Positions 1 through 44,213 of a stretch of 44,213 bases of DNA are shown here, piece after piece (the first letter of the stretch is position 1; the number at the start of each line of letters is the position of its first letter). A model generated the notes under the pieces. That model was not told where the DNA came from. It made no database searches and saw only the letters and a list, made by a program, of their open reading frames with translations. Source of the DNA: Armatimonadota bacterium (GTDB lineage Bacteria; Armatimonadota; UBA5829); assembly GCA_026392045.1 (NCBI GenBank), contig JAPLCU010000007.1, positions 1 through 44,213 of the forward strand, written 5' to 3'. The translations under genes and the position numbers were made by a program.

Positions 1-935
1 AGGCCTTCTACCAGCGTCATCACGTCGTCGAGATCGGCATAAGCCTCATAGCTCTCCAGAAGCGTAAACTCGGGGTTGTGCCTGGGCGAGAGGCCTTCGT
101 TTCTGAAAACTCGGCCGATTTCGTACACCTTTTCCATACCGCCCACAATCAGCCGCTTGAGATAAAGCTCCAGCGAGATTCTCAGGTGGAAATCATGCTC
201 AAGGGCGTTGTGGTAGGTGCTGAACGGCCTCGCAGCCGCGCCGCCCGCGACCAACTGCAGCACAGGCGTTTCAACTTCCAGATAGCCCTGGCTATCGTAA
301 TATCCTCTTACCGCGCGCACGATCTTGCTGCGTTTCTCAAAGGCTTCGCGGCTCTCCTGATTTGTGATGAGGTCGATATATCGCTGGCGATAGCGCTGTT
401 CGATGTCCTGCAGGCCATACCAGTGTTGATCGCCTTTTTCCTTGCCGAAAGGAATCGGCCGGATAGACTTCGAGAGCGCCGTGATTTCCTTCGCATGCAC
501 AGAAATCTCGCCCGTACGCGTTCGGAAAATGAAGCCCGTTACCCCGATGAAGTCGCCAAGGTCCAGCAGTTTGACCATTTCGTAGTCGTCGCCCAGCTCA
601 TCGCTTTTCATATAGGTCTGAATTTTGCCCATTCTATCCTGAATGTTCACGAACGCGGCTTTGCCCATAAGCCGAAGCGAAACCACTCGGCCAGCCATGC
701 TTACGTTAATTTCGGCGCTGCGCTCTTCGCCTTCTTTGGGCTCGCTCGCCTCAAACGCAGCAACAACATCCACGCTGTAAGGCTGCAGCGCGGTTTCCTC
801 GCCGCCTATTTTTACATTAGCGTATCTTGCGAATCTTTCAATAGCGAACGGGTCTTTGCCGAGTTCTCTCATTCGCTCAAGCTTCTCAAGCCGCGTCTTA
901 ATCAGTTCATCTATAGGGATTTGATGCTCTTCCAA
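1..935 (-). CDS. lysS: lysyl-tRNA synthetase, class II (3' end outside window)
   Basis: Charges tRNA-Lys with lysine in the cytoplasm. The reading frame enters from position 935 and runs off the left edge, giving about 311 N-terminal residues of a protein usually near 490-500. The first part is the OB-fold anticodon-binding domain (signature near [20 protein letters not shown]). The class II catalytic core follows, with motif 1 around YLEVETPVL and motif 2 around [15 protein letters not shown]. The start chosen is TTG at 935, because GGAG lies 7 bases upstream; the nearby ATG at about 949 is in a frame that stops quickly. greA lies upstream in the same direction, an arrangement common in bacteria, but about 420 bases of repeats separate them. 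Identity is secure; only the start codon is less certain. Confidence 0.95.
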
Positions 936-955
936 TATCTTGCTCCATTTTTTGG

Positions 956-1008
956 GTTATAAGTTATAGGTTATAGGTTATAGGTTGTAAGTTGTAGGTT
1001 GTAGGTTC
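956..1008. repeat. GTTATAGG / GTTGTAGG short tandem repeat
   Basis: About seven degenerate 7-8-base units alternate between GTTATAG and GTTGTAG just upstream of lysS. Fragments of the same repeat occur after hypD (10796-10810) and, inverted, at about 33934-33966. The rest of the 961-1353 gap holds the repeats listed separately below and no gene that I can support. Confidence 0.8.
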
Positions 1009-1035
1009 AATCGCTCAAAATCTCCATCCAAACAA

Positions 1036-1105
1036 GAGACTTTCATGCTGACGCACCACTTCGCCATCCTGAGACTTTCATGCTGACGCACCACTTCGCC
1101 ATCCT
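1036..1105. repeat. exact 35-bp tandem duplication
   Basis: Positions 1036-1070 and 1071-1105 are identical, both starting GAGACTTTCATGCTG and ending CGCCATCCT. The second copy runs straight into the CATCCTGAGGCTCTCG hairpin. A perfect, untouched duplication suggests a recent slippage or recombination event. Confidence 0.9.
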
Positions 1106-1123
1106 GAGGCTCTCGAAGGATGA
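1100..1123. repeat. CATCCTGAG-GCT-CTCGAAGGATG palindromic repeat
   Basis: Imperfect hairpin: CATCCT and GAG pair with CTC and AGGATG around GCT. A degenerate relative lies at 5920-5953. Repeats of this kind are spread between genes in many bacterial genomes; no function is evident here. Confidence 0.7.
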
Positions 1124-1220
1124 GCAGCATGATAAGCCTTCAATTTGATATGCGGGAACTCTTGACAGCATTAACCACAAGGTCAGTGCAGGTAGCCGTT
1201 CCGCGCAGCATATTACATTG

Positions 1221-1244
1221 CGGCCGGATCAGAGATCCCGGCCG
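1221..1244. repeat. ATCAGAGAT-loop hairpin, copy 1
   Basis: Stem CGGCCGG (1221-1227) pairs perfectly with CCGGCCG (1238-1244) around ATCAGAGATC and is followed by AACA. It is one of four related hairpins in the window (also 7150-7170, 33873-33887 and 33901-33924). They share the ATCAGAGAT core but have different stems. Confidence 0.75.
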
Positions 1245-1290
1245 AACACCTGCAACAGTATATATTATACTATACTTGCCAGGTACGCAA

Positions 1291-1324
1291 AGCGCCCCGC
1301 GGAAAAACTATTCCGCGGGGCGCT
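1291..1324 (-). terminator. strong hairpin downstream of greA
   Basis: A perfect 14-bp stem, AGCGCCCCGCGGAA (1291-1304) with its complement (1311-1324), closes a 6-base loop AAACTA. It lies 30 bases after the greA stop. There is no clear T-run on either strand, so it may end transcription only partly, or mainly protect the 3' end. Confidence 0.6.
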
Positions 1325-1353
1325 CGAAGAGTTATATTAGGCGGCGCAGCCGG

Positions 1354-1836
1354 CTATTTGCGAATATTCAGTATTTCATATTTCGCCCTACCTGCGGGGA
1401 TCTCGACAATTGCGACATCTCCCACTGTCATTCCCATAAGCGCCCGACCTACCGGGGACTCGTTGGATATCCTATCTTCAGCCGGATTGGCCTCGTAGGT
1501 TCCAACGATGCTCCACTCCCAGTCGTCTGAGGTCTCAAGGTCTTTGACACTAACGATTGACCCCACGCCCACACTATCTGTGCGGACTTCGTCTTCCTCT
1601 ATCACACGGGCCGCAGCAAGTATCTGTCTGAGTTCATCAATACGACCCTCTACGAACGCTTGCTCGTTCTTAGCGTCTTCAAACTCAGAATTTTCGTTTA
1701 GTTCCCCAGCCATCTGCATGGATTCACGTATACGTTGCGCTACGCGCTTTCTATTTACTGTTCGCAGCCGGTCCAGTTCAGTTTCGATCTTTTTCAGCCC
1801 GGCGACGGTCAAAATGACTTCTTGTTCTGCTTGCAT
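1354..1836 (-). CDS. greA: transcription elongation factor GreA
   Basis: Rescues backtracked RNA polymerase by stimulating transcript cleavage through the secondary channel. The 160 residues match the family length. The N-terminal coiled-coil hairpin (about residues 8-80) carries the acidic tip at ENSEFEDAK, which positions the catalytic metal. The C-terminal FKBP-like globular domain holds the signature SPVGRALMGMTVGD (about residues 127-140). The ATG at 1836 has GGGGTG about 8 bases upstream. A possible promoter lies at 1890-1917 and lysS follows in the same direction. The assignment is firm. Confidence 0.97.
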   Translation of the reverse strand: MQAEQEVILTVAGLKKIETELDRLRTVNRKRVAQRIRESMQMAGELNENSEFEDAKNEQAFVEGRIDELRQILAAARVIEEDEVRTDSVGVGSIVSVKDLETSDDWEWSIVGTYEANPAEDRISNESPVGRALMGMTVGDVAIVEIPAGRAKYEILNIRK

Positions 1837-1872
1837 CTGACATCACCCCTATCGTTATGGCTAAATAATGCA

Positions 1873-1914
1873 TCAAGCGCTGCCCAGATATTATGCTACT
1901 GGATCAGCGCTTGA
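1873..1914. promoter_or_regulatory. 10-bp perfect inverted repeat over the greA promoter
   Basis: TCAAGCGCTG (1873-1882) is mirrored by CAGCGCTTGA (1905-1914), with 22 bases between. The arms flank the proposed -10 box, as a dimeric repressor site would. A third copy of GCGCTTGACA occurs at 2404-2413 in the promoter of the DUF4143 gene. The remaining sequence of the gap (about 1915-2231) is A+T rich, with the short direct repeat noted below and no gene. Confidence 0.45.
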
Positions 1915-1917
1915 CAG
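1890..1917 (-). promoter_or_regulatory. possible greA promoter
   Basis: On the minus strand CTGTCA (1917-1912) and CATAAT (1895-1890) are separated by 16 bases and lie about 55 bases upstream of the greA start. The match to sigma-70 consensus is moderate. A perfect inverted repeat overlaps both elements. Confidence 0.4.
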
Positions 1918-2065
1918 AACATTTGGACCAATTCTTGGTTATTATACCCGAATCGCGTGCTCTGTCAGCCTTTTTCCAATGCATTATCTCTTGGCTCTGC
2001 ACGCCCTCGATACATATATATGAGACGTGCACATGGTTATAAAAGTTCCAAATATTTGCAGTATT

Positions 2066-2107
2066 TCAAAGCCAATTTATCACAGTCTCAAAGCCAATAT
2101 TTATCAC
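2066..2107. repeat. TCAAAGCCAAT..TTATCAC direct repeat pair
   Basis: Two near-identical copies (2066-2083 and 2088-2107) differ by a two-base insertion. They lie in the A+T-rich gap upstream of greA. Function unknown. Confidence 0.6.
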
Positions 2108-2231
2108 TCGAACAATGGCGTATTGAGATGTGTTGATGCAATGTTATGCCACAAGTTGCGGGTTTTGTGCCACATTATTTAGTGTAATAAAATCTGGGAT
2201 GGTGCACAAAGTTTGAAAAAGGTGATTTGCG

Positions 2232-2407
2232 CTATTCATTCAGCCGCCAAAGGCTGAAGTTCAGCACAGATGCGAAGCTCACCCAAAATATATAGGGTAT
2301 CATCAGAACGCTGGCTGCGGTGGAAACTTTGAAGAAATAGATCGTACTCAGCAAGACGCAACCCACAGGATAACGATCTCAACAAACGCCAGTTGCAACG
2401 CGAGCGC
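2232..2407 (-). pseudogene. tspO: 3' remnant of a TspO/MBR-family gene, frameshifted
   Basis: Intact TspO/MBR proteins are five-helix membrane proteins of about 150-160 residues that bind tetrapyrroles or sterols. Only the last 55-60 codons survive here. In one frame the minus strand reads LQLAFVEIVILWVAS, then meets a stop at 2348. One base over, the frame continues as STIYFFKVSTAASVLMIPY and IFWVSFASVLNFSLWRLN, ending at TAG 2232-2234. The IPYxxWVSFAxxLNxxLWRLN signature of the last helix is the key evidence. The 5' two-thirds of the gene is missing, and its place is taken by the promoter of the divergent DUF4143 ATPase at 2408. This suggests that acquisition of the ATPase gene, or a deletion, destroyed tspO. 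I found no 5' half elsewhere in the window. Confidence 0.75.
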
Positions 2408-2457
2408 TTGACAATCCGTGTGCAATATTGCATCATGATTGCAATATTGCACACGGA
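2408..2457 (+). promoter_or_regulatory. promoter with nested twin-palindrome operator
   Basis: A consensus -35 TTGACA (2408-2413) and a weak -10 CATCAT (2431-2436) are 17 bases apart. Over and after them is a perfect 18-bp inverted repeat, TCCGTGTGCAATATTGCA (2415-2432) and its complement (2440-2457), with a 7-base loop. Each arm contains the self-complementary 12-mer TGCAATATTGCA, so two palindromic sites sit 19 bases apart on one face of the promoter. The repeat ends inside the ribosome-binding site GGAGG. The layout fits strong repression by a dimeric or tetrameric regulator, or an RNA hairpin that blocks translation. The regulator is unknown. Confidence 0.7.
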
Positions 2458-2464
2458 GGCCGCT

Positions 2465-3682
2465 TTGCCTAACTATATAGAGAGAACTATTCAACCCGTA
2501 TTGCTCAATGCTGCGCATGAGTTTCCGGCCTTGGCGCTGACAGGCCCCAGGCAATCGGGCAAGACGACTCTGCTCAAGCGCCTGTTCGGCAGCAGCCATA
2601 ATTACATATCGCTGGAGCCTCCAGACGTTAGAGCGGCGGCAAATGCTGACCCGCGCGGATTTCTTGATATCTACCAGCCGCCTGTCATTCTTGACGAGGT
2701 GCAATATGCCCCCGACCTGCTGCCCTACATTAAGGAGAGAATAGATGAGGATAGGTCCCGCAAGGGTCAATACCTCCTTACAGGTTCTCAGAACCTCATG
2801 ATGATGAGCCAGGTTACGGAATCGTTGGCAGGCCGCAGCGCTATTCTTAAGCTGTTGCCGCTGTCGTTCCATGAGTTGTGGGGCAATCCGCAGGCAAAGC
2901 TGCCCTGGGAGCAGGGTTATGTCAGAACAGGAAAGACAATACCCGTGCCTGATCTTTGGAAACAATTCCTGAGGGGTACGTATCCCGAATTGGCCGCCGA
3001 GCCGGACCGCGACTCTAATCTGTGGTATTCCAGCTACGTTCAAACCTACCTTGAGAGAGATGTCAGAGCGCTTAAACAGATAGGCGATCTCACAGGATTT
3101 CAGAGCTTCCTTCGCGTGTTGGCGGCTCGAAGCGGGCAGTTGCTCAACCTTTCGGATATATCAAAAGATTTGGGAATTTCGCTAAACACCGCAAAAGCGT
3201 GGCTGTCAATACTTGAGGCAACGTATCAAGTGATCGTTCTGAGACCATATTTCGGGAATGTGGGCAAGCGGCTGGTGAAGACTCCCAAAGTCTACTTCAC
3301 GGATGTCGGCATGCTGTGTTATCTGTCCGGTCTGCGCGACTCTGAGCATGCCGCTAACGGCCCGCTTGCAGGCGCCATTGTGGAGACGGCTGTGCTGTCG
3401 GAGGTCATCAAGGCGGCAATGCATAACAGCAATGACCCACAGGTATACTTCTGGAGAACCAGCCATGGGACAGAGGTGGACATAGTCATCGAGCAGCAGG
3501 GCCGATTGGTTCCGCTGGAAGTAAAGCAGACAGCCACGCCGCGCCCAGCGATGGCTTCCGGGTTGTTGTCGTTCGCAAGCGATTATTCGGACAGATCTGA
3601 TAAAGGATGGTTGGTTCACCTGGGCAGCGCTATCCTGCCGCTTGCGCCCAATGTCACGGCGGTGCCATTTACAGAATTATAG
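2465..3682 (+). CDS. AAA ATPase with C-terminal DUF4143 domain
   Basis: COG1373-type ATP-binding protein of 405 residues, the usual size. Visible features are Walker A GPRQSGKTT (residues 27-35), Walker B PPVILDEVQ, a sensor-like YLLTGSQN, and a C-terminal DUF4143 region. That region ends in EVDIVIEQQGRLVPLEVK, which resembles the D...ExK core of PD-(D/E)XK nucleases. The biological role of the family is poorly known; its genes are common in accessory DNA. The TTG start at 2465 is preferred because GGAGG (2455-2459) lies 5 bases upstream and the family normally begins near YIERTIQPVLL. Upstream ATG codons at 2393 and 2435 fall before or inside the operator palindrome. The gene is divergent from the tspO remnant and stands alone. 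Its autoregulated-looking promoter and position next to a broken gene suggest recent arrival. Confidence 0.9.
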   Translation: MPNYIERTIQPVLLNAAHEFPALALTGPRQSGKTTLLKRLFGSSHNYISLEPPDVRAAANADPRGFLDIYQPPVILDEVQYAPDLLPYIKERIDEDRSRKGQYLLTGSQNLMMMSQVTESLAGRSAILKLLPLSFHELWGNPQAKLPWEQGYVRTGKTIPVPDLWKQFLRGTYPELAAEPDRDSNLWYSSYVQTYLERDVRALKQIGDLTGFQSFLRVLAARSGQLLNLSDISKDLGISLNTAKAWLSILEATYQVIVLRPYFGNVGKRLVKTPKVYFTDVGMLCYLSGLRDSEHAANGPLAGAIVETAVLSEVIKAAMHNSNDPQVYFWRTSHGTEVDIVIEQQGRLVPLEVKQTATPRPAMASGLLSFASDYSDRSDKGWLVHLGSAILPLAPNVTAVPFTEL

Positions 3683-3745
3683 CTGGCTTTTTTCTCAGTG
3701 TTCGAGCGCAATCTCTGATGCGCCCGTCTAGCGCTTTCGCTAATT

Positions 3746-3773
3746 TTGCCTTTTCGCGGTGCCCGAATATAAT
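3746..3773 (+). promoter_or_regulatory. sigma-70-like promoter
   Basis: TTGCCT (3746-3751) and a perfect TATAAT (3768-3773) are 16 bases apart, 25 bases before the strong ribosome-binding site of the next gene. Confidence 0.6.
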
Positions 3774-3797
3774 AAATCAGCACCAAGGAGGAATATT

Positions 3798-4223
3798 TTG
3801 AAAACCGTCAAAATACTGAAACTTGCAACAGTTGCTATTCTACTTTGCGCATCAGTCTTCTGCGTAGCAATTTATTTGTTGCCCACCAACACCAGAGACA
3901 ACAGCAATCCCAAAACTCAGGCGGAAATGCTGAAAATCACTTTGCAGGTTGGTGATTTGGCCCCAATCCCAGCAGGCGGAAAGCTTATCTCGGTAACGAC
4001 CGAAGGCAATCCATTCACCCGCAGTTTTCGTGTCAAGTATTCCGCCCCGCCATCAGTGATCAAGAAATGGTTGGCTGCATCAAACGGCATCAAGAATGCA
4101 AAGATCGAAAAGACAGGCAAGACAATCAAATACCTAATCAATGCCAAGCTTGGTTATCAGTATGCAGAGGTTGTTGTGGATTTCACGGCTAATATTGTGA
4201 GTATGTATGTTTATTGGAGCTAA
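3798..4223 (+). CDS. small membrane-anchored hypothetical protein
   Basis: 141 residues. I do not recognise the family. The TTG start at 3798 is chosen because AAGGAGG (3785-3791) is ideally placed; an upstream in-frame ATG at 3759 lies within the -10 region. Residues 6-31 form one hydrophobic helix (ATVAILLCASVFCVAIYLLP), a signal anchor or uncleaved signal. The rest looks like a small soluble alpha/beta domain rich in lysine and valine that would lie outside the cytoplasm. A promoter with a perfect -10 box precedes it, so it is probably expressed on its own. The nucleotidyltransferase gene follows 57 bases later. Confidence 0.75.
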   Translation: MKTVKILKLATVAILLCASVFCVAIYLLPTNTRDNSNPKTQAEMLKITLQVGDLAPIPAGGKLISVTTEGNPFTRSFRVKYSAPPSVIKKWLAASNGIKNAKIEKTGKTIKYLINAKLGYQYAEVVVDFTANIVSMYVYWS

Positions 4224-4280
4224 CACCGAGTTCTTTCGCGAAATTCTTTTCTCGATTAAGAAAGATAGGCAAGTAACACA

Positions 4281-5090
4281 ATGCAATACGATCTGCCAAT
4301 AGAAAACTTGGAAGAAGCTCTTTGCGAAACGATGACTCGTTTTGGCGATGATTTGCAAGAAATTTTGGGCGAAAATCTAAAATCTGTTATCCTTTTCGGT
4401 TCGGCTGTTCTGGGTGACTTTACTCCTGGCAAGGGCGATCTTGATTTTTTGGTCGTTACTGCAGATTCCATAACACATTATGAATGTGAGTTTATATTCA
4501 GCCTGCACGAAAGTATGAGAAGTGGCTCCAATATTCTGGCCAGGCAATTGGAGGGGACATATTATCCACTGCGGGTGGTGGCTGATCCCGTTAACGTTAA
4601 TGCGCCGGGATGCTATGTCGGCACAGGCCGCAAAGGCTGGAAACCGGTAGATGGTTCTAAAAATAGCTTGATGGATTATGCCATTATCAAAAAGCATGGC
4701 CGAACTTGCTATGGAAGTAATGTGACCAATCTGGTGTATTCTCCTTCTCAAGATGAATTGGTGGAAGAGTTTCGCAAAAGTCTTGAAAGCTCCATTGCTA
4801 CCGCCATGCAGGTCAACAGTTTAAACTTTGCGCTCGCAATGTGTCATTTTGCCCCTCGCGGGCTGTGTTTCACTTTGACCGGAAAGATGCTATCCAAAAA
4901 ACAATCCGCTCAATGGTTTGCCGAAGAGTTTTCAGGCAATAAATGGGCGGAGCTTGTATTAGATGCTGAGAAATATCGTTATCCTCTAACGGAATCTGAG
5001 CTGAATGAGGCCGCGCCGATTATAGAGGCATCAGTATCTGAGTTTCTTTTAGACATCGCCACGTTGGCTGGCTTGACGCTGAATACATAA
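4281..5090 (+). CDS. AadA-like nucleotidyltransferase (DUF4111 type)
   Basis: 269 residues with the polymerase-beta-like nucleotidyltransferase core: GSAVLGDF begins at residue 40 and the metal-binding pair D53-x-D55 lies in GDLDFLVV. The C-terminal helical part resembles the DUF4111 region of aminoglycoside 3''/9-adenylyltransferases. Family knowledge predicts transfer of AMP to a small molecule. Resistance cannot be inferred, since many chromosomal relatives have unknown substrates. The first 19 coding bases (MQYDLP) are identical to those of the metallopeptidase gene at 5156, and the leaders are also similar, so the two starts share an origin by duplication. The ribosome-binding site is weak (AGG about 12 bases upstream). 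Confidence 0.8.
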   Translation: MQYDLPIENLEEALCETMTRFGDDLQEILGENLKSVILFGSAVLGDFTPGKGDLDFLVVTADSITHYECEFIFSLHESMRSGSNILARQLEGTYYPLRVVADPVNVNAPGCYVGTGRKGWKPVDGSKNSLMDYAIIKKHGRTCYGSNVTNLVYSPSQDELVEEFRKSLESSIATAMQVNSLNFALAMCHFAPRGLCFTLTGKMLSKKQSAQWFAEEFSGNKWAELVLDAEKYRYPLTESELNEAAPIIEASVSEFLLDIATLAGLTLNT

Positions 5091-5100
5091 CAATACGGTC

Positions 5101-5128
5101 TTTCGGGATTTGAGCGCAGCGGAAATCC
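5101..5128. repeat. TTTCGGGATTT-type palindromic repeat, copy 1
   Basis: GGGATTT and AAATCC flank GAGCGCAGCGG. Related copies lie at 7199-7245 and 15844-15878, with a half copy at 39522-39545. The element sits in the 65-base gap between the nucleotidyltransferase and the first metallopeptidase. Confidence 0.7.
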
Positions 5129-5155
5129 AGAGAACCTTAGAAAGTAGGCAAAAAC

Positions 5156-5914
5156 ATGCAATACGATCTGCCAAAAGAGATTCCAATAGAACGAATCGCT
5201 CCGCCGGAGCAGGGGTTCTTCTCGAAGAAGCTGAACTGCCACGGGATATTGATTAAGTCCCATCTGGTTGTTGACGACAAAGCCCTTCAGGAAGCGGCGG
5301 CGCGTGTTTGGAGCGAGATCGGAAGGTCGCCTGGGATAATATTCAACATGACGCAAGCGCATGCCGAGGTGCATATTATCGGCAAAGATCAGGTTCCATC
5401 TGATCTTCCCGAGCTGGCGCAATACAAGGGCAAACCCTATGACGGCAAGCTGACCATCGATGAACGCACACGCGGGGTTGGCGGTTTGCAGGCGAGCTGC
5501 GGCGAGGAAAACCTGCTCATGCTTCCAAGCGATCCATACAAGGGCAGCGATATCTGCAGGCATGAGTTCGCCCATACTATTCTTACTTACGGCGTGGACG
5601 AAGTTACCAGGAGCATGGTCAAACTGCAATATAGAAGAGCCATGAACCAGGGCAAATGGAAAGGCTCCTACGCCGCCTCTAACTATCATGAATACTGGGC
5701 CGAGCTCAGTATGTGGTATTTCGGCTCATGGGGATACTTTGGAACTATGGACCCCAAACCCGAAAAAGGCGCCGAATGGCTAAAATCATACGACTCGGAT
5801 GGCTACGAGCTGCTGGATAAGATTTACTCCGGCCGCTGGAAAGTAAACAAAATATCAATCAAGAAAGAGCAGAAAGCAGAGAGCGGAAAGCAGAAAGCTG
5901 GGAAGGGAAAATAA
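5156..5914 (+). CDS. putative zinc metallopeptidase, paralogue 1
   Basis: 252 residues. A gluzincin-like site is visible: HEFAH at residues 136-140 gives two zinc ligands and the catalytic glutamate, and the downstream YHEYWAE (177-183) can supply the third, acidic ligand. Other conserved blocks shared with the next gene are PPEQGFFSK, a CHG motif, TRGVGGLxASCGEEN and a WYF motif. There is no signal peptide, so a cytoplasmic enzyme is likely; the substrate is unknown. I cannot name the family with certainty. The last 17 residues are lysine-rich low complexity. They are encoded by a GAAAGC-type repeat also found after the second paralogue, so the natural C-terminus has probably been extended or replaced by repeat DNA. 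The start is shared with the nucleotidyltransferase gene. Confidence 0.75.
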   Translation: MQYDLPKEIPIERIAPPEQGFFSKKLNCHGILIKSHLVVDDKALQEAAARVWSEIGRSPGIIFNMTQAHAEVHIIGKDQVPSDLPELAQYKGKPYDGKLTIDERTRGVGGLQASCGEENLLMLPSDPYKGSDICRHEFAHTILTYGVDEVTRSMVKLQYRRAMNQGKWKGSYAASNYHEYWAELSMWYFGSWGYFGTMDPKPEKGAEWLKSYDSDGYELLDKIYSGRWKVNKISIKKEQKAESGKQKAGKGK

Positions 5915-5919
5915 TCCAG

Positions 5920-5953
5920 CATCCTGAGCCATACTGAGGCTCTCGAAGGACGA
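5920..5953. repeat. degenerate CATCCTGAG...CTCGAAGGA repeat
   Basis: CATCCTGAG (5920-5928) and TGAGGCTCTCGAAGGA (5934-5949) are parts of the repeat seen intact at 1100-1123. It fills the 174-base gap between the two metallopeptidase genes. Confidence 0.6.
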
Positions 5954-6088
5954 AGGGCGCGGTCAAGTTTAATCACATGTCTCTTCGCAGCCGCATACTT
6001 CGACGGAGCTCAGCATGCTCAAGAATTTTGATGTTTCGGCATTTCACTGCCGGAACCGAATCTCATAGAAAGAAAGCAGGTATTACCA

Positions 6089-7099
6089 ATGAACATGCCA
6101 ACAATAGCAGATATCAAACAACTCAATCCTCCCGAACAGGGCTTCTTTTCGAAGATGCTGGACTGCCATGGCGTGCCGATCAAATCGCACGCGGATGTAT
6201 CGGATGAAGCGCTGGTGGCAGCTGCAAACCGAATTTGGAGCCAGATGGAAAACCAGCCCGGGATTCTCTACAATATGGTGCAATCCGGCGCTCAGCTTCA
6301 TGTCATCGGCAAGGATCAGGTCACTTCAGACCTGCCTTACCTGCGGCACAGGCGCGGAATTATCTGCGATAAAGAGCGGAATCAGGACATTGACGAGCGA
6401 ACGCGCGGCGTCGGCGGGCTTAATGCGAGCTGCGGTGAAGAAAACGTGCTGATGCTGGAAGACGACCGCTACATCGGCCGCGACATCTGCAGGCACGAGT
6501 TCGCGCATACGATTCTGGAATACGGCATGGACCCAGTCACCCGGCAGATGATCGTCGACCGCTATCATGAAGCCCTCAAAGAAGGCCTTTGGGAAACATG
6601 CTACTCCGCAACGCATTTTCATGAATATTGGGCCGAGCTCACCATGTGGTATTTTGATTTTCGCGGCGACCTTGGCAAAAAGGACCCTCAGCCGCAGCCC
6701 GGCGTGGAATGGTTCAAGAATTACGATCCCAAAGGCTATGAGCTGATAGATAGCATTTACACCGGCAGATTGCAGGTGGGCAAGGTCGATAAACCGATAC
6801 TATCGCCCATTTCGCCCGATAAAGAATCCGATATGCGCTCGGAGATTTCAGACAAACCGGCTATGATCATCTTCGACAACCCAACAGAGATCGATTTCCA
6901 AATCTTCAAGCTCGACGAAAACGGCGAACGCCAAAACCCGCATGCTGAGCACGAACACAGCGCCACCCTGCACGCAGGCAACCGCGACGGCCACGAGACC
7001 TTCGCAGGCGCAGCATGGCTGGCAGCCGACATGCAGGGCAAAGCCCTCGGCATCTACATAGCGCAAGAGCAGCCGGGGAAGGTGATTTTGAGGAGCTGA
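6089..7099 (+). CDS. putative zinc metallopeptidase, paralogue 2, with C-terminal VHL-beta-like domain
   Basis: 336 residues. The first 230 are clearly paralogous to the preceding gene, with HEFAH again at residues 136-140 and FHEYWAE as the probable third-ligand helix. Unlike paralogue 1, it carries an extra C-terminal domain of about 80 residues. That domain begins at MIIFDNPTEIDFQIF and has the pattern F-x-N...LDENGER...HETFAGAAW...GKALGIYIA. This looks like the beta domain of the VHL family, used for binding partners or hydroxylated targets in eukaryotes; the bacterial role is unknown and this call is tentative. No signal peptide is seen. The ATG at 6089 follows GCAGG at a fair distance. 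Tandem duplication followed by domain gain or loss is the simplest history. Confidence 0.75.
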   Translation: MNMPTIADIKQLNPPEQGFFSKMLDCHGVPIKSHADVSDEALVAAANRIWSQMENQPGILYNMVQSGAQLHVIGKDQVTSDLPYLRHRRGIICDKERNQDIDERTRGVGGLNASCGEENVLMLEDDRYIGRDICRHEFAHTILEYGMDPVTRQMIVDRYHEALKEGLWETCYSATHFHEYWAELTMWYFDFRGDLGKKDPQPQPGVEWFKNYDPKGYELIDSIYTGRLQVGKVDKPILSPISPDKESDMRSEISDKPAMIIFDNPTEIDFQIFKLDENGERQNPHAEHEHSATLHAGNRDGHETFAGAAWLAADMQGKALGIYIAQEQPGKVILRS

Positions 7100-7149
7100 A
7101 GAAGGAAAGTGGAAAGCTGAAAGCGGAAAGCCCCGAAATTTGCAGATCG

Positions 7150-7170
7150 GGCGCGATATCTGATCGCGCC
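7150..7170. repeat. ATCAGATAT-loop hairpin, copy 2 (minus orientation)
   Basis: GGCGCGAT (7150-7157) pairs with ATCGCGCC (7163-7170). Read on the minus strand the core is ATCAGATAT followed by CGCGCC and CGA, matching the family at 1221 and 33901. Confidence 0.65.
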
Positions 7171-7198
7171 TGAATTAGAATTGTGCTCGTTGAACCAA

Positions 7199-7245
7199 GT
7201 TTCGGGATTTCCATTCCGCCTACGGCTCCATTCAAATCCCGAAAC
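7199..7245. repeat. GTTTCGGGATTT palindromic repeat, copy 2
   Basis: Perfect 12-bp arms GTTTCGGGATTT (7199-7210) and AAATCCCGAAAC (7234-7245) enclose a 23-base centre that itself contains CCGCCTACGG. It is downstream of the second metallopeptidase gene and may serve as its terminator. Confidence 0.75.
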
Positions 7246-7260
7246 ACCGCAAAAGTCAAT

Positions 7261-7332
7261 CGGGAGGGCGAAGGTCCCCCTGAGCCGCTTCTCTTAGCAG
7301 ACACATGGCTCGGCGGGAGCCTCGCCCTCCCG
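7261..7332. repeat. 26-bp inverted repeat of the GGGAGGGCGAGGC family
   Basis: CGGGAGGGCGAAGG...GAGCC (7261-7286) faces GGCTCGGCGGGAGCC...CCCG (7307-7332) across 20 bases. A single arm of the same sequence occurs at 17923-17948. The right arm ends one base before the target duplication of the MITE-like element. Confidence 0.75.
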
Positions 7333-7333
7333 T

Positions 7334-7471
7334 TACTCGTTGTAAGAGCTCACTCTTGATGTTTTGTCATTCCGAACTTGATTCGGAATCTAAGCCTTAA
7401 GCGTAACAGATCCTGAATCGAGTTCAGGATGACATGTGATTCGCACCAAGTCTGAGCTCTTACTACTCGTT
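7334..7471. mobile_element. 122-bp MITE-like element with 8-bp target duplication
   Basis: The element spans 7342-7463. Its ends are perfect 11-bp inverted repeats, GTAAGAGCTCA (7342-7352) and TGAGCTCTTAC (7453-7463). It is bracketed by the 8-bp direct repeat TACTCGTT (7334-7341 and 7464-7471). Inside, long imperfect arms TGTCATTCCGAACTTGATTC and its near complement fold the whole element into one hairpin. It has no coding capacity, so it would need a transposase supplied elsewhere. Families making 8-bp duplications, such as ISL3 or IS256, are candidates, but I cannot tell which. It lies immediately upstream of the hypE promoter. Confidence 0.8.
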
Positions 7472-7499
7472 AGCATGTTAGCGAAATATCGGCTATAAT
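7470..7499 (+). promoter_or_regulatory. promoter of the hypE-hypD operon
   Basis: TTAGCA (7470-7475) and a perfect TATAAT (7494-7499) are 18 bases apart, with the GTG start 37 bases beyond the -10 box. The -35 box overlaps the end of the target duplication of the MITE-like element, so the insertion replaced everything upstream of -35. Confidence 0.6.
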
Positions 7500-7536
7500 A
7501 CTTATAGATAAGATTGTCAATTCAGGAGTATTTCAA

Positions 7537-8436
7537 GTGTTCCAGCCGCAAGACCGCAAGGGCGAGCCCACGGGTAGAGTCTTTGACATAATGAGGTTCT
7601 GTATTCACGATGGGCCCGGCATTCGAACCACGGTCTTTCTTAAGGGCTGTCCCCTTAGATGCTGGTGGTGCCATAATCCCGAAGGGGTTTCGCCGGAGCC
7701 TGAGATTTTTATTAGGCCGGATAGGTGCATCAACTGCGGCCGCTGCACTCAGGTATGCACGATAGGTGTTGATAGAACATCGTGCATATTCTGCGGGGCA
7801 TGCATCAAAGTCTGCCACACGGGAGCCAGAAAGATATGCGGGCAGAAAATGACCGTTGCGCAGGTGGTGGAGCAGATCGAGAAAGACGTTATTTTCTACG
7901 ATGAGTCCGGCGGCGGAGTAACATTTTCCGGCGGCGAACCGTTTATGCAGCCTGATTTTCTGGAAGCTGTGCTGAAGCGCTGCAATAAGCTTGAGATCAA
8001 GACAGCCGTCGAGACCTCTGGATATACCAGACCTGAGTTGCTCAGGCAAATTGGACAATACATAGATTTATTTCTTTATGATATTAAGGCGATGAACGAT
8101 GAAAAGCATAAAGAGACGACAGGCGTCTCAAACGCTTTGATTCTCTCAAACATTCGGGAGCTTAGCGCCTGGCACCCTAATGTGGAGATCAGATTCCCGG
8201 TTATTCCGGGGGTGAATGATGATAAAGAGAACGTGACGGCGCTGGCTGAATTGGCGTCGTCCATAAGAGTTTCGGGTGTGCATTTGCTGCGCTACCATAA
8301 TGCCGGAAGCGAGAAATACAGGAGTCTGGATAAGACCTGTGTCCTGACCGATCTCGAGCCGCCTTCTGATGAAAAGATGGCCGAGATCAGGCAAATAATC
8401 GAGAGCGCCGGCGTGAAGTTGTTAAACGGAGGCTGA
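7537..8436 (+). CDS. hypE: glycyl-radical enzyme activase (radical SAM), HypD partner
   Basis: 299 residues. Uses S-adenosylmethionine and a [4Fe-4S] cluster to place the glycyl radical on the dehydratase encoded next. The radical SAM motif is C38-x3-C42-x2-C45 (CPLRCWWC). Two ferredoxin-like clusters follow between residues about 64 and 95 (CINCGRCTQVC and CIFCGACIKVC), as in activases of the choline lyase and hydroxyproline dehydratase group. The SAM-binding GGE motif is SGGEPF. The start is GTG 7537 with AGGAG 8 bases upstream. The gene is followed by hypD after 4 bases. Assignment to hypE rests on that partner; without it only a general pyruvate formate-lyase activase could be claimed. 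Confidence 0.9.
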   Translation: MFQPQDRKGEPTGRVFDIMRFCIHDGPGIRTTVFLKGCPLRCWWCHNPEGVSPEPEIFIRPDRCINCGRCTQVCTIGVDRTSCIFCGACIKVCHTGARKICGQKMTVAQVVEQIEKDVIFYDESGGGVTFSGGEPFMQPDFLEAVLKRCNKLEIKTAVETSGYTRPELLRQIGQYIDLFLYDIKAMNDEKHKETTGVSNALILSNIRELSAWHPNVEIRFPVIPGVNDDKENVTALAELASSIRVSGVHLLRYHNAGSEKYRSLDKTCVLTDLEPPSDEKMAEIRQIIESAGVKLLNGG

Positions 8437-8440
8437 TCGG

Positions 8441-10798
8441 ATGAAAGAAAGAGTAGAGCGATTAAGGCAGTTGAGCTTGGACGCCAAGCCGACCATTAGC
8501 ACCCAGCGCGCAGAGCTGATGACCGCGTTTTACAATAACGCGCCTATGGCATCTATTCCGGTGACCAGGGCTATGTCTTTCAAATATCTTTGCGAAAACA
8601 AAACTATTTGCATTAACGATGACGAGATCATAGTTGGTGAGCGAGGGCCTGAGCCGAAGGCTACCCCCACCTATCCGGAGCTTTGCTGCCATTCAATTCA
8701 GGACTTTGAAATTTTAGATTCGCGCCCTAAGATTCCTTTCGCGGTTTCCGAGGAAGCTAAAAGTGTTTACGAAGAGACCATTATTCCGTTCTGGCAAGGC
8801 AAATCCATGCGAGACCGCATGTTCAACGAAATGACCCCGGAATGGCACGACGCTTACAATGCGGGCATCTTCACCGAGTTCATGGAGCAGCGCGCGCCCG
8901 GGCACACCGTTGGTGACAACAAGATTTTCCGCAAGGGTTTCCTTGAGTTCAAGAGCGAGATCGAAGAAGCGTTGGCGAATCTCGATTATTTCAATGATCC
9001 CGAAGCCTACAACAAGCAGGAGCAGCTCAAGGCAATGTCCATCTGCTGCGATGCCATAATAATATTTGCCAATCGCCATTGCGAAAAAGCAAAAAAACTC
9101 GCAAAGGCTGAGAAAGACGCTAACCGCAAGGCTGAGCTTGAGAAAATCGCCGAGACCTGCGCATGGGTTCCTGCGAATGCGCCTCGCGATTTCCATGAGG
9201 CGCTGCAGGCGTATTGGTTCGTGCATTTGAGTGTAATCACCGAGCTCAACACCTGGGATTCTTTCTGCCCGGGCAGGCTCGACCAGCACATGTATCCGTT
9301 CTATAAGAAGGGCCTCGACAGCGGCACGCTCACGCCCGATTATGCGCAGGAGATGCTGCAATGCTTCTGGGTAAAGTTCAATAATCAGCCTGCGCCGCCC
9401 AAGGTGGGCGTTACGGCTGCTGAGAGCGGCACATATACGGATTTCTGCAACATCAACTCCGGCGGTCTCAAGGAAGACGGCTCGGACGGTGTGAACGACA
9501 TCAGCTACCTTGTGCTGGATGTTATCGATGAGATGCGCCTCCTGCAGCCCAGCTCGAATATTCAGCTCAGCAAAAAGAACCCTGACCGGTTCCTGAAACA
9601 CGCCGCCCGCGTCATTCGCAAGGGTATGGGGCAGCCTTCGGTGTTCAACGCTGATGTTGTGGTCGAAGAGATGCTGCGCCAGGGCAAGCGCATTGAAGAC
9701 GCCCGCAACGGCGGCAATAGCGGCTGCGTGGAGACAGGAGCTTTCGGCAAAGAGGCATATATCCTCACCGGCTACATGAACATGCCGAAGATTCTTGAAC
9801 TCGCCCTGCATAACGGCATTGATTCTCGTAATGGTAAGCAGCTCGGGCCAAAGACCGGCGACGTTACCAAAATGAAAACTTACGAACAGGTCTTCGAGGC
9901 TTACAAAAAGCAGCTCAAGTATTTCATAGACATCAAAATACGCGGTAACAACATCATCGAGAAGCTCTACGCGGAGTATATGCCCGCGCCATTCCTCTCG
10001 ATTATCGTTGAAGACTGCATCAAAAAGGGTAAAGACTACAACGCAGGCGGCGCCCGTTACAACACCAACTATATTCAGGGTGTTGGCCTCGGGAGCATGA
10101 CGGATTGCCTTGCGTCGATCAAGTATAACGTTTTTGATGAGAAAAATCTTACGATGGCGCAAATGCTGACCGCTCTCGCCGACAACTTCAAGGGCGATGA
10201 GGAAACCCGCCAGATGTTCCTCAACAAGACTCCGAAGTTTGGCAATGACGACGACTATGCGGATGATATCATGCGCACGGTTTTCGAGAGCTATTATGAT
10301 GAAATTAACGGCAGGCCGACGATGAGAGGCGGAACTTACAGAATTAATCTGCTTCCCACCACCTGCCACGTCTATTTTGGCGCGGTCACCGGCGCAACCC
10401 CGGACGGCCGCTATGCCTGGGAACCGCTTTCCGAGGGAATTTCCCCCGTGCAGGGTTCTGACAGGGAGGGTCCGACTGCGGTCATAAAATCCGTGGCGAA
10501 AATGGACCACATCCGAACCGGCGGCACGCTCTTGAACATCAAGTTCACCCCGCAGGTGCTCGAAGGTGAAGAGGGAATCGACCAGCTAGCGCACCTTATC
10601 CGCTCATATTTCAAGCTGGACGGTCATCACATTCAGTTCAACGTGGTAACAGCCGATACGCTGCGCAAAGCAAAGGCCGAGCCCGAAAAGTATCGCGATC
10701 TTATCGTGCGCGTGGCAGGTTACAGCGACTACTTCTGCGATATTTCAGACAAATTGCAGAACGAGATCATCGCCAGAACAGAGCATACGGCGTTTTAG
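8441..10798 (+). CDS. hypD: trans-4-hydroxy-L-proline dehydratase (glycyl radical enzyme)
   Basis: 785 residues, almost the length of Clostridioides difficile HypD. Removes water from trans-4-hydroxy-L-proline to give 1-pyrroline-5-carboxylate under anoxic conditions. The catalytic cysteine is C429 in NSGCVETGAFG with E431 two residues on. The radical glycine is G760 in VRVAGYSDYF. The substrate-site motif RAPGHT places its histidine at 155. Blocks such as NNQPAPPKVG, YTDFCNIN and DGHHIQFNVV are close to what I recall of HypD, more so than to choline or glycerol lyases. GGAGG at the end of hypE serves as its ribosome-binding site. The usual next enzyme, pyrroline-5-carboxylate reductase (ProC), is not in this window. 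Radical enzymes of this class are oxygen sensitive, so the organism is probably anaerobic or facultative. Confidence 0.93.
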   Translation: MKERVERLRQLSLDAKPTISTQRAELMTAFYNNAPMASIPVTRAMSFKYLCENKTICINDDEIIVGERGPEPKATPTYPELCCHSIQDFEILDSRPKIPFAVSEEAKSVYEETIIPFWQGKSMRDRMFNEMTPEWHDAYNAGIFTEFMEQRAPGHTVGDNKIFRKGFLEFKSEIEEALANLDYFNDPEAYNKQEQLKAMSICCDAIIIFANRHCEKAKKLAKAEKDANRKAELEKIAETCAWVPANAPRDFHEALQAYWFVHLSVITELNTWDSFCPGRLDQHMYPFYKKGLDSGTLTPDYAQEMLQCFWVKFNNQPAPPKVGVTAAESGTYTDFCNINSGGLKEDGSDGVNDISYLVLDVIDEMRLLQPSSNIQLSKKNPDRFLKHAARVIRKGMGQPSVFNADVVVEEMLRQGKRIEDARNGGNSGCVETGAFGKEAYILTGYMNMPKILELALHNGIDSRNGKQLGPKTGDVTKMKTYEQVFEAYKKQLKYFIDIKIRGNNIIEKLYAEYMPAPFLSIIVEDCIKKGKDYNAGGARYNTNYIQGVGLGSMTDCLASIKYNVFDEKNLTMAQMLTALADNFKGDEETRQMFLNKTPKFGNDDDYADDIMRTVFESYYDEINGRPTMRGGTYRINLLPTTCHVYFGAVTGATPDGRYAWEPLSEGISPVQGSDREGPTAVIKSVAKMDHIRTGGTLLNIKFTPQVLEGEEGIDQLAHLIRSYFKLDGHHIQFNVVTADTLRKAKAEPEKYRDLIVRVAGYSDYFCDISDKLQNEIIARTEHTAF

Positions 10799-10810
10799 GT
10801 TATAGGTTAC

Positions 10811-10846
10811 AGAAGGGAGGCTGGCCGCCGAGACCTTCCTCCTTCT
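10811..10846 (+). terminator. hairpin after hypD
   Basis: AGAAGGGAGG (10811-10820) pairs with CCTCCTTCT (10838-10846) with one mismatch or bulge. There is no T-run, so termination is uncertain. The preceding bases are a TTATAGG repeat fragment. Confidence 0.35.
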
Positions 10847-10902
10847 GAATACCGATCTCAGAGGGCCTACAGCCCTGTCCAATCTCGCGTGGAGGTTCAC
10901 GA

Positions 10903-11289
10903 ATGTATTGCACGTATTGTGGAAGTCAGAACGATGATAGCAACTTCAGATGCACACAGTGCCACAGAGTAATTCAGTATACGCAGGACAAGACAATAAT
11001 GGATGCGCCCCCAAACGAGTCCAAAAAGAAGTACCTGATTCCCGTGGACGTATCCAGTTTGGCGATGATGGCGGGTTACATGGGGCTGTTTTCAATTTTT
11101 CTTCTACCGGCGCCGATATCTCTGCTGATAGGTATCTTGGCTATTTACGATCTCGAACGCAATCCCGGGAAGAACGGCAAAGGACGCGCAATATTCGGTA
11201 TAGTAATGGGTGCAGTTGGCACTGTATTCCTTGTGCTTGTGGTCTTATGGCTAATCGGGGATCAGTACCACTATGACTGGTCAAAATAA
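10903..11289 (+). CDS. zinc-ribbon and DUF4190-like membrane protein
   Basis: 128 residues. The N-terminus is a short zinc ribbon with paired cysteines, CTYCGSQ and CTQCH (residues about 3-20). Two hydrophobic helices follow (about residues 50-75 and 95-120), joined by a basic loop (DLERNPGKNGKGRA). This is the layout of DUF4190-type proteins, whose function is unknown. GGAGG lies 7 bases before the ATG. The gene stands between the hyp operon and copA with about 58 bases to the latter; there is no functional link that I can see. Confidence 0.85.
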   Translation: MYCTYCGSQNDDSNFRCTQCHRVIQYTQDKTIMDAPPNESKKKYLIPVDVSSLAMMAGYMGLFSIFLLPAPISLLIGILAIYDLERNPGKNGKGRAIFGIVMGAVGTVFLVLVVLWLIGDQYHYDWSK

Positions 11290-11347
11290 ATCGCCTAACG
11301 AAATAATCAGGGTCTCTGCGGTCCCGTGAGAAAAGATGTATTAGCCA

Positions 11348-13681
11348 ATGACTGAAATGGACTATGCGGCGGCCACGATTGGCGCGGCGCTCATATTATT
11401 CATATTGTGGTTCTTCTTTGGAAAAGGCACGGGCCAGCACGTCCATGTGCATAACCATGGCGCGCCGATGACTAAAGATATCGAGCTTGCCATCGGCGGA
11501 ATACACTGCCCCAGCTGCCTGCTGGCTATCGAAAGAGTGCTCGGCAGATTAGAAGGTTTACACGCGGTAAGTACCAACTTCGATGCCGAGCGCGCATACA
11601 TCACCTATGACCCCAGCCTGGTCACTCAGAGTAAGATAATCGATCAGATTAAAAAGCTCGGCTATACCGCTGAAGAGGTATCGTCAGAGATCGAAACGTC
11701 TGAGGAATCAACCCCTGCCGCAGATGCCGAGGTTAAAGATGTTCGAGCGCGATTGACCGTTGCCGCTATTTTCACAATACCCGTGCTGATTTTTTCCATG
11801 GTGATGGACGCCATGCCGCCCTCGCCCTATGTTTATGCCGAGTTTGTGCTTTCTGGCATAGTACTATTTTGGGCGGGTTACAGGATATTTCGGAGTGCGT
11901 GGGGCTCCGTGAGGAACCGCGCCAGCGATATGAACGTGCTTATTGCCATCGGCACTCTCGCGGCGTTTGCTTACAGCGCTGTAGCAACATTCTTTCACAG
12001 TCAACTTGCCGCGCAAGGCACAATGCCGCATGTCTACTTCGAGACGACCGCCGTAATTATCACTTTGATTCTCACAGGCAGGCTGCTCGAAGCTCGCGCG
12101 AAAAGCCACACGTCTGACGCCATCAAGAAGCTCCTGAGCTTGCAGGCGAAGACCGCGCGGGTGGTGCGGGACGGCGTTGAGCAGGATATTCCCATCGAAG
12201 GAGTGCGCGTGGGCGAGATTATTATTGTCCGTCCGGGCGAAAAAGCGCCTGTCGACGGCATTATCCGCGAGGGCGCATCGACTCTGGATGAATCCATGAT
12301 CACAGGCGAGAGCATCCCCGTGGAAAAGCAGCCCGGCGATGAGGTGATCGGCGCGACCATCAACCGCACCGGAAGTTTCAGGTTCGAGGCCACCCGCGTG
12401 GGCAAGGACACCATGCTCTCGCAGATTGTAAGGCTCGTAAGGCAGGCTCAGGCCACCAAGGCGCCCATTCAGAAGCTGGCGGATACCGTGGCAGGGTACT
12501 TCGTGCCGGTAGTGGTCTGCATCGCGATATTGACGTTTGTGGTCTGGTTCATATTTGGCCCGCAGTTCGCGCTGGTGAACTTTGTGGCCGTTCTGATTAT
12601 CGCCTGCCCTTGCGCGCTCGGCCTCGCAACCCCAACGGCGGTCGCTGTGGGCACGGGCAAGGGCGCGGAGAATGGCATATTGATCCGAAATGCGGAGGCG
12701 CTGGAAACCGCCCGAAAGATAACCACGATCATTCTTGATAAAACAGGCACAATAACCACCGGCCAGCCCGCGCTAACCGATGTAATGCCCTCAAAGGGCA
12801 TTTCTGAACAAGAACTGCTCCAACTGGCTGCATCGTGCGAAAAAGGCAGCGAACACCCGATAGGCGAGGCGGTAGTGCGCGGGGCCGAATCTCGAGAAAT
12901 AGCGCTTACAACCCCCGAGCAATTCGAAGCATTTCCCGGCGGCGGGGTGAAAGCGAGAGTCGAGTCCAAGTCAATCCTCATAGGCACTTCAAAGCTTATG
13001 AAAGACAATGATATAGACACAACCGCGCTAGATAAGACTGCTAACGACATCCAATCCCAAGGCAAAACGGCGATTTTTGCAGCAATAGACGGCAAACCCG
13101 CCGGAGTATTGGCGGTGGCGGATACCGTCAAAGCCGAATCGCGAGGCGCAATCGAACGGCTGAAAAAGCTTGGCCTCGAAGTAATAATGATCACCGGCGA
13201 TAATCCCCAAACAGCCGCAGCGGTTGCGAGGCAGGTGGGAGTTGACAGCATAAAGGCCGAAGTCCTGCCCGCGCAAAAGGCATCGGCTGTAAAAGAGCTT
13301 CAAGAGCAGGGCAGGGTGGTTGCGATGGTCGGCGACGGCATAAACGACGCCCCCGCGCTCGCCCAGGCGAATCTAGGCATAGCTATAGGCAGCGGAACCG
13401 ACATCGCCATTGAGTCTTCAGATATAACTTTGATCAGCGGCGACCTGAACGGCGTCGCCACCGCAATCGAGCTTTCCCGCGCCACCATCAAGAACATCAA
13501 ACAGAATCTATTCTTTGCGTTCATCTACAACACCCTCGGCATTCCCATAGCCGCAGGCGCGCTCTACCCCGCATTTCACCTATTGCTGAACCCGATGATA
13601 GCATCGTTAGCAATGGCCGCAAGCTCGCTTTCGGTGGTCAGCAACGCGCTGAGGCTGCGGGGATTTCGGACGGGGGTTTGA
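11348..13681 (+). CDS. copA: copper-exporting P1B-type ATPase
   Basis: 777 residues. Exports Cu(I) from the cytoplasm at the cost of ATP. In order: an extra N-terminal membrane helix and a histidine-rich stretch HVHVHNHG; one heavy-metal-associated domain with GIHC54-PSC57; the membrane helices; the TGES actuator motif; the transport motif C420-P-C422; the phosphorylated aspartate D464 in DKTGTIT; SEHP in the nucleotide-binding domain; and [10 protein letters not shown]. The last helix ends with [16 protein letters not shown], the MxxSS motif typical of Cu(I) pumps. The extra helix before the metal-binding domain is less usual and could help anchor it. The ribosome-binding site is weak. No CopZ or CueR-like gene is adjacent. 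Confidence 0.95.
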
Positions 13682-13725
13682 AGGGCGGGGGTTAGGTGAT
13701 GGGGGTTGGGGATTGGAATGAACTC

Positions 13726-13768
13726 GCGACCTGCGGTCGCGGCTTCGGTTGCATTCATCCGAAGCAAC
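13726..13768. repeat. two adjacent hairpins, including the GGCTTCGG-N10-CCGAAGCAAC element
   Basis: GCGACC-TGC-GGTCGC (13726-13740) is followed directly by GGCTTCGG, ten bases, CCGAAGCAAC (13741-13768). The second has the same arms and spacing as the pair found inside the outer-membrane protein gene at 20729-20825. The pair lies in the convergent gap between copA and the PRC-barrel gene, where it could end transcription. Confidence 0.7.
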
Positions 13769-13855
13769 GATGACACCATGATCTTACCCCATAAATGTCC
13801 AGCTTGTTTCGGAACTCCATTGTCCCGAAACAGCCGAACGTGTAGGCTGCATCCA

Positions 13856-14233
13856 TTAAGCTGCTGCTTGCCTAAGCCAAAATTCCGCAAACGGCATCAC
13901 ATCCACCGTATCATCGGTAAAATCAGGGCTCCGCCGGACATCGGCTTCTTTTACAGGCACTACCAAAAGTTCCATGTGCATATCCAGATACATGCCCTCC
14001 ACCGGAATCAGGGCGGTCCTGCCTGAGTTATGAGTGGTAACGGCCGCGAACACTATCTGCCCCGTCATCGCATCCGCCAACAAATCGCTAATCCGCCCAA
14101 ACTCGACGCCGTCTATATCTGATACCGTCCACCCCATCGCATCGGGCTGTCCTTCAGAAAGTTGATATTTAACGCGGCTCAGTCTGACCAAGCCAGCCTC
14201 TTCCTCTTCGTAGAAATCAGGATGGTATTCCAT
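13856..14233 (-). CDS. PRC-barrel domain protein
   Basis: 125 residues. The core GWTVSDIDGVEFGRISDLL followed by AMTGQIVFAAV fits the first half of a PRC-barrel. The second half would be TALIPVEGMYLD with LLVVPVKEADV. PRC barrels occur in photosynthetic reaction-centre subunits, in RimM and in many small bacterial proteins of unknown use; nothing here points to a specific one. The acidic N-terminus (YEEEEAG) is outside the domain. GAGGGCGAGG lies a few bases before the ATG. Convergent with copA. Confidence 0.8.
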   Translation of the reverse strand: MEYHPDFYEEEEAGLVRLSRVKYQLSEGQPDAMGWTVSDIDGVEFGRISDLLADAMTGQIVFAAVTTHNSGRTALIPVEGMYLDMHMELLVVPVKEADVRRSPDFTDDTVDVMPFAEFWLRQAAA

Positions 14234-14388
14234 AGCCTCGCCCTCGCTAATTGCCTCGTTCTGACCAGAAATTTCTTCTTATAAATTTGGGATACCCCCA
14301 ACTGAAAGAATCGACACGGAGATTTTAGCCGGGGGGCTGATATTGAGAGGATAGTAAAGGAGCGGAGCTTAAACACTAACTTGGTTTG

Positions 14389-14435
14389 GCGGGTTACAAA
14401 CCCGCAAAGAGGGATCGGGGATTACAAATCCCCGA
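14389..14435. repeat. two tandem ACA-triloop hairpins
   Basis: GCGGGTT-ACA-AACCCGC (14389-14405) and TCGGGGATT-ACA-AATCCCCGA (14415-14435) share the TTACAAA centre but have different stems. The rest of 14234-14516 contains nothing else that I recognise. Confidence 0.75.
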
Positions 14436-14516
14436 CCATCAGTATTTTGTTTCCGATGTTTGCGAAATCTAGAGAAGCCGCATTGAAAACACAATGTTAA
14501 TCCAACACGCCACAGT

Positions 14517-14739
14517 TGGCAACCAACAACTCGATGAGTGCACAACATCTCTGAAAAGAGTAGTTTTGTGCTCAAATTTACTTAATATTAGTAAATATGG
14601 GATACAAAATGGCTGCAAAAATACAGCTGGCAACCAACAACTCGATGAGTGCACAACCATCTCTGAAAAGAGTAGTTTTGTGCTCAAATTTACTTAATAT
14701 TAGTAAATATGGGATACAAAATGGCTGCAAAAATACAGC
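14517..14739. repeat. 111/112-bp tandem repeat (unit A, two copies)
   Basis: Copies at 14517-14627 and 14628-14739 are nearly identical; the second has one extra C. Each starts TGGCAACCAACAACTCG and ends with the hairpin ATGGCTG-CAAAAATA-CAGC. Read on the minus strand, the copies together encode a type IV prepilin-like signal (see next entries). Confidence 0.9.
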
Positions 14740-14820
14740 CATAATATTTATTTTGAGCTCAGAATCAGCATATAAGCCATTGAATCCCTTGTCTATAAAT
14801 GGCTGCAAAAATACAGCCAT
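14578..14820 (-). pseudogene. remnant of a type IV prepilin-like N-terminus within tandem repeats
   Basis: An 80-codon minus-strand frame ends at 14578. Its last 25 residues begin CALIELLVASCIFAAIL and finish YPIFTNIK, preceded by arginine, aspartate and glycine. This matches the class III signal of type IV pilins and pseudopilins: glycine before the cleavage site, glutamate at +5, then a hydrophobic helix. It is close to the LIELLV...AAILFPVF pattern of many Armatimonadota and Planctomycetota pilin-like proteins. The frame stops right after the helix, so no pilin body is encoded. In the other copy of unit A the frame is broken by a one-base deletion and diverges. The upstream residues are encoded by repeat B and look meaningless. 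Probably a decayed, repeatedly duplicated gene start. Confidence 0.6.
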
Positions 14821-14858
14821 AATATTTTTTTGAGCTCAGAATCAGCATATAAGCCATT
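14721..14858. repeat. 60/61-bp direct repeat (unit B, two copies)
   Basis: Copies at 14721-14781 and 14799-14858 begin with ATGGCTGCAAAAATACAGCC and end AAGCCATT, with 17 bases between. They overlap the end of unit A through the shared ATGGCTG hairpin, so A and B form a cascade of duplications. 14859-14982 is A+T rich with no gene seen. Confidence 0.9.
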
Positions 14859-14982
14859 TACACTCTTTACCATACACGCAAAGCGGGATATACTACAATA
14901 TGAGAGCTTCCTGTTTTATAGCGAAATCTGTGCATTAGAAAGAATATGGAATGGGAATAATAAATTGATGTGCTAGCTAACT

Positions 14983-14988
14983 TATAAT
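14983..14988 (+). promoter_or_regulatory. -10 box upstream of the 53-codon gene
   Basis: A perfect TATAAT, with no good -35 at normal spacing (TTGATG at 14965 is too close). It would start a transcript near 14995 and give a leader of about 170 bases before the small gene. Confidence 0.45.
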
Positions 14989-14994
14989 ACAATA

Positions 14995-15163
14995 AAAGGG
15001 CACCGCCCTACATAGAAGACGGCACCCAGTGCAACAGACTTGTCGATGGTTCAGATTCCAGTCATAGCCACCGATAAGCCCCAAAGCCTATGTTGTTATC
15101 ATCGGTAAATGCTGGGCCATTCTATCGGGTTAAGCCCCCACTATTCAGAAGGAGGTAATACCA
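14995..15163 (+). other. long, probably structured leader of the 53-codon gene
   Basis: Several complementary segments can fold: GGGC-ACC-GCCC near the 5' end, ACCGATAA with TTATC/TCGGT around an 18-base loop (about 15078-15112), and GGGC with GCCC just before the ribosome-binding site. I could not match it to a known riboswitch. It could be a regulated leader or simply unstructured repeat-derived DNA. Confidence 0.3.
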
Positions 15164-15325
15164 ATGAATGGTCCTGACGTTGCGACAATTCTAAAAATCT
15201 CTGCGATCATTGCTATTTTGGCGAATTTGCCAAAAGCGATTGCAACACTCCGCCGCGCATACCGTTGGATCAGTCGATTGACATGCAACACGTTACAGCG
15301 GTTGATTCAGCTAATAGACAGCTGA
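15164..15325 (+). CDS. 53-residue cationic, probably membrane-active small protein
   Basis: A small gene with an ideal ribosome-binding site: GAAGGAGG ends about 7 bases before the ATG. It reads MNGPDVATILKISAIIAIL, then ANLPKAIATLRRAYRWISRL, and ends in a short amphipathic tail. The first half is a hydrophobic helix and the second is arginine-rich. That architecture occurs in small membrane proteins, including type I toxin peptides; this is only an analogy. It has a long leader and a strong downstream hairpin (15446-15487). No homologue comes to mind. Confidence that it is translated rests on the ribosome-binding site and the lack of any competing gene. Confidence 0.6.
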   Translation: MNGPDVATILKISAIIAILANLPKAIATLRRAYRWISRLTCNTLQRLIQLIDS

Positions 15326-15445
15326 ACAGTATAATATACCATAACTCTTGGTTATTTTACCATCATTGTGATGACATGTAAACTCAGTAGGCTGTTTTGT
15401 TGCGCACATTCTCTAACGCACAGTGATTTATCGTGTGAGTTGTAG

Positions 15446-15487
15446 TAATGACAAGCCTCGGGTTGGTAAGCCTGGGGCTTGTCATTA
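15446..15487. terminator. 12-bp perfect hairpin between two small genes
   Basis: TAATGACAAGCC (15446-15457) pairs with GGCTTGTCATTA (15476-15487). It sits between the 53-codon gene and the convergent zinc-ribbon gene and could stop transcription from both sides, though neither side has a T-run. Confidence 0.5.
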
Positions 15488-15541
15488 AACTCCTAAAAAC
15501 GTCCTTGTCTTGAGCCGTTCTTGAGCCTCGCTAAGCCCTTT

Positions 15542-15799
15542 TTATAGTAGTGGGAAAAAGTCGGCTCTAGGATTCGATTCTGACGCGGCTTGATCGGGAT
15601 TCCACTCAACAACCACACATTCCCCGCAGGAATCGCATTCATACCACTTCCAGGGGCCGGGTTCATCATAATCGTGAAGTGTAACGGGCCGCAAGCAAGT
15701 ATCGCAGGCATACAGGGCCGTAGGGCTTGATTCTGACACGTTTGGTTGTATTTCCGGATGTTTTATGTCTGGGGCTTCACTCCTGCTTGTGTTAGCCAT
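15542..15799 (-). CDS. small zinc-ribbon hypothetical protein
   Basis: 85 residues with two cysteine pairs, ACDTC and ECDSCGEC (residues about 32-60), spaced like a zinc ribbon around an aromatic GPWKWYE segment. The ends are probably disordered. The ribosome-binding site before the ATG is weak (GCGGGA). No named family is recognised. It is counted as a gene because the cysteine pattern is orderly and no other frame here is better. Confidence 0.5.
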   Translation of the reverse strand: MANTSRSEAPDIKHPEIQPNVSESSPTALYACDTCLRPVTLHDYDEPGPWKWYECDSCGECVVVEWNPDQAASESNPRADFFPLL

Positions 15800-15843
15800 T
15801 CCCGCAATGAGTCCGGGCCGCTGGTGGTCAAGTCTTCATTGGT

Positions 15844-15878
15844 GTTTCAGGATTTGAGCGAAGCGGAAATCCTGAAAC
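15844..15878 (-). terminator. GTTTCAGGATTT palindromic repeat behind typA
   Basis: GTTTCAGGATTT (15844-15855) and AAATCCTGAAAC (15867-15878) form a perfect 12-bp stem around GAGCGAAGCGG, 16 bases after the typA stop. It is the cleanest copy of the family seen at 5101 and 7199. The C/T and G/A changes in the stem keep pairing. Confidence 0.65.
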
Positions 15879-15894
15879 GAACCTTTGCCTGTAA

Positions 15895-17736
15895 CTACTT
15901 GGCCTTGCGAGCCGCCAGAGTCCTATCCAGATTCCTAAGAATTGTCTTTCGGAACCTGAGAGCGTCCGGTGTAACTTCTAATAGCTCATCGTCGCCGATC
16001 CAAGACAGCGCCTGTTCCAGCATAAACTGCCTTGCGGGGGTTATGAGAACCGTGGCGTCTTCGTTTGATGAGCGCATATTGGTCGCGTGCTTTGCCTTGG
16101 TAACATTTACCACCATGTCCTCGCTGCGGCTGTTCTCGCCGATCACTTGGCCTTCGTGAACTTCTTCTCCAGGCGGGATGAAGAGCGTCGAACGTTCCTG
16201 CAATGGAGCGATGGCATAGGCTGTAGCGCGCCCTGTCTCTTTGGAGATAAGGCTGCCGTGCGTGCGGGTGATTATTTCACCGCAGGATGGCGCGTATTCC
16301 TTGAAGAGTCGGCTCAACAGCCCCAGACCCTTGGTCAGAGTGAGGAAATCCGTTCGGAAGCCGATAAGACCGCGCGTGGGCACGTCAAAAATCAGGCGGT
16401 TCATGCTGGATTCGTCTTTGCTTATCAGCTTGAGCTCGCCCTTGCGCCTGGCGAGTTCTTCTATTATTGTGCCGATGAAATCGTCGTGCACATCAATAGT
16501 AACTTCTTCGATAGGCTCATAGGTCTCACCATCTATTTTCTTGGTGATAACGCGAGGACGGCTGACGCATACCTCGAAGCCTTCGCGGCGCATAGTCTCA
16601 AGTAAGATGGCAAGCTGAAGCTCACCGCGCCCGGAGACGTTCATAGTGTCGGGCCTGTCAGTGGCTGCAATGCGCAGGCTAATATTCACCTTAATCTCGC
16701 GCTCAAGACGGGTCGAAATGCTGCGCATTGTGACGAACTCACCGCTTTTACCGGCCCAGGGGCCGTTGTTGACGATGAAATCCATAGAAACAGTCGGCTC
16801 ATCTATCTGGAGCAGTTCGAGCGCCTCGGGATTGTTCACATCCGCGATGGTCTCGCCAATCTGAACATCCGGGTAACCAGTCAGCAGCACGATTTCTCCC
16901 GCCGCGGCTTCGTCCACCTCTACACGCTTGAGACCCTCATAGATAAATACCCGGGTGACAGAGAAGCGGTCCTGGGCGCCGTCGCGCTTGATAATGGCAA
17001 CCTGCTCGCCCTGCCGCACGGAACCTCTGAGGATTTTGCCGCCGAACATGCGCCCGAGGTGGTCATCATAGTCCAAGTTCGTCGCCAGCATCTGGAAAGG
17101 GCCATCCACCTCAACTTGAGGCGGCGGAACATGCTTCATTATCATCTTAAAAAGCGGATCGATACCATTCGGGGTGTCGGACGGGTCCAATATAGCATAA
17201 CCCTGCGCGCCGGATGCAAATAGATAAGGAAACTCTATCTGATCCTCATGGCAGCCCAGGTCTATGAACAGGTCCAGAACTTCGTCAATAACTTCTTGAG
17301 GGCGCGCGCCGGGCCTGTCGATCTTATTGACCACAACAATCGGCGCCAGATCCTGCTCCAGCGCTTTTTTGAGCACAAACCGGGTTTGCGGCATAGGGCC
17401 TTCGCAGGCATCCACAAGCAACAGAACACCATCCACCGAGCGCAGAATGCGTTCGACCTCGCCGCCGAAGTCGCTGTGGCCGGGGGTATCCACAATATTG
17501 ATTTTCGCATCGCCGTAATAGACCGATGTGACCTTGGAGAGGATAGTAATTCCCTTCTCTCGCTCAAGGTCGTTCGAGTCCATCATTCGCTTAACGGTAA
17601 TCTGATTCGCACGGAACGTGCCGCTCTGCTTCAGAATCTCGTCTACCAGCGTTGTTTTGCCATGATCAACGTGCGCGATTATTGCTATGTTCCTAATATT
17701 CTCGCGAACCCCTTTGGATGTATTCCTTACGCCCAT
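15895..17736 (-). CDS. typA: ribosome-associated GTPase TypA/BipA
   Basis: 613 residues. A translational GTPase related to EF-G, needed for ribosome assembly and growth under stress. The G1 motif is AHVDHGKT and the switch region follows with EREKGITI. G3 is DTPGHSDFG and G4 is NKIDRP. Then come the beta-barrel domain, the two alpha/beta domains and the BipA-specific C-terminal domain ending near [12 protein letters not shown]. The ATG at 17736 is chosen, with AAGG about 7 bases upstream; a GTG two codons earlier overlaps that site. Monocistronic on the minus strand, followed by a repeat hairpin. Confidence 0.96.
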
Positions 17737-17922
17737 ACTCACCTTAAATCAATCGACAAAAAAGGCCGAGGCATATGCGTCCTGCACTCGACCGTCGAAT
17801 TTGCATTTCTCTATCAACATCTTAACATAATATCGCGCTGAGGTCAAATATTTGCAAAGTCGACAGTCGACAGTCCTCAGTCGGGGAAGGGAGGTTACAG
17901 GGGACAGGTTGCAGGTTGTTGA

Positions 17923-17948
17923 GGGGAGGGCGAGGCTCCCGCCGAGCC
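17923..17948. repeat. GGGGAGGGCGAGGC...GCCGAGCC repeat arm
   Basis: A single arm of the inverted repeat at 7261-7332. The 17737-18098 gap also contains GTCGACA direct repeats (about 17859-17872) and a GGTTACAG-type low-complexity stretch. I see no gene in it. Confidence 0.7.
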
Positions 17949-18098
17949 TTGTCGCACAACGGGGAAACCCAGCAACGGATTAGGCTGAAGCCGGAGGGAC
18001 ATGTTGCTCATTCTTCTACTCTATGGACAGGGGTGTCCCGAAATAACTAATACCAAAGAAGGTATCCGAAGCGCTGATATGAGAGTTTTGCCCCAAAA

Positions 18099-19070
18099 TT
18101 AACCAGCCATCCGCCGTGCGACATCCACAACCGCCGCGAGGCGTTCGGGGTGATCTGAACCAATCAGATACTTCTTGCCCTGCGTGGTAGTGACCAGCGC
18201 TCCTCGATTGCCTCTAAAGTAATAGGCTTTCATCTGGCGGTTGAAACGGATACCGTAGCCGCCGAAGTCTTTGAGGGGAGAGAATTCATGCACCTCCACG
18301 CTGGCCAGGTCTGAAAGCCACAGCCTTAAAAGTGGAATTCCAAATATACCCAGCCTCACCTGCAAACGCTCCGGGGTGACTGATACTCGCAACCCCCCGT
18401 AAAGCGGCACAAATATCAATGCCAACAGGGCTAATGGAACCGCAGCCGCCGGCGATTCGCCATAAGCCTGGCCTGCGCCGAAAAGCATGGAGATAAACCC
18501 CGCTGCAAGCGCCAGATTCATCCATGAAGGGTTTTGGCTCTCCCAATAGACCCACGGTTTGCCTTCTTCTAAAAACGCTCCGATTTCGGCGGAAAGCCTG
18601 CTGGTATCCTCAGGCTGGTAATGGTTTTTGTGAGGGATATACGGCCTGAAATATTCCAGCGCAGCAGCAGCAATTACCCCGCGCGCTGCCCAGGAAAGCA
18701 TAGCAGCCCAGCTTGGCCCAGACTGCAATTGATGGCGAAAATCTCCGTAATAAAGAAATATTCCAGCCATCATACCTATGATCACTTCGTCTATGAGCGA
18801 CATCCAGTTGAAAGTCTTGCGGTTCTCCTGGCGCGCCCAGAGCTCGTCGGCAACGCATGATATCACCAGCCATAAGAAGCTGATCCCTACAGTAATGGCA
18901 AAGAGCTCCCACGGCGAGCCCAATCGTCCTGGGTTGCCATGTATATCGAACTGCAGCGGTACAAGTTTCGGCAGCGGCATAGCGGAAACAAACCGCGCAA
19001 TTATCAAGCCAAGCAATGCCACCGCCGGTAAATGCGTCCACAACGGATGATAGAGTTTGCGTTCTTTCAT
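18099..19070 (-). CDS. DUF1648-like multi-pass membrane protein
   Basis: 323 residues. The N-terminus has a DUF1648-like segment: a first helix, then LVPLQFDIHGNPGRLGS, the conserved PxHFNxxGxxDRWGS-type loop. Several more helices follow, to about residue 230. The last 95 residues are soluble, beginning RVSVTPERLQVRLGIFGIP, and look like a PH-like bacterial domain often paired with such membrane regions. The function is unknown; relatives include SdpI-like immunity and sensor proteins. GGGAGG lies 6 bases before the ATG. It is the last gene of the minus-strand series and is probably not part of polysaccharide synthesis. Confidence 0.75.
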   Translation of the reverse strand: MKERKLYHPLWTHLPAVALLGLIIARFVSAMPLPKLVPLQFDIHGNPGRLGSPWELFAITVGISFLWLVISCVADELWARQENRKTFNWMSLIDEVIIGMMAGIFLYYGDFRHQLQSGPSWAAMLSWAARGVIAAAALEYFRPYIPHKNHYQPEDTSRLSAEIGAFLEEGKPWVYWESQNPSWMNLALAAGFISMLFGAGQAYGESPAAAVPLALLALIFVPLYGGLRVSVTPERLQVRLGIFGIPLLRLWLSDLASVEVHEFSPLKDFGGYGIRFNRQMKAYYFRGNRGALVTTTQGKKYLIGSDHPERLAAVVDVARRMAG

Positions 19071-19218
19071 TGATTTCCTCCCTCGCGCTTTTGGTCCAGC
19101 AACTCGCCCATAAGTTTCCCGAAATCTTTAGTTGATAGCCCGAGGTGAAATGCCTTGGTAAAAGTTCATTGATCTTAGTTTGGTTGGACAAGATAACCAG
19201 CATTAGCTCTATTCGGGT

Positions 19219-19875
19219 TTATTTGTTACCTCGGGCACAAATTACAGCGCTCGCAGTCATCATTAGAATCTTGATGTCGAGTAGCAAGCTCACACTGCGG
19301 GAGTATTTAGCATCGTAACTGACCTTTGTTGCGTTGTCCAGATTATCGCGGCCCATTGCTTGCGCGAGTCCAGTGATGCCGGGCTTTATGCGGTGGGCGT
19401 TCATTTGCTCGCGTAGTTCGTTTACATCAGTCTGGCTGGGAAGCGCAGGGCGAGGGCCGATAAAGCTCATCTGCCCCTCGATGATGTTGAACAACTGCGG
19501 CAGTTCGTCCAGACTGGTTTTTCGTAGAAACGAACCGATCCGGGTATATGGTATCACAGTCAGTTTTTGCATGTCCTCGGTGGACAATACCGGCGCATCT
19601 ATATCCATGGTGCGGAATTTGCACACCCTGAAGCTTTTGCCGAACTTGCCTACCCTGGTCTGGCGATAAATAGCGGGGCCGGGCGAATCCAGCATTATAG
19701 CTAACGCAACAATGAGCATGAGAGGAGCCAAGACCACGAGCATCACCACCGCGAATATTACATCCAAAATGCCCTTGATACGGCAGCCATATAATCCGAG
19801 GTCTTGTTTACGCTCTACAATACTGTTTGCTAAAACCATATTCGCACCCAAAATCATACCATCAGATGAATGCAT
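19219..19875 (-). CDS. priming sugar-phosphate transferase for exopolysaccharide
   Basis: 218 residues, the short form of the bacterial sugar transferase family (WcaJ/PssY-like C-terminal domain). Transfers a sugar phosphate from a UDP-sugar to undecaprenyl phosphate, the first step of repeat-unit assembly. One membrane helix (about residues 33-60, IFAVVMLVVLAPLMLIVALA) is followed by the cytosolic catalytic motifs KFRTM, TSLDELPQLFNI and SFIGPRPALP. It lies at the downstream end of the polysaccharide series. GGGGAA is about 10 bases upstream of the ATG. Two TTTACACATTC repeats lie between it and the preceding gene. Confidence 0.93.
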   Translation of the reverse strand: MHSSDGMILGANMVLANSIVERKQDLGLYGCRIKGILDVIFAVVMLVVLAPLMLIVALAIMLDSPGPAIYRQTRVGKFGKSFRVCKFRTMDIDAPVLSTEDMQKLTVIPYTRIGSFLRKTSLDELPQLFNIIEGQMSFIGPRPALPSQTDVNELREQMNAHRIKPGITGLAQAMGRDNLDNATKVSYDAKYSRSVSLLLDIKILMMTASAVICARGNK

Positions 19876-19935
19876 AGTGGCAGTTTCCCCGCCGGTTTAC
19901 ACATTCCAAACAGTGGCGCTCACCATTTACACATT

Positions 19936-20859
19936 CTAATTCCGCAGCGATAGCAGTATCACGGGGATCGCCCACCACCCGGAGATATTACCGGTCACCT
20001 GCGCACCAACAAGCGGGCCGGTCTGACCATCGTAAGCAGCCAGCACCGTTACGGGTGATTTTCTACCCGTCGGTCTCCATGCGAGGCCAGTGTTGAATTG
20101 GTAACCGTCGTATTCAGTCGTAAAGGTGAACTTATCGCTCAACGGCGTTGAGACTCCGCCAAAAATGCTGTCAGCGAACTTACCCGCGCCATAGCCGAGC
20201 ACTCCATAGACATCTCGCTCACCAATCTTGAAGCGCTTTGTTGCTACGCCATAGTAACCGATGCCGGTGTTGGTGGTCGCTTTGTTATCAGCCCCCTCTT
20301 TGTTGAGGATATCCTGCGCTCCTATGGCTAAGGCAGGCGTAGAATCCGTCTCTTTAACGAACTGGAACTGCGCATTGAATACCTTACTGTCTGAGAAAAT
20401 TATAGAACTGACAGCCATTCCGGAAACATATAGCCTGGGCCACGTGCCGAAACCCATACCGTATACACCGCTGCCGTTGCCGCGATCCTTATCAAAATAG
20501 CCGCCCTCGTATAATCCGAGGTTGGCATAACCAGCTCCAGGCGTATAAGCAACAGGGATATTGATCTGCATTGCGCCGAGGCCGTCGGATTCGCCATCTG
20601 AGTTAATGGCTGTTCCGCCTCCAGGAAGAGGCGAAATATTGGCATACTGCTCATCCGGTGGAGTCTTTGCATAAGATGTCCCCGGTATCAACACAGCAGC
20701 CATACATAACAGTAAAGCGCAGCTCGCAGGCTTCGGCATCAGGATACCGAAGCAACTAAACCGAAGTATTGCATTGCTTAAAATTCCGTTTTTCGCAGGC
20801 TTCGGCATCAGGATACCGAAGCAACTAAGTATTGCGTTGCTTAAAATTCCATTTTTCAT
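19936..20859 (-). CDS. outer-membrane beta-barrel protein, YjbH-like, with duplicated repeat at its N-terminus
   Basis: 307 residues from the ATG at 20859 (GGAG 11 bases upstream; a GTG three codons earlier is also possible). The mature part is rich in alternating aromatic and glycine-rich strands (NLGLYEGGYF, YGVLGYGAGKF, FTTEYDGYQFNTGLAW), as in YjbH-like outer-membrane proteins of exopolysaccharide loci. The N-terminus is odd. The segment KNGILSNAIL..SCFGILMPKPA occurs twice, encoded by a 63/69-bp tandem duplication (20725-20856) carrying a dispersed hairpin. Only after it comes a normal signal peptide, MPKPASCALLLCMAAVLIPG with a cut near SYA. The real start may therefore be the internal ATG at the MPKPAS codon, or export may tolerate the extension. 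Confidence 0.75.
   Translation of the reverse strand: MKNGILSNAILSCFGILMPKPAKNGILSNAILRFSCFGILMPKPASCALLLCMAAVLIPGTSYAKTPPDEQYANISPLPGGGTAINSDGESDGLGAMQINIPVAYTPGAGYANLGLYEGGYFDKDRGNGSGVYGMGFGTWPRLYVSGMAVSSIIFSDSKVFNAQFQFVKETDSTPALAIGAQDILNKEGADNKATTNTGIGYYGVATKRFKIGERDVYGVLGYGAGKFADSIFGGVSTPLSDKFTFTTEYDGYQFNTGLAWRPTGRKSPVTVLAAYDGQTGPLVGAQVTGNISGWWAIPVILLSLRN
20725..20856. repeat. in-frame tandem duplication containing GGCTTCGG-N10-CCGAAGCAAC
   Basis: Copy 1 is 20725-20793 (69 bases) and copy 2 is 20794-20856 (63 bases); copy 1 has six extra bases. Each contains the hairpin GGCTTCGG, ten bases, CCGAAGCAAC (20729-20756 and 20798-20825), also found after copA. The length difference is a multiple of three, so the reading frame is kept. 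Confidence 0.88.
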
Positions 20860-20939
20860 ATATTCCACTTCTCCAACCTCAGCTAGTTTGCCCTATACCT
20901 TAGCTGCCGAACGTATGATAATGCCTGGCGCGTCGGATG

Positions 20940-21890
20940 TCAATCCTTTTGCGAAGGATTGTGCGAAAGATACCATTGAGCTATCCTGGCAGCCGATGCC
21001 TGAAGGTCGTAAGGAGGGCTGTAACCCGTAGCTTCCACGAAAGCATCTATATCATAGCACACCGATTCAGTCATTGTGTGAAGACGCCCCCGGTCGAGCA
21101 GCGGGCTGGATTTCCTCAGCCGAGCGGCCGCCTCGCAGAGCAGCGCGGCGCAATATGCGGCTCGCACGGGAATCGGCACTATCTTTATAGAGATTCCCAT
21201 CCCCTGCGCGAGCGCCGAGACAACATCTTTGAGCGGGTATGAAATCAAATCGCCGATGATAAACGTCTTGCCGAAGCATCTCTCGTTGCCTACGGTCAGC
21301 CGCACGGCGTGGGTTATGTTGCCTATGAACGTAAAGGGTATCTTCGCTTCGCCTCCGCCCGGAAGAGGGACCTTGCCTTTTGCAACAAGGCTGCATAACG
21401 ATGCAGCCATGCCTCGCCCTTCTCCGAAAACGGAGGTTGGGCGCAGTATTGTGATCGAAAGTTTGTCAGAATATTGGGCCAGAAGACGCTCACCTTCAAG
21501 CTTGCTGGCGGCATAAGGGGATTTCACCGGCCTCATCATGCTTTCGGTGATGTCCTCGCCATCCCACATGCCCATCGCGGCCACGCTGCTTATGTGAATG
21601 AGCTGCGCGGCTCCGGCATTGACGCAGGCGTCAGCCAGGTTTCTCAGGCCATCCAAATTGACCCGCTGAAACAGCTCCAGGCCCTTAGGAGTGCGGTCTG
21701 TGGCGCTTGCATAACCGGCAGCGTTGATTACTACATCCCCGGCGTTGATCACGCCTTGGAGGGTGTCGGGATTCGTGAGGTCAACATCAAGCTCAGACGG
21801 CGCAAATACGTCCGCCCCCAGCTCTTTAAGGATATTCGAGCCCACAAACCCTGATTTGCCGAATAAAACGATGCGCGCGCCCGTGACCAT
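20940..21890 (-). CDS. NAD-dependent sugar epimerase/dehydratase
   Basis: 316 residues from the ATG at 21890 (MVTGARIVLFG); an ATG 14 codons earlier is possible, but the Rossmann fold begins here. It is an extended short-chain dehydrogenase with the nucleotide-binding GKSGFVG (near residue 12) and the catalytic YAASK. The serine of ISSVAAMG is the third catalytic residue. It probably modifies a nucleotide sugar or reduces a 4-keto sugar for the polysaccharide; the exact reaction cannot be read from sequence. It lies between a glycosyltransferase and the outer-membrane protein gene. Confidence 0.85.
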   Translation of the reverse strand: MVTGARIVLFGKSGFVGSNILKELGADVFAPSELDVDLTNPDTLQGVINAGDVVINAAGYASATDRTPKGLELFQRVNLDGLRNLADACVNAGAAQLIHISSVAAMGMWDGEDITESMMRPVKSPYAASKLEGERLLAQYSDKLSITILRPTSVFGEGRGMAASLCSLVAKGKVPLPGGGEAKIPFTFIGNITHAVRLTVGNERCFGKTFIIGDLISYPLKDVVSALAQGMGISIKIVPIPVRAAYCAALLCEAAARLRKSSPLLDRGRLHTMTESVCYDIDAFVEATGYSPPYDLQASAARIAQWYLSHNPSQKD

Positions 21891-21951
21891 TACACTCAAA
21901 TTGTTCTCCAAAGACCGTATGTGTCTGCCCAACGCATTAATGCAACTTTCA

Positions 21952-22701
21952 TCAATTTACACTAAGCTGCCGCTTAGCTTTGAGTATCTTATAATAAAGA
22001 TAAAGTAACATATTGAAGCGTCCGCCATTTTCCACAATTGCCCGCTTAATCTCTTTAGAATTAACCCACATACTGCGGAGATTTTTTGTGCTGACTCCTC
22101 CCACACGCATTACCACCAGAGTATGGGGAATATGCGCAGACTTCAAAGCATAGCGTTCCAAGAACCGATACATCAATTCAGCATCTGCAGCAATCTCATA
22201 ATCCAATTTGTATAAGCCAAAGCGTTCATACGCATTCTTGCGACAATAGAACGTTGGGTGCGCGGGAGACCAGCTTCTACCAAATATGCCAGGGACATAA
22301 TCGCATGATTCCCACTTGCGAACTATCTTGCTGGTATCATCTTTGTCAGCATAAACCAGATTGCCATGCACACAGTCAATAACATCCGTGAATGATCCGG
22401 CAACTCTTTCAAGCGCCAAATTATCTGCAAACATGTCGTCGCCATTGAGCATTCCTACTACATCTCCCGATGCCAATTTAATACCTTTATTCATTCCATC
22501 ATAGATGCCATTATCCGGCTCGCTCACGATTATCGTACGCTCATCAGCCAATTCACGAGCAATCTCGACCGTATTGTCTGTGGATGCGCCGTCCACAATA
22601 ACATGCTCTATATTCTGATAGGTTTGGCTTTGAACGCTTTTAATTGTATCACTAATAGTCCCAGCGGAGTTATAGCAAGTAGTAATGACGGATATTTTCA
22701 T
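21952..22701 (-). CDS. family 2 glycosyltransferase
   Basis: 249 residues. GT-A fold with the opening MKISVITTCYNSAGTISDTI, the nucleotide-binding VDGASTDNT and the metal-binding GDD of MLNGDDMFADN. This subgroup (WcaA/colanic-acid-like) adds a sugar from a UDP or GDP donor to the growing lipid-linked repeat unit. No membrane helices, so it is likely cytosolic at the membrane face. The acceptor is unknown. Part of the exopolysaccharide series. Confidence 0.93.
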   Translation of the reverse strand: MKISVITTCYNSAGTISDTIKSVQSQTYQNIEHVIVDGASTDNTVEIARELADERTIIVSEPDNGIYDGMNKGIKLASGDVVGMLNGDDMFADNLALERVAGSFTDVIDCVHGNLVYADKDDTSKIVRKWESCDYVPGIFGRSWSPAHPTFYCRKNAYERFGLYKLDYEIAADAELMYRFLERYALKSAHIPHTLVVMRVGGVSTKNLRSMWVNSKEIKRAIVENGGRFNMLLYLYYKILKAKRQLSVN

Positions 22702-22730
22702 CTCATCCTCGTGTTCGGTTTACGGTTCGG

Positions 22731-23972
22731 CTATCCGAGCGGTGACGTCTGCGCAATCCTGTGGTGCCGCTGGATTCCTTCTTCATACACTTCGAGAAGC
22801 TGATCTGTAATGCAATCCCAAGTATAATCTCTAGCAACAAAATTCCTTGCCGCATCCCCCATAGTTCTAAGAGAGTCTCCCATATCCAGCATCTCACATA
22901 GCGATTGCGCCAGACTCTTAGAATCTTCCGCGACAACTTTTCCTGCCCCTGCCGCTTCGACCTCTGGGAAATTGCAGGAAGGCGTAATCAATACCGGAGT
23001 TGCGCTGGCAAGCGCCTCAAGAATCGCCATCGAAAAACCTTCAGCGTGCGAAGGCGAGCAGAACAGGTCAGCCCGCGCGAGCAGATCTAACTTTGTATCG
23101 CCGGTAATCATCCCTGGAAACAAAACTTTTGGACCAATGCCCGCCCGGATTGCAGTTGATCGAAGACTTTCAGCTATATTGCTCTCATCAGGGCCGGCAA
23201 TCACCAACACAGTGTCAGGATGCCGTTTTTGGGTGTCAATAAACGCCTCGACCAAGATATCGGCGCCCTTGGTCGAGTTTAATCTTCCCATAAACAAAAT
23301 AACCCTGGCCCCGGCGGGAATGCCAAGTTTTTCGTCAGCCGAGCTTTCAGGATGCTGACGATATCGTGTGACATCCACACCATTCGGCACTATCTTGCAT
23401 GGCGCATCAAATCCCAGCGCTTTATATGCATGTAATTCTTCTTTTGTGAGTGCGATAAGTGTGGTAGCCCGATGCAAAATTCGACCCTCCACAAGCAAGA
23501 TATACAAACGTTTCTTAAGAGCCCTTCGCTTTAGATGGTTAGTCCCAAAAAGTCCTCTCTGCTGGTAAAACAATGGTTTTCCAAAACGGAATGCTGCGTT
23601 GGCGCAGGCATAGGTGGGATAAACAAATGGACATTGCGTGTGTACCAGGTCAAAACTTGGCATAATACGCTCAAGCTCCCCCCGCATCTTAGGAGAATAT
23701 AGAAATCCGACAGATTGCGAAAGATACGGTATATATGAAAACAGGCGTTTGATATACTCCTCTCGCTTGAAATACCATACCTGCACCCCATTTACATCAA
23801 CCGGCTGATCTGTGGGCACATCCAAATCTTCCGTCAAATTGGAATTGCTTGTAAATACCACAACCTCATGCCCTTTTTTTACGAGGCACTCAGCGGTGGA
23901 TGAAACAGATACAACAGGCCCCCCAATCTTGTAAGCCGGCTTGTAGCCTAGTGCAGCGTATAATATTCTCAT
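22731..23972 (-). CDS. family 4 glycosyltransferase
   Basis: 413 residues, GT-B fold. The N-terminal half has the donor-loop GGPVVSVSSTAECLVKKGHE. The C-terminal half has ILFMGRLNSTKGADILVEAF and the E-x7-E motif in SPSHAEGFSMAILEALA. These are typical of retaining glycosyltransferases that build extracellular polysaccharides. The gene follows another family 4 enzyme and precedes a family 2 enzyme, all in the same direction. Donor and linkage are unknown. Confidence 0.93.
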   Translation of the reverse strand: MRILYAALGYKPAYKIGGPVVSVSSTAECLVKKGHEVVVFTSNSNLTEDLDVPTDQPVDVNGVQVWYFKREEYIKRLFSYIPYLSQSVGFLYSPKMRGELERIMPSFDLVHTQCPFVYPTYACANAAFRFGKPLFYQQRGLFGTNHLKRRALKKRLYILLVEGRILHRATTLIALTKEELHAYKALGFDAPCKIVPNGVDVTRYRQHPESSADEKLGIPAGARVILFMGRLNSTKGADILVEAFIDTQKRHPDTVLVIAGPDESNIAESLRSTAIRAGIGPKVLFPGMITGDTKLDLLARADLFCSPSHAEGFSMAILEALASATPVLITPSCNFPEVEAAGAGKVVAEDSKSLAQSLCEMLDMGDSLRTMGDAARNFVARDYTWDCITDQLLEVYEEGIQRHHRIAQTSPLG

Positions 23973-24097
23973 TTGTGTTTCTTATCCTTGTGGTAATAGC
24001 AGTAAACTACCATTCCATTTTTCTTAAGCAGATGGGGCTGAGCAGAATTGCCTTAGATTGCCGACTAAGCCAGCCTCCACAGAGATATTTCATATTC

Positions 24098-25186
24098 TTA
24101 TCTGCCACGTAATATTTTTATATAAACAGCTTCATATTTCTTTGCCATAGCCATTATCGACCATTGCTCGGCTTTCTCTCGAGCTAAAATTGCCCGTTGC
24201 TTTGCGCCGGCTCTATCTGACAAGCAATTCATAATGGCATCAGCTACTGTGCCGGAATCACTCGGGTTTACAAATATGGCTCGTTGTTCATCCAGGACTT
24301 CTCTATGAGCCGGTATGTCCGAAACCACCAAAGGGGCGCCGCAAGCCATAGCTTCCATCACAACATTCGGCATCCCTTCAAGTGCGCTTATAAATGCAAA
24401 AACATCCGCCCGTTTCATCAGTCCCCATACTTTTGAAGTGGGCAGGTATCCCGTCAGACGAACTTTGGGCGAAATGCCCAACCCCAGAATCTGTCTTTCC
24501 AATTCAGGCCGCGAAGAACCTTCTCCACAAAAAATTGCAATGGAATCGGTCTGCTCAAAAACCTTCTTACACGCATCCAATAGATAATTCAATTTTTTGA
24601 CAGGCTCCAAACGACCTGCATAAACGATCAGTTTCTTGTCCGCTGATATATCATATTCATCATCAGACGCCATGGAAGCTGCATCGATATTAGCTAGCTG
24701 CAAACCATTAGGTATGAGATCACAGGATTTGTTCGGATAGTGTTCCTTCCAAAAATCCTGGCCTCCCTTTGAGTTACATACAATACATTCTGATCGTTTT
24801 GCCAGCCGCCGCCGCAGTCTTTGCTTCCAAGAGCCATAATAAGCTCCTTCAGATGACGGCTCTCTTATAATCCAAGGAATATTTGTAAATCTTACAGCAA
24901 GTCCACCACAAACGTCCATCTGCAAAATCCACGTTTGTATAATATCCGGTTTTGTTGCCTTAATCAAGTGCAGAATTTGAATTAATGTGCCAGGTTCATA
25001 GTTGCCCTTGGCTTTTAGCTTGTGCAGACGGCAGCCAGAAAAGTCTACTTCTGCTGCGGCGGGCCCATCATGTATGTAACCAATATCAACCTGATGGCCA
25101 AGGCTTATTAGTCCCGAGGCGAGGTATGATAACTGCCTCTCAGCTCCGCCGCCAGTCAACGTAGGCAGAAGATGCAAGATTCGCAA
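24098..25186 (-). CDS. family 4 glycosyltransferase
   Basis: 362 residues, GT-B fold. LLPTLTGGGAERQLSYLA at the N-terminus is the GGAE-type acceptor loop. LIVYAGRLEPVKKLNYLLDA and the E-x7-E motif in ISALEGMPNVVMEAMACG mark the donor domain. Resembles enzymes of the WcaL/PelF-like branch. There is a 125-base gap to the next gene, the longest between glycosyltransferases here, with no clear terminator. Confidence 0.93.
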   Translation of the reverse strand: MRILHLLPTLTGGGAERQLSYLASGLISLGHQVDIGYIHDGPAAAEVDFSGCRLHKLKAKGNYEPGTLIQILHLIKATKPDIIQTWILQMDVCGGLAVRFTNIPWIIREPSSEGAYYGSWKQRLRRRLAKRSECIVCNSKGGQDFWKEHYPNKSCDLIPNGLQLANIDAASMASDDEYDISADKKLIVYAGRLEPVKKLNYLLDACKKVFEQTDSIAIFCGEGSSRPELERQILGLGISPKVRLTGYLPTSKVWGLMKRADVFAFISALEGMPNVVMEAMACGAPLVVSDIPAHREVLDEQRAIFVNPSDSGTVADAIMNCLSDRAGAKQRAILAREKAEQWSIMAMAKKYEAVYIKILRGR

Positions 25187-25237
25187 TGTATTAGCTCCTA
25201 CTTATATTGTTTCCGTCAAAATGACACCTCGCTTAGA

Positions 25238-26512
25238 TTATACTACTAAAGAAGTGTCCGTTACCTGGGGCGCAGTCCAATTCCTATTGAGGATACGCTT
25301 TGGGCGCTTATCTTTTTGAGGCAAGGCATAAACTATTCCGATGAGAATATACATGGGCGGAGCCTGGTGAGCCTGGTGAAACATTGCCGTAATCAACACA
25401 CCCACCATTGCTACTATGCATGATTTACAGAACCGGACATCTTGTTCCAACAGGCTTTTCTTCATAGTCCGTTTTGCTAGCGCAAAATACTTATAAAACA
25501 TAAACAATACAATTAATACACAGGGCAACCCACCCTCAGCTCCCCATGTCAATACCGAATTATGCAGATTTACCGGATAGCCAAGAACGTCATTTATCAT
25601 AGAAGCAAAGTTCATATAACCGATTCCCCATGGCTGCGAAGTCAATAGCACATACATACCCATTTTATACTGCATATCTCGAATATCATCGCTACTTGCA
25701 TTCAAAGTTCCTTGGATTGAGATTTCTTCATCGCCAGTGATCCGAAGCATAGACTCTGTAACCATCTCTCGCGTAGGCTCGAAAGCCATAAGGCAACCTA
25801 CGCCAATCGCCACAACAAGAGCCAGGATAATCATCTTTCTAGTAGAATCGACCAACCGAGATGAAGTCCACCAAGATATTATCGGCAAGGTAATCGCGCA
25901 AGCCAGCAGCGGAGTCCTCGACTTTGAAATAATTACTATACCTAACCCCACCATCAGTGCAATGGCGCTCTTTAATAAGCGCGATTTATCCTCTATAGCA
26001 GAAACACAAAAGACCAGCAGCAATGGGAGAAGTTTAGTCGCATACCCTCCAAATCTGATCGAATCAGGTTTAATGAGATAAAGTATAACAGTCACAGGCA
26101 GAGTTATATATGTAATCACCACGAATACATCAGTTACCGCATCAACAGAATTGTTGAGCATCATCAAATAAAACAAACCAACAATAATAATAAATATTGA
26201 ATCAATAGCAACCCATAGAACTGTCTCGGACGGGTACATTGCCCATTGACTTGTTAGAAGCAGATAGCCGAAATAGACAAAAGGAATTGTACAGGCTTTT
26301 ACTAAACCATCTATCCTCAATACTCCGCAAAGAACCAAAATTATTGTGTATAACAGGACCAGAGCAGTTCCAATATACCAAATTTTATTTAGTAAATTGG
26401 AAAACGAATATAGCGCCATAATCGATCCACATGCCCAAAGCTGAGCACGAATAAGCGTGGACTTCCGCACTTTGATACTTGAAAGCTCGGTAGTGTTTTT
26501 CAAGAATTCCAT
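25238..26512 (-). CDS. O-antigen/exopolysaccharide polymerase (Wzy or ligase-like)
   Basis: 424 residues from the ATG at 26512, chosen because AAGGA lies 9-10 bases upstream. A longer frame reaching 26746 would overlap the preceding acyltransferase and begin with non-hydrophobic repeat-coded residues. About eleven membrane helices are visible. A large periplasmic loop around residues 265-330 (EISIQGTLNASSDD...NLHNSVLTWGAEGG) contains the NxHNSxL motif seen in O-antigen ligase and polymerase families. It probably joins repeat units in the periplasm after flipping. Wzy and ligase cannot be separated from sequence alone; the surrounding genes favour a polymerase. Confidence 0.85.
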   Translation of the reverse strand: MEFLKNTTELSSIKVRKSTLIRAQLWACGSIMALYSFSNLLNKIWYIGTALVLLYTIILVLCGVLRIDGLVKACTIPFVYFGYLLLTSQWAMYPSETVLWVAIDSIFIIIVGLFYLMMLNNSVDAVTDVFVVITYITLPVTVILYLIKPDSIRFGGYATKLLPLLLVFCVSAIEDKSRLLKSAIALMVGLGIVIISKSRTPLLACAITLPIISWWTSSRLVDSTRKMIILALVVAIGVGCLMAFEPTREMVTESMLRITGDEEISIQGTLNASSDDIRDMQYKMGMYVLLTSQPWGIGYMNFASMINDVLGYPVNLHNSVLTWGAEGGLPCVLIVLFMFYKYFALAKRTMKKSLLEQDVRFCKSCIVAMVGVLITAMFHQAHQAPPMYILIGIVYALPQKDKRPKRILNRNWTAPQVTDTSLVV

Positions 26513-26552
26513 CCAGACCAATCCTTTTCTGTCATTTTGCGGTATGATGTAA

Positions 26553-26616
26553 CGTGATGCAAGCCGCTTATCAGCGGATAATTCACGTTTTGCATAGGGC
26601 GGACACGCGGGTCCGC
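26553..26616. repeat. pair of hairpin repeats between polymerase and acyltransferase
   Basis: The first is nested: CGTGA (26553-26557) pairs with TCACG (26583-26587), enclosing CCGCT-TATC-AGCGG. The second is GCGGAC-ACGCGG-GTCCGC (26599-26616). They occupy the 133-base gap and, on the minus strand, lie just upstream of the polymerase start. Confidence 0.65.
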
Positions 26617-26645
26617 TCCTATAGAGTGTTCGTGAATAGATCGGG

Positions 26646-27194
26646 CTAAACGCCCAGCTTCTCGCAAATAATGCTTCTTTTTTGCTCACTGGGCAAATGT
26701 CTTGCATTCCAAGAGAAGCGGTCTTTATTCTTTTCGAAATATTCATCCACTGAACAAATGCGCCTGGCTGGAACTCCGGCTAAAACGCTATTTGGTTCAA
26801 AGACCCCTTTAACGACAGCACGCGCAGCAATTATAGAGTTGTCTCCAATTTCGGTGTTCAATAATATGAGCGCTTCAGAACCGATGAATACATTGTTTCC
26901 GATTTTAATCTTTCCGAAAAGCTCAATCTCAGGGTACTGATTCCTAAACACCCAAACTCCACCATCATGAGTAATGAATAAAGGATTGGTCATAGAGACA
27001 TGATTGCCTATCTCGATAAGCCAGGGTTCAGTGCTAAAAGTTGTTGCGCTAGTTGCGATAAAACGGCAGTTTTCGCCTACTTTAACGCCAATTCTGCGGG
27101 CTTCATCTGTGTTGTAGTTGCTATATACATAGTTGCCACCCTTAAACAGGTAGATAAACAGCTTGCTTAGCCTTCTCCATGCACTTTTGACCAT
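26646..27194 (-). CDS. hexapeptide-repeat acyltransferase
   Basis: 182 residues. Left-handed beta-helix of [LIV]-G-x4 repeats, visible as IGNHVSMTNP, IKIGNNVFIGSEALIL and NTEIGDNSIIAARAVV, with the trimer-site histidine in FITHDGG. The C-terminal GVPARRI is typical of the Maa/CAT-like group. It probably acetylates a sugar of the repeat unit using acetyl-CoA. Located between a glycosyltransferase and the polymerase, all in the same direction. Confidence 0.9.
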   Translation of the reverse strand: MVKSAWRRLSKLFIYLFKGGNYVYSNYNTDEARRIGVKVGENCRFIATSATTFSTEPWLIEIGNHVSMTNPLFITHDGGVWVFRNQYPEIELFGKIKIGNNVFIGSEALILLNTEIGDNSIIAARAVVKGVFEPNSVLAGVPARRICSVDEYFEKNKDRFSWNARHLPSEQKRSIICEKLGV

Positions 27195-27237
27195 AACACG
27201 TTAACTCCGTAAATATCATTAATAGTAATTGGAACGA

Positions 27238-28251
27238 TTAGCGCGCAGATTTTCGTTTAATACAGCGCTGGATAACACCATCGCGAACTGTAACCTTTTT
27301 CTGCATCCATCTGGAACGGCTCAAACGAAGACACAAGCGTAATACCGGCTCTGGAAGCCAGCAAATTGCGAAATATAATGCTTTTGCTTTCCTACGCAAG
27401 TTCCTGCCGAAAAAAAACTTGTCTTTGAGTAAAACTTTCGCGCGTGAGCTTTGGCCAGCCATAACTCCTATTACTATATATTCATAAAGAACATTCGCGA
27501 CATAGTTATCAAGAGATGCCGGTAAAGCTGCGGACCGATTTTTATCTTGTCTCCACTCTCTTAATTGTCTCGCAAGCAATGGTTCTTTATCGGGCCAGTT
27601 GTTTTTATAAGTGCTCATAGCTCCGTCAGTCACTTCGTTATGATAGATTGCGCTTATTGCCGAATGATATGCCACCGGATAGCAAAGCGCATATTTGGCA
27701 TAGAATGCGCGATCTTCACCCAGAGGCTCCCCAACTGCAAACCCGCCCAATTTTTCGTAAATAGAGCGTCGCACTGCGGACGAAGACATGGTCAAGAAAT
27801 TGGCGTGTGCAGCCATACGGAAATAGTCTTTGATAAGACAAGCGCCGCGGCAATCAATAGTCACTTCAGCTACATAGCCCTTCGAGCCGAGCCGCCTGTA
27901 TCCCGCGCCAATCAGCGCCGCTTGGGGATACGCAGTTGCTGCTTCCGCTATATTCTCAAGATGATTGAGCATCCATTCGTCATCAGCATCCAAAAATGCG
28001 ATTATCTCGCCTTGAGCTTCGTTCATACCACGATTTCTGGCCGCGCTGACTCCTGAGTTGGGCTGGCTGATAACCTTAAGCCTTGGATCTGAGCCACACA
28101 CAAAGTTCAGCGTGTCCACGCCTTCGTCTGTTGAGCCGTCATCAACAACAATGATTTCAAAGTCCTCGTAGGTCTGAGCCAAAACAGACGTAATACAGCT
28201 GACGATATAATTGGCCTTATTATAGAGAGGTATAACAACAGATATCTTCAT
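27238..28251 (-). CDS. family 2 glycosyltransferase
   Basis: 337 residues from the ATG at 28251 (MKISVVIPLYNKANYI). GT-A features: VVDDGSTDEG, the DxD-like AFLDADDEWML, and the family 2 insert before GEDRAFYAKYA. The ATG overlaps the stop of the upstream pyruvyltransferase gene in an ATGA arrangement (28248-28251), so the two are translationally coupled. The long basic C-terminus (RKAKALYFA...RSRWMQKKV) could hold it at the membrane. The transferred sugar is unknown. Confidence 0.93.
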   Translation of the reverse strand: MKISVVIPLYNKANYIVSCITSVLAQTYEDFEIIVVDDGSTDEGVDTLNFVCGSDPRLKVISQPNSGVSAARNRGMNEAQGEIIAFLDADDEWMLNHLENIAEAATAYPQAALIGAGYRRLGSKGYVAEVTIDCRGACLIKDYFRMAAHANFLTMSSSAVRRSIYEKLGGFAVGEPLGEDRAFYAKYALCYPVAYHSAISAIYHNEVTDGAMSTYKNNWPDKEPLLARQLREWRQDKNRSAALPASLDNYVANVLYEYIVIGVMAGQSSRAKVLLKDKFFFGRNLRRKAKALYFAICWLPEPVLRLCLRLSRSRWMQKKVTVRDGVIQRCIKRKSAR

Positions 28252-29354
28252 TGTATGAGCCACTCCCAATTCAGCATAGATCTTCGGCCCGCTTCTGCAA
28301 GGTCAAGTTCAGGCTCGAAATTGCCGCCAATCATAGACCGAATTCCTTCAGCCAATTCCTCAGCGTCCAAAGAATAGGCGTCAAAAACACTTTGCGTCGG
28401 CAAGCCAATCATCTTCGCCCACTCTCTGCATTTATCATGATATGCAAGCATTACAGAAGGCGTGCTTGTGCAATAAGCAAATACCGAAGCGTGCAAGCGC
28501 ATTGCTAATATGCCTCGTAAACCCGCGATCCTTTGCATCAACGCCGCTGAATCGCTTTCATAAGGCACATGCTCGCATCGTATAACATCGCCTAAAAGCT
28601 TCTTCAGTTCCAGGTGAACATCAAAATCACCGTAATGTGGGTGCGAATTGAAATCCAGCAGCACAACCTCATCCAAATCCCCAGAACTTGCACACAGCCT
28701 TAGCGCATCTGCCAGCTTTACGATTCTTCCCTGCTCCGTTTTTAGATCGCCGCCCACAAAGCGCTCATAGTTGCAAATAGAAACCCCTATTCCTCGCCTC
28801 TTATTATCTGAACCAGCCAGGCTGAGACCCGCTGAGACCGGCAATAGCACGGCATTATCAAAAGTTAATACAATATTGGCATCAGGAGCAATTTCACGTG
28901 CTCTAATATAGCTTGCCTGGTCTCTTACTCCAACAAAAGCGAGTTTATCCAGAAATCTGGCGCATGCTTTCTGGGAATCCAAATCACGAAATGGGCCAAT
29001 AGAAACGCCCACTGCACAGTGTTTGTCCTGTCCTGCCATTTCCAGAATGTGATACTGGCGCTCGATTTGCTTTAGATGTTGAAAACGTGAACCCCCGCCA
29101 TATATAATCTGAGCATGTTTCCTTAAGAAAAGTTGCTCATACAATGGATTTGCGATGCGGGCGTGTCCCCTGAACCTAGGACGGGGGAAAAGGGCGCAAA
29201 CCTCAGTATTATATGTGGCAGGAACCTCGCTGCTGCTGATATAGATATCATCGAGCCCAAAATAATTTTTCGCCCCCCACGCAGATACAGCCAAAAGCGC
29301 GTCGTCACCTGCATTTCGCATTCCGAAATAACCAACAATATAGGCTCTACTCAT
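28248..29354 (-). CDS. polysaccharide pyruvyl transferase family protein
   Basis: 368 residues, CsaB/WcaK-type. Typical features are GYFGMRNAGDDALL at the N-terminus, IIYGGGSRFQ, the central GVSIGPF and the C-terminal AMRLHASVFAYCTSTPSVML. The family adds ketal-linked pyruvate from phosphoenolpyruvate to a sugar of the polysaccharide, making it negatively charged. The stop overlaps the ATG of the downstream glycosyltransferase. A good marker that the product is an acidic surface polysaccharide, although some members have lost the activity. Confidence 0.92.
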   Translation of the reverse strand: MSRAYIVGYFGMRNAGDDALLAVSAWGAKNYFGLDDIYISSSEVPATYNTEVCALFPRPRFRGHARIANPLYEQLFLRKHAQIIYGGGSRFQHLKQIERQYHILEMAGQDKHCAVGVSIGPFRDLDSQKACARFLDKLAFVGVRDQASYIRAREIAPDANIVLTFDNAVLLPVSAGLSLAGSDNKRRGIGVSICNYERFVGGDLKTEQGRIVKLADALRLCASSGDLDEVVLLDFNSHPHYGDFDVHLELKKLLGDVIRCEHVPYESDSAALMQRIAGLRGILAMRLHASVFAYCTSTPSVMLAYHDKCREWAKMIGLPTQSVFDAYSLDAEELAEGIRSMIGGNFEPELDLAEAGRRSMLNWEWLIQ

Positions 29355-29405
29355 ATAACTACCTTGCGCTGCATTGCGTGTTTAACTCCTTCGTCTGGAT
29401 CAGAC

Positions 29406-29984
29406 TTAGGATACTTCTAAGCAATCCTTCTCTTCTTTTAAGTCCAATACCTCGGTTTTGCTAAAACATTCTGTCTGCTTTTTAAGAAGGTAGAACTGTT
29501 TATTATCAACTAGCTCCTGGTAGCGCTCCATATCTCGAGTTGCTACGACTCGCGCAGGGTTACCCGCTAAAATGGAACCGGCAGCACAAGATTTTGTTAC
29601 GACAGCGCCCGCGCCCACAATACTGCCTTCACCTATCGTAACTCCCGGCATAATAATGGCTCTGAGCCCGATCCACACACATCGTTCAATAGTAACCGGA
29701 CGCAGCAATTCAACCGCGTCGTAAGGCACCATTGTGCTTTCTTTGTATCTGTGAAGCGAGGAGAGAACCGCAACCTCTTGTGATATGATCGTGTGGTCGT
29801 GGATCTCCAGCCCGCCCGTTGCATTGAGATATGTACGTGGGCCGATGTAAACGTAATTGCCTATTGCGAGCCGTTCCGGGTGAACAACGCTCACGCTGGC
29901 ATCACACTCAACGCCGCTGCCAAGCAAACGGAGCCCTATTATCGGATTATTTTTTCGTAATCTTCCAAGCAGCTTTCTCAGCAT
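29406..29984 (-). CDS. hexapeptide-repeat acyltransferase (WcaF/CysE-like)
   Basis: 192 residues. Left-handed beta-helix with LAIGNYVYIGPRTYL, VWIGLRAIIMPGVTIGEGS and IVGAGAVVTKSCAAG, and the catalytic-type histidine in SSLHRYKES. LAGNPARVV near the end is the usual acetyl-CoA-proximal turn. It probably acetylates a polysaccharide sugar. A strong AGGAG 6 bases before the ATG lets it be translated independently of the damaged flippase gene just upstream. Confidence 0.9.
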   Translation of the reverse strand: MLRKLLGRLRKNNPIIGLRLLGSGVECDASVSVVHPERLAIGNYVYIGPRTYLNATGGLEIHDHTIISQEVAVLSSLHRYKESTMVPYDAVELLRPVTIERCVWIGLRAIIMPGVTIGEGSIVGAGAVVTKSCAAGSILAGNPARVVATRDMERYQELVDNKQFYLLKKQTECFSKTEVLDLKEEKDCLEVS

Positions 29985-29997
29985 ACAATTCTCCTAA

Positions 29998-31357
29998 TCA
30001 GCCTTTTGCCAATCTGCGTTTCAATATATTATTAATTTGCTGCCTCTCTTCTGGAATAAGCACGCTAAGATCCAAGATTAATGAAGCCCGCAATAATTTG
30101 CACAATGCCGGGAACGCGCACCTGATTGGTTGCTTGCGTTATGCTGTGCAGCGGAAGATATGCCAGGTTTAAAGATAAGTGAACGGTCATCACCACAAGC
30201 AGCGTTGCCAGGGGCGCATAGCTCGGATCCAACCATATCGTCAGCAATGGGCGAGAAAAGCCGCAAACCAAACCGACCGGCAATCCGATCAGAATTCCCA
30301 AAAGCCGCACCGATCTCTTCGCGTAGCGCACCAGACCATCATTATCATTGTGCGCGTAGAAATACATCATCGTGGGCGCGAAAACCCCCGACACAGTCCC
30401 GGCAATTCCCCTCAACAGTATAGACCACTGAAGAATTGCGCCATAACGACCGCCATCATCAGGTCCAAAAAGCCGGTTCACAATCAGTAGGTCCACACTT
30501 AACAACAGCATTGTGCCCAATTGACTTATAACCACCCAAAAGCCCGTGCTCGTCAATTGCCGCAGAGCCTTGACGCTAAAGTCGCGCAGCGCGATGCTCA
30601 ATTGAGGAGTCAACATGCGCCAATTCAATACCGAACAGACCAATGTGAACGCCGCCGCCACCATGTATCCGACCCCAACCTGCCACATCCGTGGAGCCGC
30701 AAAGTTGAAAATCAGCACAACAACTATCACCCGTAGGATAAGATTCGCCGAGTTGATCGTGCTCTGAATATCCAATCGGTTGCAGCAAAACGATGAAACT
30801 AAGAATGGTGTGGCCAATTGTATCAGTAAGAAAGAACCCACGCAAAAAAGCAGCAGTAACCGTGCTTGCGCCTCATATCCATGCGGAATTTTTATCAAAC
30901 TATCAATAAAGATCGATCCCATAACTCCGATCAAGACAATAACCAGAGCCAACGCGCTAACGCCAAATAGCGACGTATTGAATATCACATTCGCCGAGCG
31001 CATATCCCCCTTTTCCATCTCAATCGTCAGATATCGACCCACCACAGCGTTCAGCGCCATGGTTATTAACCCGAGATAAGACGTCAAAGTGACAGTCAGA
31101 GGAACAAGACCGTAAGCCGCAATTCCGAGGTGGTGAATCAGATAAGGCGTGAAGGCTAATCCTATCCCTATAGCGAGCGCAAAACTGATAAGGTTAGCAA
31201 GCAAATTATGAGAAAATCGACCTTTGTTCAAAGCGCTTATCGAGCCGCCCGCGCCGGTTCCTGAATTCTTTTCCGATTCGCCGCGCGCGGTTTGATTTTC
31301 AACAACGGGCAAATCAGTCAAAGCAGAAAAACCCTCCTGGCTATTTTGATCGATCAT
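29998..31357 (-). pseudogene. Wzx-type polysaccharide flippase, C-terminally truncated with out-of-frame tail
   Basis: Would move lipid-linked repeat units across the inner membrane. The open frame 30065-31357 gives 430 residues: a hydrophilic N-terminal extension of about 50, then ten membrane helices (first NLLANLISFALAIGIGLAF). It stops at GIVQIIAGFINLGS, the beginning of helix 11. Wzx proteins normally have 12-14 helices, so roughly 100 residues are missing. One base out of frame, 30072-29998 reads DLSVLIPEERQQINNILKRR and ends in LAKG and a stop, which looks like the hydrophilic C-terminus of such a protein. The simplest reading is an internal deletion with frameshift, real or from assembly. 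The ATG follows the guaB stop with no gap. Confidence 0.7.
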
Positions 31358-32651
31358 CTATCTTATCCCAAACTTAGGTTCTCTGTAAGAATAAAGACTG
31401 TGCACGCTGCCTTCGGCTTGCGCGGCTGCTGTGCGGTGCTCAAAGCGCATCGCGCCTGAGTAGAGGTCTTCGCGGAGTTTGTTCACGTCGCTGTAGCCCA
31501 TGTCCTGGAATCCCTGCATCAGGCCTTTCATGAGATAGGGCACATAATCGGCGAGCGAACCTCTGTCTAAAACAGTTCCCGAAACGCCCTGCGGAACGGT
31601 GACGTTGTCATCTTCGTTCAGATAACGCTTGCCGCCGCCGACGCTCATCGCTTCCACTGAGGCCATACCCCGATAACGCTTGACGCGCATGCCGTTCTCG
31701 TAGAAATATTCGCCCGGAGCCTCAGACGTGCCCGCTAGAAGATAGCCCGCCATAACAGCGCCCGCGCCCACTGAAAGGGCCTTTGCAATGTGACCGATGC
31801 CCTGTATGCCGCCGTCCGCGATAACCGGCACGCCGAACTCTTTAGCATATTTTGCACACTGATACACCGCTGAAGCCTGCGGTCTGCCGACCGCCATCAT
31901 GTTTTGGGTGATACAAATCGAACCAGGCCCCATGCCGACGCGCAGACCGTCCGCGCCTGCATCGATCAGCGCTTTGCACTGCGTGGTTGTGACCACGTTG
32001 CCAGCTATAACATCCACGCCCGGGAAGTTCTCTTTTATGAACCGCAGCATCTCAATCTGATACGCCGAATAGCCTTGAGCCGAGTCTATAAGAAGCACAT
32101 CTGCCCCCGCGCTCACCAGTCCTTCGACCCGCTCGCGATCCTCCGGTTTGGTTGAGATCGCGGCACCCACCAGAAGCTGCTTGCCTACATTTTTGGAGGC
32201 ATTGGGAAAATCTTTGTTTTTCAAAAGGTCGCGGCGGCTCAGAAGCGCAACCAGCCTGAACTGATCGTCAACTACGGGCAGCTTGCCGCGTTTGCTCTGC
32301 TTGAGAATCTGATTCGCCTCGTGAAGGGTGACGCCCTCTTTGGCGGTAATAAGGTCAGTAGTCATAACCTCTGAAAGCGGCCTGGTGCGGTCTTTTTCGA
32401 AGTCTATGTCGCGGTTGGTGATGATTCCAACAAGCTTGGAGCCGAGGGTGCCGTCCTGTGTTATCGGAATTCCCGAATAGCCATGTTCGCGCTTGATCTC
32501 GTCAACATCAAACACCGTATGTTTAGGGCTAAGAACCTCAGGGTCAATTATAAAGCCGTTCATCGTAAGCAAGACCCTTGCCTGAAGCAAAAATTTCATC
32601 CGCTGATAATCCGTCTATCGGAGTCACGTTCTTATTGTTGTCTGCGGCCAT
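31358..32651 (-). pseudogene. guaB: IMP dehydrogenase (eukaryote-like subtype) with internal deletion and frameshift
   Basis: Makes XMP from IMP, the committed step of GMP synthesis. The true start is the ATG at 32651, with GAGGTG 6 bases upstream: [20 protein letters not shown], then [11 protein letters not shown], which matches the N-terminus of human-type IMPDH (DGLTAQQLF...GLTYNDF). That frame stops at 32544. The rest continues in another frame from about 32560 as [15 protein letters not shown] through the CBS pair, the catalytic GSICIT loop, [13 protein letters not shown] and EAPGEYF, to the stop at 31358. About 77 codons, covering the first barrel strands and the SSPMDTVTE motif, are absent at the junction. 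As written no active enzyme could form. Either the gene is dead or the assembly has lost about 230 bases. Confidence 0.88.
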
Positions 32652-32692
32652 ACGTCACCTCTTGCACTGCTATATTATTGCTATTAACGTGT

Positions 32693-32698
32693 ATTATA
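32693..32698 (-). promoter_or_regulatory. -10 box of guaB
   Basis: TATAAT on the minus strand, 42 bases upstream of the ATG at 32651, with CTTCCT or TTCCTC as poor -35 candidates. It may drive the polysaccharide series as well as guaB. Confidence 0.45.
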
Positions 32699-32759
32699 CC
32701 GCAAAGCGTTCCATAGAGGAAGAGATTTAGTTTTTTGACTGGTTTAACGGCACATATCA

Positions 32760-32768
32760 TGGTAAGAT
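32760..32768 (+). promoter_or_regulatory. possible extended -10 promoter
   Basis: TGGTAAGAT contains TG-N-TAAGAT, an extended -10 form, 34 bases before the next ATG. A TTGACT at 32735 is too far upstream for normal spacing. Confidence 0.3.
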
Positions 32769-32801
32769 AGCTCAAAGTTTTGAGTTTGATGGGAGAGCAT
32801 A

Positions 32802-33860
32802 ATGCCTAAGGAAACAATGACCGGACGCGAGCGTTGGCTTGCTGTTTTGAATAGAGAAAAACCGGACCGAACGCCGATGGATATTTGGGCCACCGGCGAG
32901 GCCATTGAGAAACTGTGCAAGCGCTTGAATTGTGATTATGACGAGATGATAAAGCGGCTGCATATTGATCGGCCGTTTATTGTGTGGGGTGATTACATCG
33001 GCCCGGAGGCAAAACCAGGCGAAGATATCTATGGCTTGAAATACCGTAATGTCGACTATGGCACGGGAGAGTATGTGGAATGCTGCTACAGCCCTTTGGC
33101 GCAATATGAGTCAGTCGAAGAAATCGAAGCCAACTACACATGGCCGGATATCGACTGCTGGGACTATTCACGCGTGCCTGAGATGCTCAAGGGCAAGGAA
33201 GATAGAATCATCCAGGGCGGCGGCTCGGAGCCGTTTCTTCAATATAAGAACCTGCGCGGCGAAGAGCAGGCGTTTATGGACCTGATTCTTAACCCCGAAA
33301 TGGTGCATTATATTCTGGGGAAGCTGTTTGATTGGTGCTACGAAAACACTCGTCGGCTCTTCGAGGCGGTTCCGGGGAAGATCAATCTGACATATATCGC
33401 GGAGGACGTTGGCGGCCAGGAAACTCTAATGTATTCGCCAAACCAAATCCGCACATTCCTGCACCCACAGATGAAGAGGATGATAGAGCTCACCAAGCAA
33501 AACGGTTCATTCGTATTTCATCACACAGATGGCGCCGTGCGCGATATTTTGCCCGATCTGATCGGCATAGGCATCGATATTCTAAACCCCATCCAGTGGC
33601 GCTGCCCAGGGATGGAGCGCGAAGACTTGAAAAAAGATTTCGGCGAAAAGCTCATCTTCCACGGAGGCGTGGATAACCAATACACAATTCCGTTTGGCAC
33701 GGTCGAAGAAGTTCGTCAGGAAGTCATAGATAATCTTCGCATCCTGGGCGAGGGCGGCGGATATGTATTAGCGCCGTGTCACAACATCCAGGCGGTCGGC
33801 CCGGCGGAGAACATGGTCGCGCTCTTTGAGACGGGTTATGAATACGGTTGGAGTGCATAG
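32802..33860 (+). CDS. uroporphyrinogen decarboxylase superfamily protein
   Basis: 352 residues with the URO-D/MtaA-like TIM barrel. An opening TGRERWLAVLNREKPDRTP is typical, as are FHHTDGAVRDILPDLIGIG, LNPIQWRCPGM and FHGGVDNQYTIPFGTVEEV. The last block is the usual C-terminal substrate loop. The histidine in HHTDG may bind metal in relatives that transfer methyl groups. Members outside heme synthesis are usually corrinoid or methyl-transfer proteins, or act on unknown substrates. No heme or methyltransfer genes are nearby, so the role stays open. GGGAGAG lies a few bases before the ATG. Followed by hairpin repeats. Confidence 0.85.
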   Translation: MPKETMTGRERWLAVLNREKPDRTPMDIWATGEAIEKLCKRLNCDYDEMIKRLHIDRPFIVWGDYIGPEAKPGEDIYGLKYRNVDYGTGEYVECCYSPLAQYESVEEIEANYTWPDIDCWDYSRVPEMLKGKEDRIIQGGGSEPFLQYKNLRGEEQAFMDLILNPEMVHYILGKLFDWCYENTRRLFEAVPGKINLTYIAEDVGGQETLMYSPNQIRTFLHPQMKRMIELTKQNGSFVFHHTDGAVRDILPDLIGIGIDILNPIQWRCPGMEREDLKKDFGEKLIFHGGVDNQYTIPFGTVEEVRQEVIDNLRILGEGGGYVLAPCHNIQAVGPAENMVALFETGYEYGWSA

Positions 33861-33872
33861 ACCAAAGGCTCT

Positions 33873-33924
33873 GGGATCAGAGATCCCTCTTGAGTAGCTG
33901 CGGGCGCATCAGAGATTGCGCCCG
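33873..33924. repeat. ATCAGAGAT-loop hairpins, copies 3 and 4
   Basis: GGG-ATCAGAGAT-CCC (33873-33887) is followed by CGGGCGC (33901-33907), ATCAGAGATT and GCGCCCG (33918-33924), then AACA. The second has the same layout and loop as 1221-1244 but a different stem, with every change compensated. They lie between the URO-D gene and convergent pheA, and an inverted TTATAGG repeat fragment follows to 33966. Confidence 0.8.
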
Positions 33925-33967
33925 AACATATTACTTATGACTTAAAACTTATAACCTATAACTTCTG

Positions 33968-35032
33968 TCACTCAGCCTCAGGATAACTCCCCAGCACCCT
34001 CACAAACATTGCCATCTCGCCTAACTTGGCAAGAGCGCGCTGCATGTTTGCATCTTTTTCATGGGCCTGGCAATCTACGAAGAAGATATACTCCCACGGC
34101 ATCTGCTTGGTAGGACGGCTTTCTATCATCATCAGGTTGATGTTTTCATCCTCAAACACTTTGAGGGAGTGGAAGAGCGAACCGGACTTATGCGGCACCG
34201 AGAACACAACCGATGTCTTGTCCTTGCCGCAGGGCTCATGCTTTGAATGACCTATTATAAGAAATCGGGTCTTATTGTGCGGGTTATCCTCTATGCCCTG
34301 GGCTACGATATTCAGGCCGTATTCGCGCGCAGCCAGCGTGCTGGCGATCGCTGCGCTGGTCGGGTAACCCTCGCACATTTTCGCGCCCTTGGCGGTGCTT
34401 GAGACCTCGAGGATTTCAACTCCAGGCATATTGGTCGCAAGCCAATTTCGGCACTGAGCGAACGCCTGACCAATGGAATATATCTGCTTTATTTCAGACA
34501 TTTCCGTGCCCTCTGAGAGCAAATTATGCGAAATTGGCGCATAGATTTCCGCGCAAATCCTCAGATCGGAAAGCAAAAACATATCCAGTGTGTGATTCAC
34601 AATACCCTCGGTGGAGTTCTCCACCGGCACCACACCATAATGCGCGTTGTTGCGTTCGACCGCGCTGAAAACATCCGGAATGGTATTCACGGGCACGAAT
34701 GTTGTCGAATCACCAAACTTCATAATGCTGGCGATATGCGTATTGCTGCCTGCTGGGCCGAAATAAGACACTGTAACAGGCTTTTCTAGCGCGCGGCAGG
34801 CGGAAATAACCTCACGAAAGATCGCGCTCATTGGGGCATCGCCAAGAGGGCCTTTGTTGTTCCTGAGCACGCCGTTCATCACCTGCATCTCCCGATCAGG
34901 CGCAAAAATGCTTTTTGAGCCTCTGCTTTTGAGGTTTCCGATCTTTATGGCGCAGTTCGCACGCTCGTTGAGCATCTCCACAAGCTTGGCATCTATATCA
35001 TCTATTTTTTTACGTATCTCAGATATGTCCAA
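33968..35032 (-). CDS. pheA: bifunctional chorismate mutase / prephenate dehydratase
   Basis: 354 residues in the usual order. An AroQ-type chorismate mutase occupies residues 1-85, beginning MDISEIRKKIDDIDAKLVEM. Prephenate dehydratase (about 88-265) follows with SYFGPAGSNTHIA, VVPVENSTEGIVNHTLD and the catalytic TRF in NPHNKTRFLIIG. A regulatory ACT domain (about 275-350) has KSGSLFHSLKVFEDENIN and ESRPTK for phenylalanine feedback. Together they turn chorismate into phenylpyruvate. The start is TTG 35032 with AAGGA about 8 bases upstream. Monocistronic and convergent with the URO-D gene. Confidence 0.96.
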   Translation of the reverse strand: MDISEIRKKIDDIDAKLVEMLNERANCAIKIGNLKSRGSKSIFAPDREMQVMNGVLRNNKGPLGDAPMSAIFREVISACRALEKPVTVSYFGPAGSNTHIASIMKFGDSTTFVPVNTIPDVFSAVERNNAHYGVVPVENSTEGIVNHTLDMFLLSDLRICAEIYAPISHNLLSEGTEMSEIKQIYSIGQAFAQCRNWLATNMPGVEILEVSSTAKGAKMCEGYPTSAAIASTLAAREYGLNIVAQGIEDNPHNKTRFLIIGHSKHEPCGKDKTSVVFSVPHKSGSLFHSLKVFEDENINLMMIESRPTKQMPWEYIFFVDCQAHEKDANMQRALAKLGEMAMFVRVLGSYPEAE

Positions 35033-35278
35033 TTTTCAGTCCTTAGTGGCTAGTCGTTCAAATATTCTTAAGGATACATTAGGCATGGATGCTGAAGTTC
35101 CCTCCATGGCCTGATGACGGATGTTATCAGCGCTCTTATTGTATCGCAAAACGCGCGAAACGCCAAATTGATGCGTCCCCGTATTGGGCAATTTTCCAAA
35201 TAAGCAGGTAATTCCCACTCAAACGGCTAAGTGATAAATTGGAAATATGTGGCTATGTCCGCTGTTTTAGGAGATATT

Positions 35279-35398
35279 ATGGCTGAGGCTAAAAAAATGG
35301 AAAAGAAGGAGATTCCGATCTCCGGCGGCAGAAAGCTGATCTATTACACGTTCAGCAAGCAAGAAAAGGCGGAAGAGAAAAAGCAATGTCAGAATTGA
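35279..35398 (+). CDS. 39-residue small protein overlapping galT
   Basis: The ATG at 35279 has AGGAG (35269-35273) 5 bases upstream. It reads MAEAKKMEKKEIPISGGRKL, then IYYTFSKQEKAEEKKQCQN, and stops at TGA 35396-35398, inside the first codons of galT (ATG 35386). The 13-base overlap and the lack of a separate strong site for galT suggest translational coupling. The protein is highly charged with a short central ISGGRKLIYYTF core and no membrane segment. No family recognised. It may be a real regulator or partner, or mainly a device that loads ribosomes onto galT. Confidence 0.65.
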   Translation: MAEAKKMEKKEIPISGGRKLIYYTFSKQEKAEEKKQCQN

Positions 35399-36396
35399 GA
35401 TGGCACCCGATTTTAGAGCAGTGGGTGATTACGGCTACCCATCGCCAGGATAGAACATTTTTGCCGCCGGATGATTATTGTCCGATTTGCCCCACCAAAC
35501 CGGGCGCATTCCCGACTGAAATTCCGGACGAAAACTATGATATCGTCGTGTTCGATAACAAGTTCCCGTCTATGAATCATCCGGCCCCCGAGCCTGCGGT
35601 GGAAGCGACCGAGCTTTACAAAGTTGCACCTGCGGACGGCGTTTGCGAGGTTATCAGTTATACATCCAGGCACATCGGCACGCTCACGGATATGGATTTG
35701 CAGGGTATGCGAAATCTGGTTGATGTTTGGACGGATAGATACCGAGACCTGGGCAGCAAGGATTTCATCGATTACGTGCTGATTTTCGAGAACAAAGGCA
35801 AGGACATCGGCGTGACCCTCTATCACCCGCACGGGCAGATCTACGGGTTCCCATTCATCCCGCCAAAAGTTCAGAGAGAGCTGAACTCAGCCGAGAATCA
35901 CAAAGCCAAGACCGGCAAGTGCCTCTTTTGTGATATCATCGCCGAGGAGCAAAAAGATGGCAGGCGCATAGTTGTGGAGAACGATTCGTTCTTCGCTGCG
36001 ATTCCGTTCTTCGCGCGCTACCCGTATGAGGTTTATATCCTCTCGAAGAAGCATCATCCGAGTATGCTCACGTTCGACGACAAAGAAAAAATGGATTTGG
36101 CAAACATACTGAAAGCTGTCCTGCTGAAATATGACAACCTCTGGGGAATATCTTTGCCTTACATGATGATAATGCACCAGGCCCCGACCGACGGCGGCGA
36201 CTATGATCATTATCATTTCCATATAGAGTTCCATCCGCCGAACCGCACGGAAAATAAGCTAAAATATATCGCAGGCTGCGAGACCGGCGCGGGTTCTTAC
36301 ATAAACGACACCCTAGCCGAAGAAAAGGCCGAGGAGCTTAGAAACGCCGAACCGAGCACGGCGGCGAATACACATTTGGTTTTGACGGAGGATTAG
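35386..36396 (+). CDS. galT: galactose-1-phosphate uridylyltransferase
   Basis: 336 residues. Exchanges UMP between UDP-glucose and galactose-1-phosphate in the Leloir pathway. The nucleophile is H149 in the H147-P-H149-G-Q151 motif of YHPHGQIYGF. The zinc-site cysteines are in YCPICPTKPG (near residue 30), and a second HIT-type domain has DHYHFHIEFHPP near residue 280. SELRWHPILEQWVI at the start is typical. Followed by galK after 3 bases, so the two form an operon. galE is not in the window; the epimerase at 20.9 kb does not look like it. Confidence 0.95.
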   Translation: MSELRWHPILEQWVITATHRQDRTFLPPDDYCPICPTKPGAFPTEIPDENYDIVVFDNKFPSMNHPAPEPAVEATELYKVAPADGVCEVISYTSRHIGTLTDMDLQGMRNLVDVWTDRYRDLGSKDFIDYVLIFENKGKDIGVTLYHPHGQIYGFPFIPPKVQRELNSAENHKAKTGKCLFCDIIAEEQKDGRRIVVENDSFFAAIPFFARYPYEVYILSKKHHPSMLTFDDKEKMDLANILKAVLLKYDNLWGISLPYMMIMHQAPTDGGDYDHYHFHIEFHPPNRTENKLKYIAGCETGAGSYINDTLAEEKAEELRNAEPSTAANTHLVLTED

Positions 36397-36399
36397 CGC

Positions 36400-37569
36400 A
36401 TGAACGAAAGAATAGATAATCTCAAGAAAGATTTTCAGAGGCTGTATGGGTCGGCTCCGGCTGTGCTGGTCAAGGGACCGGGACGAGTTGATCTTATGGG
36501 TATCCACACAGACTACAACGACGGCTTTGTGCTGCCTATTGCGGTGAACGTGGATGTGCTTGCTGTCGGCAAAGCGCGCGACGACCGAAAAGTCAGCGTT
36601 CACTCAATAAATTTCGATAAAACAGCCGAGTTCTCGCTGGACAATATCGAATTTGACAACGTCAACCGCTGGAGCAATTATATCAGAGGCGTCTGCCATT
36701 TTATTCAGGAGAAAGGCATCATGCTGCAAGGCGCGAATATCGTGCTGCACGGCAACGTGCCTCTTGGCTCGGGACTTTCTAGCTCTGCCGCGCTAGAAAT
36801 GGCGACTGGCGTTCTCTTCCAGGCGCTCACGGGCTTTGAAATGAGCGGACCGGATATGGCGCTGGTCGGGCAGAGGGCTGAGAACAAGTTCGTCGGCGTC
36901 AATACCGGTATTATGGATCAATTCGTCTCCCGCAACGGCCAAAAGGACCACGCGCTGTTTTTGGATTGCCGATCTCTGGCTTTCGAGCAGCTTCCGCTGG
37001 ATACCTCCAAGGTCAAGGTTGTCGTCTGCAACACAATGAAGCAGCGGGGCCTGGTGGATAGCGAATATGGCCTGCGCCGCAGCCAGTGTGAGGAGGCGGT
37101 GAGGCTTTTCCAGCAGTGGAAGCCAGGCGTTAAGGCGCTGCGAGATGTGACCTGCGGCGATCTTGCCAAGTATGGCGATAAATTGCCGGAAGTGGTGCGT
37201 ATGCGCGCTGAGCATGTGATTTCCGAAAACGAGCGCGGTTTGAAATGCCGCGAAGTTTTGGCTTCCGGTGGGCTTGAGGAATTCGGCGAGCTGATGAATG
37301 CCTCGCACGATTCCGCAAGAGATTGCTATGAAGTAAGCTGCCCCGAGCTCGAAGCTATGGTCGAAGTGACCAGGTCCGCGCCGGGTTCGCTCTGCGGACG
37401 ATTAGCGGGCGCGGGTTTCGGCGGCTGCACGGTGAGCCTCGTAGGGGATGCGTCGGTCGAAGACTTCGTGGAGACCGTTAAGCGCGAATACGAAAAGAAA
37501 ACCGGCCTCGCACCCGCCCTCTACGTTTGCACGGCAGAGGACGGCGCTGGAGTTTTGGAGACGAACTAA
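36400..37569 (+). CDS. galK: galactokinase
   Basis: 389 residues, GHMP kinase family. Phosphorylates alpha-D-galactose at C1 with ATP. The galactokinase signature is GPGRVDLMGIHTDYNDGFVL (near residue 27). Motif 2, GSGLSSSAALEMATG, binds phosphate. The C-terminal GRLAGAGFGGCTVSLV closes the nucleotide site. GGAGG at the end of galT serves as the ribosome-binding site. Some relatives phosphorylate other sugars such as N-acetylgalactosamine or arabinose, but the pairing with galT supports galactose. Confidence 0.95.
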   Translation: MNERIDNLKKDFQRLYGSAPAVLVKGPGRVDLMGIHTDYNDGFVLPIAVNVDVLAVGKARDDRKVSVHSINFDKTAEFSLDNIEFDNVNRWSNYIRGVCHFIQEKGIMLQGANIVLHGNVPLGSGLSSSAALEMATGVLFQALTGFEMSGPDMALVGQRAENKFVGVNTGIMDQFVSRNGQKDHALFLDCRSLAFEQLPLDTSKVKVVVCNTMKQRGLVDSEYGLRRSQCEEAVRLFQQWKPGVKALRDVTCGDLAKYGDKLPEVVRMRAEHVISENERGLKCREVLASGGLEEFGELMNASHDSARDCYEVSCPELEAMVEVTRSAPGSLCGRLAGAGFGGCTVSLVGDASVEDFVETVKREYEKKTGLAPALYVCTAEDGAGVLETN

Positions 37570-37575
37570 TTTCTA

Positions 37576-37648
37576 TCACGAAAATACGAAAGGAGAAAAG
37601 CATGAAAAAAGAATTTTGTGCTTTTCGTAATTTCGTGCTTTCGTGATT
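37576..37648. terminator. inverted repeat in the galK-dsbD convergent gap
   Basis: ATCACGAAA (37576-37584) and TTTCGTGAT (37640-37648) are perfect ends of a longer imperfect hairpin built of CACGAAA/TACGAAA units. It can terminate from both sides. Inside is a short frame, AAAGGAG then ATG 37603 and 14 codons to TGA, which probably arises from the repeat by chance. Confidence 0.6.
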
Positions 37649-37677
37649 AAATTTGGATCTGCGTTTCTTATCAGAAC

Positions 37678-39438
37678 CTACTTAACCTGCTCCATGCGCT
37701 TGATCATTTCGGCTGAGCTTACCATTTCCACTATCCTCAGAGGCTTGATCTCTTTACCGGAGCTATCTATGAATATTAATGCAGGATAGCCTTGCACCTG
37801 ATATTTGACCTTCGCGGCAAAGAGCGCATTGCTTTCTTTGGATGCGTCCACTCGGTATCGGGTGAACTTTTGCGCGGCGTTGATCACTTTCGGGTCGCGG
37901 AACGGGCCATGCTCGAGTTCCTTGCATACCATGCACCATGACGCTGTGAAGTCTATCATCACAGGTTTGCTGTTCTTTGCAGCTTGGGCGACTTTTTCAG
38001 GCGTGTATACCTGCCAAGTCATATTCGCACTCTTCGGCACATGGGTGGTCAGCATCAATGCCGCTAGCGCGATGGCTCCTACACCTCCGGTTTTGCCAAA
38101 ATATGACCCGAATTTGATCGCGGATACGGACTTATCGAAGAAGCCGAGATATACGCCCCCTGCAACTACGACTGCGGGGAGAAGAAAACGCCCTATAGCT
38201 TCGGGCAGCATCGGTTGCACAAAATACGCCGCCGCTCCCAAAAGCAGGAAGCCCGATACTTTCTTAACAGCTACCATCCACATACCCGGCACGGGCATCT
38301 TGCCCGAAAATGCCGCCAGTAAGAATAGAGGAAGACCGAAGCCGATGGAGAGCACGAAAAACATCGCAAAGCCCATCAGCGGGCTGCCGAGTTTGGTGAT
38401 TAAAAGCATCAGACCGAGCACAACCGGGCCCGCGCAGGGAGCAACGACTATTCCAAACGCCAACCCCATCACCAGCGCGCCCAGATATCCGCCCTTCCCC
38501 GAGGCTCTATTTGCCATGAACGCCGGCGGGCGCAGCTCGAACAGGCCGAACATGGATAACGCAAGAGCCACCAGCAGCATCGTAATGCCCACAGTGACAA
38601 CAGGACTCTGCATGGCCTCGCCAAACGCCCTGCCGGTGAGCGCGGCAGCCACGCCCAGCGCTGAATACATTATAGAGATTCCCAGGGTGTATGTGCCCGC
38701 CAGACCATAGACGCGCTTGCCGTTAGAACCTGCCTGTGAGCTGAAATAGCCGATTGTGACCGGTATCATCGGATATACACACGGGGTGAGCGCCAACAGC
38801 AAACCGGCCCCAAACAGCATCAAGAGTTGCAGCCAGAGACTCATCCCGGCGAGCTGATTGAAGATTCCGGCTGCCGAATCGCCTCCTCCTCCAACGGAGG
38901 CAGCGGTCGATACGAATATGGTCTTGTTGATCTGTTTCACGGCTTCGCCGGATTTGGCGATGGTCACATTAAGCTTGGCCTGGGAGATCTGCGGAGGGTA
39001 GCATTGTTCTCCCTTGCAAGCCTGGGTGTCCAGCTTTGAAACGATTGTGATCGTGCCGGGCTTGGTGTCTTTCCCCACCTTGCCTGTGAGGCGGATGACG
39101 AACTTACCCTCGTAAACCGTGATTTTTTCACCGGAGCCTGCGGGGAACTCGATGGTTATGCCTTTCGGATATGCAGGTTTACCGAGCGTGATGCTCTTTG
39201 GCGCAGTTATGGTCAGCTTTGCGGAGTAGAGCTGATTCTTTGCATCACCGATATGGTAGCCAGTTTTGACCCTTCCCACCACGGCAAGCGAAAAGCTGCT
39301 TCCAGGCTTGAGTTTGTCAACGGACAGCAATATTTTGCTCGTAACAACAGGTTCGGGCGTTCCCGCCGCCTCAAATGCAGCGCCGCAGGTTGCCAGAAGA
39401 GTGATAACTGTGATATTGATGAGTATTCTTATGCGCAT
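37678..39438 (-). CDS. dsbD: thiol:disulfide interchange protein DsbD
   Basis: 586 residues from the ATG at 39438 (MRIRILINITVITLL), which gives a clean signal peptide; in-frame ATGs at 39480 and 39462 are possible. Carries electrons from cytoplasmic thioredoxin across the membrane to keep periplasmic thiols reduced. The N-terminal immunoglobulin-like domain (KLKPGSSFSLAVVGRVKTGYH) is followed by eight membrane helices with ALTPCVYPMIP and VVAPCAGPVVLG, whose cysteines form the redox pair. The C-terminal thioredoxin domain has FTASWCMVCKELEHG. Fits a diderm cell with periplasmic disulfide chemistry. No c-type cytochrome genes lie next to it. Confidence 0.93.
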   Translation of the reverse strand: MRIRILINITVITLLATCGAAFEAAGTPEPVVTSKILLSVDKLKPGSSFSLAVVGRVKTGYHIGDAKNQLYSAKLTITAPKSITLGKPAYPKGITIEFPAGSGEKITVYEGKFVIRLTGKVGKDTKPGTITIVSKLDTQACKGEQCYPPQISQAKLNVTIAKSGEAVKQINKTIFVSTAASVGGGGDSAAGIFNQLAGMSLWLQLLMLFGAGLLLALTPCVYPMIPVTIGYFSSQAGSNGKRVYGLAGTYTLGISIMYSALGVAAALTGRAFGEAMQSPVVTVGITMLLVALALSMFGLFELRPPAFMANRASGKGGYLGALVMGLAFGIVVAPCAGPVVLGLMLLITKLGSPLMGFAMFFVLSIGFGLPLFLLAAFSGKMPVPGMWMVAVKKVSGFLLLGAAAYFVQPMLPEAIGRFLLPAVVVAGGVYLGFFDKSVSAIKFGSYFGKTGGVGAIALAALMLTTHVPKSANMTWQVYTPEKVAQAAKNSKPVMIDFTASWCMVCKELEHGPFRDPKVINAAQKFTRYRVDASKESNALFAAKVKYQVQGYPALIFIDSSGKEIKPLRIVEMVSSAEMIKRMEQVK

Positions 39439-39521
39439 AACATGTCTAATATACCAGATCATGCTCCTCACGTCACGCATTGGTTGAGTAATTTTCCAGG
39501 AATTTGCAAATTTATTGTCGC

Positions 39522-39545
39522 GTTTCGGGGTTTACGCTTCGCTCT
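39522..39545. repeat. half copy of the GTTTCGGGATTT repeat
   Basis: GTTTCGGGGTTTACGCTTCG followed by CTC is the left arm and middle of the palindromic family seen at 7199 and 15844; the right arm is lost. It sits just downstream of the GH31 gene. Confidence 0.5.
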
Positions 39546-39557
39546 GACCATCGGTTT

Positions 39558-42302
39558 TTACTTCTTGCTCTCTATTAAGCTGACAACCTGTGCCTCACCG
39601 TCGTATTTCACGGTAATATCAGGCTTTGATATTTCGAGGCCCGTACCGTGGTTGCTGCCTGCGAATGTTATATCGAAAGTACGGGTTTGGAGCATTCCTG
39701 GGAAGCTGCCCTTGCGTTTGCCTATGGTCAGGGTTTGTTTGGCCTCGTTCCAGGTGAGCGAAATTAGGGAGTATGCGCCCTTTTCGTAGTTGTAGTTGTC
39801 GTTTTCGTCTTCGTAGATTGTGAACTTGCCGTCTGCGCCGCGATAGATTCGTATTTCGATCGTGTCGGCGGGCTTTTCGGTGGAGTATTGGATGAATGGC
39901 CCCATCGGGATGATCGCGCCTGCGCGGACATAGATCGGGATTGAATCTATGGGCGCAGCGGCTTTGAGAGACTTGCCGCCATCTAACTTTTCGCCTGTCC
40001 AGAAATCATACCACTTGGTCTTGGCGGGCAGATAAAGGCTGCGGCTGGTTGCGCCCTTTTCGAGAACCGGGTTTATGAGCAGCGATGGGCCGAACATGAA
40101 CTGATCGGCTATTTTGAGCGTTTTCGGGTCTGTGCGGAAGTCCATTGGCAGCGCCCGCATCATGCTGTAGCCCTGGTCGGTGACCATCCAGGCCGTTGAA
40201 TAGATATAAGGCAGCAGGCGGTAGCGCAGGTTATCGAATTTCACCTGAATCTTCTCGGCATCAGGGCCGAATTTCCACATTTCCCGGCCGCCGTTTGTGC
40301 CATGCACCCTGAAGATCGGGCAGAACGAACCCCACTCGAACCACCTCAGGAACAGCTCGCGGTATTCGGGGTCCTGTGGGTCTCGCCCCTGGAAACCACC
40401 GATATCGGTCGCCCAATATGGGATTCCCGTCATGCAGAAATTGAGGCCCGATGCGACCTGCTTTTTGAACACGTCCCAGGTTCCCACGATATCGCCCGAC
40501 CATACAACCGACGCGTTGCGCTGGATTCCGGCGTAGCAAGAACGTGTGAGGATGTACACTCTTTTGTCCGATGTGGCCTTGCGCTGGCCCTCGTAGATGG
40601 CCTGTGTGGTCATCAGCGGATACGCGCTCCAAACCTTGGCTCCAGCACCCATCCCGGTCTTGAACTCGCGGGCTTGATCGGGTTGAATCGGCCATGTGTA
40701 TTCAGGCTCGGTAGCATCCAACCACCATGCATCGATTCCCTTGCTGAAAAGCTGATCTTTCATCTGCCGCCAATAAATTTCGCGCGCCTGCGGGTTGAAC
40801 GGGTCATAATATGCGGCACAGGGTTGTGTAGCGGGAAATAGACCCCCGATAGCTTTCAGTTCATCATAATTCTTGCTGCCCGGATCGAACTTCGGCCACA
40901 CCGAGATCATTATCTTGAGATTATATTTTTCGTGCAGGGTCTTTATGGCTCCAGCCATGTCCGGGTAGCGCTCGGGGTCGAACTCATGAGAACCCCATGG
41001 TTTGGGATTCCAGTAATACCAGTCCTGAACGATGTTATCGATCGGAATAGACCGTGATCTGTAACCCTCGGCCACATCCAACAGCTCCTGCTGGGTGTGA
41101 TAATGCTCCTTGCACTGCCAAAGACCATAGGCCCACTTGCCGAACATGGGAGCCTGGCCGGTGGCTTTGCGGTATGATGCAATCACGTCATTGAGATCAG
41201 GGCCGTAGATGAAGTAATAATCGATTGCCTCGGCAACCTGCGATGACCAGCTAATAAACGGCGATTTTATCGGTTTGTGCCAGTAGAGCCTGGCGTAAGA
41301 AGTGTTTCCGGCCTGGAAATATTCCATTTTGATGCCATATTTTGTGTTTGCATCGAGAACAATGCCCTTGGAAATTGTTTTTACGGGGCGCCCGACCCAG
41401 TCATCAATGAGGAGCTTCCCATTCACCCAGAGGCGCACGCCATCATCGCAATCCACGCTGAATTTGTATGCGCCGGCTTGCGCGGTTTTGATCTGCCCGG
41501 TCCAACGCACGCTGAACTTTTTCTGATCGACACCCTCGGCAGGCGCTCGCCACCAGTTGAAGTTGATCTGCTTGTCTGTCCTGATAACCGCCGATGCCTT
41601 GAGATCAGAATCTGAGAAATACTCGGCTTTAAGACCGCCCGGCTGCCCGTCGGGCCCAGAGAGGCTATCCGTGGGCACGAGGTCTTTGTCGCAGCCGATA
41701 TTTATCTCGCCGGTGGAAGGATTGTCCCATAGTACGCCGTAGCCTTTGCTTGAAAGCATTACCGGCGTAATATCGACTGTATTTTGCTGGTAAAGCTTGA
41801 ATTTCTCGCCGCGATAATCTAGTTTATCAAATTGCATGCAGCCGAGGCCGTAGAAAGCTTCGTCTTGCGCCATATCGAACTTCTGCTCCGCGCTGTAAAC
41901 GCTCAGTGAACCATAGGTTGCAGGAGTGATAGAGCTGCCGTCCGGCAGTTCTCCGAAAAGATTGTTGCCTTTGCCATCGGTGAACTTGACTGCGCCAGTC
42001 GACCGATCTATGCGCGCTTTGAGCTTGCCGGTGGATATCACCAGATCTTTTGAGGTCTCTTTAAGGGTCCAATTGACCGCAGGCCATTTCGCAATGACTG
42101 CAAGGCTTTTGATCTCGGGGATTTGCGATGATGGGCTATGCATTACGCGCACGATGCTATCGGTGCAGAGCTGGATTTTCGTCGCGCCGGTTGATGTGAT
42201 CAGAACAATTCCATCAGGCTGCTTTTTGAATGAGGCAACAGGCGCTGCGATAGAGGGCAGTGTTAGCGCAAGCATGGCAAAAACAATCAAACTTCTGAGC
42301 AT
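39558..42302 (-). CDS. secreted GH31 glycosidase with PA14 insert (alpha-xylosidase/alpha-glucosidase-like)
   Basis: 914 residues from the ATG at 42302, where AAGGAG lies 9 bases upstream and a signal peptide begins (MLRSLIVFAMLALTLPSIAA, cut near SIAAP). The N-terminal beta-sandwich is interrupted by a PA14 domain (about residues 195-345, with AEYFSDSDLK, SVDCDDGVRLWVNGKL and YFQAGNTSYARLYW). The (beta/alpha)8 barrel has the nucleophile aspartate in DAWWLDATEPEY (near residue 528) and the acid/base in VWSGDIVGTW. C-terminal beta domains end the protein. Cellvibrio japonicus alpha-xylosidase Xyl31A has a PA14 insert of the same type, so xyloglucan-derived oligosaccharides are plausible substrates. 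Glucosidase activity cannot be excluded. Confidence 0.92.
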   Translation of the reverse strand: MLRSLIVFAMLALTLPSIAAPVASFKKQPDGIVLITSTGATKIQLCTDSIVRVMHSPSSQIPEIKSLAVIAKWPAVNWTLKETSKDLVISTGKLKARIDRSTGAVKFTDGKGNNLFGELPDGSSITPATYGSLSVYSAEQKFDMAQDEAFYGLGCMQFDKLDYRGEKFKLYQQNTVDITPVMLSSKGYGVLWDNPSTGEINIGCDKDLVPTDSLSGPDGQPGGLKAEYFSDSDLKASAVIRTDKQINFNWWRAPAEGVDQKKFSVRWTGQIKTAQAGAYKFSVDCDDGVRLWVNGKLLIDDWVGRPVKTISKGIVLDANTKYGIKMEYFQAGNTSYARLYWHKPIKSPFISWSSQVAEAIDYYFIYGPDLNDVIASYRKATGQAPMFGKWAYGLWQCKEHYHTQQELLDVAEGYRSRSIPIDNIVQDWYYWNPKPWGSHEFDPERYPDMAGAIKTLHEKYNLKIMISVWPKFDPGSKNYDELKAIGGLFPATQPCAAYYDPFNPQAREIYWRQMKDQLFSKGIDAWWLDATEPEYTWPIQPDQAREFKTGMGAGAKVWSAYPLMTTQAIYEGQRKATSDKRVYILTRSCYAGIQRNASVVWSGDIVGTWDVFKKQVASGLNFCMTGIPYWATDIGGFQGRDPQDPEYRELFLRWFEWGSFCPIFRVHGTNGGREMWKFGPDAEKIQVKFDNLRYRLLPYIYSTAWMVTDQGYSMMRALPMDFRTDPKTLKIADQFMFGPSLLINPVLEKGATSRSLYLPAKTKWYDFWTGEKLDGGKSLKAAAPIDSIPIYVRAGAIIPMGPFIQYSTEKPADTIEIRIYRGADGKFTIYEDENDNYNYEKGAYSLISLTWNEAKQTLTIGKRKGSFPGMLQTRTFDITFAGSNHGTGLEISKPDITVKYDGEAQVVSLIESKK

Positions 42303-42529
42303 TATGGGTATCTCCTTCAAAGTCATATAAAGGAGAGTTCGCCACAAGCGCGAGTATACCCTGCACATGAACCGATGTTATTGCGTCCAGAGGAAAAAGG
42401 TTTCTTGGGGGATTGAGTGTACACAACCACATGTCCAGCCTACATTACCAGCCGAACTTGGTAGTCATTTCGCCCAGTTTTAAACAACAAACCAGGCAAA
42501 AGATAATCGTCTTCAGAGCAAGCAATCAG

Positions 42530-42778
42530 CTACGAGCTGATAATTCCGAGCTCAACGGCTCTCTTAAAAGCCTGGAACCTGTTTGAGACTCCCATCTTCA
42601 TATATGCCCTGGCGAGGTGAAAATCTACGGTTCTTTTGCTCACGCTGAGCGTATGGGCTACCTCGCTTGAACACCTACCATCGAAGATCAGTTTAAGAAT
42701 CTCTCGTTCTCTTTCCGTGAGCCTGGACATCGCCTCGGTATCCGTATCGGACACCGCAATCTGCTCGATGATCTCCAT
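42530..42778 (-). CDS. HTH-only LuxR/GerE-type DNA-binding protein
   Basis: 82 residues from the ATG at 42778; a GTG three codons upstream is possible. Nearly the whole protein is the LuxR-type helix-turn-helix: LTEREREILKLIFDGRCSSE, then VAHTLSVSKRTVDFHLARAY and the C-terminal KMGVSNRFQAFKRAVELGI. There is no receiver or ligand domain, so it is a GerE-like single-domain regulator. It lies 18 bases after the sigma-factor gene in the same direction, so it is probably cotranscribed and may act on the same promoters. 42303-42529 contains nothing else recognisable. Confidence 0.9.
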   Translation of the reverse strand: MEIIEQIAVSDTDTEAMSRLTEREREILKLIFDGRCSSEVAHTLSVSKRTVDFHLARAYMKMGVSNRFQAFKRAVELGIISS

Positions 42779-42796
42779 TCTTCCCACGCCTCCCTC

Positions 42797-43687
42797 TCAT
42801 GATTCGAAGTAAGCCTCCAACCAATTCCGGGTAATCGCCATTCGCAGCTTCTTCAGTGCTTTGGCCTCCAACTGCCTCACACGTTCCCGGGTAACATTTA
42901 GTTGCTGACCTATTTCTTGCAGAGTCGAGGGCACACCGTCTGCCAGACCAAAACGCTTCTCAATAATGAACCTTTCCTGAGGACTCAGCCAGGACATAAG
43001 CTGATTGAGCACCTCGATGCTCTCCTTATGAAGAGCATCATCTTCCGGATTACATGCCCCAATATCGTTCAATCGCTCGAGAAGCGTGGTGCCTGCATCA
43101 TTAACTTCTTCGTCTAGCGAAACGAGCGCCTCCGATGCCGCAAGCAAACGCAATATTTTCTCTCTTGATAACTGCGTTCGCTCGCACAACTCATCAACAG
43201 TAGGTTCTCTACCAAATTCGCTCTGGAACGCAGCCCCTATCTTGTTGAGCTTTCTAATCAATTGTACTACATAACTCGGAACTCTAATCGCACGTGCGTG
43301 CCTTTCAATGGCACGTGTTACCGCCTGCCGTATCCATGCCACGGCGTATGTGCTGAATCTGAACCCCTTCTCCGGATCAAAGGATTCAACCGCCTTTATC
43401 AGGCCTATGTTGCCTTCCTGAATGAGATCAGGCAGCGAAAAACCAGAACGCGAGTAGACCTTCGCAACGCTCACCACAAGCTTAAGATTCGACTCAATAA
43501 GCCTGCGTTTAGCCGCTTTGTTACCCGCCTTCGCTCTGCGCGCCAACTCTCTCTCAGCTTCGGCTGCTAATAGCGGCCATTTGGCAATTCGACTGAGATA
43601 CATATCCATCGAATCGCCAACAGCAAAAGCTCCAGGCAGCGCTTCTGCTGCATTAGGCCCTGTCAACTCAAGCAATTCATTGCCCAT
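42797..43687 (-). CDS. sigma-70 family RNA polymerase sigma factor (primary-like, group 2)
   Basis: 296 residues from the ATG at 43687, with GGAGG 7 bases upstream. Lacks the long region 1.1 of RpoD but keeps region 1.2 ([20 protein letters not shown]), region 2 ([20 protein letters not shown] and [17 protein letters not shown]), region 3 and region 4 ([20 protein letters not shown]). The near-complete match to RpoD in regions 2.4 and 4.2 suggests recognition of TTGACA/TATAAT-type promoters, as in RpoS or SigB-like group 2 factors. Sits between an unknown gene and an HTH-only regulator on the minus strand. Confidence 0.95.
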
Positions 43688-44133
43688 CGACATGCCTCCT
43701 CTCTCCAGCTTCCCCGATCATAGGACCGACGACCAAAATTACTGTCTCGTTCCATCAACGCCGACGCATCATAGTAACCGTGCGTCCGGCTTTTAATGTC
43801 GCTACCTGCCCGCATATGGCTCTCTTGAAAAGAGCCTGCAAGTCTAAATAACGCTTTGTTGCGGCTGCAGTTCTCCGACGCTTTAGCCGCAACTTCGCTA
43901 ATAACACTTTCATTGACCACCGCCGCGAAAATGCTGCCTTGCGCGGCAATAATGTCAGAATGTCTATAGCGGCTTTCAATTGATTGTAGAGGAGCCTGAT
44001 CGATATAGCTCCATATATGTGGTAAGTCGGCAATGGGAACGAAGCTCGACGAAGTGTGCTCCCATGCCTGAGCTTGGCTCTTGCGATGCCATTGCTGTAT
44101 ATTTAGTTGGCAAATACACTCCGGATATCTCAC
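43663..44133 (-). CDS. hypothetical protein upstream of the sigma factor
   Basis: 156 residues from GTG 44133 ([15 protein letters not shown]), with AAGGAGG 9 bases upstream; the ATG at 44142 is too close to that site. No family recognised and no membrane helix or clear motif. Composition is mixed, with some cysteines and many serines. The 3' end overlaps the sigma gene start by 25 bases, and the sigma ribosome-binding site is inside its last codons, which suggests translational coupling. A perfect TATAAT lies about 75 bases upstream at the window edge. It could be a regulator of the sigma factor, but nothing in the sequence shows that; it could also be a chance frame. Confidence 0.45.
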
Positions 44134-44205
44134 AGAAGCCATCCTCCTTCGCGGACCGATGCTCTGCTCGCCTAATGTGCTGATCATCCTTGAGTGCAAT
44201 GTTCT

Positions 44206-44211
44206 ATTATA
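44206..44211 (-). promoter_or_regulatory. -10 box of the sigma-factor unit
   Basis: TATAAT on the minus strand at the right edge; its -35 box would lie outside the window. It would start a transcript near 44199 that reads the unknown gene, the sigma factor and the HTH gene. Confidence 0.5.
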
Positions 44212-44213
44212 GC

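Follow-up and report, generated by a model that had tools for sequence, protein, structure and literature searches.

Decayed prepilin gene starts as the likely source of a tandem-repeat block in an Armatimonadota genome

Gene content and repeat architecture of the locus

The window analyzed in this study is a single stretch of 44,213 nucleotides and corresponds to the entire contig C32 of an Armatimonadota assembly (3.55 Mb in 206 contigs). TypA encoded in the window shares 66-80% identity with those of Armatimonadota and related genomes, and the next groups are found near 52%. The repeat block lies between a gene for a small PRC-barrel protein and a small open reading frame (Table 1), and the non-coding DNA around it is AT-rich (~34-40% GC vs. 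roughly 50-60% in the surrounding genes). The PRC-barrel protein was found to match partially the model of the photosynthetic reaction centre H subunit (E 2.4e-7, far under the cut-off). The right neighbor (15164-15325, plus strand) is an orphan frame of 53 amino acids (MNGPDVATILKISAIIAILANLPKAIATLRRAYRWISRL...) with a strong AGGAGG site, preceded by a leader of slightly more stable folding than shuffled sequence (z -2.2); neither a Pfam/NCBIfam match nor a relative in 20 related genomes was detected for this frame. Two REP-like palindromes, GCGGGTTACAAACCCGC and TCGGGGATTACAAATCCCCGA, occupy positions 14389-14435, immediately left of the plus-strand remnant listed in Table 1, and, with 2 mismatches allowed, the genome contains 15 occurrences of their core GGGGATTACAAATCCCC and none of the reversed control. 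Elsewhere in the window, there are a 7-bp GGTTATA array of 7.6 copies (955-1007) and, close by, a perfect 35-bp tandem repeat of 2.1 copies (1036-1108).

Table 1. Positions of the repeat units, prepilin-related pieces and neighboring genes. Coordinates are those of the window, except for the last line.
Feature	Position	Strand	Remarks
PRC-barrel gene	13856-14233	minus	left neighbor of the block
Prepilin remnant, SILFPMFAKSREAALKTQC*SNTPQLAT	14441-14524	plus	in-frame stop; truncated where the repeats begin
Repeat A1	14517-14627 (111 bp)	minus
LIELLV piece, outer A copy	14518-14546	minus	model R1 (see text) 8.6 bits, E 0.059; 21 bases identical to 14631-14651
Chimeric prepilin start, GCALIELLVASC---IFAAILYPIFTN	14580-14664	minus	spans the A2/A1 junction (14627/14628); recovered by the DNA profile, R1, G009 DNA alignments and C99 protein alignment
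Repeat A2	14628-14739 (112 bp)	minus
Second prepilin piece, ATTATGGCTG-ta-TTTTTGCAGCC...	14691-14751	minus	across B1/A2; 2-bp frameshifting insertion relative to the C99 gene
Repeat B1	14719-14781 (~63 bp)	minus
Hairpin common to units A and B	14721-14742	none	also inside the intact C99 gene
Repeat B2	14797-14858 (~62 bp)	minus	includes a 26-column C99-like prepilin piece
Small open reading frame	starts at 15164	plus	right neighbor of the block
Intact prepilin gene	C99:4538-4663	minus	host genome

An earlier inspection made from the letters of the DNA (henceforth the sequence-only reading) described two A and two B repeats overlapping through one hairpin, and this architecture was reproduced here (111/112 bp for A and 62/63 bp for B). 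A1 and A2 are 98% alike and differ by one substitution and one 1-bp indel, while B1 and B2 differ by one 1-bp indel up to the point at which they diverge. The hairpin through which A and B overlap, ATGGCTGcaaaaataCAGCCAT, appears for a second time at 14799-14820. There are exactly two copies of A in this draft assembly, in which further repeat copies may be collapsed. The A pair bears CTGT at both outer edges, being consistent with a single tandem duplication. No second copy of the block was found elsewhere in the 3.55-Mb assembly, and BLAST recovered the block itself in none of 40 related genomes, which include no member of the same genus.

Prepilin-derived DNA in the block

We searched the window with a DNA profile built on the starts of 24 intact prepilin genes, 21 from the host genome and 3 from a relative of the same family (G009). 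The top three matches in the 44-kb window all fell in the block, namely the chimeric start (minus strand, 14664-14588; 24.4 bits, E 4.8e-7), the plus-strand remnant (14444-14509; 22.4 bits, E 2e-6), and the piece across B1/A2 (minus strand, 14745-14702; 10.9 bits, E 0.007). Among the controls, 200 dinucleotide-shuffled windows gave at most 11.7 bits, and 380 kb taken from other genomes gave at most 7.0 bits. R1, a sequence-only covariance model built on the same alignment, gave 29.0, 19.7, and 16.8-17.2 bits to the three pieces, respectively, and placed them at the 25th (chimeric start), 27th, and 28th ranks in the whole genome, directly under the intact genes. Two other weak profile matches in the genome, on contigs C28 and C93, were considered as prepilin pieces and rejected, as no prepilin start motif was seen on inspection. 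In addition, BLAST of the block against the 40 relatives yielded five matches, three of which fell on G009 prepilin starts in the matching frame.

The individual pieces were then related to intact genes as follows. The plus-strand remnant, which is absent from the sequence-only reading, was recovered by tblastn with intact prepilins (33 queries; best E 1.4e-5, uncorrected for their number). No recognizable 5' part was found upstream of it, and the similarity test of the DNA to its left was not significant. As this remnant abuts the minus-strand array, prepilin pieces meet here in opposite orientations. The piece across B1/A2 was aligned locally with the intact C99 gene over 57 columns with a score of 52, which was reached by none of 500 shuffles (mean 19). 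For the 5' part of unit A, which includes the codons for LIELLV, the closest match was a G009 gene, over 36 bases and at a level reached by none of 300 shuffles. The pilin similarity of the 5' part of unit B was not significant (the score was reached by 15 of 300 shuffles). Altogether, the DNA is significantly homologous to prepilin genes and carries disabling lesions, as pseudogene fragments do.

At the protein level, the signals are weak: the Pfam scan of the minus-strand frame described below gave no family at E<=1, and the best hit in the NCBIfam scan was the pseudopilin HpsC with an insignificant E of 0.23. DNA profiles can thus expose prepilin ancestry where protein profiles fail. The weak protein-level scores, together with the presence of the full signal only at the duplication junction (see below), would be expected if the resemblance to prepilins arose by pure chance in a hydrophobic, AT-rich frame made by tandem duplication. 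Nevertheless, the scores in the DNA profile analysis reached twice the best of the 200 shuffles, and three pieces, including the plus-strand remnant, are clustered within one 300-bp stretch. We therefore regard a chance origin as very unlikely.

The signal sequence across the A2/A1 junction

The minus-strand reading frame at 14578-14820, which is open for 80 codons, contains GCALIELLVASCIFAAILYPIFTNIK and terminates after TNIK. The sequence-only reading assigned to the minus strand of unit A a class III signal with Glu at +5, which the array was said to keep re-creating. The signal itself is genuine, but it occurs once: Gly -1 and Glu +5 followed by the hydrophobic stretch are found together at the A2/A1 junction, where the codons for LIELLV are supplied by A2 and those for IFAAILYPIF by A1, so that the signal is complete only across the junction. 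Owing to a 1-bp difference, the outer copy A1 has Cys in place of Gly -1 (TGT TGT GCA CTC ATC GAG). The LIELLV end of A1 translates as CCALIELLVANCGVLD* without Gly -1, and the outer reading, LIELLVANCGVLD-stop, continues in the frame as ANCGVLD-stop, departing from the pilin pattern after LIELLV. The phrase of repeated re-creation is therefore too strong.

The chimeric start resembles the N-terminal domain of Armatimonadota prepilins (PF07963) both in its start-region DNA and in the presence of Gly -1, of LIELLV including Glu +5, and of AAILxPxF. On the other hand, it is 3 codons short relative to intact prepilins, lacks a body, a nearby start codon and a Shine-Dalgarno sequence, and falls under Pfam detection. 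The absence of a pilin body, noted already in the sequence-only reading, was borne out by the stop after TNIK and by tblastn with full prepilins, which found no C-terminal pilin body on the minus strand. For 23 residues upstream of the cleavage site, there is no start codon. Of the in-frame candidates, the two nearest (TTG at -24, ATG at -28) have neither a Shine-Dalgarno sequence nor another ribosome-binding site. The 28 bases preceding Gly -1 and the G009 leader agree at 16 of 28 ungapped positions, a level reached by a fraction of 0.0008 of shuffles, and the start ATG of the G009 gene aligns with ACT in the block.

The host genome encodes 27 N_methyl (PF07963) prepilins over the Pfam cut-off, and the prepilin peptidase gene, for which the sequence-only reading had proposed a search, was found on contig C46. 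That reading also proposed a short peptide cut by prepilin peptidase. A minus-strand product of this kind, whether a class III signal peptide or a mini-pilin, would suit the 80-codon open frame and the arrangement of Gly -1, Glu +5, and the hydrophobic stretch. Nevertheless, most of the intact host prepilin genes have a start codon near the cleavage site, and many have a clear Shine-Dalgarno sequence, in contrast to the two distant start candidates in the block. The lack of a body, of a Pfam match, and of the block in the 40 related genomes also speaks against such a peptide. The peptidase has 27 real prepilin genes to serve, and its presence does not make the block a prepilin. We consider an expressed peptide highly improbable.

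The hairpin and the C99 prepilin gene

Among the intact prepilin genes of the host, that on contig C99, which reads GFTLAELLMVTCILAVFAAIMYP, shares with the block the pattern TATTxTGGCTG..TTTTTGCAGCCAT..TGTAxCCC as well as the hairpin, and the corresponding part of the C99 protein reads TCILAVFAAIMYP. The two differ in that the C99 gene is intact and continues for ~250 residues past the cleavage site, whereas the copy in the window is frameshifted and truncated. The intact gene forms the same hairpin with the codons for Ala-Val-Phe-Ala-Ala (-13.1 vs. -13.2 kcal/mol). Thus, the shared hairpin is prepilin coding sequence of the C99 type and needs no separate function, and we dropped it as a candidate functional element.

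Both strands of the array fold more stably than shuffled sequence (z -5.9 and -5.6), which could be taken as the mark of a structured RNA or DNA element, i.e., a hairpin repeat with a function of its own. Against this, the main hairpin occurs in an intact prepilin gene, Rfam gave nothing at the gathering threshold and only chance miRNA matches at a relaxed one, the host genome contains no further copies, and the 24-base pattern of unit A, the only pattern scanned, was not found in IMG/VR viral contigs. The probability of such an element is slight.

Comparison with silent pilin cassettes

The block could also be envisaged as a silent store from which an expressed prepilin gene receives sequence through gene conversion, in the manner of pilS and pilE in Neisseria. 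Gonococcal pilS copies carry variable pilin regions (PMC12871193), and pilE/pilS loci have also been described elsewhere (PMC4023411). The block is like pilS in being partial pilin sequence that is repeated and has no start of its own, and the 27 prepilin genes of the host would offer potential recipients for repeated, prepilin-derived DNA. However, pilS comprises the variable regions shared with the expressed pilE, while the minus-strand pieces in the block retain the conserved 5' (N-terminal) part alone and have no close expressed relative. With up to 3 mismatches allowed, the 21-mer encoding LIELLV was matched nowhere in the 3.55-Mb assembly except in the block itself, no recipient-like second copy exists in the assembly, and the pieces are frameshifted and mixed in orientation. 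A cassette store, which the sequence-only reading had raised, is thus extremely improbable. The same reading held that an absence of other copies in the genome, together with a lack of transcription, would favor simple decay, and as regards the copies this is the situation that we found.

Origin of the block

Within ~420 bp of AT-rich non-coding DNA, 5' coding pieces of prepilin genes lie in both orientations and are marred by a stop, a frameshift, and the loss of the body, with two overlapping tandem duplications overlying them. We consider it highly likely that the block comprises decayed prepilin gene starts that were rearranged and tandemly duplicated, that is, genomic debris. Such debris is ordinary and is not a working system; the prepilin reading is inherited ancestry, for which no selected function is required. 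One point against this interpretation is that the minus-strand frame remains open for 80 codons. The proposal of a decayed pilin gene in the sequence-only reading holds as to the decay but not as to a single gene, as we recognized at least two minus-strand starts and the downstream part of a plus-strand one.

On its minus strand, the ancestral locus may have carried a pair of neighboring, degenerate prepilin starts, of which one was C99-like (now across B1/A2) and the other contained LIELLV. An unequal crossover or a template switch between the two starts at nearly equivalent codons would have duplicated the intervening 112 bp and fused the 5' part of one start with the 3' part of the other. 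Since the breakpoints lie at nearly equivalent codons of the two pieces, an event of this kind would account at once for the doubled 112 bp and for a prepilin start that is back in register, although 3 codons short. The block itself shows the duplication and the homology, and from them we infer the crossover; this specific step appears to us evenly poised between right and wrong. The order of events is a reconstruction, as the relatives share typA but none of the neighboring genes tested, and we found no genome with the locus in an intact ancestral form.

Prepilin starts in Armatimonadota and wider implications

The block has little significance alone, but it exemplifies how genes decay and are tandemly duplicated in a prepilin-rich lineage. 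It also illustrates that a convincing signal peptide within repeats can descend from dead gene starts. The same DNA model detected 7 to 41 prepilin starts per genome in eight related genomes, suggesting that genomes of this lineage normally hold many similar starts, which leave much for recombination to act on. One may go further and suppose that the conserved prepilin starts are recombination hot spots in Armatimonadota, with the block being a caught intermediate, in which an unequal crossover between two adjacent starts had produced a chimeric in-frame signal. We regard this supposition as very unlikely. If it were true, such events could supply new prepilin genes to genomes that hold dozens of them, and frequent recombination between prepilin starts would bear on the origin of large prepilin repertoires.

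Apart from the block, two prepilin genes on another host contig (L059 and L060 on C181, at ~7.9 and 13.3 kb) possess near-identical starts and leaders and are separated by 5.4 kb, and their likeness is a sign of a recent prepilin gene duplication in the host genome.
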